From Thermococcus onnurineus NA1 (GTDB lineage: Archaea; Methanobacteriota_B; Thermococci; Thermococcales; Thermococcaceae), in the NCBI RefSeq assembly GCF_000018365.1, contig NC_011529.1, positions 1,302,001-1,366,000 of the forward strand: a DNA stretch of 64,000 nucleotides. The letters run 5' to 3'. The notes under the pieces are model-generated. The model saw only the letters and a list, made by a program, of their open reading frames with translations, ran no database searches and was not told where the DNA came from. The position numbers and the translations under genes are program-made. This document shows, one piece after another, positions 1-64,000 of the stretch (its first letter is position 1; each line of letters begins with the position of its first letter).

Positions 1-34
1 TTCGAGCGTGAGGGAGGTGGAGCTAAGTGTATAG
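1..34 (+). CDS. rad50: Rad50 C-terminal tail (partial, runs off the left edge)
   Basis: The second frame is open from the window edge and ends at a TAG at 32-34, reading [10 protein letters not shown]. It overlaps the nurA start by 8 bases. In Thermococcales nurA follows rad50 in the herA-mre11-rad50-nurA end-resection cluster, and Rad50 proteins end in a short beta strand of this kind. The call rests on position and this weak match; only ten residues are visible. Confidence 0.5.
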
Positions 35-1361
35 GCTCATAGACAGGGCGAGCGTCGACAGGATAAAGGCGATGCTCCAGAGGAGCTACGTGGAGGCACA
101 GAGCAAGTTGAAGGATATAGAGTGGCGTGAGCTTCCAGAGGAGCGGGTCAATAGCAGGGTTTATGCCGTCGACGGAAGCCAGGGAAAGCAGAGGCTCAGC
201 GGGACGATATTCTACGCCGTTTCTTCTTATGCATTCGGAAACGGTCCGGCATACAGACTCGTCTATACCAACGCGATGCTATACAACCAGGGCATATCGG
301 ACCAGATTATCCGCCTCCAGATGGAAACCCTTGAGAACAAGCTCGGCTACCTCGCGGCGAAGATTGGAAACGTTGACTACGTCATGATGGACGGTACGCT
401 TACCGGCTCGCTCACGAGGCCTCCGGTTTATCCGGAGAGTGTGAAGGGGATAACTACGATAAGGGGCGCTCTCGAGGAGGAAGGCCTCGAAGACCTCGTG
501 AAGAAGTTCATAGAGATGCTTGACGAGCACTATTCGGAGCTCAAAGAGGGGCTGGAGGACGGCGGGAAAATCAACGGGAGAGTGATTCTCGCCGATGAGA
601 GGCTTGATGACTTTGAGGAGTTCTACAAGGCGATGGAGGGATTTCCGGTTAGAGACCTAGCGGCAACCCTGCCTAACAGAGGGGTCAGAATATCCGGAAA
701 GACCCTCGATGCATACCTCAAGGGTGAGAAGAGCGCCGAAGAAATATTCCGGGAGATTCTGAATGAGTACGGAGAGGAGAAAAAGCTGTCCCTCGACGAT
801 GCACGGAACGCCGTCCACGTCGTCCTCGGATACCTTGAGTACCTCTACTCCCTCGAGAAGCTGCTCAAGAAGAATCTCGTCTACATCGCCAAGAGCTTCT
901 ATAACAGGAAAATAACTCAAAAGCTCGGCATAGACATCGTGGACGTCCCCTATCTCGACGCCTACCTCAGGAGCCGCTTTGGAGAGGAGCGGGCAGGATA
1001 CTACGTCATAACGCAGGGAGGAAAGGCGATAAGCCACAGGATGCCAAAGGTTCTGAGGAAGCACTTCCCCACCGTCGAGCACTACATCGAGAACGGTGTG
1101 GCAATGGCCTACATCAGAACCATGAAGGGCGGCGTTATATACCTGCTCCAGAGCAACAGGGAAATTAACGATGAGCTTTTGAGCGAAATCCTCTGGCACG
1201 AGAGCAACGGCTACTTCAGACCCCTTCAGAGAGCGCATGAAGGAGTAAAGATAGAGAAGAAGGCCTTCGAGGCCGAGCTCGCGGCCCTGCTCAACATAAT
1301 AAAGAGGGAATCGCCCGAGCTGAGGGTCTTCCTGAAGTACGGAAGGAGCCCGCTGGAGTGA
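27..1361 (+). CDS. nurA: NurA, 5'-3' nuclease of DNA end resection
   Basis: This 444-residue protein is close to the size of Pyrococcus NurA. The NurA domain starts at about residue 45 with VYAVDGSQG, and a second acidic motif, VMMDGT, lies near residue 120. Aspartates at these sites bind the catalytic metal in the family, and the C-terminal part carries histidines at [15 protein letters not shown] and beyond. NurA works with the HerA hexameric translocase and Mre11-Rad50 to produce 3' single strands for recombination. The GTG start at 27 lies inside the last codons of the upstream frame, so the two genes are probably translationally coupled. The next gene has its own promoter. Confidence 0.93.
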
Positions 1362-1401
1362 TACCAAAATCTTTAAACGGGTGGACAAATAATCCACGGC
1401 C

Positions 1402-2418
1402 ATGAAGAAGTGGCTCCCCGCGCTGATAACCCTCTCCATTATCGCCTGCTTCCTGGGCGTTTACATCGGCTCTGTAAACGTGAGTCCTTCCGACGTCACT
1501 GGGAGCATATATTACGGGATAAAATCTGTCCTCGCACGATTATTCCCTTCGATTGAGACGGGAGAGGAGCCAAAGTACTTCATCATCATCTGGAAGCTCC
1601 GCCTGCCCAGGGTTCTGCTGGCTTACCTCGTCGGGATGAGCCTGGCCTCGGCTGGAGTCGCTTCTCAGGCACTTTTCAAGAACCCGCTAGCTGACCCGTA
1701 CATAATAGGCGTAAGTGCTGGTGCCGGAATAGGGGCCGCGCTTGCCGCCATATACGCACCTGCGCATATGGGAGCTTTTGCACTGGTTTTTGCTATCATC
1801 TCTGTCTTCGTCGTTTATTCTGTTTCCAAAGTTGACGGTCACATCCCGGTCGATACGCTTCTCCTGGCTGGCATAGCTTACGGCTTCTTAGCGAGTGCGA
1901 TAACATGGTACCTCGTCATAAGTCAGGGGGAAAAGGCCCACGTGACGTGGATGTGGCTCATGGGGACCTTCAATGGCTCTGACTGGGACGACGTGGGAGA
2001 GATGTTCATCATCGCCTTGTTTGGGGTTGGATTTCTCCTCTCGAGGTGGCGCGAGCTGAATCTAATACTCTTCGGCGAGGAAAGCATAGCGCTCGGTCTG
2101 GACGTGCACCTTTACAGAAAGCTGTTCATTGGAGTTATAGCACTTCTAACTGCCTTTGCCGTCTCCACTGCCGGAATAATCGGCTTCGTCGGCCTCGTCA
2201 GCCCCCACATAGTACGTCTCATTCTCGGCCCCAACCACAGGGAACTCACTCCGGCGTCGGCGCTCTTCGGTGGGGTCCTCCTGGTGATGGCTGACCTTCT
2301 CGCGAGAACCGTGGCGAAGCCAACCGAGCTTCCGGTGGGAATAATCACCGCCCTGATGGGGGCACCATTCTTCCTCTACCTCCTGATGAAGCACAAGAAG
2401 GGGGAGCTGTACTCATGA
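1402..2418 (+). CDS. FecCD/BtuC-type ABC importer permease
   Basis: A 338-residue integral membrane protein with an N-terminal signal-anchor and about nine or ten hydrophobic segments. FecCD family signatures are visible: RLPRVLLAYLVGMSLA, the FKNPLADPYIIGVSAGAG stretch and the late GFVGLVSPHIVR motif that contacts the ATPase. Such permeases import iron-siderophore, haem, cobalamin or similar chelates. A TATA-like AAAATCTTTAAAC at about 1368-1380 precedes it. The ATPase gene follows with an ATGA overlap. No substrate-binding protein gene is adjacent, so the substrate cannot be inferred. Confidence 0.92.
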   Translation: MKKWLPALITLSIIACFLGVYIGSVNVSPSDVTGSIYYGIKSVLARLFPSIETGEEPKYFIIIWKLRLPRVLLAYLVGMSLASAGVASQALFKNPLADPYIIGVSAGAGIGAALAAIYAPAHMGAFALVFAIISVFVVYSVSKVDGHIPVDTLLLAGIAYGFLASAITWYLVISQGEKAHVTWMWLMGTFNGSDWDDVGEMFIIALFGVGFLLSRWRELNLILFGEESIALGLDVHLYRKLFIGVIALLTAFAVSTAGIIGFVGLVSPHIVRLILGPNHRELTPASALFGGVLLVMADLLARTVAKPTELPVGIITALMGAPFFLYLLMKHKKGELYS

Positions 2419-3140
2419 TGGATGTGAGCGTTTCCTTCTCCTACGGCGAGAGGCAGATACTGAAGAGGGTCGAGTTTAGTGCAGATAAGGGCGAGCTGCT
2501 CGCGATAATCGGTCCCAACGGGGCGGGAAAATCAACGCTCCTGAAGTCCCTGGTGGGAATACTCAAGCCCATCGGCCACGTAAAGCTCAACGGGATTGAC
2601 GTCCTCTCCCTCAAGCCCAAGGAAAGAGCGAAGCTGATAACCTACGTGCCGCAGAGCTCCTATCCGGAGTTTACCTTCACGATAGAGGAGTTCGTCGAAC
2701 TCGGAACCTACGCAACCAGGGGCGACGTCAAGGGAGCTTTGAAGAAGGTGGGCCTGTGGGGACGCAGAAAGGAGCAGATAACTAACCTAAGCGGTGGTGA
2801 GTACCAGCTCGCCTTGATAGCGAGGGCCCTAGCTCAGGGCAGCGACGTCATCCTCCTCGACGAACCGACTTCCCACCTCGATATCAATCATGCACTCCAG
2901 GTAATGGAACTGCTCCGCGAGCTTAGCAATGAGAAAATTGTGATAGCGGTTCTCCACGACCTGAATTTAGCGCTCCGCTACGCGGACAGACTGATTCTCC
3001 TCCACAGAGGAGAGAAGCGCTGGGAGGGAAGGCCCGAAGAGCTGAGCCCGAGAGTTCTGGGGGAAGTTTACGGCGTGAAAGCCAAAATAGTCGAGGTAAG
3101 CGGCCACAGGATAGTTCTTCCTGAGCTCGCAAAAGTTTAA
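2415..3140 (+). CDS. FecCD-type ABC importer ATP-binding protein
   Basis: A 241-residue ABC ATPase with Walker A GPNGAGKST (residues 33-41), Q-loop VPQS near 79, signature LSGGEYQ (125-131), Walker B VILLDEPTSHLD (145-156) and the switch histidine in VLHDLN (181). These match FepC/BtuD-type importers. It starts within the permease stop codon (ATGA), so both halves of the transporter are co-translated. It powers uptake of an iron chelate or corrinoid; which one is not visible. Confidence 0.92.
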   Translation: MMDVSVSFSYGERQILKRVEFSADKGELLAIIGPNGAGKSTLLKSLVGILKPIGHVKLNGIDVLSLKPKERAKLITYVPQSSYPEFTFTIEEFVELGTYATRGDVKGALKKVGLWGRRKEQITNLSGGEYQLALIARALAQGSDVILLDEPTSHLDINHALQVMELLRELSNEKIVIAVLHDLNLALRYADRLILLHRGEKRWEGRPEELSPRVLGEVYGVKAKIVEVSGHRIVLPELAKV

Positions 3141-3175
3141 AACGTCCGGTGAGAATATGAAGCAGAGGTGAGAGA

Positions 3176-3778
3176 ATGGAAACGAAGAAGACCGGCACCA
3201 CCACTGTGGGAATAAAGGCCAAGGACGGTATCGTCCTCGCGGCCGATACTCAGGCCTCGCTCGGCCACATGGTCGAAACGCTCAACATCAGGAAGATAAT
3301 CCCGATCACCGACAGGATAGCCATAACAACCGCCGGGAGCGTCGGCGACGTTCAGGCCTTGGCGAGAATGCTCGAGGCAGAGGCACGCTATTACCAGTTC
3401 ACGTGGGGCAAACCAATGAGCACGAAGGCAATGGCCAACCTGCTTAGCAACATCCTCAACGGGAACAAATGGTTCCCATACCTGGTTCAGATAATCCTCG
3501 GCGGCTACGTTGAGGAACCAACTTTAGCCAACCTCGACCCACTTGGCGGACTGATATTCGACGACTATACGGCAACGGGTTCAGGAAGCCCCTTCGCGAT
3601 AGCCGTCCTCGAAGACGGCTACAAAAAGGACATGAGCATTGAAGAAGCCAAGGAGCTTGCCGTTAGAGCGGTAAGAACCGCCGGAAAGAGGGACGTTTAC
3701 ACGGGAAGCAGGAAAATCCAGATCGTTGCCATAACAAAGGAAGGCATAACGGAGGAGTTCGTCGAGTTCAATGATTGA
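3176..3778 (+). CDS. psmB2: Proteasome beta subunit, PsmB2 type
   Basis: A 200-residue N-terminal-nucleophile hydrolase. A short propeptide METKKTG precedes TTTVG. Autolysis before Thr8 would expose the catalytic threonine, with Asp17 (LAADTQA) and Lys33 (NIRKIIP) in the usual mature numbering. Thermococcales carry two beta subunits. This sequence ([15 protein letters not shown]...) matches the second, which pairs with beta1 and the alpha subunit in the 20S core. TTTAAAAC at about 3134-3141 is a plausible TATA box for a short leader, and AGAGGTGAGAG lies before the ATG. Confidence 0.93.
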
Positions 3779-3817
3779 ACCAAAGCTCTTTTTAATTCCC
3801 TTTTTCGAGCTGGTCAT

Positions 3818-4906
3818 ATGAAAGATGGGACTCAACAGCTTGTATCAATAACACTCATCCTGCTCCTCATTCTTGCACTCTACGGGGCCGAAAGGGTGAC
3901 TGTTACTCCCAACATCGTTCTTGAGCAGGTAAATGAAATCCTCGACCAGGTTCAGGAGATAAGGAACCTCACCTTCAAGGAGATGCCCCAGATAATAGTG
4001 ATCACCGAAAGCGAGGCCCTCGCTATGTGGAAACCCTCAAAAGCCGACGTGGGGAGGATGAAAATCGAGGAGCTCACCTACAAGATGACATTGATGCTCC
4101 CTCCAGATTACCAGTACATCAAGGAAGAGACCGAAAGGAGAGCCAACTGGATAGCGGCAACGATGGGAGACAGGATATATATCATTCAGGAGAACTTCAT
4201 GGCCAGTCTCGACGTCGCAAAGAGAACGATAGCCCACGAGTCGGTTCATGTCCTCCAGAAGCAGTGGTTCGACGCCAAATACAGTGCCGACACTTTTGAT
4301 GCGACTCTAGCTGTACGGGCGCTCGTTGAGGGCGACGCTGATCTTGTGGCGGATCTCTACTGCGAGAGGAACGGGATTCCAATCCACAAGATACGCTCCC
4401 TGAGCGAGAATCCGCTCACGGACATCAACATATTCTCCTACTTCTTTGGTGACAGGTTTGTGAGGTACCTCTACGAGAAAGGTAACTGGGAGCTTGTGAA
4501 TGAAGCCTACAGCCGCTATCCTATCTCAACCCAGCAGGTTATGCACCCTGAGCTTTACCTTGAGAACATTGCGCCGGTAAACGTCACGCTGAGCATTCCG
4601 GAGAGCTCTCGGGTCCTGAAGGACGACAGGATGGGCGAGTTCTACGTTTACATCCTCCTGAGAGACCACGGCTACGACAACAAGACTGCGTGGAGTATTT
4701 CCTCGGCCTGGCGTGGCGACAGACTGCTTTTGACTCAAAACGCAAGCGGCTATCTTCTCCAGTGGAAGGTAGTCTTCTCCAACGAAGAGAGCGCGAAAGC
4801 CTTTGGAGAGGCCCTCGAGAAGCTGGCCAAAGGCAACACCTACGCGAACTACACGATAAGGATTGAGGGGGATTCCGTTCTCCTCATCGCCGAGAGGAGG
4901 GAGTAG
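3818..4906 (+). CDS. Membrane-anchored HExxH zinc metalloprotease-like protein
   Basis: A 362-residue protein with one N-terminal hydrophobic segment (about residues 8-23), so the body is probably outside the cell. It carries HESVH at 140-144 (AHESVHVLQKQ), the HExxH zinc motif. ALVEGDADLVADLY follows about 30 residues later, where Glu171 could be the third ligand as in gluzincins. I cannot assign a named family. The promoter is probably CTTTTTAATTCC at 3787-3798. threonine synthase follows after one base and is likely cotranscribed. Confidence 0.7.
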   Translation: MKDGTQQLVSITLILLLILALYGAERVTVTPNIVLEQVNEILDQVQEIRNLTFKEMPQIIVITESEALAMWKPSKADVGRMKIEELTYKMTLMLPPDYQYIKEETERRANWIAATMGDRIYIIQENFMASLDVAKRTIAHESVHVLQKQWFDAKYSADTFDATLAVRALVEGDADLVADLYCERNGIPIHKIRSLSENPLTDINIFSYFFGDRFVRYLYEKGNWELVNEAYSRYPISTQQVMHPELYLENIAPVNVTLSIPESSRVLKDDRMGEFYVYILLRDHGYDNKTAWSISSAWRGDRLLLTQNASGYLLQWKVVFSNEESAKAFGEALEKLAKGNTYANYTIRIEGDSVLLIAERRE

Positions 4907-4907
4907 T

Positions 4908-6047
4908 GTGAAGATGAAGTGCCCAATGTGTGGGAAGGAGTACACCGAACCCATTCAGAGGTGTGAGTGCGGCGAGCCCGTTGAGTTCGAGCTCTTCCAT
5001 GGCGAGCCGTACATAGCAAAGAGTGTCTGGGAGCGCTTTTACGACTTCTGGCCGGTCGAGCCAAACCTCGAGCTGAGCCTCGGTGAGGGGGACACTCCAC
5101 TGATTAGGTCAAGGCTCGGCAAAGAGCTCGGCGTAAAGCTCTACCTCAAGAACGAGACAGCCAATCCAACGTGGAGCTTCAAGGACAGGGGGACATTTTT
5201 GGCGATGAGCTACGCGGTTAAGGTCGGCTACAAAGCCGTTGGGACTGTATCGACCGGCAACATGGCGGCGAGCGTTGCAGCCTACGCCGCAAGAGCGGGC
5301 CTGAAAGCCAAGATACTCGTCTCAGGGAGCGCGAGCGATGAGAAGCTCAAGGCCGTATCCATCTACGGAGCCGACGTGATAAGAGTAATGGGCGACTACG
5401 GAAGGCTCTACTTCGAGAGTCTGGAACTCGGAGAAGAGCTCGGCATCTATTTCATGAACTCGGACAACCCCTTCAGAGTGGAGGGGTATAAGAGCATCGC
5501 CTTCGAAATCGCCGAGGAGCTAACGCCCGACTACGTTCTGATTCCGACCTCATCTGGCGGACTTTTCAGAGGAATAGCAAAGGGCTTTCTCGAGCTCTTC
5601 GCGAGCGGGCTGATTGACAAGATCCCAACGCTCATAGCGGTTCAAGCAGAGGGCTGCTCGCCTATATGCAGGGCTTTCTCTGAAGGGAAAGGGAGGATAG
5701 AGCGCTTTGAGACTCCACGGACGATAGCCCATGCCATAGAGAATCCTTATCCCCCAAGCGGGAACGTCGTCCTTAAGCTCCTCCGTGAGCTGGGCGGAAA
5801 GTGCGTGACTGTTAGCGACGAAGAGATTTTAGAGGCACAAAAGAGACTCGCCGAAGAAGGCTTCTTCGTCCAGCCCTCAAGCGCGACAGGAATAGCCGCC
5901 CTCAAAAAGCTCAACATCCCCGAGGAAGCGAAAGTTGTCTCAATCCTCACCGGTTCCGGCCTGAAAACCATTTCCCAGATAGAAGGGAGAAGCGTTAGGG
6001 AGTGCGAGCTTGAAAAGCTTGAGGGATGTCTCAAAAGCGATTCATAA
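4908..6047 (+). CDS. thrC: Threonine synthase
   Basis: A 379-residue PLP fold-type II enzyme that converts O-phosphohomoserine to threonine and phosphate. An N-terminal zinc ribbon (CPMC ... CECG) is followed by the PLP lysine in WSFKDRG and the glycine-rich phosphate loop TSSGGL. GTG at 4908 was chosen because GGAGG at 4896-4900 lies seven bases upstream; reading further upstream would give a poor N-terminus inside the previous gene. ATG 4914 is an alternative. Cysteate synthase is a close relative found in some methanogens but is less likely here. Confidence 0.9.
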   Translation: MKMKCPMCGKEYTEPIQRCECGEPVEFELFHGEPYIAKSVWERFYDFWPVEPNLELSLGEGDTPLIRSRLGKELGVKLYLKNETANPTWSFKDRGTFLAMSYAVKVGYKAVGTVSTGNMAASVAAYAARAGLKAKILVSGSASDEKLKAVSIYGADVIRVMGDYGRLYFESLELGEELGIYFMNSDNPFRVEGYKSIAFEIAEELTPDYVLIPTSSGGLFRGIAKGFLELFASGLIDKIPTLIAVQAEGCSPICRAFSEGKGRIERFETPRTIAHAIENPYPPSGNVVLKLLRELGGKCVTVSDEEILEAQKRLAEEGFFVQPSSATGIAALKKLNIPEEAKVVSILTGSGLKTISQIEGRSVRECELEKLEGCLKSDS

Positions 6048-6303
6048 AGAATTTCCTGCCCCTCTCCCTGTTCAGCTCGTTCTCACTCTCCATTTTCCTA
6101 GGATTCTCAGCGAAGAGGAACAGGTAGAGCTTCGCCATGCCGGCCATCAGAAAGGCATACACTCCCACGAGTAGAGGGGCTATTCCACCGGTGAAATAGC
6201 CCCAAAACGCGAAGAGACCAGCTATTATCCCAAACGCCGATAGAATCATGACACGAAGGAGAATCTCGTAGCCGTAGCGCTCCATGAAGAGCGCGAAATC
6301 CAT
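6031..6303 (-). CDS. Small membrane protein, unknown function
   Basis: About 90 residues with two hydrophobic segments (VMILSAFGIIAGLFAFWGYF and PLLVGVYAFLMAGMAKLYLFLF) and a charged C-terminal tail. The ATG at 6303 (MDFALFMERYG) was chosen because the minus-strand TATA element TTTTTAAACTTTTAC lies about 27 bases upstream; a longer reading would start inside the promoter. Its 3' end overlaps thrC by 17 bases convergently. No family recognised. Confidence 0.7.
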   Translation of the reverse strand: MDFALFMERYGYEILLRVMILSAFGIIAGLFAFWGYFTGGIAPLLVGVYAFLMAGMAKLYLFLFAENPRKMESENELNRERGRKFFMNRF

Positions 6304-6425
6304 CGGCAACACCACTTTTACTTTCAAGTAAAAGTTTAAAAAGCTTTTGAACAAGGACACTAGGGCACATCAATATGCAGTAAGGCCTATAAATCGACCA
6401 GGATACTTCGAAACCGGTGGTGGCA

Positions 6426-7214
6426 ATGCTCAGCGGAGTCGCCATGATGCCCCACGGCAACGACGTTCTTGACCCGAAGGATAAAAAGACGAAAAAGCTC
6501 GCCGAGACGCTGAAGGAAATCGGAAGGACATTCTCTGGAGCGGAAGCTTACGTTCTGGTCAGCCCGCACAACGTCAGAATGAGCGACCATCTCGGCATTA
6601 TAATGACCGAACACCTCGTTTCGTGGCTCGGTTTTGCGGGCGTTGAGCTTCCAGGAGAATACGACACTGACCGCGAGTTGGCGGGAAGGATCTACGAGAA
6701 GGCTAAAGCCAAAGGCATTCCGGTGGTTGACATCAACTTCGCTGCCCTGAGCGGCGAGTATTCCCGCTTCCCGCTGACGTGGGGAGAACTAATACCACTC
6801 CACTTTCTCGAAAAGAGGCCGCTTGTCCTCGTAACGCCGGCGAGGAAAGTGCCGAGGGAAACCCTAGTCCGCTTCGGCGAGGTTCTTGCCGAGGTTCTCG
6901 AAGACTACGAGAAGAAGGTCGCCCTTATAATCAGCGCCGACCATGGGCACGCTCACGATCCAAACGGCCCCTATGGATACGCCCCCGAATCGAAGGAGTA
7001 TGACGAACTCATTATGGGGCTCATTCGCGAGGACAGACTGGAAGAGCTTCTGAACATCGACGATGAGCTCATAAGAAAGGCCCTGCCCGACAGCTACTGG
7101 CAGCTGTTGATAATGCTCGGCTCGCTGAGGAAGGTTCCAATGGAGCTCAAAATCACCGCCTACGCCTGCCCGAGCTACTTCGGTATGGGGGCGGCGCTCT
7201 ACGTGAGACCCTGA
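6426..7214 (+). CDS. LigB-type (class III extradiol dioxygenase fold) protein
   Basis: A 262-residue protein with the metal-site pattern of the LigB superfamily: MMPHGND near the N-terminus, VLVSPHNVRM and the late IISADHGHAHD histidine cluster. Bacterial members open catechol rings; archaeal and MEMO-like members mostly have unknown substrates, so only the fold is claimed. ATG 6426 is preferred over GTG 6417 because GGTGG lies just upstream. The CCTATAAATCG TATA box at 6386-6396 then gives a very short leader. Confidence 0.8.
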   Translation: MLSGVAMMPHGNDVLDPKDKKTKKLAETLKEIGRTFSGAEAYVLVSPHNVRMSDHLGIIMTEHLVSWLGFAGVELPGEYDTDRELAGRIYEKAKAKGIPVVDINFAALSGEYSRFPLTWGELIPLHFLEKRPLVLVTPARKVPRETLVRFGEVLAEVLEDYEKKVALIISADHGHAHDPNGPYGYAPESKEYDELIMGLIREDRLEELLNIDDELIRKALPDSYWQLLIMLGSLRKVPMELKITAYACPSYFGMGAALYVRP

Positions 7215-7273
7215 GTTTGTGCATTTCAAATACACAGCCCTTTATATACGCTTGGAAGTAGCAGTACACAGAC

Positions 7274-7729
7274 TCAGAGCACATCAAAGCTTATCTCCAA
7301 AAGCTCCTTGCTCTTCCTAAAGCGAACCTTCCTTATCTTTATCCTCCCTATTTCGCCCGTCGTTGCCGTGTGTTCCTCCTTGCAAGCATTTACGTTCCAG
7401 TCCTCGATGACGGCAACCTTGAGCGTTTTGACCTCCGGCAGTATCGGAAAGAGGTCGTACATATCCTCACCAAATCTTTTTTCGGCCTCATTCCTCGGAA
7501 GCTCATAGATGTGAATTGGAACGTTTTCTTTTACCTTCTTGTTGGCGAGGCGCTCAATCTCTGCTACTTCCTCGGGAGTTAGTTTCCTGTCGAACTTGAC
7601 GGTTAACCTTCCATGGTTCCCACCAACATAAACGCTCGCCGTCCACTTAGCACCCTCGCCAAGAACTTTAACGACCGCACCCTTGACCACGTGGAGGGCA
7701 GTGTGAGCTCTAACCTCAACTGGCTCCAT
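7274..7729 (-). CDS. alaX: AlaX-type alanyl-tRNA editing protein
   Basis: A 151-residue free-standing editing domain. It shows both zinc-binding motifs of the AlaRS editing core: HTALHVVKG near the N-terminus and [13 protein letters not shown] near the C-terminus. AlaX hydrolyses seryl- and glycyl-tRNA(Ala) that escapes AlaRS. The size fits the short AlaX-S class. ATG 7729 is chosen because the minus-strand AGGGTG lies just before it, and the sequence upstream reads as noise. A plausible TATA (TTTAATAAACATATA) lies at about 7753-7767. Confidence 0.88.
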
Positions 7730-7837
7730 AAGGCACCCTAATAGGTTGGAATATATGTTTATTAAAGCTACGGGTAAACTGAAACAGGGATTATTCAGTC
7801 TGATTTGAATGTTTTTCAGTTCATAAATGCCCCCATC

Positions 7838-7868
7838 GAATAATTCCCGCAAGGAACTTGCATTATTC
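7838..7868. repeat. Long imperfect inverted repeat upstream of the cPGS-family gene
   Basis: GAATAAT (7838-7844) and ATTATTC (7862-7868) are perfect inverted copies. Nested inside is a second perfect pair, GCAAG (7849-7853) and CTTGC (7857-7861), around a GAA loop. A third ATTATTC lies at 7790-7796. The repeat sits just before the probable TATA (GTTATAAC, about 7877-7884), where a regulator could bind. Operator function is inferred from position only. Confidence 0.5.
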
Positions 7869-7937
7869 AACAAAAACCGTTATAACTGTCAAGAACGATA
7901 CATCAGTGCCAACCTAAAAACTTTTGAGGTGGTTAAC

Positions 7938-9284
7938 ATGGCTGAAAAGAAGAGAAAAAGGGTACTCATTCTCGGTGCCGCCGGAAGGGACTTCCACAAC
8001 TTCAACGTCTTCTTCAGGGACAACCCCGAGTACGAAGTCGTTGCTTTCACCGCAACCCAGATTCCCGACATAGAGGGTAGACTCTACCCACCCGAGCTTG
8101 CCGGCGAGCTCTACCCGAACGGAATACCGATATGGAGCGAGGACGACCTTGAGAAGATAATCAAGGAGCACAACATTGATATCGTTGTCTTCGCCTACTC
8201 AGACGTCTCCCACGAGCACGTCATGCATCTAGCCTCTCGCGCTCACTCCGCTGGCGCCGACTTCTGGCTCCTCGGTCCAAAGAGCACCATGCTCAAGTCC
8301 AGCAAGCCGGTCATAGCGGTTACCGCCGTCAGAACCGGCTGTGGAAAGAGCCAGACCAGCAGAAAGGTTGCCCAAATACTTCAGGAGATGGGATACAAGG
8401 TCGTCGCTATAAGACACCCGATGCCCTACGGCGACCTTAGGAAGCAGGTCGTCCAGCGCTTCGCCAGCTACGAGGACCTCGACAAGCACGAGTGCACCAT
8501 CGAGGAGAGGGAAGAGTACGAGCCATACATCGACAGGGGCATGGTTGTCTACGCAGGTGTTGATTACGAGAAGATACTCCGCGAGGCCGAGAAGGAGGCC
8601 GACATAATCCTCTGGGACGGCGGAAACAACGACTTCCCGTTCTACGAGCCAGACCTCTGGATAGTCGTCACCGACCCGCACAGGCCCGGCCACGAGCTCA
8701 AGTACCACCCAGGTGAGACCAACTTCAGGGCCGCTGACGTCATAATCATCAACAAGATAGACACCGCCAACAGGGACGACATCCAGAAGGTCAGAGAGAG
8801 CATTGAGAAGGTTAACCCGAACGCCATCGTCATCGATGGAGCTTCACCCCTCTACGTGGACAAGCCGGAGCTCATCAAGGGCAAGCGCGTTCTCGTCGTT
8901 GAGGACGGTCCGACCCTCACCCACGGCGGCATGAAGTACGGTGCCGGTTACATCGCCGCCAAGAAGTACGGCGCGGCCGAGATAGTCGACCCGAGGCCCT
9001 ACGCCGTCGGTTCAATCGTTGACACCTACAAGAAGTACAGCCACCTTGACGTTATCCTGCCGGCCATGGGCTACGGTGCCAAGCAGATCAAGGAGCTCGA
9101 GGAGACCATCAACAGGGCCGATGCTGACGTCGTCATCATGGGTACCCCCATCGACCTCCGCCGCGTCATGAAGCTCAACAAGCCGGCCGTCAGGGTCAGG
9201 TACGAGCTTGAGGAGATCGGCGAGCCGAAGCTCAAGGATGTTCTCAAGGAGTTCGTCGAGAAGTGCGAGAAGCTCAAGAAGTGA
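7938..9284 (+). CDS. Cyclic 2,3-diphosphoglycerate synthetase family protein
   Basis: A 448-residue protein. The N-terminal half resembles a Rossmann-like domain (VLILGAAGRDFHNFN). A P-loop follows near residue 135 (AVTAVRTGCGKSQTSRK), then NKID-type guanine/adenine-site residues in IIINKIDTANRDD. It matches the family named after Methanothermus cPGS, which closes 2,3-bisphosphoglycerate to the cyclic form with ATP. Thermococcales are not known for this solute, so the true substrate is open. ATG 7938 follows GAGGTGGT at 7926-7933. The consistent codon bias (AAG, GAG, CTC) resembles highly expressed genes. Confidence 0.82.
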   Translation: MAEKKRKRVLILGAAGRDFHNFNVFFRDNPEYEVVAFTATQIPDIEGRLYPPELAGELYPNGIPIWSEDDLEKIIKEHNIDIVVFAYSDVSHEHVMHLASRAHSAGADFWLLGPKSTMLKSSKPVIAVTAVRTGCGKSQTSRKVAQILQEMGYKVVAIRHPMPYGDLRKQVVQRFASYEDLDKHECTIEEREEYEPYIDRGMVVYAGVDYEKILREAEKEADIILWDGGNNDFPFYEPDLWIVVTDPHRPGHELKYHPGETNFRAADVIIINKIDTANRDDIQKVRESIEKVNPNAIVIDGASPLYVDKPELIKGKRVLVVEDGPTLTHGGMKYGAGYIAAKKYGAAEIVDPRPYAVGSIVDTYKKYSHLDVILPAMGYGAKQIKELEETINRADADVVIMGTPIDLRRVMKLNKPAVRVRYELEEIGEPKLKDVLKEFVEKCEKLKK

Positions 9285-9373
9285 GCTTCTTAATCTCCCG
9301 TTTTCTTTTCCATACTATTAGCCAAAAGTAATCTTTTTATAAAAAGAGACCCACTCAATCTTTGGTGAATGCC

Positions 9374-9616
9374 ATGATAGGATCAGGAATATTTTTTGCA
9401 CTATGGGGATTTGGATGGATTTTGGGCATTTTAGGCCTTGTCGCGATTGTGTGGGTGATCTACGACGTGCTGGTTAACCAGAAACGTATGCCCGACGTTG
9501 AGAAGGTTGTATGGATCATTGTAGCACTCTTCCTCGGAATAATAGGCGCGATAATCTACTACGTTATCGTTAAGTCCAGCCACAAGTACGAGGAGCCGAG
9601 GGAGGAAAGTCCATAA
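9374..9616 (+). CDS. Small two-helix membrane protein, PLDc_N-like
   Basis: About 80 residues with two transmembrane helices joined by VIYDVLVNQKRMPDVEKVVW and ending in a charged tail. The pattern (W-I-x-D-V-L, basic loop, VVWIIVALFLGIIGAIIYYVI) matches the PLDc_N domain, found as small membrane proteins or fused to phospholipase D-type enzymes. Function unknown. ATG 9374 has GGTG six bases upstream. The strong TATA TTTTTATAAAAAG lies at about 9333-9345. Confidence 0.75.
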   Translation: MIGSGIFFALWGFGWILGILGLVAIVWVIYDVLVNQKRMPDVEKVVWIIVALFLGIIGAIIYYVIVKSSHKYEEPREESP

Positions 9617-9629
9617 TCCAACGATGACA

Positions 9630-9649
9630 TTCCGGTTTACTGACCGGAA
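9630..9649 (+). terminator. Possible terminator hairpin after the PLDc_N-like gene
   Basis: TTCCGGT (9630-9636) and ACCGGAA (9643-9649) form a seven-pair stem with a six-base loop. GCCTTTTAGG follows at once, 14 bases after the stop codon. Hairpin-plus-T terminators are not the main archaeal mechanism, so the role is tentative; it may be part of the structured stretch that continues to 9724. Confidence 0.35.
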
Positions 9650-9676
9650 GCCTTTTAGGTATGACGACCAACTACC

Positions 9677-9724
9677 TCTGCCCGGGGAGTACCGCCGAAG
9701 GCGGAGTCAATGAACTTGGGCGGG
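9677..9724 (+). other. GC-rich foldable stretch, possible ncRNA
   Basis: An outer stem (TCTGCCC, 9677-9683, with GGGCGGG, 9718-9724, allowing G-U pairs) encloses an inner perfect hairpin CCGCC-GAA-GGCGG (9692-9704), with unpaired flanks between them like a guide pocket. No ACA box follows at the expected distance, so it is not a standard H/ACA RNA. No reading frame fits. GC-rich islands in Thermococcales intergenic DNA are often ncRNA genes. Confidence 0.3.
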
Positions 9725-9735
9725 TTATTACCCCC

Positions 9736-9807
9736 TTATAAACTGTGAAAACGGTTTTTCTCAAGGTTTATAAATGGTTGAAAAGATGAGTTCTCAGCCT
9801 TTATAAA
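9736..9807. repeat. Three TATA-like elements at 32-33 base spacing
   Basis: TTATAAA at 9736-9742, TTTATAAA at 9767-9774 and TTTATAAA at 9800-9807 lie in direct succession in otherwise gene-free DNA, ending against the stop codon of the minus-strand YjbQ gene. The element is a palindrome, so promoter direction cannot be read from it. No gene starts within reach on either strand. Confidence 0.5.
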
Positions 9808-10221
9808 TCACTCACCCAAGACCTGAACTATCACCCTTCTCCTCCTTGGCCTCACGTCGAGCTCAACGAAAAATATTTGCTGCCACGTTCCCCGGAGGAG
9901 CCTGCCGTCAGCGACGGGGAAGCACTCGCTCGCGCCGAGCAGGGTTGCCCTCAGGTGAGAGTGAGCGTTGTCGTCGATTCTGTCATGGAGGTAGTCTTTA
10001 CCTTTGGGTACCAGCTCCCTCAGGGCCCTCCTGAAGTCCTCCAAGAGACCTGACTCGTGCTCTATCGTCACTATTGCCCCAGTTGCACCAGGAACAAAGA
10101 CAAGAACCTGGCCGTTCTTTATTCCTGACTCCTCGACAATTCTCTCGACATCATGAGTTATGTCAATGAGATCAATTTCACCCTTCGTTGAGAAACGGAG
10201 CTCTTTCTTAACGACCTTCAT
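9808..10221 (-). CDS. YjbQ family (secondary thiamine-phosphate synthase-like) protein
   Basis: A 137-residue protein of the YjbQ/UPF0047 family (COG0432), recognised by ITHDVERIVEESGIKNG, the ATGAIVTIEHESGL stretch, the NAHSHLRATLLG histidine motif and GTWQQIFFVELD. Some homologues complement thiamine-phosphate synthase mutants, giving the usual name. ATG 10221 (MKVVKK) follows a minus-strand GGTGGT. It overlaps the stop of the VanZ-like gene by 14 bases, so it is the last gene of a three-gene operon headed by a ThiN-domain regulator. Confidence 0.85.
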   Translation of the reverse strand: MKVVKKELRFSTKGEIDLIDITHDVERIVEESGIKNGQVLVFVPGATGAIVTIEHESGLLEDFRRALRELVPKGKDYLHDRIDDNAHSHLRATLLGASECFPVADGRLLRGTWQQIFFVELDVRPRRRRVIVQVLGE

Positions 10222-10501
10222 ACCACCACCCAAAGAGAACTCCAAGGGCAAAGCCTATTAGGTTTGCGGCCATGTCGTAGGGCGAGAAAGTCCTGCCCGG
10301 GACGAATAGCTGGAGAAACTCAAGGAGAAATGGCAGGGGAGTGAGGTAACGCCAGAGGGGCCAGCCCAGAAAACCTAGAATTAGGAACTCGGCAAAGTGT
10401 GCGAGCTTGTCGCCATTTTCAACCGGAGCGGAAGGAATCCTAGGGGTTAGATTGAGGAAGATGAGCAGAAGTATATAAAAAGCAAGGAGTTTTCGCCTCA
10501 A
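10208..10501 (-). CDS. VanZ-like membrane protein
   Basis: A 97-residue protein with three or four hydrophobic helices. The motif NGDKLAHFAEFLILGFLGW is the VanZ-family signature (DKxxHFxxFxxLG). VanZ-like proteins are widespread small membrane proteins of mostly unknown function. It overlaps the upstream regulator by four bases and the downstream YjbQ gene by 14, so the three are translated together. Confidence 0.75.
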   Translation of the reverse strand: MRRKLLAFYILLLIFLNLTPRIPSAPVENGDKLAHFAEFLILGFLGWPLWRYLTPLPFLLEFLQLFVPGRTFSPYDMAANLIGFALGVLFGWWYEGR

Positions 10502-11388
10502 AGGAGTCCCACCAGCCTTTTGAGCTTCTCTACAACCTCGACGGGGTCTTTCCCGAAGAAGTAAACGACGGGCTCGACACCGAAGCCACCCTCGTCGATG
10601 ACAGCCTCGTAGACTCCATCCTTGAAAACCGCTGCGATCCTCTTAACAGCCTCATCCTCACTCAGTCCACCGGTTTTAACCCTTGCAACCTTAAAGCCAG
10701 CCTTTTTGAGGGCATTCTCCACATCCTCACCGTACCTTATGTTCAGGACGCTCCTGATTTCAGGCCGTATTTTTCCAAGTTCAACGAGTATCCCGGCTGT
10801 AAAGCTGCTTGCACCGAACTCTGGGGGCAGTGCGAAGGCTTTCCCTTTGACGGAGGTTATCCTACCCGGGATAGCAGCAACGTCCTCCGAGCCTCTTGGG
10901 TTGGGAAGAGCATAGGCGAAGTTGCTCCTAACCTCAGGAATCAGCGAGGGGAACGTCTCATCTCTAAGCAATTCGTTGAGGGCCAGACTGAGCATTTCAA
11001 GGATTTCTCCCCTAGCGGGCTGGGCCGAGAAGAGCGAGCGGCAGGATTCCTCACTTACTCCTGCATACTCAGCATAGAACCTGCACAGAAGGCCATTCTG
11101 GAAGAGCTCGAAGAGCCTGCGGGAGGTGAGAACTATGGCGTCTTCTCTGCTTCCCCCGAAGAGTATGAGCTTTGACACTTCTGAGGCCAGCTTTTCAAGC
11201 TCGCCCGCGACTTCCTTTGGCGGGACTTTGTACTTACTGGCAAGATACTTGCTCACCATCGCCTGAGTTATACCGAGGTACTCGGCAATCTGAACCTGCT
11301 TCATGCCGCTTTTGTACAGGCTTTCAGCTATCTTGGCCCTGAGGAACGGCATGAGTTCCTCGGCAATATAGAGGCTCGGCGTCCTCAT
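10498..11388 (-). CDS. HTH-ThiN regulator (ThiR-like, thiamine-phosphate synthase domain)
   Basis: A 296-residue protein. The first 60 residues hold an XRE-like helix-turn-helix (MKQVQIAEYLGITQAMVSKYL). The C-terminal half matches the ThiN/thiamine-phosphate synthase domain (NFAYALPNPRGSEDVAAIPG, then RYGEDVENALKKAGF and DEGGFGVEPVVYFFG). In archaea this HTH-ThiN arrangement acts as a thiamine-pathway repressor (ThiR) or keeps synthase activity when fused to ThiD. The HTH favours a regulator. The ATG at 11388 follows GGGTGGTAGC. It is divergent from pyrB across 119 bases. Confidence 0.82.
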   Translation of the reverse strand: MRTPSLYIAEELMPFLRAKIAESLYKSGMKQVQIAEYLGITQAMVSKYLASKYKVPPKEVAGELEKLASEVSKLILFGGSREDAIVLTSRRLFELFQNGLLCRFYAEYAGVSEESCRSLFSAQPARGEILEMLSLALNELLRDETFPSLIPEVRSNFAYALPNPRGSEDVAAIPGRITSVKGKAFALPPEFGASSFTAGILVELGKIRPEIRSVLNIRYGEDVENALKKAGFKVARVKTGGLSEDEAVKRIAAVFKDGVYEAVIDEGGFGVEPVVYFFGKDPVEVVEKLKRLVGLL

Positions 11389-11444
11389 GCTACCACCCTA
11401 AAACCCGGTTATTGAAAATTCGAACCAGAGTTTAAAGCATTACT

Positions 11445-12440
<996 letters not shown>

Positions 12441-12442
12441 AG

Positions 12443-12898
12443 ATGGCCGAGCTCAAGGTCACCGCTATTAAGGAAGGAACCGTTATAGACCATATTCCGG
12501 CCGGAAAGGGCCTCAAGGTCATCGAGATACTCCACCTAAGCAGGCCTAACGGGGGAGTTTTGCTCCTTGCCTCGAATGTCCACAGCAAGAAGCTAGGCAA
12601 GAAGGACATCGTTAAAATCGAGGGCAAGTTCCTGAGCGAGGAAGAGGTCAACAAGATATCGCTTATCGCGCCAACCGCCACGGTTAACATCGTGAGGGAC
12701 TATGGGGTGGCGGAGAAGTTCAACGTGGAGATTCCGGACGAAATAGTGGGAATCCTCCGCTGCGCCAATCCCAACTGCGTCAGCAACCACGAATACGTCA
12801 CTTCGAAGTTCTACGTCGTCTCAAGGGAGCCTCTGAAGGTGCGCTGCCATTACTGCGAGAGGACGATGGAGGAAAGTGAGATTCTGAGCAACCTCTGA
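12443..12898 (+). CDS. pyrI: Aspartate carbamoyltransferase regulatory subunit
   Basis: A 151-residue protein. The N-terminal nucleotide-binding domain (KVTAIKEGTVIDHIPAGKG) is followed by the C-terminal zinc domain with CANPNCVSNHEYV and CHYCER, giving the four cysteine ligands. It binds ATP and CTP and tunes PyrB. It starts two bases after the pyrB stop and is plainly co-translated. Confidence 0.97.
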   Translation: MAELKVTAIKEGTVIDHIPAGKGLKVIEILHLSRPNGGVLLLASNVHSKKLGKKDIVKIEGKFLSEEEVNKISLIAPTATVNIVRDYGVAEKFNVEIPDEIVGILRCANPNCVSNHEYVTSKFYVVSREPLKVRCHYCERTMEESEILSNL

Positions 12899-12945
12899 GA
12901 AAGGCTTATAATCCATGTCCCCTTTATTTTTTAATTGTGAGTGGT

Positions 12946-14508
12946 ATGAAAAGAGCCATCGCCGCGTTAGTAATTGCGTTCATTCTCATCGTGAGCATAG
13001 TAGGATTCGTTTACAGGGGGAGCCCATCAAAGACAGGCCCCCTCGGAACCCAGATCACAAAAAACGATGGAGATATTAGGATATACGCAATGATCGAAAA
13101 CAAAAACGCCGCCTTTGAGATGGCCCTTTTTAATATTGAGATCGGTGATGCAAAGATAAACGAGACCAACGTTCCGATGCTGGCATACACTGGAGCGCCC
13201 GGAAGGGTTGTGTTCAAGATTAAAGGATGGGCGATCAACTGGAACGGCATTGAATTTGATGTCAGTGGAGAAGTAACCGTAAGCACAGAGGCCGGAAAGA
13301 CCTACCTGATAACGCTGGAGCCCGTTCACGAGCCGGGCATCTTTGTTATGAGGCTCGACGAAAAGCTCAGCGGCGTCATCGGCCGGGACGTGCCGACCAC
13401 CATATTTCTCGAGGATTCTACAGCTGTAGGGGATACCCTCGCGCGGGCAGGCTTTCCTACCGAGCTCATGGTCAACAAAGAGCTGAGGGAGAAGTACTTT
13501 AACTTATGGAAGGAAACCGGGAACCTGAGCTACCTCCAGGCATACAGGGATTTAAGCTACCACATCAAAACACTTGGCCAGATGGCCAAGCTTGGCAGCC
13601 TCGATGGGCCCGCAGTCAGAACTCTAGTTCTGGGCCTCAGGGCCACGGATTATTACTATTCCCACTGGAGCGAGCCGGGAAGGAAAGACATGATCCTTGT
13701 TTTCTTCAATGACTCCCCCTACTATGGTGCACTCAAAGTCCATGACGGCCCGATTTGGAGCAGGCTGCCCTTCATCTACTACACCGCGAGGGGCTTCAAC
13801 TTATACCCGGTCTCGGCACTCCACTGGACGGAGATATACTACAAGAGAGGCGATTACGAGGCCATGCTCGAAATCCTAGACGAGCTTCTTCCGTTCGCCA
13901 CCTACGGAAGGTACAGCGGCACCGAATACGCTGTCTTCCACATCTATTTCCACTTCCAGAACGCGAGCGTCCCGTGGGTTTCAGGCTATGTCCAGGGCAT
14001 GGCGGCAGGGCTTTATGCACTGGCATACAACCTCACCGGAAACGAAACTTATCTCGAAACCGCAAGGCTCTTCCTGAACTCATTCGACCTCCCGCTCGAT
14101 CAGAACGGCTTCGTTGTCCAGACGAAATATGGCCCCTGGTACTTGGAGTACAACTACCACCCGGAGCAACTCGTTCTGAACGGCCATATAATAGCTCTCC
14201 AGGGGCTGTACCACTACTGGAAAGTCACCGGCGACGAGAGGGCTTACAATCTCTTCTGGGAGGGTGCAATGAGCGTCAAAAAAGCCCTGCCTGATTTTGA
14301 CACCGGGGACTGGAGCAGGTACGCGAGCATCTACGACTCCTCGAGCGAGTTCTACCACAGGCTGCACATAAAGCTCCTCATCTGGCTCTACATGAAAACA
14401 GGCGACGAGACCTTCCTGGAGTACGCGAAGAAGTGGAACGAATATCTAAAAGAAAGAGGACTAGAGCCAGAGAACATTCCCCGGCTACTCAAGGAGATGG
14501 GGAAGTGA
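12946..14508 (+). CDS. Membrane-anchored D-glucuronyl C5-epimerase-like protein
   Basis: About 520 residues with an N-terminal signal-anchor (IAALVIAFILIVSIVGFVY). A 150-residue beta-rich region follows, then a C-terminal domain matching the glucuronyl C5-epimerase family: WVSGYVQGMAAGLYALAY, GPWYLEYNYHP, LVLNGHIIALQGLYHYW, DTGDWSRYA and YHRLHIKLL. Animal and bacterial members turn glucuronate into iduronate within polysaccharides. The archaeal substrate is unknown, but a surface glycan is likely given the anchor. ATG 12946 is used; GTG 12937 is in frame and nearer the start predicted from the CTTATAATC box at about 12904. Confidence 0.82.
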   Translation: MKRAIAALVIAFILIVSIVGFVYRGSPSKTGPLGTQITKNDGDIRIYAMIENKNAAFEMALFNIEIGDAKINETNVPMLAYTGAPGRVVFKIKGWAINWNGIEFDVSGEVTVSTEAGKTYLITLEPVHEPGIFVMRLDEKLSGVIGRDVPTTIFLEDSTAVGDTLARAGFPTELMVNKELREKYFNLWKETGNLSYLQAYRDLSYHIKTLGQMAKLGSLDGPAVRTLVLGLRATDYYYSHWSEPGRKDMILVFFNDSPYYGALKVHDGPIWSRLPFIYYTARGFNLYPVSALHWTEIYYKRGDYEAMLEILDELLPFATYGRYSGTEYAVFHIYFHFQNASVPWVSGYVQGMAAGLYALAYNLTGNETYLETARLFLNSFDLPLDQNGFVVQTKYGPWYLEYNYHPEQLVLNGHIIALQGLYHYWKVTGDERAYNLFWEGAMSVKKALPDFDTGDWSRYASIYDSSSEFYHRLHIKLLIWLYMKTGDETFLEYAKKWNEYLKERGLEPENIPRLLKEMGK

Positions 14509-15078
14509 CCTCAACACGGGCAGCGTTGCCGCCAGACCAACGAAAACGTCAATGGCGCTCTGTACCGCGTTTGGAAGCCCTATCGCAACCCAGAAGGGAA
14601 CACCCGTCCACTCCTCAACGGTGCTTATCACTGCCTCCCTCGGAACGCCGAGCCATATGGGGAGGGCGTAGTAGTAGTTGAGAGCCACCATGAGAGGTAT
14701 CCTGATGGCTATTCCGGCGAGAAAGCCGACGATGGCTAAGAGGACAATTCTGTTTGGGGATGCACTCTCGATGTCAAAGCGCGTTGCTCTCTTCGCTATT
14801 TCAAGGCCAACCAGAACCGCCAGGGTCGCGGTGGCCTTCATACTGGCTCCGAGCCAGCTTGACGGGGAAATTATACTCAGCCCAACGAAGAGCAGGAAAA
14901 GCGCTATCAGTCCTCCGGTGAAACCCACGAGGAGGTAGACCATAACTATCGGGACTGCAACGAGGTCTATCTTCATGCCCCATATGGTGGGCATCTCTAT
15001 TGGCATGACCTCAAGCATCAGCGAAAGACCGAGCATAATTCCTATTACCGCTATCTCCTTGGGCTTGAGACTCCTCAT
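14485..15078 (-). CDS. ECF transporter S component-like membrane protein
   Basis: A 197-residue protein with about six hydrophobic helices and the small-residue-rich pattern of ECF substrate-binding (S) components (LKPKEIAVIGIMLGLSLMLE, then PTIWGMKIDLVAVPIVMVYLLVGFTGG). These capture vitamins or related solutes and share an EcfAA'T module encoded elsewhere. The substrate is not readable. ATG 15078 has minus-strand GGTGAT four bases upstream, and an AATTTATAAATT TATA box lies at about 15109-15120. Its 3' end overlaps the epimerase gene by 24 bases convergently. Confidence 0.72.
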   Translation of the reverse strand: MRSLKPKEIAVIGIMLGLSLMLEVMPIEMPTIWGMKIDLVAVPIVMVYLLVGFTGGLIALFLLFVGLSIISPSSWLGASMKATATLAVLVGLEIAKRATRFDIESASPNRIVLLAIVGFLAGIAIRIPLMVALNYYYALPIWLGVPREAVISTVEEWTGVPFWVAIGLPNAVQSAIDVFVGLAATLPVLRSLPHLLE

Positions 15079-15211
15079 CCTCATCACCAGCCCGAAGTTT
15101 GTTCCACAATTTATAAATTTTTGTTCCCAATATGAAACACTCGCGAGGACAACCTCCAAAAGAATCCTTAAAAACCGGCCGGCCAAAATAGGGACGCTAA
15201 AAGGTGGTTCG

Positions 15212-16012
15212 ATGATAGGCGTTGAAGAGATAACTAAGCTCGTGAGAGGAATCAGGTTAGAAAATGGATTTCCCGACAGCCCATTCAGGATAGACGAAGT
15301 TCGCTACGACCCCGAAGGAGACAAGCTTTTCATTATAGCCCACGATAGAACCGACAAGAGCGTCGTCATAGGCAACAGCTTCGTCATCGGAAAGCTGAAG
15401 GAAAGGCTCGGCGTCAGGCAGGTAACCGTTTACTCAAATCTTGACCTCGAGATAAAGCGGAGGAAGCTGAGGAAAAACGTGGAGCTCGTCAAAGGGACTG
15501 CTCTTGAGTTTCTCCTACCAATAATCGAGGCCGAGCTAAACTTCCCGCCGAGAAAGTGGCCCGAAGTTGAAGGAGACCTAAAAACGCTCGTTTTCCTCAG
15601 CTTCAACGCAAAGGCTTTGCTCGGCTTCGCAGAGAGGCTCAACCTCCCATACGAGGCCGTCGGAATACGCTACGCGTTCCCGAAGATGAAATACGAGCCA
15701 ATTGAGGGCGAACCAATCGAAGTTCTCTTCCCTGACGAGGAAAAGCTCCTGAACCTCGCGAAGGAGAGAAAAGCAAAGCTTGTTCTGGCCGATTTTCCAT
15801 TTGATCTGAAGTTTAAAGACGGAATAGCACTCCTCAATCCCTTCCGCTTCCTACACATAGGCTTCTTCGAGCTGAAGTACCTGTTTGGCTTCGAGAAGCC
15901 CGTGGTGTACGATAAAAAGGCCCTCGTGGATTTTGTAATAGGCCTGACCTATGAGGGCCTGATGGAATCAACGGACGGTGCTAACTTAATCTGGAGGATG
16001 TGGCGGCGATGA
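15212..16012 (+). CDS. Conserved protein of unknown function
   Basis: A 266-residue soluble, charged protein that I do not recognise. The N-terminal half reads as an alpha/beta domain (MIGVEEITKLVRGIRLENG, IIAHDRTDKSVVIGNSFVIGKLKERLG), and a basic stretch IKRRKLRKNVELVKG follows. ATG 15212 was chosen because AAGGTGGT lies just upstream; a longer frame would run back through the divergent promoter region. Its stop overlaps the next start (ATGA at 16009), so it is translationally coupled to a nucleotide kinase-like gene. Confidence 0.75.
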   Translation: MIGVEEITKLVRGIRLENGFPDSPFRIDEVRYDPEGDKLFIIAHDRTDKSVVIGNSFVIGKLKERLGVRQVTVYSNLDLEIKRRKLRKNVELVKGTALEFLLPIIEAELNFPPRKWPEVEGDLKTLVFLSFNAKALLGFAERLNLPYEAVGIRYAFPKMKYEPIEGEPIEVLFPDEEKLLNLAKERKAKLVLADFPFDLKFKDGIALLNPFRFLHIGFFELKYLFGFEKPVVYDKKALVDFVIGLTYEGLMESTDGANLIWRMWRR

Positions 16013-16581
16013 TAGTCGGCGTGGTTGGCAAGATAGCGGCCGGGAAGACAACGGTGGCGAAGTTCTTTGAGGAGAGGGGCTTCTGTAGAGTCAGCTGCAG
16101 TGACCCGCTTATAGACTTGCTCGCCCACAACGTCGAGGACTACTCGTGGATTCCGGAGCTGCCAGAGCAGGCCGAGCCCACAAGGGAGAAGCTGATAGAG
16201 TTCGGTAAGTATCTTAAAGACAAATACGGCGGCGATATACTCATCAGGCTCGCCATAGACAAGAAGAGGCACTGCAAGAATATAATCATAGATGGCGTCC
16301 GCTCTCGGGAGGAAATCGAGGCGATAAAGCGCTTTGGGGGAAAGGTCATCTACGTCGAGGCAAAGCCTGAGATAAGGTTCGAGAGACTGGTAAGGAGGAA
16401 GGCAGGAAAGGATAAGAGCATCAAAAGCTTCGAGGACTTTAAGAGGATGGATGACGCCGAAGAGGAGCTGTACCAGACTTCAAAGCTGAAGGACATGGCG
16501 GATTACGTGGTGGTGAACGAGGGAACTCTGGAAGAGCTCCGTCGAAGGGTCGAGAAGATCCTAGAGAGACTAAAGATTTAA
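16009..16581 (+). CDS. P-loop kinase related to dephospho-CoA/nucleoside kinases
   Basis: About 190 residues with a Walker A at the N-terminus (VGVVGKIAAGKTT). The kinase-type features are a lid-like FERLVRRKAGKD region and NIIIDGVRSREEIEAIK, typical of proteins annotated as dephospho-CoA kinase-related. The archaeal dephospho-CoA kinase belongs to an unrelated family, so that name should not be taken literally. ATG 16009 makes a clean ATGA overlap with the gene upstream; GTG 16000 is an in-frame alternative. Confidence 0.75.
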   Translation: MIVGVVGKIAAGKTTVAKFFEERGFCRVSCSDPLIDLLAHNVEDYSWIPELPEQAEPTREKLIEFGKYLKDKYGGDILIRLAIDKKRHCKNIIIDGVRSREEIEAIKRFGGKVIYVEAKPEIRFERLVRRKAGKDKSIKSFEDFKRMDDAEEELYQTSKLKDMADYVVVNEGTLEELRRRVEKILERLKI

Positions 16582-16604
16582 ATCCCAGAATATTTCCTTT
16601 TCTT

Positions 16605-18897
16605 ATGATGAGAATCCTCGAACAACAATTTGGGGATAAGTTTATTGGAAGAACCGAAGAGCTAAGGAGACTTACCAAGATTATTCACAACAGAGATAAG
16701 AACATTATTTTAGTTACTGGAGAGAGGGGAATAGGGAAGACAAATTTTCTTAAAGTTGCAGCTAAGCAATTTGAAGAGCAACAATATAAGGTAGAGTATT
16801 TTCATGGAGGATTAATCCAGGAAGAAGTAGAAGAACATTGGTTTGGATCATTCATAAAACGATTAACCTCCCTTTCACTGCCGGTAATTGGAGGCGGTCT
16901 TGGATGGGAAGAAAAGCCTACAACTGGAAAAATTTATTCTTATCTTTCCAAGCTAAAAAAACGAACAGTAATATTCATTGAGGATGCTCATAAGTTAGAT
17001 AGACAATTTTTAGAGTTAATCCAAATAATTAGTGAAATCAACCCTAGTATTTTCTTCGTATTGGAGGGACCAATAGAATGGAGCAAGAAGATAAATTTCA
17101 AACCGGGGGGATATTCTGTAATTCGTCTAAGAAGGCTAACCCAAGAACAAATACAAGAGCTTGTTACTAAAATATTCCCTCAGCTCCCTCCAAACATCGT
17201 GTCAATAATTACAAACTTGTCTGAAGGCATCCCATACGTTGCAAGAGTTCTGGCATATATATGCAACAAAAAGAACTCGGAAGAAGAGATGATAAAGTTC
17301 CTACTCACCCTAGAAGATCCTGAAACTCGAACTAGCCTTGATAAAATTCACCAAGAAATTTTAGATAGCCTCTCAATTGAAGCTCGCGAATTGCTCAAAA
17401 GACTGGCATTTGCCCCTGAACACCTAACGCTTAAGCTAATAAATGCTTTTGGAAGAGGTATCGAAAATTTAGATGATGCTTTTCGTGAATTAAGGGAGAG
17501 GGGAATCCTCATCCAAGAAGAGTTACAATTTGATCTAGAGGTCTACCGCATATATCACTCCCTTTTTGAAGTATTCATCCGAGACCAGTACCCTCTCACT
17601 TCCAAAGCGATAGCTGAGACGTACAGAAAAGCAACTAAGTATCTAAATTCAGAATATAGCTTGGATGAGATTTATTTTGAAAATTTGATGTTAATTTTAG
17701 GAATCATGGAGCTCGAAATAACGAAAAAAATAGGATATGAAAAAATACTCACTCATATAATGGCCGAAATAAAGGATCCCTCTGTTCTCTTAAGAACTGC
17801 CAAGGAATATTGGCTACAAGGATATCCAGACAAAAGCTTAGGAATTTTGTCTAAGTTACTAGAAATAATAGACGAAAAGGAGGATCCAATACTACACATA
17901 CTCATGTTACAACATATGGGCGTTGCTTATCGCCTCATTGGAGAGATAGATAAAGCACTAACTGCTCACAAAGAAGCCCTAAGAATAAGCCGTAGTCTCA
18001 GAAAGAGGAATAAAGAAAAAGATAAAGACAAAGAAATTGAAATGTTAATTTCCCAACAGTACATAAACATTGGAAACATATACTTAATGAAGAAGGAACT
18101 AGACAAAGCTGAAGAATCCTTTAGAAAAGCCCTTGAAATCAGTGAAAAAATTGAGGATGAAGAGAGACAAGTTTCAGCCATTTTATCTTTAGGAAACATA
18201 CAGAAGGCAAAAGGAAACATTAAGAAACAATTGGAATTGTACTTAAAAGGCCTTAAGTTGCTCAATAATCTAGAAAGGAATCCTTCTACATACCTAGATC
18301 TTGATGAGATACAGAGAAAAAAAGGGAATAGCATACTTGGGAATTAGTGAAGCATACCATTATATGGGTAACAAAGACAAAAGTGTGGAATACATGATTC
18401 TAGCACTTAATGAACTTAAAGAAAATGGGTATGCCGAAGGACTCTTCCAAGCTATACTCACCTTGGGGAACATGTTTAGACAGGAAGGAAATTTTGTGTT
18501 ATCAATAGCATGTTACAAGTTTTTGATTAATATTTCACAGCAATTCAACATAAAATCTCCTACGATGACTCTAGCATCCGAAATATTTCTAGAAATGATC
18601 GAAACTGCAATTTTACGTAAGGTTATTACGATTGATATAAAAAATTACATCATGAGTAATGTTTTTTCTGTTCTGGATACATCACTTCTTGGTTTTAACT
18701 TATTAGATGAGTACGAGTTAATAATAGAAGAGACTTTAAATCGTATTTCCAACTTGCCATATCTTGAATACAGTGAGAGATTAGCAGAGGACATTATGGA
18801 TGCTTATTTAGAAGTAGAAGAGAATCCTGAAATTGTATCGGTAATCTCCCACATTTGGGCAAATCCCAGTGAATTAGCAAAATTGTTAATGTGGTGA
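16605..18897 (+). pseudogene. AT-rich STAND-type ATPase with TPR repeats, frameshifted
   Basis: The first frame (16605-18347, 580 residues) holds an archaeal AAA/STAND ATPase: FIGRTEELRRL, Walker A GERGIGKT at 39-46 and Walker B VIFIEDAH near 122-129. TPR repeats follow from about residue 430 (MGVAYRLIGEIDKAL, YINIGNIYLMKKELDKA, ILSLGNIQKAKGNIKKQ). It stops early, and the TPR continues at once in another frame to 18897 (GIAYLGISEAYHYMGNKDKS, ILTLGNMFRQEGNF). Removing one A from the A7 run at 18317-18323 joins both into about 763 residues. The whole stretch is visibly AT-rich with AGA/ATA/AAA codons, unlike its neighbours, which suggests recent acquisition. Such proteins act as signal-sensing switches; its trigger is unknown. 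Confidence 0.8.
18317..18323 (+). other. A7 run at the frameshift point
   Basis: Seven consecutive A residues follow AGAG and precede GGG. With six A residues the frame reads RKKGIAYLGISEAY and the TPR pattern continues. With seven, translation ends 24 bases later at TAG. Runs of this length are prone both to sequencing error and to RNA polymerase slippage. Confidence 0.75.
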
Positions 18898-18903
18898 TGC
18901 TCC

Positions 18904-19479
18904 ATGAATCTCCTCATCATTGCTCCCTGTTTGCTCAGCCCGTTTTACGTCTATAGGGGCCCAAAGGAGAAGGAGTACAAGACGGCGGAGGAACTGAGAA
19001 AGCTTTTCGCTCAGCTTGGCGATGAGTGGCAGGTTCTGGCCTACCCATGCCCCGAATACGAGCTGATAGGCTGGCCAAGACCGCCCATGAGCAGGGAAGC
19101 TTACATGCACCTCGGCATGGTAGAGAAGGCAAAAACGATAGCCGATTTCATAGGCCGGGTTCTGACTGAGGAGATGCCCGAGAAAGTGGTTTTTCTTGGG
19201 GTTAGGGGTTCCCCAACGTGCGGCGTCTTCCACACGAGCTCGAGTGACCCGGAGAGCTATCCCTACAAGGCTGTCCAGGAGTTCTTCTACCTGAGCAAGG
19301 AGGAGAGGCTGAAGCGCTCGAAGGAGCTGGTGATGGAGCAGAACTTCAGGCTCGTCCAGATGCCCGGAATACTGTTTGAAATCCTAATGGCGAGGTTCCC
19401 GGAGGCGGTTTACGTCGAGTTTGATAAGGAGGATATCGAGGATAGTATTGAAAGGGTAAAAGAAGCCCTTTGGAACTAA
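18904..19479 (+). CDS. DUF523-like cysteine protein, function unknown
   Basis: A 191-residue protein. Its N-terminus ([17 protein letters not shown]), the [19 protein letters not shown] stretch and [19 protein letters not shown] recall DUF523, whose members share early CLL and later SP(S/T)CG motifs; a related family has been labelled a predicted secreted protein, yet no signal peptide is seen here. The paired cysteines suggest a metal, Fe-S or thiol site. The ribosome site GGTGATG lies inside the end of the AT-rich upstream gene. GC-rich codon usage returns here. Confidence 0.65.
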
Positions 19480-20825
19480 GCCCTCGCTATCGCCTCCTTC
19501 ACCAGCCTCTCGGCCTTCTCCATCAGTTCTTTCGCCTTCTCCTCGGTGTGGGCCTCGAGGGTTATCCTCATTATCGGCTCCGTTCCGCTCGGTCTAAAGA
19601 GAATCCACCAGTCACCGTTCTCAATCCTGACGCCGTCGATGTCTATAAGTCGCTCGTAGTCGAAGGACTTCAGCGCCTCGTGAGCGATTATCTCCATGGC
19701 CCTTGCCTTCTTTCCGTTGGGACACGGAATCTTGGCCCTGAGTGTCACGTAGCGAGGCACTTCCTTGGCGAGTTCACTTATCGGGCCGAGCCTATCTATC
19801 ATCTCAAGAACGAGAGCTCCTGCGAAGATACCATCGGGGGTGAGGTTCCACTGGGGAATGATCCAGGTTCCGCTCGGCTCGCCGCCGAAAATTCCGCCGT
19901 GTTTGGCAAGCTCATCGGCCACCGCAACGTCACCGACGCGCGTCCTCAGAACCTCACCGCCAAGGGGCTTGATGTAGTCATCTAGGGCAAAGCCGGCATC
20001 GACGGTTGTAACTACCTTACCCTTCCCGAACTTCCTGAGCATGTAGCCCGCGATAAGCGAGAGCATCACCTCATATTCAACGAAGTTGCCCTGGTCATCA
20101 ACAACGCCTATTCTATCCGCGTCACCGTCGTGGGCGATTCCAACGTCGGCTTTCATGGCTTTGACTGTCTTAGCGAGCATGGCCAAGCTCTTCGCGTTCG
20201 GCTCAAGCTCCCTCACGAAGAAACCGCTTGGGTGAGAGTTAAGGCTGATAACCTTGTTCCCAAGCTCGCGCTGGAGGTAGGGACTGAGGATTGAACCGGC
20301 ACCGTTGCCAGAATCAATTACAACGGTGTAAGAATTATCAAGGTGCACTATCCTCAGCGCTTCTCTAAGGTATTCCTCCTTAGGGTCGGCCGTTCTAACC
20401 TTCCCAATTTCGTTCCACGCGGCCTTTCTGAAGTTCCCGGAATCAATTATCGCCTCAAGCTGGTTCTCCATCTCTGGCGTGTATGCCATCCCGTTGGGCT
20501 GCCAGACCTTTATGCCGTTGTACTGGGAAGGGTTGTGGGAGGCGGTTATTGTAACCCCTGCGTCAGCCCCGTAGAGCTTGATGGCAAAACCGGTGAGCGG
20601 GGTAGGTGCGAGGCCTATGTCGATGACGTCAACACCAGTTGATAGAAGTCCGCTTATTAACGCCCGTTTGAGCATCCCGCCGCTCGTCCTCGTGTCCCTG
20701 CCGACGACAACGGTTCCGCCGCCGAGGTAGGTGCCCAGCGCCCTTCCGACGTTCAGAGCAAGCTCTGGAGTCAGCTTTTCGTTGACGATCTCCCTGATGC
20801 CGCTTGTGCCGAAGTACTTCCCCAT
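19476..20825 (-). CDS. Phosphohexomutase (phosphoglucosamine/phosphomannomutase family)
   Basis: A 449-residue alpha-D-phosphohexomutase. All four domain signatures are present: FGTSGIRE at the start, the phosphoserine loop [15 protein letters not shown], the metal loop [12 protein letters not shown], the sugar loop GGEPSGTW and the phosphate loop [11 protein letters not shown]. The exact sugar phosphate cannot be read. ATG 20825 (MGKYFGTSG) follows minus-strand GGGTGGTT, and a TATA-like GGGTTATATTTTG lies at about 20866-20878. Overlaps the previous gene by four bases convergently. Confidence 0.88.
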
Positions 20826-20883
20826 GAGAACCACCCGTGAAAATGATGGAGAAAAGTAGAATGGGCAAAATATAACCCTTTCG

Positions 20884-21267
20884 TCACTTCTTCACGAGCC
20901 TGTATATGGCCACCTTGACCTCGTAGCTATCGACATTCATAGGAGCCTTGTAGTCCACCCTAACCTGGAAGGGCTGGCTTGAGCCGTAGATCATGCTCTC
21001 CATTTCAGATTCAGTCAGAACGTTGCCGTTCTCGTCGAGTATCACTATCTTCTCAACGGTCCCCTCGCTTTCAGCAGTGATGTAGTACTTGCCCGGCTCG
21101 AGGACGTTCGAAAGGTAGAAGACGTCTCCAGAGACCATTTCGGTCTTGCCCTCAACCAAGACCTGGTCGTAGGCGTTGAGGTAGTAGTACTGCATGCCGA
21201 AGACCGCGACTATGCCTATGACTATGAGCAGGAAGAAGCCAACGATCAGCTTTTTGATCAGTCCCAT
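20884..21267 (-). CDS. Membrane-anchored small protein, unknown
   Basis: A 127-residue protein with an N-terminal anchor ([19 protein letters not shown]) and a beta-rich outer domain ([25 protein letters not shown]...). It begins four bases after the stop of the CGP-CTERM protein gene, so it is the last gene of the same minus-strand operon and is likely exposed on the cell surface. No family recognised. Confidence 0.75.
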
Positions 21268-21271
21268 ATCA

Positions 21272-22975
21272 TCACCTCCTCCGAGTTATTGCAATCACCA
21301 GCAGCGCGAGCAGGGCCATTATCCCTGGCCCGCAGGTCACGTCTACCGAAACTCCCCCGTCAGTGCCTGTTCCCTCGCTGCTGGAGCCGCTGGATGGGCT
21401 TGGGCTTGTGAAGCCGGAACCTTCAGATGTGGTGGCTGGCGAGTGAACCGATGTGGCAGGGCCGGCAGAGTCCTCAGTTCCCCCCTCGGATGAACCCGTC
21501 TGGTTGCAGGCTTCCTCAACGTGGAAGTACTCGCTTGGGTGGTCGTGAACCCAAACATCCACCGGGGCAACCCTGTACCACTCCCACGTCGGGAGGTCGT
21601 CGAACTCAAAGGTTCCTTCAAAGCTGGCCTCAGAGTAGAGGGGGACCTTCACGAACTTCACGTCGTCCTTTCCCAGGTCCACGAAGTTCGGAACCCACGC
21701 GGTCAGTTCGCCTCCCTTCTCGACATGGTGGACGTCACAGCCAGCAAAGCTCATGTTGGAGTCCAGCTTCAGGAGCCTGTCAGGAAGAAGGAAGATAGCA
21801 AAGCCGTTTCTGGCGCGGGCTATATACCAGCTGTGGGGCTGGACGTCGTAGTAAACTCTGAGAACATCTCCGGAGGGGGACATCTTAACGAGCGGGTCGA
21901 AGAAAACGTAGTTCCCGTCATCGGCGAGGGCAAAGCCGGCAGGGGATTCTCCATTGTAGAGGGTCGTGTTCCAGAAGCCGCTCCAGAGGATGTTGCCCTT
22001 CTTGTCAAGCTTTACCCAGATTGAGGCACCGCCGTCGTACTTCCCGGGAAGGCCGTTGGTGTAGAGCCATCCGTCGGGGACGCTGTAGAGCATCGGTCTT
22101 CCACCAGAGAGAGTGTTGAAGCGCCCCATCTTCCAGAGCTCACCGCCGTCTACCGCCTGCTTGTACTCCCTGACCCACTCAGGTTTTCCGGTTTCGGGGT
22201 CTATTGCCAGGAATCCGAGGTCCGGACCGCCGAGGGAGGAAGAGAATGCTATGGCAACTTCACTCCCGTCGAAGCCCACTGCGTTCACGTACTCGTGGAT
22301 GCTCTCCCTGCCGTAGATGTGGATCCACTCCAGGTTTCCGGAGGAGTCGAACTTTATCGCCCCTATGTCGAGGGCCGAGGCTATGCCTTCCCAATCATAT
22401 GGATCGTCCGGGTTTTTATGATGCATGTGCGCGTAGACGGGGGCCACAACAATGGCCCCATCGCCCGTGGGCTGAACCCTGATGCCCGAATAACCACCTT
22501 TTGAGTTCTTGAAGGCCTTGGCCCAGACCGGGTTTCCTGAGAAGTCGAACTTGACCAGCGTGAAGAGCGGGTCCCCCTTGATCCAGTCATCCGGTGCCGA
22601 GACGTTGAGGACGCCGTTCGTTCTTAAGACAACATAGATGCCATCATTTCCTACGGCGATGTCCGATACAACCTGATACTGCCCGTAGGGGAGGTTGAGG
22701 GGAAGTTCCTGGCTGAGGCTGAGATTCTTGACCCAGAGTACCTCCCCCATCGGCGAGAGGTGTATCAGAACCGCTAATCCGGCCCCGTGGCTTCCGAGGA
22801 GGTAGTAGTCCCCCGCGTTCCCCGGAACGAATGCCATGGGGTTGTAGACGCTGTCGAACATCGTTTTATCGCGCTGGACGCCGTAAACAACCTCCCACGC
22901 GCTGGAGGGACTTGTAAGGGGCAGGAAAAGGCCCACAACAAGGAAAAATGCAACGAAGATGCCGGATTTTCTCAT
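21272..22975 (-). CDS. Secreted beta-propeller protein with CGP-CTERM sorting tail
   Basis: About 567 residues. A signal peptide (KSGIFVAFFLVVGLFLPLTSPSSA) is followed by repeated blades of the form KFDSSGNLEWIHIYG or KLDKKGNILWSGFW, typical of PQQ/quinoprotein-like propellers. A Ser/Thr/Gly-rich linker leads to the tail TCGPGIMALLALLVIAITRRR, a textbook Thermococcaceae CGP-CTERM signal (Cys-Gly-Pro, hydrophobic helix, arginines). This predicts processing and anchoring at the cell surface. ATG 22975 follows GAGGGAGTG. Substrate or ligand unknown. Confidence 0.9.
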   Translation of the reverse strand: MRKSGIFVAFFLVVGLFLPLTSPSSAWEVVYGVQRDKTMFDSVYNPMAFVPGNAGDYYLLGSHGAGLAVLIHLSPMGEVLWVKNLSLSQELPLNLPYGQYQVVSDIAVGNDGIYVVLRTNGVLNVSAPDDWIKGDPLFTLVKFDFSGNPVWAKAFKNSKGGYSGIRVQPTGDGAIVVAPVYAHMHHKNPDDPYDWEGIASALDIGAIKFDSSGNLEWIHIYGRESIHEYVNAVGFDGSEVAIAFSSSLGGPDLGFLAIDPETGKPEWVREYKQAVDGGELWKMGRFNTLSGGRPMLYSVPDGWLYTNGLPGKYDGGASIWVKLDKKGNILWSGFWNTTLYNGESPAGFALADDGNYVFFDPLVKMSPSGDVLRVYYDVQPHSWYIARARNGFAIFLLPDRLLKLDSNMSFAGCDVHHVEKGGELTAWVPNFVDLGKDDVKFVKVPLYSEASFEGTFEFDDLPTWEWYRVAPVDVWVHDHPSEYFHVEEACNQTGSSEGGTEDSAGPATSVHSPATTSEGSGFTSPSPSSGSSSEGTGTDGGVSVDVTCGPGIMALLALLVIAITRRR

Positions 22976-22988
22976 TTTCCACACTCCC

Positions 22989-23407
22989 TCATGGTTTTCT
23001 GATTTTAACAACGCTTATCGAGTTCGCGAACTCCTCTGCCGAGAGCTCCCCGGAGAGGCCTTCAGTAGGTCGCCGCTGGAAACAGAAACGTTGACGTTCC
23101 TCCCCCAGAGGTAGACTATCTCCACTCTGCTTACCCAGGGCGCGTCTTCAAGAACAGCGAGGCTCATCTTGGCGTAGTCCCTCCAGAAGGAGTCCTCCCC
23201 AGCTAAATACTCGAGGGAAACGCTCGCGGTATCGTTCGTAACCCTCACGTCGTGCACGATGCCGTCGAAGAGGCCCAGGTCGTTCTCAATCCTGAACTCC
23301 GGGCGGCGGATGTCCTCGAAGACGGGGTTGTCGGAGTCCCCGTTTTTGACCGTCAGAGCCGACAACAGAACAACGCCTAGAAAAAGGGCCAGTTTTTTGA
23401 ACATCAT
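22989..23407 (-). pseudogene. Small exported protein, 3' end probably frameshifted
   Basis: The frame as read ends at 23015 (about 130 residues) after a signal peptide (FKKLALFLGVVLLSALTV) and a beta-rich body ending RNVNVSVSSGD. It then turns into an arginine/serine-rich tail unlike a protein end. The adjacent frame instead reads PTEGLSGELSAEEFANSIS and stops at 22989-22991, 13 bases before the next start and overlapping that gene's ribosome site, as operon genes usually do. Adding one C near 23068-23070 restores this. The ATG at 23407 overlaps the stop of the 43-residue gene. Function unknown. Confidence 0.6.
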
Positions 23408-23535
23408 ACCAACCTCCGAAGGAGCCCCAGGAACCACCTCGCGAGCAGGAGGAAAACTATAACTGCCCCAAGGATCAGAAAAAGCCCGATCAGCGGACCG
23501 AGAATGTGGAAGCCCGTGAGGGGTTCCGAACTCAT
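23404..23535 (-). CDS. 43-residue single-helix membrane protein
   Basis: An open frame too short for most gene finders: MSSEPLTGFHILGPLIGLFL then ILGAVIVFLLLARWFLGLLRRLV. One long hydrophobic helix is followed by an arginine-bearing amphipathic end. Minus-strand GGAAGTGAGT precedes the ATG at 23535. Its TGA overlaps the next start (GTATGATG), typical of coupled genes. It heads the surface-protein operon 20884-23535. No function can be assigned. Confidence 0.65.
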   Translation of the reverse strand: MSSEPLTGFHILGPLIGLFLILGAVIVFLLLARWFLGLLRRLV

Positions 23536-23658
23536 ATACTCACTTCCGCAACAAACCCATCTCGTGGAAAAGAAAAGCGGGACAGGGCTTGCATTTCTAC
23601 AAATTACGCAGTTATGGGTAATAAGGCTTTTGGAAAAGAAAATTCGAAATTGGAAAAT

Positions 23659-24444
23659 TCAGAACAAGCTTTCCCGAAGATTTTTCACAAGTTCAACCAG
23701 TTTTCTGGCCCTCTCAAGCGAGACCTCGTTCTCGACTTTCCCCCCGCGCTTTATCCACGTGCCAATTATGAAGCCATCCGCATGCTTCCAGAGCAGAGGA
23801 AGGTTGTCATAGGAAGTTCCAGAACCAACTACGACCGGCACGGGGGAGATTTTCTTCGCCAGGGCGAGCTTTTCTAGGTCAACAGGCTTTCCTGTTGCCC
23901 TCCCACTAACCACGACTGCATCGGCAAGACCTCTCTCTACGGTGTCCAGCAAGGCGTCCTCGAAGTCCCCGAAATGAACCGCGTGTTTGACGTGGACGTC
24001 AGCAAAGATCTTGATTTTGCTCGGAAGCAGCTTCTTGATCCGGGCGAGTTCGTGGGCTATGCCCTCTATTATTCCTTGGTCGGTGTAGGCCACTCCACTC
24101 AGGACGTTCACTCTGATGAAATCGGCCTTTACGGCGTAGGCAATCGAATAGGCTGCAACTCCGTCGTTCCTGAGGACGTTTATCCCGAGGGGAATTGAAA
24201 CCTCCTCACGTATGGCCCTGGCAACGACCGCCAGAGACGCGACTGTAGTTTTGTCAACATACTTCGGGAAGGGCACGTCCCCGAAGTTTTCCACCATGAT
24301 CGCGTCGAAGCCAGCTTCCTCAATCGTTCTCGCGTCCGCTATGGCCCGCTCAATGAGGGAATCAAAGTCACCATCGTAGAGGTATGAACCCGGCAGGGGC
24401 TTGAGGTGCACCATCCCGATAAGGAGCTTTTTCTCAAAGTCCAT
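23659..24444 (-). CDS. BtpA/SgcQ family TIM-barrel protein
   Basis: A 261-residue protein matching the BtpA family: MVHLKPLPGS near the start, IEEAGFDAIMVENFGDVPF, SGRATGKPVDLEKLALAK and VVVGSGTSYDNLPLLWKHADGFIIGTWIK. Cyanobacterial BtpA stabilises photosystem I, which cannot apply here; the fold suggests a phosphate-binding TIM barrel, possibly acting on a nucleoside or sugar phosphate. ATG 24444 follows GGTGGT, with AAGTTTAATATC about 35 bases upstream. Confidence 0.85.
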   Translation of the reverse strand: MDFEKKLLIGMVHLKPLPGSYLYDGDFDSLIERAIADARTIEEAGFDAIMVENFGDVPFPKYVDKTTVASLAVVARAIREEVSIPLGINVLRNDGVAAYSIAYAVKADFIRVNVLSGVAYTDQGIIEGIAHELARIKKLLPSKIKIFADVHVKHAVHFGDFEDALLDTVERGLADAVVVSGRATGKPVDLEKLALAKKISPVPVVVGSGTSYDNLPLLWKHADGFIIGTWIKRGGKVENEVSLERARKLVELVKNLRESLF

Positions 24445-24679
24445 GGAATACCACCAGTTAGGGTTGGAAGGAGAGATATTAAACTTTGCCCAGGTGGAAC
24501 GTATCAGGATAGAAGCAGAGCTGAAAGAGAGACCTAAGGAAGTCTTTCTGAAGATGGGAGAGAAGAGAAAGCCCCTCAAACCCCCTCATAGAAAGTGTTG
24601 ATAGGGAGATGCCCTTTCTCCTGTATCGCAAGGAAAGTTAATATAACACGAACACCACAAGAACTGGCGGTGAGTTAAC

Positions 24680-25255
24680 GTGGAGAAAGAACTACCCAAG
24701 GCCGTACTCAGGCACCTTGAGCACGGTGAGGAGGTGCTCTTTTCAATAAGGAAGAAGATCAGTCTGGAGAAGCCCAAGTGGCTTCTCGTGACTGACAGGA
24801 GGATAATATACCTCGACGAGAAGATCCTCGGAAGATACGAGATGAAAGCTATCCCTTACCAGAAGCTGGAGCAGATAACGGTGAAGCTTGGAGTAATGTC
24901 CTCGGAGTTCATAATCCAGGGAGAGGAGAACATCACCCTCAGACTCGGCTGGATGAACAAGGAAGAGGCGAGAAAGGCCATAAACGCTATAAAGGACGCC
25001 CTCAACGCTATAGCCGTCGAACCGGTTTCCATCGACGTGAAGAAGGGCCTGACTAGCGAGACGTGGACGTTAAAGAAGCCTAAGGAGTTCATAACGAGAA
25101 CCGTGCCTGCGGAAGCCATCGTCCAGCACCCGCCTGCCAAAAAAGAAGAGGATCCGCTCGAAAAGCTCAAGAAGCTCAAGGAGCTCTACGATATGGGCGT
25201 TATTACTCAGGAGGAGTACGAGGAAAAGAGAAAGAAGCTGTTGGAGCAGATTTAG
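24680..25255 (+). CDS. PH-like domain protein with C-terminal SHOCT motif
   Basis: A 191-residue soluble protein. Residues 10-115 fit a bacterial pleckstrin-homology fold (LLVTDRRIIYLDEKILGRYE, LEQITVKLGVMSSEFII). The last 35 residues, DPLEKLKKLKELYDMGVITQ and EEYEEKRKKLLEQI, are a clear SHOCT oligomerisation motif. Function unknown; such proteins often sit at membranes or in stress responses. GTG 24680 follows GGTGAG, and AAGTTAATATAAC at about 24637 is the likely TATA box. Confidence 0.75.
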   Translation: MEKELPKAVLRHLEHGEEVLFSIRKKISLEKPKWLLVTDRRIIYLDEKILGRYEMKAIPYQKLEQITVKLGVMSSEFIIQGEENITLRLGWMNKEEARKAINAIKDALNAIAVEPVSIDVKKGLTSETWTLKKPKEFITRTVPAEAIVQHPPAKKEEDPLEKLKKLKELYDMGVITQEEYEEKRKKLLEQI

Positions 25256-25288
25256 TTTTTCCCCTAATCTCCCCAAAAGGGAGAAAAA

Positions 25289-27445
25289 TCAAAGCCTGCC
25301 CTTTCTAAAGGCCAACAGGAGCAGGAGTGCCCCAATTGTCACAAGGGCCACGTAGGGGATCCAGTCCGGGGATTTGCCCGGCATTTCTGGGGACGTTGTG
25401 GTCAATCTTTCCGTCGGAATTTCTGTGAGTTCCGTGCTAAGGAGAACCGTTGAGTTTGTCCTCCCGTAGAGGGTGATGTTGAGCGGCTCAAGTTCATCCC
25501 ATGGCAGACCCCTGTAGAGCTCGACCGAGAAAATCGTCCCGTTGGGGAGCGGCACGACTGTAAAGTAGTAGCCCGTGCTCGACTTTATCAGCGGCCTCGG
25601 CTCGGCCAACTCCGGAAGGCTTCCTTTAATCCAAAGGGAGCCCGTCAGGTTGCTGCCATTGACGACTATCAGTGAAGGGACGTCCCCGCTGGAATAGTAG
25701 TGCAGCTTTACGGTGTTACTCTTTCCGTAACTCGTCTCAACGTAGACGGAAATCCACGAGTCCTCAGTTTCCACCTCAGGGACCTCAACGAGTATCTGGT
25801 CGTCCTCCCACGAGAGCACCTTCGCCTTCTCGCCGCCGATGAATACCTCTCCATCGTTTCCAAAGCCCGCTCCGGCTACGAGAACCCTCTGGCCCGGTTG
25901 AGCCGTGTAAGGCGTGAGCGAGCCTATGAGAGGTTCTTTCTGCTCGCCCTCCACGTGGAAGATGTAGATGGAATTGCGCGGGAGTGTCACGCTTGCTCTA
26001 CCATTTTCAACCACCATTTCGGCCCCGTGGAGGGCATCGACGTATCTCCCATCGCTCCAGTCGAGCGAAAGCGTGAGGTTTTTGTCCGGGCCCTTGTTCA
26101 TGACCACAAGGAGTCTATGAGCCCCGAAGGCTCTCTCAAATGCCCAGACGTTGTAGTCAGCGTAGAGGGTTCTGAAGTCGCCGAAGGCTAAAGCGTCGTT
26201 GGTCTTCCTCAGCTCCGCAAGGGTTCTGATTATCCGCGCCGCCTCCGTTGTGTTGTTGAAGACCATCATGGGCCTGTTGTAGGGGTCGCCCTTTCCGTCC
26301 TTGCTAACCAGATAGCTCTCGTCGCCGTAGTAGATAACCGGAATGCCAGGAAGAGTCATTGTCAGTGCTAGCGCCATGTGGTAGCGATCCAGACGATGGT
26401 TCTCGTTGAGGAAGCGAACGAGGTCGTGGCTGTCGAGGAAGTTTACCTGTTTGTTGGGATAAACAAAGAGTGAATAATAATCCTCGAGCTCCCTCGCGAG
26501 ATCCTTCATGCTTCCTCCGTAGGCGAAGGTTCTCACGATGTCGTTCCTTATCGGTATACCGAGCAAGGGGGAGACGTTCGAGTAGAGGTAGAAGTAGTAC
26601 ATATCGTCGGTTTTCTGGGGGCTGAGGGAGTAGTACTCACCGTAGATGAAGAGCGGCCTTTCAGAGCTCGAGTAGAGGTCCAGGTAGAAGCTCTCCAGCC
26701 ATCCCAGATCCATATGCTTTACTGCGTCGATCCTGAAGCCGCAGGCGCCGGCCTCGACGAAGAGCCTCGCACCGTCCTTCAGGTATGAATCCACCCAGGG
26801 GTTGAGCTGATTGAAGTCGGCTAAGCCAAAGAGGTTAGCGTATTTGAGCTGAAAGCCAAACCAGTCGCCTATGTCCCCATTGTGGTGATATATTAACTCC
26901 TTACTGCCGGTGTAGGGGTTCACCGTTGCATTTTTGGCGTCGTAATAGTAGTTCGTCACGAGCGTTCCGTTGTCGTAGAGCGAGCCGAGTTCACCGTCCG
27001 TCGCAGGGTTCGAATGATTGGGAACGTAGTCAACGATGATGCAGATTCCCCTCTTTTCTGCATCTTCAACGAGCCTCTTGAAGGTTTTCCAGTCACCGAA
27101 GTGCTCCTCTATGCGTTTATAGTCGTGCGTCCAGTAGCCATGGTAGGGAGCGCTTCCACCGGCCATCCTGTTGATGTTGTCGTTCAGGGGCGAGAGCCAT
27201 ATCATCGAGACACCGAGGCTCTGGATGTAGTCGAGCTTCTCTATAAGACCCTCCAGATCGCCGCCCCAGTAGAGGCGGTAGTTGGTGTGCATTGGATCGT
27301 AGAAGGGTTCGTTGTTGCTCTGGTTACCGTCGTAGAACCTGTCCACCATGACCTGATAGATGACCCCGCGCTCGGGGACGCTGTACGCCTCCACTGAGGG
27401 CAGGATGAGAAGGAGTATGAAAACCAGCACGAGTGCTCGCTTCAT
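25289..27445 (-). CDS. Secreted, membrane-anchored GH13 enzyme, cyclodextrin glucanotransferase-like
   Basis: A 718-residue alpha-amylase-family enzyme. A signal peptide (residues 1-20) precedes the catalytic barrel with VDYVPNHS (139-145), nucleophile GFRIDAVKH (Asp240), acid/base YGEYY (Glu270) and FLDSHD (Asp341). Around 512-595 there is an IPT/TIG domain (LTPYTAQPGQRVLVAGAGFG), as in CGTase domain D, then a starch-binding-like region. A Thr/Ser-rich stalk and terminal helix (IPYVALVTIGALLLLLAF, KGRL end) suggest cell anchoring. Archaeal CGTases of this layout make cyclodextrins from starch; pure hydrolysis is not excluded. A glycolytic-regulator site lies directly before the start. Confidence 0.85.
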   Translation of the reverse strand: MKRALVLVFILLLILPSVEAYSVPERGVIYQVMVDRFYDGNQSNNEPFYDPMHTNYRLYWGGDLEGLIEKLDYIQSLGVSMIWLSPLNDNINRMAGGSAPYHGYWTHDYKRIEEHFGDWKTFKRLVEDAEKRGICIIVDYVPNHSNPATDGELGSLYDNGTLVTNYYYDAKNATVNPYTGSKELIYHHNGDIGDWFGFQLKYANLFGLADFNQLNPWVDSYLKDGARLFVEAGACGFRIDAVKHMDLGWLESFYLDLYSSSERPLFIYGEYYSLSPQKTDDMYYFYLYSNVSPLLGIPIRNDIVRTFAYGGSMKDLARELEDYYSLFVYPNKQVNFLDSHDLVRFLNENHRLDRYHMALALTMTLPGIPVIYYGDESYLVSKDGKGDPYNRPMMVFNNTTEAARIIRTLAELRKTNDALAFGDFRTLYADYNVWAFERAFGAHRLLVVMNKGPDKNLTLSLDWSDGRYVDALHGAEMVVENGRASVTLPRNSIYIFHVEGEQKEPLIGSLTPYTAQPGQRVLVAGAGFGNDGEVFIGGEKAKVLSWEDDQILVEVPEVETEDSWISVYVETSYGKSNTVKLHYYSSGDVPSLIVVNGSNLTGSLWIKGSLPELAEPRPLIKSSTGYYFTVVPLPNGTIFSVELYRGLPWDELEPLNITLYGRTNSTVLLSTELTEIPTERLTTTSPEMPGKSPDWIPYVALVTIGALLLLLAFRKGRL

Positions 27446-27447
27446 TA

Positions 27448-27464
27448 TATCACCAGAAGTGATA
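27448..27464 (-). promoter_or_regulatory. Thermococcales glycolytic motif (Tgr site) at the CGTase-like gene
   Basis: TATCAC-N5-GTGATA, a perfect match to the motif bound by the TrmB-family regulator Tgr in Thermococcus kodakarensis. It lies between the probable TATA box (minus strand, CTTTTTTAAGCCC at about 27472-27483) and the ATG at 27445, and contains the ribosome site GGTGAT. A motif downstream of TATA is the repressing arrangement; sugar (maltotriose) relieves it in that species. Confidence 0.85.
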
Positions 27465-27485
27465 AGGGAAAGGGCTTAAAAAAGT

Positions 27486-28148
27486 TCATATTCCGGCTAT
27501 GTCTCTGAAGCGCAGGGAGATGTTGGAACCCATTATCTCATCGTTCGCAGCCTTGAGGGTCCTGAGCCTGTACTTGCCCTTGTCAGCGTTCCATTGGAGC
27601 ACAGTGCTGGCAGTCTCCTCAAGGAGATCCAGGAGCTCAGGTACTTTCTTCTCCATGACATCCCTGTTAATGAAGTAGAGCGCGAAGCGGCTCTTCTTCC
27701 CAACAAACATCGAGATATTACGGACGAGCCTTATAACTTCCTGCCTTTCAAGGGCCACGAAAAGCTTGTAAATGCCTAAGACGGGATTGCAAATGACCTC
27801 TTTTGGTACGACTTTCTCGTAAATTTTTTCATAATACTTGAAATCCAGGGAGTACTTATCAACCCCAACCTTTCCAAGAACATTTCCTACCTCGCGATTT
27901 CCACCAATTTTTATTACTGGAACCTTCAGAAGATCGTCAGTATTCAGACCCATAAGATCAAGTCTAACAACGTATTCAGCGAAGGTGTCAGAGATGTCGT
28001 CGATTAAAATAGGACGACCTCTTTCCATGCACCTGCGGCACATAAGATACAAAAGAAGCTCGGGTGAGGACACTGAACTGTATTCAACCAGCACGGTCTC
28101 TCCTGGCCTGAGTTTAAAGAGTATCGAGTCAATTCCATGACCGACCAT
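27486..28148 (-). CDS. DUF257 family protein (RecA-like fold)
   Basis: A 220-residue protein of the Thermococcales DUF257 family, recognised by FKLRPGETVLVEYSSVSSPE, YLMCRRCMERGRPILIDDISDTF and the Rossmann-like spacing of beta strands. The family resembles KaiC/RecA ATPase cores but lacks a good Walker A (KLRPGETV is in its place). Function unknown. ATG 28148 has GGGTGGT upstream and AGCTTTTATAC at about 28183-28193 as TATA box. Confidence 0.75.
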   Translation of the reverse strand: MVGHGIDSILFKLRPGETVLVEYSSVSSPELLLYLMCRRCMERGRPILIDDISDTFAEYVVRLDLMGLNTDDLLKVPVIKIGGNREVGNVLGKVGVDKYSLDFKYYEKIYEKVVPKEVICNPVLGIYKLFVALERQEVIRLVRNISMFVGKKSRFALYFINRDVMEKKVPELLDLLEETASTVLQWNADKGKYRLRTLKAANDEIMGSNISLRFRDIAGI

Positions 28149-28212
28149 GCTTGTACCACCCAGCATATTTTTGACTACCGAAGTATAAAAGCTTACCGAG
28201 GGGATACAGGTT

Positions 28213-29508
28213 TCATATTATTTTGCCAATTGCTAGAACCCTGGGCGAGTAAAAGGAGCCTCTTCTGATGAGCTCTTTTCCAACGGCCCTTATTGAGTCC
28301 AGTAACTCAAAGACGTTGCCGACGAGCATGTTATCCTTGAAAGGCTCAACCTTACCATCTCTGACTACATATCCAAGCTCAACCGTCAGGGAAAAATCGC
28401 CGCTTATCGGGTTTGCAGTGTGCTCGCCAAAGACCTTCTTGATTACAATTCCCTCAAAGTCTTCCAGACTTTCCTTTCCCGGCTCAACCACCACGTTGCT
28501 CGTCCCTATGTGGGGGACGGTTCTAAAGTCCCTCACTGCATTACCTGTGCTTTCCATGCCCAAAAGCCATCCATAGGTTTCGTCAAGGAGAAATCCCCTC
28601 AAGAAACCTTCCTCAACAAGCACCGTTTTCCTTCCCGGATTACCCTCGCCATCAAAGGGATAGCTCCCAATCCCGTTATCAATTGTGGCATCGTCAGTTA
28701 TCGTCAGCTTCTCGCTGGCAACTCTCTTCCCAAGATCAACAAAGCGCGAGCGGCCGTAGTGGACATTGTCTCCGAAGAGGTTCTCTAGAAAGATACCCAC
28801 TATGGCCCTGAAAGCCGGGGGCTCGAGAAGAAGCTCGCCCTCGTACGGCCGAAACCTTTCCGCATCCCAGCTCATATCCGCCTCCTCAATCGCCAGTTTT
28901 ATTGCCCTTTCCAGCTCTTCAAACGGCTGGAGCGAGCGGTAGGACTGGTAGTATGAGCCGCTCCCGGTTCTGGTTCCCTTCTTAACCGCGTATGTGCTCA
29001 CGCTCATTCCGGTGCTTTTATCCTCCAGGAAAATTCCGTTGGAGTTCGCTATGCCATAGAAGTTCACTCCGAATGCTAAGGAGCCGGAGAGAGTGTACTC
29101 TCCTCTCCCCGCTTTCAGTTCGATCATTCTTTCGGCGAAGTTTTGCGCCATGGCATGGGCGTCCTCAAAAGGTATCTCGTCTATACGCTTATCATATAGA
29201 CCCCTAATCTTGGCAGGCTTTTTCTCGGACGGGAAGCCCCTGAAGGGAACCTCACTGACCCTGGCGAGCTTTATCGTTCTCTTCACAAAGTTCTCAAGGG
29301 TCTCTATATCATGGCCGATGCCTGTTATATAGGAAAACCCAAGCCTGCCTTTATAACCGACCCTGAGACCTATTCCTGAGTGGAACTTCCTCTGGGAGCG
29401 CTCGAGCTTCTCGTTCTCTATCTTAAAGGAACCGCCACGACCTCTCTCCCAGTAAATCTCCCACTCAACGTTTTCCCGCTCCAGGATTCTGATGAGTCTC
29501 TCGATCAT
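28213..29508 (-). CDS. TldE/PmbA subunit of the TldD-TldE protease
   Basis: A 431-residue protein of the TldD/PmbA family without the HExxxH motif, so it is the TldE partner. Typical stretches are WEIYWERGRGGSFKIENEKL, SGIGLRVGYKGRLGFSY, SYPFDGEGNPGRKT and GTSNVVVEPG. With TldD it forms a barrel protease that trims small or unfolded peptides. It begins inside the tldD stop (four-base overlap). No leader-peptide substrate gene is visible nearby. Confidence 0.87.
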   Translation of the reverse strand: MIERLIRILERENVEWEIYWERGRGGSFKIENEKLERSQRKFHSGIGLRVGYKGRLGFSYITGIGHDIETLENFVKRTIKLARVSEVPFRGFPSEKKPAKIRGLYDKRIDEIPFEDAHAMAQNFAERMIELKAGRGEYTLSGSLAFGVNFYGIANSNGIFLEDKSTGMSVSTYAVKKGTRTGSGSYYQSYRSLQPFEELERAIKLAIEEADMSWDAERFRPYEGELLLEPPAFRAIVGIFLENLFGDNVHYGRSRFVDLGKRVASEKLTITDDATIDNGIGSYPFDGEGNPGRKTVLVEEGFLRGFLLDETYGWLLGMESTGNAVRDFRTVPHIGTSNVVVEPGKESLEDFEGIVIKKVFGEHTANPISGDFSLTVELGYVVRDGKVEPFKDNMLVGNVFELLDSIRAVGKELIRRGSFYSPRVLAIGKII

Positions 29509-30866
29509 CTTAATCCCCCAACAACAGCCCTCGTTAGAACGTGCGGCCCACCATCGTCAACCGGAACCCACTGGCCCTTGCCGCAGTAGCCGGGGAACTC
29601 AACGACCAGGTCGCTCCCTATGGCACGTATATTCTTCAGGACGTCAAGTATCTTGCCGGATAGAGCGACGTCACGAACCTGCTCCTTTATCTCGCCGTTC
29701 TCGATTATGTAGCCCTCTTTAGCTCCAAAGGTGAACGTCCCGTTGGCGGTATCAACCTCACCGCCCTTGTCGCCTATCATGTAGAGGCCACGCTTAACCT
29801 CGCTCAGCATCTCCTCAAAGCTCCAGTCCCGGGGTTCAACGTAGGTGTTGGACATCCTCACGAGGGGCTGGTAGCTGTAGCCCTGAGCCCTGCCGTGACC
29901 GTTAGGCTCCAAGCCCAAAACTGCCGCTGTCTCTCTGTCGTTGAGGTAGTTGAGGAGAACGCCGTTCTTGATTATCTCCACGCGCTTCGCCCTGATCCCC
30001 TCGTCGTCGTAGATATAGGAGCCGAACTTGCCGGGCAGAGTTGGGTCGTCAACGACGGTAAGCTCCTCCACGGCTATTCTCTCACCGAGCCTCCCCGTCA
30101 GGATGCTCTCGCCCGTCTTTATAGCATCTGCCTCGGCCGCATGACCCAGAGCCTCGTGGATGAAGACGCCTGTAAGCTCAGGATCCATTATCACGTCAAA
30201 CTCCCCGGAGGGAGGGGACTTCGCGCTGAGCAGGGAGATGGCCTTCCTCCTCACAAAGGCTGTCCAGTGAGTCAGATCAACCCCTTCAACCAACTCCCAG
30301 CCGGCTGCTCCCCCGAAGCTCCTCCAGTACTGCTGCATCTCACCGTTGCCTTTGGCCGTGACCGAAAAGCTCAGCCTTATCCTCGGAACTACCGTCTCTA
30401 TCTCGCTCCCGAGGGAGTTGAAGTAGAGCTGTTCCTTTAGACCGTCCCCATAGGAAACGCTCCTGTTTGAAATGGAATCCCCTTTAAGGAGTGAATCAAC
30501 CTCCTTGACAAGAGAAAGCTTGTCCTCGATGTCGACGTCCAAAAAAGATTGCTTGACCTTTATCTCCGCCCTGTCCTTCACGGGATCGCCAAGGTATATC
30601 CTCGAGTCACCCTTCGAGAGCTTCGCTATCTTCATGGCCGTTTCTATCGCCCTCTCCGCCCTGCTCATGTCATTGGCGCTTGAGAAGCCCCAGGCCCCAT
30701 TGAAGGCCCTTACGCCTATACCGATTTCGGTGTTAAGAGCAAGCTCCTCAAGCTGAGAGTTCTGCATGGTGAGGTGTGAAGCGGTGACCTTGGTTATCCG
30801 TATTTCATAATATGATATACCGTAACGTCTCGCCAGCTCCTCAGCTTTTCTCATCAATCTCTCCAT
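29505..30866 (-). CDS. tldD: TldD metalloprotease subunit
   Basis: About 453 residues. The catalytic zinc motif HExxxH is visible in GVFIHEALGHAAEADAI. Also present are GIGVRAFNGAWGFSSANDMS and DDPTLPGKFGSYIYDDEG, typical of TldD. ATG 30866 (MERLMRKAEELARRYG) has GGTGAGG just upstream, and ACGAATATAAATGC at about 30894-30907 places the transcript start about ten bases before it. Overlaps tldE by four bases. Divergent from an ArsR-type regulator. Confidence 0.9.
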   Translation of the reverse strand: MERLMRKAEELARRYGISYYEIRITKVTASHLTMQNSQLEELALNTEIGIGVRAFNGAWGFSSANDMSRAERAIETAMKIAKLSKGDSRIYLGDPVKDRAEIKVKQSFLDVDIEDKLSLVKEVDSLLKGDSISNRSVSYGDGLKEQLYFNSLGSEIETVVPRIRLSFSVTAKGNGEMQQYWRSFGGAAGWELVEGVDLTHWTAFVRRKAISLLSAKSPPSGEFDVIMDPELTGVFIHEALGHAAEADAIKTGESILTGRLGERIAVEELTVVDDPTLPGKFGSYIYDDEGIRAKRVEIIKNGVLLNYLNDRETAAVLGLEPNGHGRAQGYSYQPLVRMSNTYVEPRDWSFEEMLSEVKRGLYMIGDKGGEVDTANGTFTFGAKEGYIIENGEIKEQVRDVALSGKILDVLKNIRAIGSDLVVEFPGYCGKGQWVPVDDGGPHVLTRAVVGGLR

Positions 30867-30948
30867 ACCCTCACCAGAGGACATAAAAGGGAGAGCATTT
30901 ATATTCGTTCCTATAGAGAGGTGAACCACAAGAGTTTAAGTGTTGGAC

Positions 30949-31458
30949 ATGGAGAGGCGTAATGAAATCCTCCACCGCATCCAAAGCAAACCCGGGATAA
31001 CCTTCAGAGAGCTGGCAAGAGAGCTGGGAGTAGGCATAGGCGACCTGCAATACCACCTCTACAGGCTGGAGAAGGAAGGCAGGATTTTTTCAAAAAAGCT
31101 CGGCAAGAGGCGCTACATCTTCCCCAGGGGCTTCGAGAAGGAGTACCAGAAGCTTGTCATAGCGATATCAACGGAAACGAGAAGGAAGATCCTGCTCCTC
31201 CTCATGGAGGGGCCCATGGGACAAAGCGAGATAGCAAAGCGCCTGAATCTCAGCCAGCCGACGGTGAGCTACCACATGGGAGAGCTGGTGAAGCTTGGAA
31301 TAGTTGAGGCAAGACGAGAGGGAAAGAACGTGATATACACCCTCACCTACGACCCCGCGATAATAGCACGCGTAATAAGGGACTACCGCCCGAGCCTCTG
31401 GGAGAAGCTTGCCGACAGCCTGATAGACTTGCTCACAAGCGTGGGTGATGAGGAATGA
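30949..31458 (+). CDS. Transcription regulator with two winged-helix domains (ArsR type)
   Basis: About 169 residues with two winged HTH units. The first is ITFRELARELGVGIGDLQYH, then EKEGRIFSKKLGKRRYIF. The second is an ArsR-like GQSEIAKRLNLSQPTVSYH followed by MGELVKLGIVEARREGKNVI. A regulator of this form may act on itself and on the divergent tldD. It overlaps the next gene by ATGA. ATG 30949 is the likely start; the GTG at 30940 is in frame. No metal-ligand cysteines are present. Confidence 0.82.
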   Translation: MERRNEILHRIQSKPGITFRELARELGVGIGDLQYHLYRLEKEGRIFSKKLGKRRYIFPRGFEKEYQKLVIAISTETRRKILLLLMEGPMGQSEIAKRLNLSQPTVSYHMGELVKLGIVEARREGKNVIYTLTYDPAIIARVIRDYRPSLWEKLADSLIDLLTSVGDEE

Positions 31459-31709
31459 TTGAGACCGTCCTAGCAATTGTAGCAATAATCCTTGCCCTGG
31501 CTTTAGCCGGAGTGTCGCTCATAGCCTACAGAAAGAGCCACCTCCGCGCGGCGCTCTACCTTATAATCGCCTTCCTCCTGATGGCGATAAAGAAAATACT
31601 GGAGGCACTTCACTTGGCCGCGTGGATAGAGAGAGACATAAGCATAGCCGTGGGCGGACTGGAGGTAATCGTCCTGCTCCTCTTCGTCCTGGCACTATGG
31701 AAGCGTTAG
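31455..31709 (+). CDS. Small membrane protein paired with the ArsR-type regulator
   Basis: An 84-residue protein with two or three hydrophobic helices (ETVLAIVAIILALALAGVSLI, AALYLIIAFLLMAIKKILEA, GGLEVIVLLLFVLALW). Its ATG overlaps the regulator's stop, so the two are co-translated; the pair could be a membrane sensor and its regulator. The 3' end overlaps the USP gene convergently by four bases. Confidence 0.75.
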   Translation: MIETVLAIVAIILALALAGVSLIAYRKSHLRAALYLIIAFLLMAIKKILEALHLAAWIERDISIAVGGLEVIVLLLFVLALWKR

Positions 31710-32155
31710 CGGACGATCATGACGGGCGGCTCTATGGAGCCCACGACCTCCTCAAGCAGGCTTCCTATTCTCGTCTTTCCGCTCCTTCCGTAGGCCCCCA
31801 TGACAACAAGGCCATACTTCCCGGAGTTCGCCTCCTCAAGGATTTTCTCCTTCGCGTTCCCCTCTACTATCCTGAATGAGCAATTTACCTCTTCCTGGTG
31901 GCAGAGCTCAAGGAGGTTCGTCATTATGTCCCTTATGCTCTTCTTCATTTCCCTCCAGATCTCCTCCTCGAACTTCTGGACGTTTTTCAAATCCTGGCTC
32001 AGCATGCCCATATTGAAAGCAAGGGCCTTCGCCTCCCTTCTGTCGAGAACCGAGAAGAGGGTGACCTTACCCTTCTTTTTCTTGGCCATCGAGATAGCAT
32101 GAAGCGCCGCCTTCTGACTCCACTTTGAGCCATCAACGAGCACGAGTATCCTCAT
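31706..32155 (-). CDS. Universal stress protein (UspA family)
   Basis: A 149-residue single USP domain: [20 protein letters not shown] at the start, and the ATP-loop pattern VVMGAYGRSGKTRIGSLLEE followed by IEPPVMIVR. The G-x2-G-x9-G motif is close to but not identical with the ATP-binding form. It is the last gene of the USP-antiporter-USP operon, three bases after the antiporter stop. Confidence 0.9.
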   Translation of the reverse strand: MRILVLVDGSKWSQKAALHAISMAKKKKGKVTLFSVLDRREAKALAFNMGMLSQDLKNVQKFEEEIWREMKKSIRDIMTNLLELCHQEEVNCSFRIVEGNAKEKILEEANSGKYGLVVMGAYGRSGKTRIGSLLEEVVGSIEPPVMIVR

Positions 32156-32158
32156 CGT

Positions 32159-33436
32159 TCACACCCCTATGTACCTAATCCAGAGCAGGCCCATGCCAGC
32201 AGCAACCGTTGTGAACATTATGACCAGGCCTATCTTCAGGAAGTCCATGAAGGTGATTTTCACTCCCTCGCGGGAGGCTATACCAAGGACAACTATGTTG
32301 GCGGAGGCACCTATGGCCGTGCCATTGCCTCCGAGACACGCACCCAAGCTTAAAGCCCACCAAAGGGGATACACGTCCATTGAGGTTCCCATCGACTTTA
32401 TGAGCGGTATCATGGCGGCCGTTAGCGGAATGTTGTCCACTATGGCCGACGCTATCGCCGAGAACCAGGTCACCATCACGAGCGCCTGGCCGGTTGTGTG
32501 AACGTAGCCTAAAAGCCACTGGGCGACATCATCGATAACGCCGGTTTCCACGAGGGAGCCGACTATTATGAACAGCCCCATGAAGAAGAATATCGCCGTC
32601 CACTCGATCTTTTCGAGTATCTCCGTGGGCTCCATCCTGCTCCACATGAGCAGAACCGAGGCTCCGGTAAGGGCGACGACGGCCGGCGGTATCTCCAGCC
32701 TGTCGTGGACGAAAAAGAGCAGGACAACGCCGATTATCACGGTTACAGACTTTTTGAAAAGGGTGTAGTCCCTTATGGCCTCGTCCTCCCTTAGCCTCTC
32801 AATGGTGGAAAGAATCCTCTCCCTCTTCGCCTTGCTGGTCTTCATCTCATTCCTGTAGGCGAGGTAGATTATTCCAAGTGCGATGGCCAGATCGATGGCA
32901 GCTATTGGCCCCATGTTCAGGAGGAACTCGGTAAAACTCAGCCCCGCAGCAGAGCCTATCATTATGTTCGGGGGGTCTCCGATGAGAGTCGCCGTTCCGC
33001 CTATGTTGGAGGCGAATATCTCCGCCAGGAGGAACGGGATTGGGTTAACGTCCATGAGGCGTGTTATGTAGAGGAGCATCGGGGTGAGCAGCAAAACCGT
33101 CGTGACGTTATCGAGGACAGAGCTTACAAGAGCTGTGACAAATGAAAACATGATCAGGACTTTCATCGGACTTCCTTTTGCAAACTTGGCTGTTTTTATC
33201 GCTATGAACTCGAAGAGACCGCTCGCCTTGGCAGTGTTGACGATTATCATCATACCTATGAGGAGGAGAAGCGTTCCAAGGTCAAGGTACTCCGGGAGCA
33301 TCTCCCATGGGACAATGCCCAGAAAAAGTACTATCGATGCCCCAAAGAGAGCCGCTACAGTTCTGTGAACTCTCTCGCTGATTATGAGCGCATATGTAAA
33401 GAGGAACACTGCAACCGCTATGATCACCTGCTCCAT
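32159..33436 (-). CDS. ArsB/NhaD-type ion transporter
   Basis: A 425-residue membrane protein of the ion-transporter superfamily, with about eleven helices and the signature stretches SSVLDNVTTVLLLTPMLLYI, IGGTATLIGDPPNIMIGSAA and a symmetric ASAIVDNIPLTAAMIPLIKS ... GGNGTAIGASANIVVLGIA. The paired DN motifs are typical of NhaD Na+/H+ antiporters and ArsB arsenite carriers, and they cannot be separated by eye. No ars genes lie nearby. ATG 33436 follows AGGTGATG. A USP gene lies on each side, possibly tuning transport. Confidence 0.85.
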   Translation of the reverse strand: MEQVIIAVAVFLFTYALIISERVHRTVAALFGASIVLFLGIVPWEMLPEYLDLGTLLLLIGMMIIVNTAKASGLFEFIAIKTAKFAKGSPMKVLIMFSFVTALVSSVLDNVTTVLLLTPMLLYITRLMDVNPIPFLLAEIFASNIGGTATLIGDPPNIMIGSAAGLSFTEFLLNMGPIAAIDLAIALGIIYLAYRNEMKTSKAKRERILSTIERLREDEAIRDYTLFKKSVTVIIGVVLLFFVHDRLEIPPAVVALTGASVLLMWSRMEPTEILEKIEWTAIFFFMGLFIIVGSLVETGVIDDVAQWLLGYVHTTGQALVMVTWFSAIASAIVDNIPLTAAMIPLIKSMGTSMDVYPLWWALSLGACLGGNGTAIGASANIVVLGIASREGVKITFMDFLKIGLVIMFTTVAAGMGLLWIRYIGV

Positions 33437-33445
33437 CGGCATCAC

Positions 33446-33991
33446 CTAATAAATTATCGTTGGCTTAACCACGTGCTGGACTATCTTAAGGACGACCGGG
33501 CTGAGCGGGGACATCTTGGTTATCTCCGAGCCGTAGCCCCGTGAGATCACGAGGAGGTCAAACTCTTCGGCGAGTTTGATAACGACGTCACTCTTGCTCC
33601 CGAATATGTGCCTCTTGCTTACCCTCAGACCGATATCATTCAGGCTAGACGCTATTTCCGTGAGCATCTTCTCCCCCAACGCCCTTTCAGCGATCTTCAG
33701 TTTTTCGGCCTCAAGCTTTCCGAGGGTCTGCTCAATCATTCTGAATGCCATGCTCTCGGAGACGTAAACAAGTGTAACTGACGCCCCGGCGTAGGCCTCA
33801 AGCGTTTCGTAGAGCTCGGATGGAATCCCGTGGGCAAAGCGGTCAATGGGAATCAGAATCGAGTTTATCTCTGGAAGAACGAACTCCTCAGGAAGGAGAA
33901 GGAACTCCCGATAGCGCTTCGTTATCTCTTCGTACCTGTCGCCCGCGATGTTCTTGAACTTCTTCGCGATGAGTTTGCTGAAGATGTCCAT
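33446..33991 (-). CDS. Universal stress protein-like protein
   Basis: About 181 residues. An N-terminal extension (FSKLIAKKFKNIAGDRYEE) leads into a USP-like domain: SILIPIDRFAHGIPSELYET, ASVTLVYVSESMAF, and VIKLAEEFDLLVISRGYGSE. The glycine loop near the C-terminus is degenerate, so ATP binding is uncertain. ATG 33991 follows GGGGGTGGTT. It leads the operon with the antiporter and a second USP. Confidence 0.8.
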   Translation of the reverse strand: MDIFSKLIAKKFKNIAGDRYEEITKRYREFLLLPEEFVLPEINSILIPIDRFAHGIPSELYETLEAYAGASVTLVYVSESMAFRMIEQTLGKLEAEKLKIAERALGEKMLTEIASSLNDIGLRVSKRHIFGSKSDVVIKLAEEFDLLVISRGYGSEITKMSPLSPVVLKIVQHVVKPTIIY

Positions 33992-34108
33992 AACCACCCC
34001 CAACCTGGGAGGATAAAGAGATGATTTAAGCTTTTTGCCGCCCATTTTAGAGGGTTGAACCACAAACGCTTTATTATGCCTTAACGAGCTAAAATCGGGG
34101 TGAGAAAA

Positions 34109-36025
34109 ATGAAAAAGGCAGTAGTCTCGCTGCTGATACTCATGCTTCTGCTGCCGTTCGCGTCCTTCACAGCAGCTCAATGTCCCAGTGAAGGGCACAC
34201 GGTAGTTCTCAAAGCTCCAGCCGTTTCAAGAACTGCCGAAGGAGAGCTCGTTGGCGTTGCCACGGACTTCGTCATAACAGTCGCCCCGGGAAGCGGACAC
34301 GTCTACGTCGAGACGTGGCCGTTGGCGGAGGTGGACATGCAGGCGAGCGCGAGACTTGCGGCGCAGATAGCCGGAAAGGTTCTCGGCGTCGACATGAGCA
34401 AGTACGACGTTTTCATCCAGATAAAGGCGGATTCTCCAATCATAGGCGGTCCCTCAGCTGGAGGAACTATGACCGTTGGAATAATCGCGGCCCTTGAGGG
34501 CTGGCAGGTCAACCCGAAGGTCATGATGACGGGCATGATAAACCCCGACGGAACCATAGGGCCCGTTGGCGGGATACTTGAAAAGGCCGCCGCAGCCCAT
34601 GATGTAGGTGCGGAGGTATTTCTCATTCCCCAGGGCCAGAGGATTCAGTACGTTGAAGAGACCCAGAAGAGAGAAATCGGGGGAATAGTTGAGATAAACA
34701 CCCAGACCAAGAAGGTCGACGTCGTCGAGTACGCCAAGGAGCGCTGGGGTCTTCAGGTAATCGAGATTAAAGACATCTACGATGCCGTTTACTACTTCAC
34801 CGGCCACAGAATTCCGAGGCCAGAGGCTCCGGCCTACGTCAAGATAGACACCTCATTCCTCAGGGATGACGCTCTGAAGGATTACCAGAACACAACTGCC
34901 TACTACCAGGAGACCCTCGAGAAGCTGAAGAAGAGCGACGTGAACTACGCGACTTACACGACCCTTATGGAGGCCCTCAACGAGGCCGCTGGAATTCTGA
35001 ACCAGTCAAAGAGCGCCCTCGACGACGGAAGGTACTACACCACCCTCAGCAAGGACTTCCAGGCGAGGATAATAATCCGCCACGTGGACTGGTACCTGGG
35101 TGTTGAGGGTCCCGAGGACGTCCAGAAGATTCTGAAAACCGTGGAGTCTCAGATAAACGCCTCTGAGAAAATAGTCTCCAACGTCACGATAAGGGGTACT
35201 ACGATGCTCCAGGCGGTGGCCGCCGCCGAGGAGAGGGTTGAGCAGGCAAAGAGCATACTCGACGAGGCCTGGAAGTACTACTACAGCAACGACTACTGGA
35301 ACGCCGTTGGGGATGCCGCCTTTGCGTATGAGAGGGCAAAGACGGCCATATTCTGGGCCCGGCTCGGCGAAAGATTTGCCGGGGGCGATGTTATAAGCAG
35401 TGAAGTCGTCAAAGCCGTTGCGAGGGACTACATCGATGAGTCCAACCTTATAGTCACATACATAGAGTCAATGTACGGGACAGTCGGAGGAGACCTGAGT
35501 CAGAGCATAGTACAGGCGGAGCAGTACTACGAGGACGGCAAGTACTCTGCGGCACTGTTTACGGCAATGGAAGCCCGCGTACAGGCACAGGTATTCCTCG
35601 ACACCCTCGGAATAGACAACCAGACCGTCCTCCTAGACAAGCTCAAGCGCATGAAGGAGGACGCCAAAGTTGCCATAGCCCTTGCCCAGAGCCAGGGCAT
35701 AACGCCCGTGCTGGCGATGGCCTACTACGAGTTCGCCGAGAGTTACGAGGAGAATGGAAGCCCCGAGGACATTCAAACGGCTATGATATTCTACATGTAC
35801 GCAAAGGAAACCGCTGGGCTCTTCCTCAGCACACTACCGACACCAGTGAACGTTCTGCGGGACAACACCACGGGCATTCCCCAGATAGTGATTCCAACCT
35901 CAACGGACTCCAAAACTGCAACGAACTCAGCAACGTCAACATCAAAGGCTCTAAGCGACGGACTGATAATAGCGCTCCTCGTTGGATCGTTCATCGTCGG
36001 AGCGGCCGTTGGTAAAAAGCTATGA
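34109..36025 (+). CDS. Secreted, membrane-anchored Lon-type (S16) serine protease
   Basis: About 638 residues. A signal peptide (VVSLLILMLLLPFASFTAA) is followed by an S16 domain with the serine in SPIIGGPSAGG and the lysine in GPVGGILEKAAAA. They are 43 residues apart, exactly as in Lon. No AAA domain is attached. The middle is helical, with repeated Ala/Tyr-rich segments, and a C-terminal helix (DGLIIALLVGSFIVGAAVG) anchors the protein. The family is a predicted archaeal surface serine protease (COG1750). ATG 34109 follows GGGGTGAG. Its 3' end overlaps the next gene by six bases convergently. Confidence 0.87.
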   Translation: MKKAVVSLLILMLLLPFASFTAAQCPSEGHTVVLKAPAVSRTAEGELVGVATDFVITVAPGSGHVYVETWPLAEVDMQASARLAAQIAGKVLGVDMSKYDVFIQIKADSPIIGGPSAGGTMTVGIIAALEGWQVNPKVMMTGMINPDGTIGPVGGILEKAAAAHDVGAEVFLIPQGQRIQYVEETQKREIGGIVEINTQTKKVDVVEYAKERWGLQVIEIKDIYDAVYYFTGHRIPRPEAPAYVKIDTSFLRDDALKDYQNTTAYYQETLEKLKKSDVNYATYTTLMEALNEAAGILNQSKSALDDGRYYTTLSKDFQARIIIRHVDWYLGVEGPEDVQKILKTVESQINASEKIVSNVTIRGTTMLQAVAAAEERVEQAKSILDEAWKYYYSNDYWNAVGDAAFAYERAKTAIFWARLGERFAGGDVISSEVVKAVARDYIDESNLIVTYIESMYGTVGGDLSQSIVQAEQYYEDGKYSAALFTAMEARVQAQVFLDTLGIDNQTVLLDKLKRMKEDAKVAIALAQSQGITPVLAMAYYEFAESYEENGSPEDIQTAMIFYMYAKETAGLFLSTLPTPVNVLRDNTTGIPQIVIPTSTDSKTATNSATSTSKALSDGLIIALLVGSFIVGAAVGKKL

Positions 36026-37297
36026 ATAGCCCGAGGGGAGAACCTTCACTCCCCTCTTCTTTAACAGTTTGACCTCCCATTCTGCAAGGCTCGGACAGAC
36101 TGTGCAGCCCAGACGGTAGAAGCCTTCGTAATACAGTGGGTGCAGTTCGAAACCGCGCATGATAATGAAGAGCTGAACCATCATTCCGCTCCAAAACTTG
36201 ATGGGCATGACTTCAAGGAACTTTCCAAGAATATCGTTCTTCCTCTCGATGACCGGAGGTTTAAGCCTCCTCCTTGCACTCTCCCCATCGCGGTCGCCGA
36301 CCACTAAAAGCGGCCTCTCAAACTCACCCGCCGCTTTGTAGAGCGCCTCCACCTTCTGCCTCGTGCACCAGCGGTTCCTGTGGATCGGCATGCCAAACTC
36401 ATCGAGCGGCATCGGGACATCCACGCGGACTAAGTTGATTTTAAGTTTTCTGGCGAGCTTCTCAACGTATTCATCCGTGAGCAGCATCTCGTATTCCATT
36501 CTGACGTAGATAGCCGTGACGTCCTTGAAGACCTCGCTGGCCAGTATCAGTGTGGCAGTCGAGTCTTTTCCACCGCTCCATGGGACAATGATGTCATAAT
36601 CCTCAAACTGCCGCAGGAAGGCCTTGCTCGCCTCTGCAAAGGCATCGATGTAATCTTGGTTGAGCTCTATCAGACTCTCAAAGGAAACGTCCTCAGGACA
36701 TGGGCACCTCCAGAGAACCTCAGTCGGAACGCCGAGCTTTTTGCTGACCTCGGCAACTTTGTTCGGACCGGAGAAGTAAACCTCTTGATTCATAAGCTTT
36801 CTAAGAACGAGGGAGTTTTCTCCCAGCTCAACGTCGAGAATACCTTTCATCGCCTTTCTGAAGTCCTCGCCGAGAGCCAGGTAGATGTCATAGTCGGGGT
36901 TTATCTCGATGCCGAAGGGATTATCCGGATTGAGCCTGTAAGCGCCACTCCACTCGATTCCAAGTCTGAATCTGGCCTTTATCTCCTCCAGGTGGCCGTA
37001 GAGCTCATCGACGCGCATGTTTCTGACGCGCTTGGTTCTCAAGAGCCGAACGTAGAAGGGCTTTCCAGTCTCGCGAAGGACCGGCAAAACATCTTCCATC
37101 AAATCCTTCTCCTTCTCGCCGAAGAGCAGAATAGGAATGTAGGGATCCCTCAGGAGTTCTTTGAGGACATCCTCAACCTCCCCAAAAGTCCTTCCGCCGC
37201 CGAGGCCCGAAACCTTTAGAAAACCCCCGTAGTTGCGCTCGTTTATATACTGAAGGGCTTTGGCGTCTTTCCTTGCCCTGGCCATCACGTGGAACAT
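36020..37297 (-). CDS. PP-loop ATPase of the PAPS reductase family
   Basis: A 425-residue protein. A 200-residue N-terminal region of unknown type, with RCPCPED near residue 209, precedes a PAPS-reductase-like PP-loop domain (IIVPWSGGKDSTATLILASE). Two C-terminal cysteines lie in LGCTVCPSLAEW. These elements occur in archaeal thiolation or sulfur-transfer enzymes. Sulfate assimilation is not expected in Thermococcales, so a role in RNA or cofactor thiolation is more likely, though not shown. The ATG at 37297 is about 26 bases after GGTTTTAAGC, so it may be leaderless; ATG 37285 is the alternative. Confidence 0.8.
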   Translation of the reverse strand: MFHVMARARKDAKALQYINERNYGGFLKVSGLGGGRTFGEVEDVLKELLRDPYIPILLFGEKEKDLMEDVLPVLRETGKPFYVRLLRTKRVRNMRVDELYGHLEEIKARFRLGIEWSGAYRLNPDNPFGIEINPDYDIYLALGEDFRKAMKGILDVELGENSLVLRKLMNQEVYFSGPNKVAEVSKKLGVPTEVLWRCPCPEDVSFESLIELNQDYIDAFAEASKAFLRQFEDYDIIVPWSGGKDSTATLILASEVFKDVTAIYVRMEYEMLLTDEYVEKLARKLKINLVRVDVPMPLDEFGMPIHRNRWCTRQKVEALYKAAGEFERPLLVVGDRDGESARRRLKPPVIERKNDILGKFLEVMPIKFWSGMMVQLFIIMRGFELHPLYYEGFYRLGCTVCPSLAEWEVKLLKKRGVKVLPSGYS

Positions 37298-37387
37298 AGA
37301 AAAAGATTTTAGGGGAAGCTTAAAACCTTTGCCGCCGATGACGAGAACTCCCTGGACTGAGCCGTGATGAAGACCGGTTTCCTGAGG

Positions 37388-38494
37388 CTATGCCAGAGCC
37401 TTCAGGTACTCTACGTAGACCTTCTTAACCCTCCTCAGTGACTCTACACTCACCCACTCATCGGCGGAGTGCCAGTTCCCTCCGATGGGCCCGTAAACGA
37501 TTGTTGGCTTGCCCAGATATGTTCCGAAGTAGTTGAAGTCCCCGACGCTCCTGCCGTAAGTTATCTCCAGCCCCCTTCCGAAGAGCGAGCCGCGGACCTT
37601 TTTGAAAAGGTTCACAAAGCGGTCGTTTTCCCTTACAGTGTAGGGCAGCATCTCGGGCGTTGGCCTCGGGAACCTCTCTATTTTGAGTTCGACCTTCAGA
37701 TCGAGCCTCTCAGCAAGTTTTAGGAGCTCGCCCCTGACTTTTTCCCAGTCCTCACCAACGACAACGTGCCTGTCTATTATCGCCTTCGCATAGTCGGGAA
37801 CGCTCAGGCCGTCGGCGGTTCCTTCGATGTGGAGCGTGCAGTATGAGCCCGTGCCGAGCTTCCTGTGCCTCTTAAAACGTATCCTTGAGAGGTTTCCAAC
37901 GAGTTTCCCAAGCTCCTCAACGGCATTGATTCCAAACTCCGGCCGGGCTGCGTGGGCCTTTCTTCCAAAGGCCTCGACTTGGATCACGAATCGTCCCCTC
38001 GCGCCGAGCATCAGCTTCTCGTTAGTGGGCTCGGCAACGAGCACGATGTCGGCATCACTAAGTTTTCCACTCTCTATGAGCCTCCAGGTTCCCCGGGAAT
38101 AGCCCTCCTCGTCGGAGACTGCGGTGAATATGATGTTCGGCCGCTCTCTTCTCGGAAGCTCAGCTATCTCAATGAAGGCAGCCATGATAGCGGCAAGACC
38201 TGCTTTCATGTCCGCACTGCCGAGGCCGTAAAATCTATCGCCATCGAGCTCGCCCCAGGGATTCCTTGTCCAGCCCTTCGAGAGATTCACGGTGTCCATG
38301 TGGCCGTTCAGAACAACGGTGTGGCCCTTACCAGGGAGATAGACAATCACGTCGTCGCCAAAGCCTTCAACCGGGAGGAGCTCCACCCTAAAGCCGTGCT
38401 CTTCAAGAAACGAGGCAATAAAACGGGAGATTTCTCCTTCTTCGCCAAAGGGAGAGCGAATGGAGACGAGCTTCTTGAGGAGTTCGAACTCCAT
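37388..38494 (-). CDS. M20 family metallopeptidase/deacylase
   Basis: A 368-residue enzyme of the ArgE/DapE/carboxypeptidase G2 group. Zinc-site motifs are in place: VVLNGHMDTV (His, Asp), GSADMKAGLA (bridging Asp), AVSDEEGYSRG (Glu pair) and VAEPTNEKLMLGARG, with IGGNWHSADEWV near the end for the last histidine. Possible substrates are peptides, N-acyl amino acids or LysW-bound intermediates; none can be singled out. ATG 38494 follows GGTGATCC. Confidence 0.87.
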   Translation of the reverse strand: MEFELLKKLVSIRSPFGEEGEISRFIASFLEEHGFRVELLPVEGFGDDVIVYLPGKGHTVVLNGHMDTVNLSKGWTRNPWGELDGDRFYGLGSADMKAGLAAIMAAFIEIAELPRRERPNIIFTAVSDEEGYSRGTWRLIESGKLSDADIVLVAEPTNEKLMLGARGRFVIQVEAFGRKAHAARPEFGINAVEELGKLVGNLSRIRFKRHRKLGTGSYCTLHIEGTADGLSVPDYAKAIIDRHVVVGEDWEKVRGELLKLAERLDLKVELKIERFPRPTPEMLPYTVRENDRFVNLFKKVRGSLFGRGLEITYGRSVGDFNYFGTYLGKPTIVYGPIGGNWHSADEWVSVESLRRVKKVYVEYLKALA

Positions 38495-38836
38495 GAGGAT
38501 CACCAAAGACTAGAAATGGCAAGCATCTTAAAGCCCTTTCCCAAACACTTTTGCTTGTGCAGGCAAACTTTGTGGGACAAAGTCTGATCAAAGGATAAAC
38601 TTCTCACTAAACGGGCAGGAAATGAGTTTGCATCTTTTTTAAGCTTGCCAATTTAAAGTGAGTTTAATTCAAAAAGCTGGCAAGTTAAGAGGTTTCCCCC
38701 TTAATGCCCAGAGGGGCATTATTTTGATGCGTAAACCCTGAAGAGTGACAATTTAAATGTAAACTCGCTTAGAAGTGGGCAACTTAGAATGAGATGCCAA
38801 CTTTGATCAAACTTTTCGACAGAAAAGTTTGTTTTT
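38495..38836. other. Gene-free 340-base region with several inverted repeats
   Basis: No credible reading frame. Present are: a perfect palindrome-like pair ACTTTGT-GGG-ACAAAGT (38567-38583); CTTGCCA and TGGCAAG about 40 bases apart around 38643-38690; AATGCCC-AGAG-GGGCATT near 38702-38720; two AT boxes with the same AATTTAAA core (about 38650 and 38752), one followed by GAGTTTA, the other by its reverse complement TAAACTC; and TTTGATCAAA (about 38803-38812). It may hold promoters for a small RNA or a regulator site; neither is proven. Confidence 0.4.
38808..38831 (-). terminator. Hairpin just downstream of tRNA-Ala
   Basis: CAAACTTTTC and GAAAAGTTTG form a perfect ten-pair stem around a GACA loop, starting six bases after the tRNA 3' end on the minus strand, next to an A/T run. 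Terminator or processing signal is the simplest reading. Confidence 0.5.
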
Positions 38837-38914
38837 TGGTGGACCGGGCGGGATTTGAACCCGCGGCCTCCGCCTTGCGAGGGCGGCGCTCATACCAGGC
38901 TGAGCTACCGGCCC
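38837..38914 (-). tRNA. tRNA-Ala (anticodon CGC)
   Basis: A full cloverleaf on the minus strand, 78 bases with encoded CCA. Acceptor GGGCCGG pairs with CCGGTCC including the G3-U70 pair that marks alanine tRNAs. The anticodon stem CCGCC/GGCGG holds loop CTCGCAA, giving anticodon CGC. The T arm is GCGGG-TTCAAAT-CCCGC. There is no intron. TTTTTAAAGC at about 38943-38952 is a fitting TATA box. Confidence 0.97.
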
Positions 38915-39021
38915 ACTCCCGGTTATAGTGAACCTGACCCAGCTTTAAAAAGTTTTGGTTATATTTCGGGCATTCCATAGACACAACGTAGATGAAAAAT
39001 AGACGGTAGAAGGAAAGGCCA

Positions 39022-39945
39022 TCACTTCTTTAGAATCTCAACTATCTGCTCGGCGACCTGGACGCCGGCCCTCATCTGGGCCTCGACGGTCGAGGCGCCG
39101 ATGTGCGGGGTGAGGACAACGTTGTCGAACTTCGTAAGCGGATGACCCTCAGGCAGGGGCTCCTCCTCGAAGACGTCCAAGCCAGCTCCAGCAATCCAGC
39201 CCTCCCCGAGGGCCTTGACAAGGGCTTCGGTGTCTATAACGGCTCCCCTGGCCGCGTTGATAAGGATGGCGGTCGGCTTCATCAGCTTCAGCCGCTCCTC
39301 GTTTATCATGTGGTAGGTGGCATCGATAAGCGGGACGTGAAGCGTAACAACATCGCTCTCCTTGAGAAGCTCCTCCAGGCTGACGAACTTTCCTCCAACT
39401 TCTTTGGCCCTTTCCTCATCTGGATATGGGTCGTAGAGGAGGACGTTCATGCCAAGAGCCTTTGCTAGCTTGGCCACGTTGTAGCCTATTCTGCCGAAAC
39501 CGACTACGCCTATGGTCTTTCCTTCGAGCTCGATCCCCATACACTGCTTCTTGGCCCAAACGCCCCCGCGCATCTTCCTGTCGGCGAAGGCTATCTTTCT
39601 GGCAACGGCAAACATGAGGGCGACGACAAGCTCAGCGACGCTCCTGCTTGATGCTCCAGGGCTGTTAACGACCTTTATGCCCCTCTCCTTGGCGGCATCA
39701 AGGTCGATGTTGTCGAGGCCGACGCCAGCCCTTCCGATAACCTTGAGCTTTGGAGCCGCCTCAATAACCTTCCGGGTCACCTTAGGCTTGCTCCTGACTA
39801 TAATCGCCTCAACATCCTTGGCAAGCTCTATCAGTTTATCCTCATCTGGATACTCCTCACAAACTACCTCAAACCCAGCGTTCTTCAAAACCTCTATTGC
39901 CTTCTCGTGAAGCGGTGCGGCAACCAAAACCTTGACCACATTCAT
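39022..39945 (-). CDS. serA: D-3-phosphoglycerate dehydrogenase
   Basis: A 307-residue NAD-dependent dehydrogenase, first step of serine synthesis. The nucleotide loop GVVGFGRIGYNVAKLAK, catalytic Arg in INAARGAVIDTEAL, Glu in DVFEEEPLPEGHPL and His in VLTPHIGASTVEA are visible. It lacks the C-terminal ACT domain of bacterial SerA, as is normal in Thermococcales. The first ATG overlaps the stop of the PhoU-like gene. Confidence 0.92.
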   Translation of the reverse strand: MNVVKVLVAAPLHEKAIEVLKNAGFEVVCEEYPDEDKLIELAKDVEAIIVRSKPKVTRKVIEAAPKLKVIGRAGVGLDNIDLDAAKERGIKVVNSPGASSRSVAELVVALMFAVARKIAFADRKMRGGVWAKKQCMGIELEGKTIGVVGFGRIGYNVAKLAKALGMNVLLYDPYPDEERAKEVGGKFVSLEELLKESDVVTLHVPLIDATYHMINEERLKLMKPTAILINAARGAVIDTEALVKALGEGWIAGAGLDVFEEEPLPEGHPLTKFDNVVLTPHIGASTVEAQMRAGVQVAEQIVEILKK

Positions 39946-40589
39946 CCCCTCCTCTTTATTGCCATGAGCATGACCTGATCGGAGGTGTCCTCAGCGCGGT
40001 CGGCTATGTCTCCAATTTTCGTCAGTATCTGGTTCCATACAAGTTTTGCATAGGTTGTGACAGTCTCACTTTCAAAAACCTTGCCCTTAATGTCGTACTC
40101 AACTTCGTCAGCTTTCTCCTCGGCATCTTCAACGACCTTTGCGAGTTCTATGGCCCTGTCAACGTCGGAGTTGAGTGCATTGACAGCCTCGACAAGAACC
40201 TTGTACGTCTCGATGGCGGAATCCACAAGCTTCATGAGCTCATCCTTGAGCTCAAGCGGAACTTTCGGCTTAGCCAAGATGAGCGTGTGGGCAGCGCTTT
40301 CGGCAGCGTCTGCCACCTGGTCAACCAGCTCTGAAAGCCTGACGTAGTCACCCCGGTTGGCAGGAAGGAAAGCCCCCTCATAGAGCATCGTCTCTATGCT
40401 CCTCCTGAGCTTGTCAGCCTTGCTTTCCAGCTGATCCACTTCCCTCTCGAAGGCCTTAGCCCTTTCAAGATCTCCATCCAAGTAAGCAACCATAAGCTCC
40501 CTAAAGGCAACGAGGGACTCGTTGACAACCTCAAGGTGCTTTTCAATAGTATCAAAAACCCCACTTTCTTTTCCGCCAAATATGGGCAT
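39942..40589 (-). CDS. PhoU-like/DUF47 (TIGR00153) protein
   Basis: A 215-residue all-helical protein: FDTIEKHLEVVNESLVAFRE, QLESKADKLRRSIETMLYEG and ADRAEDTSDQVMLMAIKRRG are typical of the DUF47/TIGR00153 family. These proteins are often encoded beside PiT phosphate transporters and thought to regulate them. Here the PiT gene is about 8 kb away (48508-49470), while this gene is coupled to serA by a four-base overlap. Confidence 0.87.
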   Translation of the reverse strand: MPIFGGKESGVFDTIEKHLEVVNESLVAFRELMVAYLDGDLERAKAFEREVDQLESKADKLRRSIETMLYEGAFLPANRGDYVRLSELVDQVADAAESAAHTLILAKPKVPLELKDELMKLVDSAIETYKVLVEAVNALNSDVDRAIELAKVVEDAEEKADEVEYDIKGKVFESETVTTYAKLVWNQILTKIGDIADRAEDTSDQVMLMAIKRRG

Positions 40590-40623
40590 TTTTCATCCCC
40601 CACAATAACCTCGATTGGTGGGT

Positions 40624-41523
40624 TTATCTACTTTGCTCCTCCTTGGCCTTAATGAGCGCCCAGAGAAGCTCGTTCCTTGGAGCTTCAAGCCCCACACTCC
40701 TCGCGTACTCCACTATCTTTCCGTGAATGTAGTCAACCTCTGTCCTCTTTCTTCTCTTTATGTCTTGAAGGGTTGAGTTGTAGTTCTCACGGGTTTTCTC
40801 TATTGTGTCCCAGAGAAGCTCCAGTGGGTGGATCTCAAACTCTATCCCCAGCTGCCGCGCCACCGTGCATCCTTCGCGCGCTATATCCACAGAGATGCCC
40901 TCGAGGTAGGGATCATCCTTCAGAAAGCCGTTTTTCACTTCGAGAACAGTTCCAAGTCCATTGATGACGGAGTTGACTATGGCCTTCGCCCACTTCCAGC
41001 CGATAACGTTCTCGGTTGTGTGCGTTTCTATTCCGGCCCCGTTAAAAGTCTCCGCGACCTCTTCCACGAAGGGATGGGTTCCGGTAGGATACTTTCCTAC
41101 GACCGTTATTCCCCTGCCGGTCCACTTCACTCTGCCCCACCCAACCAGCATGGCCCCATTGGTTGTTATTCCCCCCATGACGTTTGGAGTTATCTTCAAA
41201 GCTAACTCCTCGTTCCCGAGGCCGTTCTGTATACTCAGCACCCAAGTTTCCGGGCCGATGCAGTTCCTTGCGCACTCCAGGGCAGTTTTAGTTGAATACG
41301 ACTTTGTGGCCAGTATGAGAAGATCGGGGGGCTCTTCAGGAGCATAGAGGCTTGCATTGGGATAAACTGTGAACTCCTCAACGCCAAGGACGTGAAGACC
41401 GTTCTCATTTATCGCCCTCACCTGATCCTCCCTGCCGATGAGCGTTACATCGTTTCCAGCCCTCGTCAGAAGGGCACCGAAAAGTGAACCTATTGAACCC
41501 GCACCGAGGATGTAAATCTTCAT
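40624..41523 (-). CDS. panE: 2-dehydropantoate 2-reductase (ketopantoate reductase)
   Basis: A 299-residue NAD(P)H enzyme. The Rossmann start [38 protein letters not shown] and the catalytic lysine in [17 protein letters not shown] match PanE, which reduces ketopantoate to pantoate for coenzyme A. In Thermococcales this activity is known to be feedback-controlled by CoA. It lies 34 bases upstream of the PhoU-like gene and may share its transcript. Confidence 0.9.
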
Positions 41524-41568
41524 CTCACCACCGCAATCATTTAAAGCCTCCCCCTTAAAGCCTTACCG

Positions 41569-42288
41569 ATGAAGCTCAATGTGATTCTGGTCGAACCTGA
41601 GGGGCCTGCAAACATAGGCATGATAGCAAGAACGATGAAGAACTTCGGCTTCAATGAGCTAGTCCTGATCAATCCCAACATCACTGAGGAGAGCTATCTC
41701 TATGCAGTCCACGCGCGGGACGTTCTAGAGAGGGCCGCCATCGTCGAGACCTTCGAGGAAGCACTGGGACTCGTGGATCTGGCTGTGGGCACTACCGGGA
41801 AGCCAGGGAAGCGCTACATCCCAGACAGGGCACCCATGATGCCCTGGGAATTGGCAGAAGCACTCCAGGGTTATTCAGGTAGGATTGGCATCTTCTTCGG
41901 GCGCGAGAGCATCGGCCTGAAGAACGAGGAGCTTGAGAGGATGGATCTAACGGTCACCATCCCGACAAGCGAGATTTACCCAGTCATGAACCTCAGCCAG
42001 GCCGTTGCGGTAATACTCTACGAGCTGGCCAAGGGCAGAAGGAAAGCCATCCACCCCTCGCTCGAACCGGCAACGCGGGAGGAGAAGGAGGCCCTCATCA
42101 GAACCTGGGGGAGGCTTTTGGACGTTCTGGATTACCCGAAGGACCCCGAGAGGAGAGAGGTTTTTGTCAAGATTTTCCGGCGCTTTGTGGGGCGAACCAT
42201 CCTCTACGGAAGGGAGGTTCACACGCTCATCGGACCCTTGAGAAAAGCGGCGTTAAGACTGGAGGAATGTGGAGATGCTGAGCGTTGA
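41569..42288 (+). CDS. trmJ: TrmJ-like SPOUT RNA 2'-O-methyltransferase
   Basis: A 239-residue knotted methyltransferase: VILVEPEGPANIGMIARTMKN, then FFGRESIGLKNEEL and IPTSEIYPVMNLSQAVAVIL, the three SpoU motifs. Archaeal TrmJ methylates the 2'-O of C32 in tRNAs. The promoter is probably CATTTAAAGCC at about 41540. It overlaps ogt by 14 bases and starts the plus-strand operon that runs to the antiporter at 45513. Confidence 0.9.
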   Translation: MKLNVILVEPEGPANIGMIARTMKNFGFNELVLINPNITEESYLYAVHARDVLERAAIVETFEEALGLVDLAVGTTGKPGKRYIPDRAPMMPWELAEALQGYSGRIGIFFGRESIGLKNEELERMDLTVTIPTSEIYPVMNLSQAVAVILYELAKGRRKAIHPSLEPATREEKEALIRTWGRLLDVLDYPKDPERREVFVKIFRRFVGRTILYGREVHTLIGPLRKAALRLEECGDAER

Positions 42289-42814
42289 GCGCTTTGATAT
42301 TGCGAGGAAAGAAGTCTGGATCGCGGTGATTTTCGACGAGAAAATTCAAGGGATTACCTTCTCCCTAGATGGGGAGGGATTTCTGAGGGAGAGAATCGCC
42401 AACATGGCGTTCTTCCTCAAGAAAAGGGGTGTCAATGTCGAATTAACCCTGCTTGAGTCAGACTATCCCAGACTCGTCCGCGACGTCATTCTTGGAAAAC
42501 TCGAGAACGAGGAGCTCCTTCCGGAGCTGGGTTTTCTGGGTGTAACATCCTTTGAGCGCCGTGTTTACGAATGGCTAACAAAAAGGGTTAAAAGAGGAAG
42601 CGTTGTAACGTATGGAGAGCTGGCAAAGACCCTTGGAACTTCCCCGAGGGCCATTGGAGGGGCGATGAAGAGGAACCCCTACCCCATAGTCGTTCCCTGT
42701 CACAGAGTCGTGGCCTGGGACGGACCCGGCTATTACACGCCAAAGCTCGAGTACAAGGCCTTCCTGCTGAAGCTTGAGGGGGTGGAAGAATGGACAAGCT
42801 CAAAGCGTACCTGA
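42275..42814 (+). CDS. ogt: O6-methylguanine-DNA methyltransferase
   Basis: A 179-residue suicide repair protein. VKRGSVVTYGELAKTLGTSP is the HTH wing, then GGAMKRNPYPIVVPCHRVV holds the acceptor cysteine in PCHRV. It is nearly colinear with the Thermococcus kodakarensis enzyme, including the ending EEWTSSKRT. ATG 42275 is nine bases after GGAGG. It overlaps both neighbours. Confidence 0.94.
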   Translation: MLSVERFDIARKEVWIAVIFDEKIQGITFSLDGEGFLRERIANMAFFLKKRGVNVELTLLESDYPRLVRDVILGKLENEELLPELGFLGVTSFERRVYEWLTKRVKRGSVVTYGELAKTLGTSPRAIGGAMKRNPYPIVVPCHRVVAWDGPGYYTPKLEYKAFLLKLEGVEEWTSSKRT

Positions 42815-43827
42815 TAGGATTCTTAATTGCCGTCATAGTGATAGCCGCCGGCATAGTCTGGTACGGTGGCTGGAAGCTGCTACTCCAGGTGGTTTTAGCC
42901 CTTGGATTCCTCAGCGTCACGCTGATGCTGCTCTTCTTCACCGCGCTGACGTTCTACGCCGAGAGCTGGAAGTACGGAGGGATACTGGCGATTTTCACCG
43001 TCATCAGCAGCTATGGTCTCTACTTAAGTGCCACTTGGAATCGCACCGATTGGCAGCATCTTTACCCCGTTGGTTGGATAATAGTATTCTTCGTTGCAAT
43101 TCTTGCCTTCGGCATATGGTACATCAGCGAGCCCGATCTGGGCCTGGCCGACCGCTTCCGCTCGGCCGAGAAGCTCGAGAGGGTGGGCAAGTACAAGGCA
43201 GCAGCCAGAAAGTACGAGAAGGCCGGCAACTATCTGAAGGCCGCCGAGATGTACGAGAGGCTCGGCTGGATGGAGAGCGCAGCCTGGGCCTACGAGAAGG
43301 CCAAGAAGTACGAGAAAGCGGCTGAGATATACGAAGCCCTCTATGAGAAGGAGAAGGACACCTACTACCTCAAGGAGGCCCACGAGTACTGGAAGAAGGC
43401 TGGGAACATGGACAGGGCAGCTAAGGCCCTTGAGAAGTACGCCGAGGAGGAGCCCTGGTTCTGGGAAGATGTCGCTAAGCTCTACGAGGAGCTGGGCAAC
43501 GAGGAGAAAGCTAGGGAGGCATGGGAAAAGGCCCTGGATTACTACACCAAGGAAGCACAGGAGGAAGGCGTCTTCTGGGAGGACGTCGGAAACATAGCAA
43601 GAAAGCTCGGAAGGGAGGAACTCGCCAGGGAAGCCTACAAGAAGTTCCTCGAGTACTGCCTCAAGGAGGCCGAAGAAGACCCGATGTGGTGGAAGCACGT
43701 CGCTGAGGCCTATGAGTACCTCGGCGAGAAGGAGAAGGCCGAAGAGGCAAAGAAGAGGTACGAGGAGTACAGGACGAAGATAATAAAGGCGAACGAGGAG
43801 ACATCGAAGTTCCCAGAGGAAAGGTGA
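42790..43827 (+). CDS. Membrane protein with cytosolic TPR repeats
   Basis: A 345-residue protein. Four hydrophobic segments fill residues 5-115. TPR-like helices follow: LERVGKYKAAARKYEKAGNY, KAAEMYERLGWMESAAWAYE, KKYEKAAEIYEAL, and three longer repeats each opening with trp-rich PWFWEDVAKLYEELG, GVFWEDVGNIARKLG and PMWWKHVAEAYEYLG. It looks like a scaffold at the membrane. It overlaps ogt by 25 bases. No named family. Confidence 0.8.
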   Translation: MDKLKAYLIGFLIAVIVIAAGIVWYGGWKLLLQVVLALGFLSVTLMLLFFTALTFYAESWKYGGILAIFTVISSYGLYLSATWNRTDWQHLYPVGWIIVFFVAILAFGIWYISEPDLGLADRFRSAEKLERVGKYKAAARKYEKAGNYLKAAEMYERLGWMESAAWAYEKAKKYEKAAEIYEALYEKEKDTYYLKEAHEYWKKAGNMDRAAKALEKYAEEEPWFWEDVAKLYEELGNEEKAREAWEKALDYYTKEAQEEGVFWEDVGNIARKLGREELAREAYKKFLEYCLKEAEEDPMWWKHVAEAYEYLGEKEKAEEAKKRYEEYRTKIIKANEETSKFPEER

Positions 43828-43860
43828 TTCTCCACTCTTTCTTTTTCCGGGGGTGAGAAA

Positions 43861-44340
43861 TTGTCAAGAGATAGACCCCCAAAGGAGAGGCCAAAGCTTA
43901 ATATCCTCAAGCTGTCAAAGATGCCCATAAGGCTCGTGATGGAGAAAAACTTCCTCAGGCTCTCTCCCGATGATAAAATAGAGAAGCTCATAAAGGAGCT
44001 CGAGCATCAAACCTGCGCTGTCGTCACTGATGACGATGGAAAGCTTCTTGGATTAATTTCGATCGACGAGATAATAAACCTCGTAATCCCTCCTTCTGAC
44101 TACATCCTCGTAGGACTTGACGCGATTAAGGAGGCACATTTCGACTGGGATAGACCCGTAAGTGACATAATGAACCCCCGACCAATAATCCTCAGTCCGA
44201 ACGACAGTCTCGGCTATGCCCTCGAAATGATGCTTGAAACCGGTATCAAGCAGTTTCCAGTTGTTGATAAGAAAAAGACCGTCCTAGGAACGTTTTCCGC
44301 CCAAAGTATTGTGAGGATTCTCAGGGTATTTGTCAGGTGA
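43861..44340 (+). CDS. CBS-domain protein
   Basis: A 159-residue protein with a CBS pair: FLRLSPDDKIEKLIKELEHQ with AVVTDDDGKLLGLISIDEII, and DIMNPRPIILSPNDSLGYAL with FPVVDKKKTVLGTFSAQSI. Such pairs bind adenosyl ligands and often gate transporters or enzymes. The TTG start at 43861 is supported by GGGGGTGAG just upstream. The antiporter follows seven bases later, so the CBS protein may regulate it. Confidence 0.82.
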   Translation: MSRDRPPKERPKLNILKLSKMPIRLVMEKNFLRLSPDDKIEKLIKELEHQTCAVVTDDDGKLLGLISIDEIINLVIPPSDYILVGLDAIKEAHFDWDRPVSDIMNPRPIILSPNDSLGYALEMMLETGIKQFPVVDKKKTVLGTFSAQSIVRILRVFVR

Positions 44341-44346
44341 GTCCCT

Positions 44347-45513
44347 ATGGAACTCGAGCTGATACTCTACCTAGCTCTCATGCTCGCAGTTGCCGAGACC
44401 TTTGGATGGATATTCGCAAGGATAGAGCAACCCGTCGTCCTAGGCCAGATTATCGGCGGCATACTGCTCGGCATGTTCTTTCCCCCAACCACAGAAGTGA
44501 AGGATATTTCAATGCTCGGCGTCCTGCTCCTCCTCTTCCTTGCAGGTCTGGAAAGTAGCGTTGATGAGCTAAAGGAAGCCGGTAAAGCTGGACTCTCTGT
44601 GGCAGTGGTTGGAGTTGCAATTGCCTTCCTAATGGGTTTCGGCATTGTGTATCCCTTCAAGGGCTTTGAACAGGCTCTCCTATACGGTGCCCTGATGACC
44701 CCAACGAGCGTGAGCCTGACGGTTAGGGTTCTCATGGAGCTTGACGCGCTCAAGACTGTTGAGGGCAATACCATACTGACGGCCGCTATAGTCGATGATA
44801 TTCTCGGCATAGTCATCCTGAGTATTGTCATTTCCATGCTTGTCCAGGGAAGCATTAATCCAATTGGGATAGGACTCATCTTTGCCAAGGTTATCGTCTT
44901 CATACTGGCCGCAATTTACGTTGTCCCGCCTGCGATAGACAGACTGCTGAGAAAGGTCGTCCACCTGGGCTTTGCAGATTCGACGATAACCCTATCGATG
45001 GCGACTCTCTTCGCTTTTGCCTATTTAGCGGAGCACATGAATTTAGCCTCTATCCTTGGAGCCTACCTCTTCGGTCTCAGTCTAAGCGAGACTGAATTCA
45101 GAAGGCCAATATTCGAGCACACAAGGATCCTGGCCCACTCTATGTTCATCCCGTTGTTCTTCGTTGACGTTGGCATGAACATCCCGCTCAGAAGCATCTC
45201 CGAGGTAGGGATCTTCGCACTGGTTTTCAGCCTCGGAGCGATAGCCAGCAAGGTTATAGGATGTGGCCTCGGAGCTCTCCTGGCCGGACTTGACCGCAGA
45301 CAGTCGCTTAGGGTTGGAATAGGCATGATTCCAAGAATGGGCGTTGAGCTCGCGATGCTCGCCATAGCTATGAACGCTGGTATAGTCGGTGAGGATGCCT
45401 ACGTGGTCATCGTGCTGATGATATTCCTGAGCACGCTTGTCACGCCGCCTCTCCTTAAGATGGCATTCAAAGAGGAAGCCTCATCGGAATACTCTCCCAA
45501 CCTTTTGAGCTAG
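44347..45513 (+). CDS. CPA2/NapA-type cation:proton antiporter
   Basis: A 388-residue protein with about 12 helices. EQPVVLGQIIGGILLGMF and LGVLLLLFLAGLESSVDELK are typical CPA2 starts, and the ion-site pair of aspartates lies in TAAIVDDILGIVILS, the double-Asp form of electrogenic NapA/NhaA-like exchangers. The C-terminal cytosolic nucleotide domain seen in KefB is absent. Last gene of the operon with CBS, TPR, ogt and trmJ. Confidence 0.9.
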   Translation: MELELILYLALMLAVAETFGWIFARIEQPVVLGQIIGGILLGMFFPPTTEVKDISMLGVLLLLFLAGLESSVDELKEAGKAGLSVAVVGVAIAFLMGFGIVYPFKGFEQALLYGALMTPTSVSLTVRVLMELDALKTVEGNTILTAAIVDDILGIVILSIVISMLVQGSINPIGIGLIFAKVIVFILAAIYVVPPAIDRLLRKVVHLGFADSTITLSMATLFAFAYLAEHMNLASILGAYLFGLSLSETEFRRPIFEHTRILAHSMFIPLFFVDVGMNIPLRSISEVGIFALVFSLGAIASKVIGCGLGALLAGLDRRQSLRVGIGMIPRMGVELAMLAIAMNAGIVGEDAYVVIVLMIFLSTLVTPPLLKMAFKEEASSEYSPNLLS

Positions 45514-45537
45514 GGATTTTCCTCAGGTTGCAGCATG

Positions 45538-46290
45538 TCATTTCCTGTCCTTCTTGTATTTCTTCAGGTTTCCACGCCATAATGGATCTTTCCGCTTTCT
45601 CCATTCCCAAATGAGGAGCAAAACAACAAATGTAATCAAAAGAAGAACCCCAAAGGTTTTCTGCCTCTCAACGTAGAGTATTCTGTATATGGTTGGGTGA
45701 CGCCAGAACAGTTTGGATTCAAAAGAGTCATCGCAGGGGTCTGGACATAAACCAAAGACCCAGCAAGGATCAATCAGAACCCGTTGCTGGTACCCCCTTA
45801 CGCTTTCGTTCTCTTCCGCAAGAGTGCCGTAACTCTCATCGTAACAACCAAGGGAGACTCCGCATTCTTCATAACACGCCTTTATTTTTGTCGTGAACAT
45901 TGCATTGTACGCTGTAATCGAAGCCTGCCACCCCCGAGAAGAAAATGTTATGTCCCTGGGAAGAATGTCAAGAGACTTGTTTTTGATAAGGCTAAAGTTG
46001 TATTTGTTCAACCTAAAAGGATCCAAAGATGACGCAGGAGAAAGTTTCGCCGTAAGACTGTCCTTAGTTGCAAGTATTATCTGGTCATGAGTCTCGTTAT
46101 ATGGAATTCTCACAATGATTTTATCCCCAGTCAGGTCAAAAATCTCGCTAGCGGTGCAATTCCAACATTCTATACTAACCGACCTAACGGTTTCATCAGG
46201 GCTCACAACCTCGAAGAGGTTAACCGTGGCCACCTGCGGCAGAAGGAACAGGAACACCAGAAAGACCGCAAGTCCCCGTTTCATAGGCAT
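45538..46290 (-). CDS. Exported cysteine-bearing membrane protein, unknown
   Basis: A 250-residue protein with a signal peptide (RGLAVFLVFLFLLPQVATV), an outer domain with ten or so cysteines (IECWNCTASE, KACYEECGVSLGCYDESYG, DPCWVFGLCPDPCDDSF) and a late anchor (GVLLLITFVVLLLIWEW) with a lysine-rich tail. Disulfides are likely. The ATG at 46290 lies about 26 bases after GTTTAAGTT, so it may be leaderless; ATG 46284 is in frame. No family recognised. Confidence 0.75.
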   Translation of the reverse strand: MPMKRGLAVFLVFLFLLPQVATVNLFEVVSPDETVRSVSIECWNCTASEIFDLTGDKIIVRIPYNETHDQIILATKDSLTAKLSPASSLDPFRLNKYNFSLIKNKSLDILPRDITFSSRGWQASITAYNAMFTTKIKACYEECGVSLGCYDESYGTLAEENESVRGYQQRVLIDPCWVFGLCPDPCDDSFESKLFWRHPTIYRILYVERQKTFGVLLLITFVVLLLIWEWRKRKDPLWRGNLKKYKKDRK

Positions 46291-46396
46291 CTAAGAAAAT
46301 ATGGGAGAAAGAACTTAAACATTACGCTCATAAATCGTCATCGAAACTCGCCAACCTTTTTAAAATCCAGCCCAGATTTTTCTCAAGGTGATAGCG

Positions 46397-46732
46397 ATGA
46401 TGGGAATGAACCCAAGGCAGATGAAGAAGCTCATGCGCCAGATGGGCATCAAGATGGAGGAGCTTGAAAACGTTGAGGAGGTCGTTATAAAGCTCCCAGA
46501 CAGGGAGATAATCCTTCGTGACGTTTCAGCTATGGTGATAACCGCTCAGGGCGAGAAGAGCTACCAGATAGTTGCTGGCAGGGAGGAAGTAAGGCCAATC
46601 CTCAAGATTTCCGAGGAGGATATCCAACTCGTCATGGAGCAGGCGGGCGTTGACTACGAGACGGCAAAGAAGGCGCTGGAAGAGGCAAAGGGCGACCTCG
46701 CGGAGGCCATCCTCAAGCTCACTGAGGGCTGA
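46397..46732 (+). CDS. nac: Nascent polypeptide-associated complex protein (NAC alpha)
   Basis: About 111 residues. [20 protein letters not shown] leads into the NAC domain ([36 protein letters not shown]), and a C-terminal UBA ([20 protein letters not shown]). Archaeal NAC works as a homodimer on ribosomes. ATG 46397 has GGTGAT upstream, and TTTTTAAAATCC at about 46357 is the TATA box. Confidence 0.93.
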
Positions 46733-46772
46733 GAAATTTTCCTTATTATTAAATACAAAGTAGAAAGAGAAA

Positions 46773-47132
46773 TCACTCCGTTCCATGCTCTTTTTCAAAG
46801 GTCTCTATGGCCTTCATGAGCGGTATAAGGTGCATAAGCGCTGGACCGCCGGCCATGAGAACCGCGACGAGACCGGCCTCGATGAGCTCTTCTTTCTTAG
46901 CGCCCGCTTCGAGTGCCTTCTGGGTGTGGAGATAGATGCACCACTCACAGCCCTGAGCTATACCGAGGGCAAGGGCAATAAGCTCCTTCTCCCTCGTTGT
47001 GAGGGCCTTGTTGTCAACAACCTCTCGGAGGAACCTAGAAAAGGCGGATATCTCTTTCGGGTGCTCCTTACCGAGTTTGTCAAGGAGCTCCCCTATTTCC
47101 TTCAACTTAACCTGGACGTCCTCACAGTCCAT
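46773..47132 (-). CDS. AhpD/carboxymuconolactone decarboxylase-like protein
   Basis: A 119-residue helical protein with the AhpD-like active site EKELIALALGIAQGCEWCIY followed by LHTQKALEAGA: the E-x(n)-C-x2-C-x3-H pattern of peroxidase-type members. It may reduce peroxides through the CxxC pair. ATG 47132 follows minus-strand GGTGATCC. A TATA (CCTTTAAACTT) lies at about 47162-47172. Not in an evident operon. Confidence 0.87.
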   Translation of the reverse strand: MDCEDVQVKLKEIGELLDKLGKEHPKEISAFSRFLREVVDNKALTTREKELIALALGIAQGCEWCIYLHTQKALEAGAKKEELIEAGLVAVLMAGGPALMHLIPLMKAIETFEKEHGTE

Positions 47133-47238
47133 GGGGATCACCGTATAAAGATTGCATTCCAAGTTTAAAGGCCTATCCTAAACTTTGGGTTGAGAACTAC
47201 CGCTCCAAAAGGATATAAAGGGAGAAACCGAGGCTCTG

Positions 47239-48528
47239 ATGATGAGAGCAATAGGGGTCATCAGAAAATCCAGGCGCGAGAGGATAAGCCGGGAAGAGTT
47301 CGAGGAGCTGTTAAGGAGTGCCGGCTACGAGGTAGTGGCGATTCTCGAACAGAACCGTGAAGAGCATCCTAAGTACAACATCGGAAAGGGAAAGCTAGAG
47401 GAGCTCAAAGAGCTCGTAAGGGAGCTTCAGCCGGATAAGGTCATCTTCGCCAACAAGCTCACGCCAAGCCAGGCCTACAACCTTTGGAAGGAGCTGAGGG
47501 TGGAAATAATAGACAAGTGGCAGCTGGTTCTTGAAATATTCGAGAGGCGCGCGCATTCAAAAGAGGCAAAGCTCCAGGTGGAGCTAGCGAGCCTGCAGTA
47601 CGAGGTTCCCCTCGTGAAGGAGGCCATCAGGAGAATAAAGCTCGGCGATAGGGCAGGATTCAAGGGAATGGGTGAGTATCAGACCCAGCAGTACCTTAAG
47701 CACATCCGCTACCGCATGGGTAAGATAAGGAAGGAGCTGGAAAGGGTAAAGGCAGACCGAGAGGTTAAAAGGAAGCGCAGGGAAGAGGTTGGCTTCATCC
47801 TGCTCGCCTTAGCGGGCTACACGAACGCCGGAAAGTCAACACTCCTCAACACCCTCGCGGGGGAGGAGATAGAGGCGAGAGACCAGATGTTCACCACCCT
47901 GGACACGACGACGAGGCGCTTCAAGCTCGGCGGTAAGAGGGTTCTCGTCACCGACACGGTCGGCTTCATTGACGGCCTCCCGCCGTTTATCGTTGAAGCC
48001 TTCCACTCCACGCTGGAGGAGATAGTTAAGGCCGATATAGTCCTGCTCGTTCTCGATGTGAGCGAGCCCTGGCCAGAAATACGGAGGAAGTTCCTAGCAT
48101 CGCTCAACGTCTTGAGGGAGCTTAAGGCCCTGGATAAGCCCATGGTAGTCGTCCTCAACAAGAGGGACCTGACGAGCGAGGAGGACGTTAAAGATAAGGC
48201 TGAGAGGATAATAGAGATAGTCGAGGAGAGGGGGATAAACGTCTCCCGTGTCGTTTCCATCTCGGCCAAGTTCGGTCAGTTGGAGGAGCTTTATGGGGCG
48301 CTGGAAGAGGTGGTACTAACCCTGCCCAAGTACGGGGCCTTTGAGATAACCGTGAGGGAGCCTGAGAAAGTTCCTCAGGTCATGGCTCTGATAAATGCTA
48401 TTGGTGAGGTTTTGTCCGTTGAGTACGGTGAGGAGACGAAAATAGAAGCCTACATCCAGACGGGAATGATAAAGGAGCTGACGAGGCTGGGGGTCGAGAT
48501 AAAGCGGCTAAACCAGCCCCACCAATGA
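47239..48528 (+). CDS. hflX: HflX-family ribosome-associated GTPase
   Basis: A 429-residue GTPase. The N-terminal HflX domain (YNIGKGKLEELKELVRELQP, VIFANKLTPSQAYNLWKEL) precedes the G domain with GYTNAGKSTLLN, the DTVGFIDGLP switch and LNKRDLTSE. HflX dissociates or rescues ribosomes under stress. GGATATAAAGG centred near 47216 would put the transcript start at the ATG itself, so the message is probably leaderless. Overlaps the PiT gene by 21 bases convergently. Confidence 0.92.
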   Translation: MMRAIGVIRKSRRERISREEFEELLRSAGYEVVAILEQNREEHPKYNIGKGKLEELKELVRELQPDKVIFANKLTPSQAYNLWKELRVEIIDKWQLVLEIFERRAHSKEAKLQVELASLQYEVPLVKEAIRRIKLGDRAGFKGMGEYQTQQYLKHIRYRMGKIRKELERVKADREVKRKRREEVGFILLALAGYTNAGKSTLLNTLAGEEIEARDQMFTTLDTTTRRFKLGGKRVLVTDTVGFIDGLPPFIVEAFHSTLEEIVKADIVLLVLDVSEPWPEIRRKFLASLNVLRELKALDKPMVVVLNKRDLTSEEDVKDKAERIIEIVEERGINVSRVVSISAKFGQLEELYGALEEVVLTLPKYGAFEITVREPEKVPQVMALINAIGEVLSVEYGEETKIEAYIQTGMIKELTRLGVEIKRLNQPHQ

Positions 48529-49470
48529 GAAAGCCTTGAAGATTCCAAGGGCAATGAATATCGCCGTCAGCGGCGTCGCTACCCAGCCGAAGACTATGTC
48601 CTTTATGACGGACTTATCAACGCCCTCTCCCGCGATGAGACCGACTCCTATGACTCCACCGACTATGGACTGGCTGGAGCTCACCGGGAGACCGAAGATA
48701 TTGGCAAGGCTCACAGCTATTGCCGAACCGAACTGTGCTGCGAAGGCCGAGATCGGGCCGAGGGCGGTTATCTTCTTTCCAACAGTGTGCATCACCGCGT
48801 AGCTAAAAGTTAGAGCGCCTATCGAGAGCGCTATCGCGCCAAAAATTCCGGCAATCTTCGGCTCCACGAAGCCGGCACCGACCAGAGGTCCAGATGCATT
48901 GGCGACCTCGTTGGTGCCGAAGTTAAAGGCCATGTACGAGCCGCCGAGTATAGCGAGAGCCTTGTAGAGGGCCTCAATCGTAGAGACGCTTTTTATGCTC
49001 GAAATAACCTTGGAATAGAACTTGTACAGGATTATCGCCAGAATCCCAGACAGTATGGGCGAGACAACCCACGCAGATGCTATTTTAACGAGCGTATACC
49101 AGTTGATTGGAGCATCGACAGCAAGACCAACTCCTATAACACCGCCAACTATGGCCTGAGTCGTGGAAACCGGAAGGCCCTTGACGGTGGCTATCGTGAC
49201 CCAGACACCAGCGGCGAGAAGTGCTATTACCGCCATCTCCATCGTGAGGTAGCCTTCGGGGACGATGCCCTTGCCGACGGTTTTCATAACTTTGTATCCC
49301 TTCAGATAGGCACCCATCAGGACGAATATCGCTATGGTGAGGGTTGCTTGCCGGAAGCTGAGTATTCCTGCACCTACTGCCGTCCCCATAGCGTTGGCTG
49401 AGTCGTTCGAACCTATGTTCCAAGCTATGTAGAATGCCACTGCTATTGCTGCTATCACTAGCCCGTCCAT
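48508..49470 (-). CDS. PiT-family inorganic phosphate transporter
   Basis: A 320-residue permease with about ten helices and the two PiT signatures: YIAWNIGSNDSANAMGTAVG near the N-terminus and YMAFNFGTNEVANASGPLVG in the second half, each followed by GLPVSTTQAIVGGVIGVGL-type loops. It imports phosphate with protons or sodium. ATG 49470 follows GGTGATCC, and TATATAGACTATATAGG lies at the promoter. The PhoU-like partner is encoded at 39942-40589. Confidence 0.94.
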   Translation of the reverse strand: MDGLVIAAIAVAFYIAWNIGSNDSANAMGTAVGAGILSFRQATLTIAIFVLMGAYLKGYKVMKTVGKGIVPEGYLTMEMAVIALLAAGVWVTIATVKGLPVSTTQAIVGGVIGVGLAVDAPINWYTLVKIASAWVVSPILSGILAIILYKFYSKVISSIKSVSTIEALYKALAILGGSYMAFNFGTNEVANASGPLVGAGFVEPKIAGIFGAIALSIGALTFSYAVMHTVGKKITALGPISAFAAQFGSAIAVSLANIFGLPVSSSQSIVGGVIGVGLIAGEGVDKSVIKDIVFGWVATPLTAIFIALGIFKAFSLVGLV

Positions 49471-49696
49471 AAGGATCACCTATATAGTCTATATATCTCC
49501 CTTTAGACTGTGGCTTAAAAAATTTTGCCAATGACTGTACGAACTTTTTTCGAGAAATGATGCCATAATTGTTCCATTGACGACTGACAAAGTTCATGCC
49601 TACCCAAAGACATCTGCCGAAGGCTGCTTAACCCAATACCGAAACTTAAATAAATGCAATAGATGAATAAGTTTTGACAAATTTAAGGAGGCAGGA

Positions 49697-50257
49697 ATGA
49701 TGATAGAGATTCGTTTTCACGGTAGGGGTGGACAGGGTGCAGTTACGGCTGCCAACATATTAGCTTCAGCCGCTTTCCTTGAGGGCAAATACGTCCAGGC
49801 GTTCCCGTTCTTCGGAGTTGAGAGGCGTGGAGCACCTGTTACGGCATTCACCAGGATCGACGAGAAGCCCATCAGGATTAAGACCCAGATCTACGAACCT
49901 GACATAGTCGTCGTCCTTGATCCGTCCCTCCTCGACACTGTCGATGTCACCGCAGGTCTCAAGGACGGTGGAATCGTTATCGTCAACACCGAGAAAAGCA
50001 AGGAAGAAGTCCTCGAGAAGCTCAAGAAGAAGCCCGCCAAGCTTGCTCTGGTCGACGCCACCACCATAGCCCTTGAGATACTCGGCCTCCCGATCACTAA
50101 CACCGCCATTCTCGGTGCCGTCGCCAAGGCCACTGGCGTTGTCAGCCTTGAGCACGTCCAGAAGGCCATCCAGGACGTCTTCTCCGGAGCCCTCGGCGAA
50201 AAGAATGCCAAGGCTGCAGAAGAGGCCTTCAACAAGACTGTCATTTACGAACTCTGA
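49697..50257 (+). CDS. porG: Pyruvate/2-ketoisovalerate ferredoxin oxidoreductase, shared gamma subunit
   Basis: A 186-residue gamma subunit ([51 protein letters not shown]). In Pyrococcus one gamma serves both POR and VOR, which fits a single copy ahead of the two delta-alpha-beta sets here. GGAGG precedes ATG 49697; the second ATG (49700) gives the known Pyrococcus N-terminus. CTTAAATAAATG at about 49645 is the TATA box. Confidence 0.93.
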
Positions 50258-50295
50258 TTCTCTTTCCTTATAATCCTTACAAGGGGTGAAGAGGG

Positions 50296-50613
50296 TTGAA
50301 CACGTTGTTTGGTGAAAAGAAAGAAGGGGCCACCAAAATCGTCCTCAAATCCGTGGACGAGTATCCAGAGGCCCCTATAACCCTGGGAACGACCCTCATC
50401 AACTTCACTGGTGACTGGAGGACGTTCATACCAGTCGTTGATGATAACAAGTGCGTCAAGTGTTACATCTGCTGGAAGTTCTGCCCCGAGCCAGCAATAT
50501 ACATCCGCGAGGACGGCTACGTCGGCATCGACTATGACTACTGTAAGGGCTGCGGTATCTGTGCGAACGAATGCCCAACCAAGGCCATAACGATGGAGAA
50601 AGAAGAGAAGTGA
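50296..50613 (+). CDS. vorD: 2-ketoisovalerate ferredoxin oxidoreductase delta subunit
   Basis: A 105-residue ferredoxin-like subunit with two [4Fe-4S] motifs: CVKCYICWKFCPEP and CKGCGICANECPT. It passes electrons from the thiamine-bound intermediate to ferredoxin. TTG start at 50296 with GGGGTGAA upstream; the N-terminus MNTLFG matches Pyrococcus VorD. Between the shared gamma gene and vorA. Confidence 0.92.
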   Translation: MNTLFGEKKEGATKIVLKSVDEYPEAPITLGTTLINFTGDWRTFIPVVDDNKCVKCYICWKFCPEPAIYIREDGYVGIDYDYCKGCGICANECPTKAITMEKEEK

Positions 50614-50623
50614 GGTGTTGAGC

Positions 50624-51811
50624 ATGGAGTACAAGCCAATTAGAAAGGTTGTGAGCGGCAACTACGCGGCCGCTTACGCCGCCAAGCACGCCCGCGTTGA
50701 GGTTGTGGCTGCTTATCCAATCACCCCTCAGACGAGCATCATCGAGAAGATAGCGGAGTTCATAGCCAACGGTGAGGTTGAGAACCTTCAGTACGTGGCT
50801 GTTGAGAGTGAGCACTCTGCCATGGCCGCATGTATAGGAGCTTCAGCAGCTGGAGCGAGGGCCTTTACGGCAACCTCTGCCCAGGGTCTTGCTTTGATGC
50901 ACGAGATGCTCCACTGGGCGAGCGGCGCGAGGTTGCCGATAGTTATGGTCGACGTCAACAGGGCTATGGCCCCGCCGTGGAGCGTCTGGGACGACCAGAC
51001 CGACTCCCTAGCCCAGCGCGATACGGGCTGGATGCAGTTCTACGCCGAAAACAATCAGGAGGTTTATGACGGCGTTCTGATGGCCTTTAAGGTTGCTGAG
51101 ACCGTCAATCTGCCAGCGATGGTCGTTGAGAGCGCATTCATCCTGAGTCATACCTACGACATCGTTGAAATGATCCCCCAAGAACTCGTCGATGAGTTCC
51201 TCCCGCCGAGGAAGCCGCTCTACACGCTCACCGACTTCGACAACCCAGTCTCTGTTGGAGCCCTCGGAACTCCCGCTGACTACTACGAGTTCCGTTACAA
51301 GATAGAAAAGGCCATGGAGAAGGCTAGAAAGGTCATCAAGGAAGTCGGCAAGGAGTTCGGCGAGATGTTTGGAAGGGACTACAGCCAGATGATAGAGCTC
51401 TACAGGACTGACGATGCTGACTTCGTCTTCATGGGCATGGGTTCACTTATGGGAACCGTTAAGCAGGCCGTTGACATTCTCCGTGAGGAGGGCTACAAGG
51501 TCGGAGCAGCCAAGGTCCGCTGGTTCAGGCCATTCCCGAAGGACGAGCTCTACGAACTGGCCAAGAATGTGGAGGGAATAGCCGTCCTCGACAGGAACTT
51601 CTCATTTGGCCAGGAGGGCATACTCTTCAACGAGGCCAAGGGTGTGCTCTACAACACCGACGCAAGACCGATCATAAAGAACTACATCGTCGGCCTTGGA
51701 GGCAGAGACTTCACTGTGAGCGATGTCAAGAAGATAGCAGAGAACATGAAGGCAGTCATCGAGAAAGGAGAACTAGATGTAGAGGTGGACTGGTACCACC
51801 TTAAGAGGTGA
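50624..51811 (+). CDS. vorA: 2-ketoisovalerate ferredoxin oxidoreductase alpha subunit
   Basis: About 395 residues. EYKPIRKVVSGNYAAAYAAK, VVAAYPITPQTSIIEKIAEF and AVESEHSAMAACIGASAAGA match the alpha chain that forms half of the active site. VOR degrades branched 2-oxoacids from Val, Leu and Ile to acyl-CoA. ATG 50624 has GAGGTG upstream. Overlaps vorB by four bases or is adjacent, depending on the vorB start. Confidence 0.93.
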   Translation: MEYKPIRKVVSGNYAAAYAAKHARVEVVAAYPITPQTSIIEKIAEFIANGEVENLQYVAVESEHSAMAACIGASAAGARAFTATSAQGLALMHEMLHWASGARLPIVMVDVNRAMAPPWSVWDDQTDSLAQRDTGWMQFYAENNQEVYDGVLMAFKVAETVNLPAMVVESAFILSHTYDIVEMIPQELVDEFLPPRKPLYTLTDFDNPVSVGALGTPADYYEFRYKIEKAMEKARKVIKEVGKEFGEMFGRDYSQMIELYRTDDADFVFMGMGSLMGTVKQAVDILREEGYKVGAAKVRWFRPFPKDELYELAKNVEGIAVLDRNFSFGQEGILFNEAKGVLYNTDARPIIKNYIVGLGGRDFTVSDVKKIAENMKAVIEKGELDVEVDWYHLKR

Positions 51812-51816
51812 GAATG

Positions 51817-52752
51817 ATGGAGATTCCAGAGAACGTTAAGAAGAGGTTGAGCATTCCCGCGGAGGAGCACTTTTACGCGGGCCACACTGCCTGCCAGGGC
51901 TGTGGTGCCTCACTCGGCCTTAGGTACGTCCTTAAGGCCTATGGGAAGAAGACAATATTCGCAATTCCAGCATGCTGTTCAACCATCATCGCTGGTCCCT
52001 GGCCATACAGCGCACTCGACGCGAACCTGTTCCACACCGCGTTCGAGACTACCGGTGCCGTCATAAGCGGAATCGAGGCTGCTCTGAAAGCCAAGGGCTA
52101 CAAGGTTAAGGGTGAGGACGGCATAATGGTCGTCGGCTGGGCAGGCGATGGTGGAACCGCCGACATAGGACTCCAGGCCCTCTCGGGCTTCCTTGAGAGG
52201 GGCCACGATGCGGTCTACATCATGTACGACAACGAGGCCTACATGAACACCGGAATCCAGAGGTCGGGTTCAACACCCTACGGTGCCTGGACCACCAACA
52301 CCCCCGGTGGAAAGGAGCACTTCCTCGAGAAGAGGCACAAGAAGAAGGTCATCGACATCGTCATTGCTCATGAGATACCCTATGCGGCTACCGCAAGCGT
52401 TGCCTACCCAGAAGACTTCATAAGGAAGCTCAAGAAGGCCCAGAAGACCCCAGGGCCAAGCTTCATCCAGCTCTTCGCGCCGTGTCCAACTGGCTGGCGC
52501 TCACCGACCGACAAGAGCATCGAGCTAGCCAGGTTGGCAGTCCAGACCGCCTACTTCCCGCTCTTCGAGTACGAGAACGGCAAGTACAAGATCAACATGC
52601 CGAGCACCAAGAAGGATCCCAAGCCCATTGAGGAGTTCCTCAAGCTCCAGGGCAGGTTCAAGTACATGACCAAGGAGGATATCGATATCCTCCAGCAGTG
52701 GGTCCTCCACGAGTGGGAGAAGCTCAAGAAGCTCGCCGAGATCTTCGGCTGA
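51817..52752 (+). CDS. vorB: 2-ketoisovalerate ferredoxin oxidoreductase beta subunit
   Basis: About 311 residues. The thiamine diphosphate site is [14 protein letters not shown] with the partner stretch [20 protein letters not shown]. Iron-sulfur cysteines lie in ACQGCGASLG and PACCSTI. ATG 51814 or 51817 both follow GGTGAGA. The next cluster (porDAB) starts after a 60-base promoter region. Confidence 0.93.
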   Translation: MEIPENVKKRLSIPAEEHFYAGHTACQGCGASLGLRYVLKAYGKKTIFAIPACCSTIIAGPWPYSALDANLFHTAFETTGAVISGIEAALKAKGYKVKGEDGIMVVGWAGDGGTADIGLQALSGFLERGHDAVYIMYDNEAYMNTGIQRSGSTPYGAWTTNTPGGKEHFLEKRHKKKVIDIVIAHEIPYAATASVAYPEDFIRKLKKAQKTPGPSFIQLFAPCPTGWRSPTDKSIELARLAVQTAYFPLFEYENGKYKINMPSTKKDPKPIEEFLKLQGRFKYMTKEDIDILQQWVLHEWEKLKKLAEIFG

Positions 52753-52781
52753 GCTTTCCATCTTTACCCTAAAGGTTTAAG

Positions 52782-52794
52782 TGTCAAGTTGACA
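52782..52794. promoter_or_regulatory. Palindrome between TATA and start of porDAB
   Basis: TGTCAAGTTGACA, a perfect palindrome of 13 bases, sits directly after the probable TATA box (GGTTTAAGT, 52774-52782) and ends about nine bases before the inferred transcript start, the usual place for a repressor. The protein is unknown. A TGTCAAG also follows the TATA box of the cPGS-family gene (about 7886), without the second arm. Confidence 0.55.
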
Positions 52795-52814
52795 ACTCAC
52801 CCGAGGTGATATAC

Positions 52815-53132
52815 ATGGCCGAGAGTCCGTTTAAGGCCGACATTGAGAGGGTTCAGAAGGAGTATAGCGAAAAGATGACCCCGGGAGCGATTGTCTACCT
52901 CCCGGGAAGCAGCGTCGTGAACAAGACCGGAAGCTGGAGAGTTTTCATGCCGGAGTTCAACAGGGACAAGTGCGTTAGGTGCTATCTCTGCTACATCTAC
53001 TGTCCGGAGCCAGCCATATATCTCGACGATGAGAACTATCCGGTCTTCGACTACGACTACTGTAAGGGCTGTGGAATTTGTGCGAACGAGTGCCCGACAG
53101 AGGCAATAGTTATGGTTAGGGAGACCAAGTGA
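52815..53132 (+). CDS. porD: Pyruvate ferredoxin oxidoreductase delta subunit
   Basis: A 105-residue two-cluster ferredoxin-like subunit with CVRCYLCYIYCPEP and CKGCGICANECPT. It resembles VorD at 50296 over its whole length, so the two sets arose by duplication. ATG 52815 follows GAGGTGAT. First gene of porDAB. Confidence 0.93.
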   Translation: MAESPFKADIERVQKEYSEKMTPGAIVYLPGSSVVNKTGSWRVFMPEFNRDKCVRCYLCYIYCPEPAIYLDDENYPVFDYDYCKGCGICANECPTEAIVMVRETK

Positions 53133-53143
53133 GGTGATGAAAG

Positions 53144-54328
53144 ATGCCGATTAGGAAGGTTATGAAGGCTAACGAGGCTGCTGCCTGGGCGGCCAAGCTG
53201 GCCAAGCCAAAGGTTATCGCAGCGTTCCCAATTACGCCCTCCACTCTCGTTCCTGAGAAAATAAGTGAGTTCGTAGCCGATGGAGAGCTTGACGCAGAGT
53301 TCATCAAGGTCGAGAGCGAGCACTCAGCAATTTCTGCTTGTGTCGGTGCTTCGGCGGCAGGTGTTAGGACCTTTACCGCGACCGCTTCCCAGGGTCTCGC
53401 TTTGATGCACGAGATACTCTTCATCGCAGCAGGAATGAGGCTTCCGATAGTCATTGCCGTTGGAAACCGTGCTCTCTCAGCTCCGATCAACATCTGGAAC
53501 GACTGGCAGGACACAATCAGCGAGCGCGACACCGGCTGGCTCCAGTTCTACGCCGAAAACAATCAGGAAGCCCTTGACCTCATCCTGATAGCCTTCAAGG
53601 TCGCCGAAGACGAAAGGGTTCTCCTTCCTGCAATGGTAGGCTTTGACGCGTTCATCCTGACCCACACCGTCGAGCCGGTTGAGATCCCAGACCAAGAGCT
53701 CGTCGACGAGTTCCTCGGCGAGTACATGCCAAAGCACGCCTATCTCGATCCGGCCAAGCCGATAACCCAGGGTGCACTCGGATTCCCAGCCCACTACATG
53801 GAGGCCCGCTATGGAGTCTGGGAAGCTAACGAGAACGCTAAGAAGGTCATCGATGAGGTCTTCGCCGAGTTCGAGAAGAAGTTCGGAAGGAAGTACCAGA
53901 AAATTGAAGAGTACAGGACCGAAGATGCCGACATAATCTTCGTCACCATGGGCTCCCTCGCCGGAACCCTCAAGGAGTATGTCGACATGCTCCGCGAGAA
54001 GGGCGTTAAGGTCGGTGCCGCCAAGATCACCGTTTACAGGCCATTCCCAACCGAAGAAGTCAGGGAGCTCGCAAAGAAGACAAAGGTTCTCGCGCTTCTC
54101 GAGAAGAACGTCACTTTCAGCGTCGGTGGAGCCTTATTCCAGGACTTCAGCAGGGCCTTGGTCAACGAGAGTGAGAAGCCAAAGATAGTTGACTTCATCC
54201 TCGGCCTTGGAGGCAGGGACGTCACCTTCAAGGACCTTGATGAGGCTCTAGCAATAGCGCAGAAGGCCCTCACTGGGGAGGAGTTTGAGGAAGTCAACTG
54301 GATAGGACTTAGAAAGGAGATACTGTGA
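53144..54328 (+). CDS. porA: Pyruvate ferredoxin oxidoreductase alpha subunit
   Basis: A 394-residue alpha chain: [63 protein letters not shown] converts pyruvate to acetyl-CoA with reduction of ferredoxin, the central step of sugar and peptide fermentation here. GAGGTGATG precedes the ATG. Confidence 0.94.
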
Positions 54329-54338
54329 GGTGAGGAAG

Positions 54339-55334
54339 ATGGCCGTTAGGAAGCCCCCAATTACCACTCGCGAGTACTGGGCACCTGGTCACGCCGCCTG
54401 TGCTGGTTGCGGCTGTGCAGCTGCTCTCAGGCTTGCCACAAAGGCCTTCAGCGAGGCCATGGAGGAGAAGTACGGTGATCCAAACGCCTTCGCTATAGCC
54501 CAAGCCACAGGATGTATGGAAGTCGTCAGCGCCGTCTTCCCGTACACCGCCTGGAAGGCCCCGTGGATCCACGTCGCTTTCGAGAACGCCGCCGCAGTTG
54601 CGAGTGGTGTCGAGGCCGCCTGGAAGAAGGTCGGCAGGAAGGGTAAGATCCTCGCTATCGGTGGAGATGGTGGTACGGCAGACATCGGTATGCAGGCCCT
54701 CAGCGGTATGCTCGAGCGCTGGCACAACGTCGTCTACCTCATGTACGACAACGAGGCCTACATGAACACCGGAATCCAGAGGTCGAGCTCAACTCCCTAC
54801 GGTGCCTGGACGACCACCTCACCGCCAGGAAAGCTCTCCATCGGTGAGGACAAGCCCAAGAAGTGGGTTGCCCTCATCGCTGCCGCCCACCAGATCCCGT
54901 ACGTGGCAACCGCCAGCGTCGCTAACCCCTATGACTTCATCAAGAAGATGAAGAAGGCCGCTAAGGTCGACGGCCCGGCCTTCGTCCAGGTCCAGTGTAC
55001 TTGTGTCCCAGGCTGGCGCGCCCCGCCGGAGAAGAGCATTGAGATCACTAGGCTCGCCATCGAGACCGGTGTTTGGCCGCTCTTTGAGATCGAGAACGGT
55101 GACTTCCACAACATCAAGATACAGGCACCGGGAGGAGGCGCCAAGGTCAAGCGCGAGGGTGGCAGGATCGTTGCCATCGAGTTCAAGAAGCCCATCGAAG
55201 AGTACCTCAAGCTCCAGGGCAGGTTCAAGCACCTCTTCAAGCAGCCCGAGGCCATCGACATAATGCGCGAGCAGATCAAGGCCATGTGGAAGGTTCTTGG
55301 CGTCGATGTCATCCTCCCGAAGCCGGAGGAGTGA
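54339..55334 (+). CDS. porB: Pyruvate ferredoxin oxidoreductase beta subunit
   Basis: About 331 residues. Thiamine diphosphate site [18 protein letters not shown] with [20 protein letters not shown]; cluster cysteines in [13 protein letters not shown] and VQCTCVPGW. Paralogous to VorB. ATG 54339 follows GAGGTGAGG. Last gene of the POR/VOR locus; T-rich sequence follows. Confidence 0.94.
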
Positions 55335-55464
55335 CCTCCCTCTTTCTTCTTCTACCAATTTCTGCTTTCACCTGATGATTGTTCTACAAAAATGACCCAT
55401 AAGGGTCTCTTTTATAACAAAGCTTTTAAGCTCTTAGGAAAACCTAATCCGGAGGTGGTTAAAG

Positions 55465-56382
55465 ATGACTATCAAAACTCCCCCCACCCTGAACATAGCG
55501 GGGCTGGGTGCTGACCCACTCACTCAGAGGATAAGCGAGAAGCAGAAAAAGTGGAAGTACAAAATAGCCGTTCTCAGCGGCAAGGGTGGTGTCGGGAAGA
55601 GCACCGTTGCTGTCAACCTCGCCGCCGCCCTTGCAAAGAAGGGTTACTTCGTCGGAATCCTCGACGCGGATATACACGGGCCGAACGTGGCAAAGATGCT
55701 AGGTGTCGAGAAGGCCGACGTCCTCGCTGAGAGGATGGAAGATGGCAGGTTCGAGATGATACCCCCGATGAATGACTTTCTCGGCCAGACCACGCCTATA
55801 AAGGTCATGAGCATGGGCTTCCTCGTCCCAGAGGACCAGCCGATCATCTGGCGCGGAAGCCTCGTTACCAAGGCGATTAAGCAGCTCCTCGGAGACGTCA
55901 AGTGGGGCGAGCTGGACTTCATGATAATAGACTTCCCACCGGGAACGGGCGATCAGATACTCACGGTCACCCAGACCCTCCAGCTCGACGCGGCGATAAT
56001 CGTCACCACACCGCAGGAGGTCGCTTTGCTGGACACGGGCAAGGCCGTCAACATGATGAAGAAGATGGAAGTGCCTTACATAGCCGTCGTCGAGAACATG
56101 AGCTACCTCATTTGCCCGCATTGCGGCAACGAGATAGATCTCTTCGGTAAGGGTGGTGGAAGAAAGCTCGCCGAAAAAGAGGGCGTTGACTTCCTCGGGG
56201 AGATACCAATAGACCTCAAGGCAAGGGAAGCCAGTGACACTGGCATACCGATAGTCCTTTACGAGGACACCATGGCCGCCAAGGCCTTCACGGAGATAGT
56301 TGACAAGCTTATCGCCAAGCTCGAAGAGATGAAGGGCGAAGAGACCAAAGAAGAGGGCAGCGAGGAATCTAAGGACGAGTAA
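55465..56382 (+). CDS. Mrp/NBP35-type ATPase, Fe-S carrier
   Basis: A 305-residue deviant-Walker ATPase: VLSGKGGVGKSTVAVNLAAA, DADIHGPNVAKMLG, IIDFPPGTGDQ and the CPHCG pair (LICPHCGNEIDLFG) that can hold a [4Fe-4S] cluster between two subunits. It is thought to build and pass clusters to apoproteins, fitting the preceding Fe-S-rich POR/VOR locus. TTTTATAACAAAG at about 55409 is the TATA box. Acidic C-terminal tail. Confidence 0.92.
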   Translation: MTIKTPPTLNIAGLGADPLTQRISEKQKKWKYKIAVLSGKGGVGKSTVAVNLAAALAKKGYFVGILDADIHGPNVAKMLGVEKADVLAERMEDGRFEMIPPMNDFLGQTTPIKVMSMGFLVPEDQPIIWRGSLVTKAIKQLLGDVKWGELDFMIIDFPPGTGDQILTVTQTLQLDAAIIVTTPQEVALLDTGKAVNMMKKMEVPYIAVVENMSYLICPHCGNEIDLFGKGGGRKLAEKEGVDFLGEIPIDLKAREASDTGIPIVLYEDTMAAKAFTEIVDKLIAKLEEMKGEETKEEGSEESKDE

Positions 56383-56414
56383 AGCCTTTAAGACCTTTTT
56401 CCCTATTCTTTATC

Positions 56415-56468
56415 GCGGCCGAGGCCGGCAGACGCCGTTGCCGTGAGGCCGCGCTGGGCCAGGCTACA
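56415..56468 (+). ncRNA. Candidate structured RNA with kink-turn-like loop and ACA tail
   Basis: In a 100-base AT-rich gap, a GC-rich block folds as GCGGCC (56415-56420) with GGCCGC (56447-56452), an internal GA/GTGA loop, then GGC/GCC and CGGC-AGAC-GCCG. The loop recalls a kink-turn. The block ends GGCTACA (ACA at 56466-56468). CCTTTAAGACC at 56385-56395 would start transcription near its 5' end. A classic H/ACA pocket cannot be closed convincingly, so the class is open; a hairpin after the Mrp gene is the alternative. Confidence 0.4.
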
Positions 56469-56512
56469 TTAACTTTTTAACCATGTTTGGGTATCTCCCT
56501 GGGAGGGATATG

Positions 56513-57877
56513 ATGAAGCGAACCCTTGTTCTAATAACCCTCATCATCCTTATGGCTCCCCTCGTTTCTGCCGGTGAGCTGACATACTATCCAAATCAGG
56601 GAGCTTTTCAGGCTTTTCTGGACTCAAACTCGACTTACACTGTGATTGCCGGAAACGAGACCTGGGCAAAGGCCTGGGCGTATTACGTCGATGAGAAGCT
56701 TTCAACTGTAAAGCAACACGGAAACGAGACGCTAGTCCTTATTGGGAATGTTTATAACAACCCCATGATTATGATCCTCTGGCCCCAGACCGGCCTTCCC
56801 GAAAACCAGTCGCTTCTGCCCGGAATCATCGTTCTCAACCACTCCGTTATCATAACCGGCTCCGAGGACAACATCTACCTGACGGAGCGTGCTTTTGAGA
56901 AGCTTTGGAATCCTCCACTCGAATCAAAGGTCGGCTTTGTGGTACTGCTCGTCATTATAGCCTGGGTCTTCTTGCTCACTCTCCGCAACGATAAAAGCCA
57001 TGCCGGCAGCTTCTACAGCCTGACCCTCTCCCTATTCATGCTGTGGTATCTCACTTCCCCTATTCCAAAGATGAGTGAAGTTTTTCTCGAATACTTCTTC
57101 CAGGGACTCAAATTTGCCGTTGGGGGCTCCGTGGATTCTCCGTTAGGAGCAATGTTGGGTGTACTATTCAAGATAGTTCCACCCATCGAGGAGAATCTTG
57201 TTTTTGCCCACTGGGTGCTTATCCTTCTGCTGATATCATTCTCCTTTTATATCTCGCCAAAGCGCGCCCGCGAGTTGGGCTTCATAGTCTTCGGCCTCAC
57301 CTTTGCCTCGCCAATGTTCAGGGAGCATCTCCACCACATTGACTGGAGCGTCCTCGGCCTGACATCTTTCCTCATCACGCTGGCAATAATAAGCAACGTG
57401 ACTTTCTCGCCGGAGATAGTAAAGGCACTGTTACAAACGCTAGTTCTGTCTCTGTTCACCCTGCTCACGATAGCAATAAATCCGTATCTCCTCCCAATTC
57501 CCGCCATCTTTGCACTGGCCTTCCCAAAAAGGCATCTAAGAAACTATGCCTACTTACTTATGAGCGCACTCGGCGTGGCCCTCATATATACCCAATTCGG
57601 CTTTCCCGTAAACATACCCAGCCACATGACTCCAGAGTGCTGGGACTACATAGCCAAGTTCTTTTTCAATACGGCCCTGGCGATCCTGGCTATAACCTAC
57701 GCAGTAATTTACAGAGAAAAAAGCATGAAAATGAGGGGCCAGACGCCCTTTCTCGCGATGTTGGCGGTCTTTTACATTCCCCTTGCGCTGTTCATCCCGG
57801 AGATACTGCCCTACTGCTTCGTAATCCTCGCATCCCTCACGGCGAGGATGCTCTATGGGCTCACTCCTCAAACTTGA
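56513..57877 (+). CDS. Polytopic membrane protein with outer N-terminal domain, unknown
   Basis: About 454 residues. A signal peptide (TLVLITLIILMAPLVSA) and a 130-residue extracellular domain with several N-x-T/S sites are followed by about nine hydrophobic helices. Thermococcales genomes often carry such unassigned proteins. ATG 56513 has GGGAGGGAT upstream; TTTTTAACC at about 56474 is the TATA box. Convergent overlap of 17 bases with DUF2110. Confidence 0.75.
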   Translation: MKRTLVLITLIILMAPLVSAGELTYYPNQGAFQAFLDSNSTYTVIAGNETWAKAWAYYVDEKLSTVKQHGNETLVLIGNVYNNPMIMILWPQTGLPENQSLLPGIIVLNHSVIITGSEDNIYLTERAFEKLWNPPLESKVGFVVLLVIIAWVFLLTLRNDKSHAGSFYSLTLSLFMLWYLTSPIPKMSEVFLEYFFQGLKFAVGGSVDSPLGAMLGVLFKIVPPIEENLVFAHWVLILLLISFSFYISPKRARELGFIVFGLTFASPMFREHLHHIDWSVLGLTSFLITLAIISNVTFSPEIVKALLQTLVLSLFTLLTIAINPYLLPIPAIFALAFPKRHLRNYAYLLMSALGVALIYTQFGFPVNIPSHMTPECWDYIAKFFFNTALAILAITYAVIYREKSMKMRGQTPFLAMLAVFYIPLALFIPEILPYCFVILASLTARMLYGLTPQT

Positions 57878-58595
57878 TGGCACCTATTACAGCACCCTTA
57901 AGGTGCGGGCCGATTTCCTTGATTATTCCCGGTGCCTGAGTGCCCTTCTTGAGTATCAGGAGTGTCTCCATCAATCCGAGCTCCTCCATGCGCTTAACAT
58001 CCCTGCTGTGCCCTGTCCTTATAAGGGCCTTTTCGACGTTTTCGCTTATTGTCCCTGTCACGAAGAGCTTGTCGTAGCCGTCGCTCAGCCAGGATTTTAT
58101 GCGCTTGAGCTGAGCATCGCTGAAGGCAAGCTCAACCTCTCTCGCGCCGAACTCGACTCTAGTGACCGTAACCTCAACGGGAAGGTTGTCAACCCAACCG
58201 AACTTCCTTATCATTTCCCTGACCGGCATCTTTCCAAAGGTCTCCTTGAGGTAATAGAGCGGTAGAAGGGCATCCTTAGGCTTTGGAGTGAATATTCCAA
58301 TGTCAACGTAAGCCCCGTAGCCAACTTTTCCCAGGTCTATGAACCTTCCCCGGTAGGTTTTGCCTTCTTCAACTGCCTTAAGCCTGTAGGGAATCTCGCC
58401 GAACTCCTCCCTTACGAGGTTTGCTGAGATTTCCTCGTCCTCACCGTTGAGACTTACCTTGACCCACTGCTTCTTAACCGCTGAGAGCCTCCATTCAACT
58501 TCCAGATCACCGAGGAGGGCCTTGAGCTTTTTATCAAGCTTCAAAAAGCCGCTCCTGTCCCCGTAAACCTTCTCCAGAATAACTACTTCCTGCAT
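57861..58595 (-). CDS. DUF2110 family protein
   Basis: A 244-residue protein of archaeal DUF2110. AVEEGKTYRGRFIDLGKVGY and GAYVDIGIFTPKPKDALLPL read as an S1/OB-like RNA-binding barrel; C-terminal part is alpha/beta. The gene is next to tfe in many archaea, here 41 bases downstream, hinting at a link to transcription or RNA. The start may be ATG 58604 rather than 58595. Confidence 0.82.
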   Translation of the reverse strand: MQEVVILEKVYGDRSGFLKLDKKLKALLGDLEVEWRLSAVKKQWVKVSLNGEDEEISANLVREEFGEIPYRLKAVEEGKTYRGRFIDLGKVGYGAYVDIGIFTPKPKDALLPLYYLKETFGKMPVREMIRKFGWVDNLPVEVTVTRVEFGAREVELAFSDAQLKRIKSWLSDGYDKLFVTGTISENVEKALIRTGHSRDVKRMEELGLMETLLILKKGTQAPGIIKEIGPHLKGAVIGAIKFEE

Positions 58596-58636
58596 TCTCA
58601 CCATCCCCGAAGTTCATCAAACCAAACCATTCAAAT

Positions 58637-59173
58637 CTACTTTTTCGACTTCCTCGGTTTCTTCCTAAGGCCGAGCTCGATCTCGAGCTCCTCTATGCGC
58701 CTCTTGAGCTCCTCGACGACGACGGTATTATCGTACTGCATGAGCATATTACCACATATCGGACACTGGAACTCGTACTCCATGGCCTCATCGAAGGTGA
58801 GCTTCGGATGGCCTGGAGTGCCACAGTGGTAGTAGATCTCACTTGTCTCTTCCTCGAGCATCTCCTTGAGTCTCTTAAGCTCGGCCATCTTTTTGGAGCG
58901 GATTATCTCCGGAAGTCTCTTGGTTTCGAGACGCCAGTAGTAGTAATACCAGCCGGTCTCTTTGTCCCTTATGCGCTTGAACTCTGCCAAACCCTGGTCG
59001 TAGAGCATGTAGAGGACTTTCCTGACGGTGTTGACCCGGATGCCAGTCATTTCCGCGAGCTCCTCATCCGTGGATTCCTTTTTCTTCTCGAGAGCCTTAA
59101 TTACCTCAACAGCTTCCTCTCCACCCAGGTCCATAGCGAGTTCCAGGAGCTCCTTGTTCTTTCTCCTTGTCAC
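58637..59173 (-). CDS. tfe: Transcription initiation factor TFE alpha
   Basis: A 178-residue homologue of TFIIE alpha. The winged helix covers residues 1-85 ([40 protein letters not shown]). The zinc ribbon follows, with HCGTPGHPK and CPICGNM. The first pair is C-x4-H rather than C-x2-C, as also in Pyrococcus TFE. The coiled C-terminus has [20 protein letters not shown] 59173 was chosen because GGAGGTCG lies seven bases upstream; earlier codons read through the leader. Confidence 0.93.
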
Positions 59174-59315
59174 AATAACGACCTCCAGAGAATATTTGAC
59201 CACCCTGAGTTTAATCCCCAATGTTTGTCCAATAATAGACTATATGGCCTGGAGTATATATAGGTTTTTGTCATATTTCCAACGCCGATGAACAGAAAAG
59301 AACGTTGGATAAGAA

Positions 59316-59600
59316 TCAATCGGTAAAGTACTCATCAAGCAGCTCCTTAGCGGAGGGCTTGTAAAGCTCTATTACCTCAATGTCCTCGATGACGTTGCCT
59401 TCCCTGAGTTTAAGCCTGACTTTACCACCGTAAACCTGGAGATCATCGAGCATGCCGTATATCGCGTCCTCAGCTTCCAGCGGACTTTTAAACTTCATGA
59501 TATATTCTCCGCTCTGGTCAATGAGTTTAACCCAGTACTCGTTCTTCCTCTTGAATGGCCGGGTAATCTTTGGTTTAAAGTTGTCCACTACGATTTCCAA
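59316..59600 (-). CDS. Small conserved protein, unknown
   Basis: A 94-residue soluble protein (VDNFKPKITRPFKRKNEYWV, KFKSPLEAEDAIYGMLDDLQ, ending KELLDEYFTD), strongly charged with alternating strands. No family recognised; it seems typical of Thermococcales. The TTG start at 59600 follows GAGGTGACTC at a good distance. It is followed downstream by CCAACG/CGTTGG inverted repeats (59279-59306) that may be a terminator. Confidence 0.65.
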   Translation of the reverse strand: MEIVVDNFKPKITRPFKRKNEYWVKLIDQSGEYIMKFKSPLEAEDAIYGMLDDLQVYGGKVRLKLREGNVIEDIEVIELYKPSAKELLDEYFTD

Positions 59601-59711
59601 ACTGAGTCACCTCCGAAATCGGGGTTCACTGCTCTCTTAACCATTTGGGGTTCAATCTTTTAAGGGTTTCTAAAAAACTTAGGTCAGGGCTAAGGCCCAG
59701 ACTCGGAGGAT

Positions 59712-60605
59712 TCACTGGACTCGAAATGGCAGCTCAAGGCCAAGTTCTTCAGCAACCTTGGCAACCTTTTCCAGAGGAATTATGGCCGTTCTTGCACCAA
59801 CTTTCTGAACAGTTAGATAAGCAAGCAACATCCCCAGTTTGGCAGCATCATTCAGCTTCCATCCATTGAGAACGCCGTATATCAACCCAGCGTCGAAGGA
59901 ATCACCTGCACCGGTAGAATCGACGACCTCTGCGCTCAGCCCCTTGACTTCGCAGATCTCTCCGTTTTCATTCCTAATCAATGCACCCCCTCCGTTGAGA
60001 GTTACGATAACATTTTCCGCTCGAGCTTTAGAGAGGTCGAGCTCGCCGAACTTCCTCCTGAACTCGTCTTCGTTCATTAGGAGGTAATCAACCTTCTCCT
60101 CGATTTCCCCAGGAAGATGTGCTTCCCCTATGTCCAGAGAAACTGTTATGTCCCTCTCATGTGCGAAATTAACTACCTTAACTATGACTTCAGGGGGATT
60201 TGAAGAGAGATGGATGTGCCTTGTCCTAGCAAGGTAGTCAAAATCGACCTCCTTCATGAGGTTGGCGCCGGGGTACTTCACTATCCTCTTGTCCTCTCCG
60301 TGTATCATGGCAACTGCTATCCCCGATGGAGCATCGACGACTCGTATACCACCCGTGTCGACACCTATCCGTCTGAAGTAAGAAAGGTGCGCCTCACCTA
60401 TCTCGTCCCTTCCAATGGCACCGAGAAAGCCCGTTTTCAGCCCAAAGTGGGCCAGCCAGGAGATCGTGTTGGCTGCTGCTCCACCCAGACCGAAAAAGGC
60501 CTTCTCGGCACTTACCTTCTCATGAAACTCCGGAAAACGCTCGACGAGCATTATGATATCGTAGTTAAGGTTGCCGATTCCTATCACGTCGAACCCATCG
60601 TCCAT
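59712..60605 (-). CDS. PfkB family carbohydrate/nucleoside kinase
   Basis: A 297-residue ribokinase-fold kinase: [40 protein letters not shown] at the sugar site and the catalytic anion hole [16 protein letters not shown]. It phosphorylates a sugar, nucleoside or ribose phosphate. Thermococcales use several PfkB members in nucleoside breakdown; which one this is cannot be read. ATG 60605 follows GGTGAGTG. Confidence 0.87.
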
Positions 60606-60746
60606 CACACTCACCTCTGAAAAGTAGGATATGGGTGTCCCCGTTAATAACCTTGCGGTACTCTAAGAAAGAAAATTCATAGTCCTTATGAAGGAAAAGA
60701 TTTAAATATCCATTCCTACCCACATGTGAGTAAGAGGTGAACAAAA

Positions 60747-61340
60747 ATGATGCTCATACTCGAGGCCTATTTCAAGAACTATCCTGCCAGAAGGAAGGTT
60801 GCAGAGTTCCTTTTCGAGAACGGCCTCAGCATAAAGAACGGGAAGATATACCTCAGAGACGTTGAGGTGCCAATAAGCGAGCTGGCAAGAATCATTGGCG
60901 TCAACAGGAAGATAGTCTATCACACAATAGAGTACATCGAAAAGACCTATCCACTCAAGCTTATATTCGAAAAGCTCAATCCACTGCCAAGCCTCATAGA
61001 CGTCGCTCCGCTGATGGGCTGGGAAGTGCTCGAGATAGAGCTGGAAAAGGACGCTTATTTAACTGGATTTTCAAAGGTTCTAAAGTTACTAGCGGAGAAC
61101 AAAGTCCCAGTAATGGAGGTCTTCAGCAGGAACCTCCGCGAGGAGCCGAGCAAGCTCTACATAGTCATCGACGGAACGCTACCCGTAGAGGTCTTCATGA
61201 AGGTCAAGGAAATGGAGGGCTTCAAGAAACTCATCCTCCACACGCCGGAAAAGGACAAGGAAAAGTTCGTCTGCAACTACTGTGAGGTCAAGTACTGTCC
61301 CAAGAGAGTGCTCCTCGAGAGAGTCGAGGTCAGCCAGTGA
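60747..61340 (+). CDS. HTH-ACT regulator of amino acid metabolism (COG2150-like)
   Basis: A 197-residue protein: an N-terminal helix-turn-helix ([20 protein letters not shown]), then an ACT-like domain ([40 protein letters not shown]), and a C-terminal cysteine cluster [14 protein letters not shown]. Such proteins are predicted amino-acid-responsive regulators. ATG 60747 follows GAGGTGAAC, and AAGATTTAAATATCC at about 60698 is the TATA box. Overlaps the acylphosphatase gene by 11 bases convergently. Confidence 0.78.
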
Positions 61341-61605
61341 CCTCGAAGCCTTCCAGCCCTTCAGGTTCTTCCCATTTTACCTCCACTCTGGTTACCCTCG
61401 CCAGAGAGGGTCCCTGGTGGGCCCAGCCTATTAGAGCCTCAACCCTCTCGGGATCGCCCTCCACCACAGCCTCCACGGTTCCATCGGGCAGATTCCTAAC
61501 CCACCCACTCACGCCCAGCTTTCTCGCTTCCCTCTGCATGCTCCATCTAAAACCAACTCCTTGAACGCGGCCGTAGATTTTAAGGTGTGCCCGCACCCGC
61601 TCCAT
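61330..61605 (-). CDS. acyP: Acylphosphatase
   Basis: A 91-residue enzyme: [20 protein letters not shown] contains the phosphate loop and catalytic arginine, and [19 protein letters not shown] the catalytic asparagine. It hydrolyses acyl phosphates. ATG 61605 (MERVRAHLK) is the natural start; the longer frame would add nine unlikely residues. Confidence 0.95.
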
Positions 61606-61678
61606 ACCACATCCCAACGATACTAACCCCACAACTGATTTAAGCTTATCCGTCGAAAGTTCACTAGGAGGTGAGATA

Positions 61679-61993
61679 ATGGAAATGATACTCGTTTACA
61701 CTACATTTCCGGATTGGGAGAGCGCCGAAAAGACTGTTAAAACTTTACTCGAGAAGAAGCTCATTGCCTGTGCCAATCTTAGGGAGCACAAAGCATTTTA
61801 CTGGTGGGAAGGAAAAATCGAAGAAGATAATGAAGTCGGCGCGCTCCTCAAGACGGACGTGAGCAAGTGGAAAGAGCTACGGGAGACGATAAAGGAACTC
61901 CACCCCTACACCGTGCCGCTAATAGCAAGGATAGACGTCGACAAGGTGAACGGGGAGTACGCGAAATGGCTCGAAGAAGTTCTGGGGCAATAA
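61679..61993 (+). CDS. cutA: CutA1 divalent-cation tolerance protein
   Basis: A 104-residue trimeric signalling-type protein, [60 protein letters not shown]. It matches Pyrococcus CutA1. GAGGTGAGAT precedes the ATG, and TGATTTAAGC at about 61637 is the TATA box. Overlaps DUF99 by 28 bases. Confidence 0.95.
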
Positions 61994-62574
61994 GGAAGGT
62001 GAAGCCCCAGATTAGGGTTGTAGGTTTTGACGACGGAACTTTCTCCTTTTCTTCAAAATTAGAGAGGGAAAAGACGATTCTAATCGGCATCGTCATGAAG
62101 GGCTCTCAGGAGGTAGTCGGCGTTCTCTCGCGCTGGATAACCGTCGATGGGCGAGATGCAACGAACGCAATGATAGACGCCGTTAAGAGCTCACGCTTCA
62201 GGGATTTGAGGGTCATCATGCTCAAGGGGATAACCTACGCGGGCTTTAACGTTGTGGATTTGGAGATGCTCCACCGGAAGACGGGACTTCCAGTGATAGT
62301 TGTCGTCAGGAAGAAGCCAGACTTGAGAGCCATGGAGAAAGCTCTAAGGAAGCACTTTTCTGATGCTGGGGAGAGGATAACCCTACTAAGAAAAGCGCCA
62401 CCTCTGGTGGAACTAATCCCCGGAAGGCTCTATCTCCAGGCGGTCGGCCTTGACTACGAAAGGGCTGCTGAGGTAGTCAGAGTAGCCACGAAAACCGGGC
62501 TCACTCCAGAGCCCCTTAGACTGGCCCACATGATAGCCAGTGCCGTGATGAGGGGCGAGAGTACAAGGGAGTAG
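61966..62574 (+). CDS. DUF99 (UPF0215) family protein
   Basis: A 202-residue archaeal protein, [60 protein letters not shown]. The family resembles endonuclease V-like folds, but no activity is assigned. ATG 61966 lies inside cutA (28-base overlap) with GGGGAG upstream. A box C/D sRNA promoter starts at its stop codon. Confidence 0.88.
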
Positions 62575-62583
62575 GTTTATAAG
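62575..62583 (+). promoter_or_regulatory. TATA box of the box C/D sRNA
   Basis: GTTTATAAG right after the DUF99 stop codon. Its centre is 26 bases from the first base of the sRNA terminal stem (62605), the usual archaeal distance, and no protein gene follows on this strand. Confidence 0.75.
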
Positions 62584-62604
62584 CCGGGAGGAAAAGGAAA
62601 AATC

Positions 62605-62667
62605 GACCGATGATGGCAACAGGGTAGCTACCGAAACTTGATGTGGAAGCCGTTCCAGTCTGAGGTC
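62605..62667 (+). ncRNA. Box C/D guide sRNA
   Basis: A 63-base element with the archaeal C/D layout: terminal stem GACC (62605-62608) and GGTC (62664-62667); box C ATGATGG (62610-62616); box D' CCGA (62631-62634); box C' TTGATGT (62638-62644); box D CTGA (62660-62663). Two guide stretches of about 14-15 bases precede D' and D. Box C (RTGATGA consensus) and D' are each one base off, which is common. It would guide 2'-O-methylation of rRNA or tRNA five bases from D and D'. Targets were not determined. Confidence 0.75.
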
Positions 62668-63504
62668 TCATTCGCACGGAACCAGGAGCACCGGGATTTT
62701 TGAATCTCTTATAACCCTCTCCGCCGTGCTCCCAAGGAGTAGATCCTTTATGAAGCTCCTTCCCTTCTTGCCAATAACTATAAGTGTGGCCCCCTTTGCC
62801 AGGGAGGTTCCTATTATGGCCTGAGAGGCAGGACCCACGAGAACCTCAAGTTCAAACGGCGCCTTTATTCCCTTGGCCAACTTCTCGAGGTTCTTCTTGG
62901 CAACATCTATGTTGTGTTCGAGCTCTTCGACCTTACCGTAATCAACGGAGTGAAGGAGTATACCCTTATCCACGAGTTCCTCGAACCCCTTGACGATCTT
63001 TATTATCCTTATTGAGCACTTGGAGAAGTCCAGCGAAACGAGGGGACGCTTAAAGATTTCGGTACAGTCGACGGACAGCTCGAATTTATCGTCGCTCTTC
63101 AGGTACTTAAGGAGGAGAACTGGTCTTTTGGTGGCTCTGGCGAGGTTCGATGCAGTGCTGCCAACGAACATTGTTCTCCAGATATTCTCGCCCATGCTCG
63201 GAATAACTACGAGATCAATATCGTTCTCCTCGGCCACCTCCGCGATCTCTATCGAGGGAATACTTATCCTCACAATTGGATTTACCTTCACCCCTTTCGT
63301 CTCCAGCTCTCTAGCGAGCCCCTCCAGCTTTTCGCGGTAAATGTCTTCCAGCTCGAAGGCCTCAAACTCGGCAACAGTTATGTCAACGACATGAATTAAG
63401 TGGAGCTCCCTGACTCCCAAAGGGAGCAGCCTGGGAATACAGTTCCGCAGAGCGTGGAGCGAAACGTCGGAAAAATCCGTTGGGTACAGAATCTTCTCAA
63501 ACAT
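62668..63504 (-). CDS. Tandem universal stress protein
   Basis: A 278-residue protein with two USP domains: EKILYPTDFSDVSLHALRNC ... FVGSTASNLARATKRPVLLL, and RPLVSLDFSKCSIRIIKIVK ... VIGKKGRSFIKDLLLGSTAE. The second carries the G-x2-G-x9-G(S/T) ATP motif; the first has a partial form. The stop codon abuts the sRNA. Divergent from gcvT. Confidence 0.9.
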   Translation of the reverse strand: MFEKILYPTDFSDVSLHALRNCIPRLLPLGVRELHLIHVVDITVAEFEAFELEDIYREKLEGLARELETKGVKVNPIVRISIPSIEIAEVAEENDIDLVVIPSMGENIWRTMFVGSTASNLARATKRPVLLLKYLKSDDKFELSVDCTEIFKRPLVSLDFSKCSIRIIKIVKGFEELVDKGILLHSVDYGKVEELEHNIDVAKKNLEKLAKGIKAPFELEVLVGPASQAIIGTSLAKGATLIVIGKKGRSFIKDLLLGSTAERVIRDSKIPVLLVPCE

Positions 63505-63606
63505 TTAGGTCACCTTAGTATCATATTGTTCATCAATGTTTATTACAGTTGCTCATGGATTGGAAAGGATTATAACGCTCAGAGCGAATTTTGAGCGGTG
63601 ATACTC

Positions 63607-64000
63607 ATGGCCAAGAGAGTCCACATCTTTGACTGGCATAAGAAAAATGCTAAGAAGGTTGAGGAATTCGCCGGATGGGAGATGCCTATCTGGTACTCGA
63701 GCATAAAGGATGAACACCTCGCCGTCAGAAATGGCGTTGCCATCTTCGATGTCTCGCACATGGGGGAGTTCATTTTCAAGGGTAAGGACGCGCTGGAGTT
63801 CCTCCAGTACGTTACTACCAATGACATAAGCAAGCCCCCCGCGATAAGTGGAACCTACACCCTCGTCCTTAACGAGCGCGGAGCTGTGAAAGACGAGACC
63901 CTTGTCTTCAACATGGGGAATGACACCTATATGATGGTCTGTGACAGCGATGCATTCGAGAAGCTCGAAGCCTGGTTCAACGCGATAAAGCGCGGAATAG
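63607..64000 (+). CDS. gcvT: Aminomethyltransferase GcvT of the glycine cleavage system (partial)
   Basis: Open from the ATG at 63607 to the window edge, so only the first 131 residues are seen: [46 protein letters not shown] and [11 protein letters not shown]. These are typical of the T-protein, which moves the methylene group of glycine to tetrahydrofolate. GGTGAT precedes the ATG by four bases. No P or H protein gene is visible on this side. Confidence 0.93.

What the first reader, a model, noticed from the sequence alone, without database searches (positions are those of the whole stretch)
16605..18897. AT-rich STAND/TPR ATPase broken at an A7 run
Two frames share one TPR solenoid and join if one A is removed. 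This could be a sequencing error, a decayed gene, or a gene read by polymerase slippage on the A run, which would produce both a long and a truncated sensor.
Basis: partly seen in the sequence, partly recalled or inferred. Interest (0 to 1): 0.6.

Follow-up and report, generated by a model that had tools for sequence, protein, structure and literature searches.

The report
Frameshifted orphan STAND–TPR gene in Thermococcus
In the archaeon Thermococcus onnurineus, a recently acquired gene for a molecular-switch sensor protein has its reading frame broken by one base in a run of seven A's, most likely an ordinary frameshift mutation in a dispensable gene, with no sign that the cell uses it on purpose.

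Summary
ORF1 (16605-18347, 580 aa) stops 22 bases after an A7 run (18317-18323), and the +1 frame then stays open for 190 codons (18325-18897). The read-through keeps a 91-residue TPR repeat register exactly across the break, so this was one gene of 763 codons: P-loop ATPase, helical region and five TPRs. It is STAND-like, with no effector domain recognised.

The window is Thermococcus onnurineus NA1. The gene is an AT-rich orphan: no relative in 60 congeners, 114 phylum genomes, plasmids, phages or viral contigs. It fills a slot that in related species is empty or holds vapBC pairs.

Programmed slippage is unsupported: A7 is short, two more A7 runs lie in frame in the same ORF, and no orthologue shows conservation.

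Best reading (about 0.6): a real single-base frameshift in a young, dispensable acquired gene, giving a truncated sensor or a new pseudogene. A-run indels occur in this strain, and its type of mismatch repair does not correct indels. Low interest; new member of a known kind.

The parts
16577..16583 (+). TATA-like TTTAAAT at the 3' end of the kinase gene, placed for a near-leaderless transcript starting at the ATG
   Evidence: sequence; TTTAAA-like box also at the kinase end in congeners; inferred, no TSS data read
16605..18347 (+). ORF1, 580 aa: STAND-like ATPase, helical region, three TPRs
16719..16742 (+). Walker A, GERGIGKT (residues 39-46)
   Evidence: inspection; AAA_16 and AAA_22 matches
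16965..16985 (+). Walker B, TVIFIED (residues 121-127)
   Evidence: inspection
17226..17234 (+). GIP, candidate STAND GxP motif (residues 208-210)
   Evidence: inspection
16955..16961 (+). in-frame A7 run
17724..17730 (+). in-frame A7 run
17898..17999 (+). TPR1
18051..18152 (+). TPR2
18171..18272 (+). TPR3
18317..18323 (+). A7 run at which the frame breaks
18345..18347 (+). premature stop TAG
18325..18897 (+). orphaned C-terminal part in the +1 frame, 190 codons
18325..18426 (+). TPR4, begins directly at the junction
18445..18546 (+). TPR5
16000..16581 (+). left neighbour, kinase-like, conserved in congeners
18904..19479 (+). right neighbour, TudS-related, conserved in congeners

Best explanation
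A horizontally acquired AT-rich gene for a STAND-like ATPase with a five-TPR sensor sits in a cargo slot of the T. onnurineus chromosome and has suffered one real single-base indel, most simply by replication slippage at the A run. NA1 therefore encodes a 580-aa protein (ATPase, helical region, three TPRs) and an orphaned 190-codon tail. Shown: one ancestral frame, break at the A run, foreign composition, lack of relatives, variable slot. Inferred: that the change is in the living strain, that it is recent (no second lesion in 2.3 kb), and that the short protein has lost sensor function. By analogy with PH0952, where the ATPase is held by the fourth TPR, loss of TPR4 onwards would remove one autoinhibitory contact; the product may be inert, unstable or deregulated. 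It may revert at a low rate.
For: Frame and repeat continuity. No relative in 60 congeners, 114 phylum genomes, plasmids, phages or viral contigs. Neighbours conserved, with 9-12 bp, vapBC, vapBC remnants or a surface-protein gene between them in congeners. The window is NA1: the published TON_1475-1476 deletion 1351559-1351609 falls in the matching intergenic gap at window 49559-49609. Two single-A deletions called by resequencing of evolved lines fall exactly on the first base of an A7 (832564) and an A6 (1527982) of this genome, so A-run indels occur here and were detectable; none is listed at 1320317-1320323. EndoMS/NucS mismatch repair cannot correct indels (PMC8228993).
Against: No raw reads seen. 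The resequencing papers compared with 'the parent strain' and may have discarded differences already present in the parent. An otherwise perfect frame also fits a reference error in an intact gene. Expression of either product is unknown.
Confidence: 0.6

Rival explanations
1. Reference error: the strain has six A residues and the gene is an intact 763-codon STAND-TPR protein.
For: Only one lesion, in a homopolymer, with the frame otherwise perfect and the repeat register kept. [quoted passage not shown]
Against: Illumina plus PacBio resequencing of strain 156T and PacBio of WTF-156T, with Sanger checks, list 10 and 11 changes and none here, while A-run contractions at an A6 and an A7 were called. 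Not decisive, since parental differences may have been subtracted.
Confidence: 0.17
2. Regulated slippage: RNA polymerase slips on the A7 run, or the ribosome shifts +1 on it, so that a short and a full-length sensor are both made on purpose.
For: An A run lies exactly at the transition; an A6 transcript gives 763 aa and A8 gives 575; bypass of indels in repeats of 3-8 bases is known from laboratory drift (PMC3812077).
Against: Seven A residues, against about nine in most bacterial cases (PMC1088944). Two other A7 runs in the same ORF are read in frame. No orthologue, so no conserved transition. No Shine-Dalgarno-type stimulator and only a modest hairpin downstream. The -1 heptamer type would enter the wrong frame, which stops at 18329.
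Confidence: 0.1
3. Slow phase switch: the A run changes length by replication errors and populations hold both on and off forms, as in bacterial contingency genes.
For: An A7 to A6 change reached high frequency elsewhere in the genome in one lab line; no indel-correcting mismatch repair expected.
Against: One A7 change among roughly 120 runs in two lines of about 2,000 generations is about 2e-6 per run per generation, slow for a contingency gene; A7 is short for one; no selection for switching shown.
Confidence: 0.08
4. Split gene: the tail is translated on its own, by a start inside the overlap or by restart after the stop, and assembles with the N-terminal part.
For: ATG at 18304 before the run and at 18364 just after the stop, both in the tail frame.
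Against: No Shine-Dalgarno match at either start; the break lies inside a continuous TPR solenoid; a start at 18364 would cut TPR4 in half.
Confidence: 0.05

Closest known systems
PH0952 of Pyrococcus horikoshii (PDB 6MFV), STAND ATPase with a TPR sensor
   Same: Order of parts: AAA-type P-loop ATPase, helical region, TPR sensor; also Thermococcales
   Different: Not matched by phmmer against the PDB. PH0952 has an N-terminal ArsR-like effector, six TPRs, and is conserved in over 10 Thermococcales (PMC6468293); this protein starts directly with the ATPase, has five TPRs when read through, and is an orphan.
MalT
   Same: STAND ATPase with a TPR sensor
   Different: TPR_MalT (PF17874) scores 29.6 bits (33.8 in the read-through) against a cut-off of 45; no DNA-binding domain found.
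Archaeal ATPase_2 (PF01637) proteins
   Same: ATPase_2 match just above cut-off (34.0 against 33.2); weak hits in Thermococcaceae lie in the ATPase region
   Different: Hits cover only parts of the first 230 residues at E 1e-5 or weaker.
Thermus thermophilus dnaX transcriptional slippage
   Same: A run in a coding region at a point where the frame can change
   Different: Nine A residues and about 50% shorter product demonstrated there (PMC1088944); seven here, no conservation, and two other A7 runs in the same ORF are in frame.

Membership tests
STAND NTPase | Walker A and B of an AAA-type P-loop NTPase | tested here: met
   AAA_16 45.5 bits, cut-off 32.6; AAA_22 34.6, cut-off 27; motifs by eye
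STAND NTPase | GxP motif and winged-helix domain after the ATPase | tested here: inconclusive
   GIP at residues 208-210 by eye; no winged-helix family matched; AF2 models unusable (pLDDT 38 and 49)
STAND NTPase | Repeat-based sensor | tested here: met
   TPRs, 91-residue double-repeat period
STAND NTPase | Effector domain at one end (general, not universal) | tested here: not met
   No effector domain matched in Pfam or NCBIfam; hence called STAND-like
MalT family | TPR_MalT domain above cut-off | tested here: not met
   29.6 and 33.8 bits against 45
PH0952 family | Detectable sequence homology to PH0952 | tested here: not met
   6MFV not among phmmer matches of the ATPase part at E up to 10 nor in the best 60 of the read-through; profile comparison not run
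Known anti-phage STAND systems | Match to a PADLOC model over its length | tested here: not met
   Only partial weak hits over the P-loop region, PDC-S27 3e-6 and PDC-S20 5e-6
Programmed slippage gene | Frame transition and slippery run conserved in orthologues | not testable with these tools
   No orthologue found
Programmed slippage gene | Run of about nine or more A or T | tested here: not met
   Seven; the length is from bacteria
Programmed slippage gene | Mixed-length transcripts and a full-length product | not testable with these tools
   needs cDNA reads and peptide spectra
Frameshift pseudogene or truncated allele | Frame-disrupting change present in the organism's DNA | tested here: inconclusive
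   Reference shows it; two resequencing reports list no difference there; reads not seen

The most novel reading that the evidence does not exclude
Thermococcus RNA polymerase (or ribosome) slips on this A7 often enough that the gene makes both a short sensor lacking TPR4-5 and a full-length one, the short form lacking a sensor-ATPase brake and so setting the trigger level of the switch.
Probability: 0.07. Interest if true: 0.6.

Novelty: new member of a known kind. Interest (0 to 1): 0.22.

Why it matters
If it is a plain frameshift, it is a small example of cargo decaying in a chromosomal slot, and of A-run indels in an archaeon whose mismatch repair does not handle them. If slippage were shown, it would be two sensor lengths from one archaeal gene; the abstract of PMC8037382 says recoding in Archaea is unequivocal only for selenocysteine/pyrrolysine readthrough and for -1 frameshifting. 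The strain is cultured and genetically workable, so one amplicon and one cDNA test would settle it.

Tried and rejected
Orthologue searches in genus, order/family and phylum genomes, GTDB contigs, plasmids, phages and IMG/VR gave nothing usable; the one GTDB contig hit (L003) is a 39-residue P-loop match in a Bacteroidaceae MAG. AF2 without relatives gave pLDDT 38 and 49, not interpretable, so no fold search was made. A first read-through code (AGCA) failed because the word also occurs at residue 160; TAGT worked but changes four residues at the junction, so exact joins were made in scripts. No paper in the library mentions a TON_144x tag; supplementary TSS and RNA-seq tables could not be read. 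Chance openness of the tail was rejected. The idea that three A7 runs in one gene is itself a signal was rejected, since the gene's codon use predicts 1.6. Ribosomal -1 shifting was rejected because that frame stops at once.

Full report
Identity and observation. The window is bases 1302001-1366000 of a single-contig genome of 1,847,607 bp. A published 51-bp deletion at 1351559-1351609 between the sodium/phosphate symporter and pyruvate/ketoisovalerate oxidoreductase genes (TON_1475-1476) of Thermococcus onnurineus NA1 (PMC4791640) falls at window 49559-49609, between a permease-like ORF (48508-49479) and an oxidoreductase-like ORF (49697-50257). Two published single-A deletions fall exactly on the first base of A runs at the same coordinates. 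The window is therefore NA1 with unshifted coordinates, and the A7 run is genome 1320317-1320323.

One gene, one break. ORF1 spans 16605-18347, and after the run the +1 frame is open to 18897. An open stretch of 190 codons in DNA with 8-11% off-frame stops is not chance. Composition and GC3 match on both sides. The read-through has TPRs at residues 432, 483, 523, 574 and 614: spacings 51/40/51/40, a 91-residue double repeat. The first 80 residues of the tail align best, without gaps, exactly 91 residues upstream and second best 182 upstream. The join is exact to the residue, so the two parts were one gene.

What it is. Residues 12-78 match AAA_16 and 30-149 AAA_22 above their cut-offs; Walker A (GERGIGKT), Walker B (TVIFIED) and GIP at 208-210 are visible (inspection). 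TPRs follow. This is the layout of STAND ATPases with a TPR sensor, of which PH0952 from Pyrococcus horikoshii has a solved structure (PMC6468293). Sequence search does not join it to PH0952 or MalT and no effector domain is recognised. 'Works like a STAND' is reasonable; 'is a member of the MalT or PH0952 family' is not supported. Structure prediction without relatives failed.

Where it sits. The gene is at about 36% GC in a window of about 53% GC. It has no relative in 60 congeners (E 1e-10) or 114 other genomes of the phylum (E 1e-8), nor in plasmids, phages or viral contigs; looser searches reach only the P-loop region of other ATPases. Its neighbours, a kinase-like gene and a TudS-related gene, are conserved in the genus. 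Between them congeners have 9-12 bp, a vapBC pair (PIN PF01850 with AF2212-like PF01954), a different pair with PIN_2 (PF10130), remnants, or in one genome a predicted surface-protein gene. In occupied slots a TTTAAA-like box lies at the kinase end, and a GGTGA-like site often precedes the TudS-related gene, so incoming cargo may gain a promoter; this is inference.

Why the frame is broken. Error: two resequencing studies of evolved NA1 lines found single-A deletions at an A6 and at an A7 but list none here. That is moderate evidence that the A7 is real, weakened by the possibility that parental differences were subtracted. Slippage: A7 is below the roughly nine-base length at which selection against slippage shows in many bacteria (PMC1088944); two other A7 runs in the same ORF are read in frame; no conservation can be shown; no Shine-Dalgarno-type stimulator is present. 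Bypass in short repeats is known (PMC3812077), so a trace of full-length product is possible without being programmed. Mutation: A-run indels are seen in this strain, and EndoMS/NucS repair, characterised in Thermococcus, does not correct indels (PMC8228993). A rough estimate from one A7 change among about 120 runs in two lines of about 2,000 generations is 2e-6 per run per generation: enough to create and occasionally revert this lesion, too slow for classic phase variation.

Consequence. The stop leaves three TPRs. In PH0952 the ATPase touches the fourth TPR as part of double autoinhibition (PMC6468293). If the analogy holds, the 580-aa product lacks a sensor brake; if not, it is a dead or unstable fragment. 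Neither is tested.

Verdict. Most likely it is an ordinary frameshift in an acquired orphan gene. Interest is low unless cDNA shows site-specific A6 transcripts.

Noticed in passing
window 16582-18903; congener loci L036-L064, L086-L092: The gap between the kinase-like and TudS-related genes is a variable cargo slot across Thermococcus: empty (9-12 bp), two unrelated vapBC types, vapBC remnants, a surface-protein gene, or this STAND-like gene.
   Followed up: partly
window 1-64000: Outside this gene the 64 kb holds no A7/T7 run at all, where dinucleotide shuffles expect about 12 in the window, suggesting avoidance of long A/T runs in this genome.
   Followed up: partly
L077, genome 832564-832570: A published adaptive-evolution mutation of NA1 (A deletion between TON_0901 and TON_0902) is a contraction of an A7 run, a direct example of A7 instability in this strain.
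   Followed up: yes
L090 (G024:C3:111780-112580), 224-478: The PIN_2 toxin ORF in the same slot is only 84 aa in this congener against 143 aa in another, so cargo decay in the slot may not be unique to T. onnurineus.
   Followed up: no
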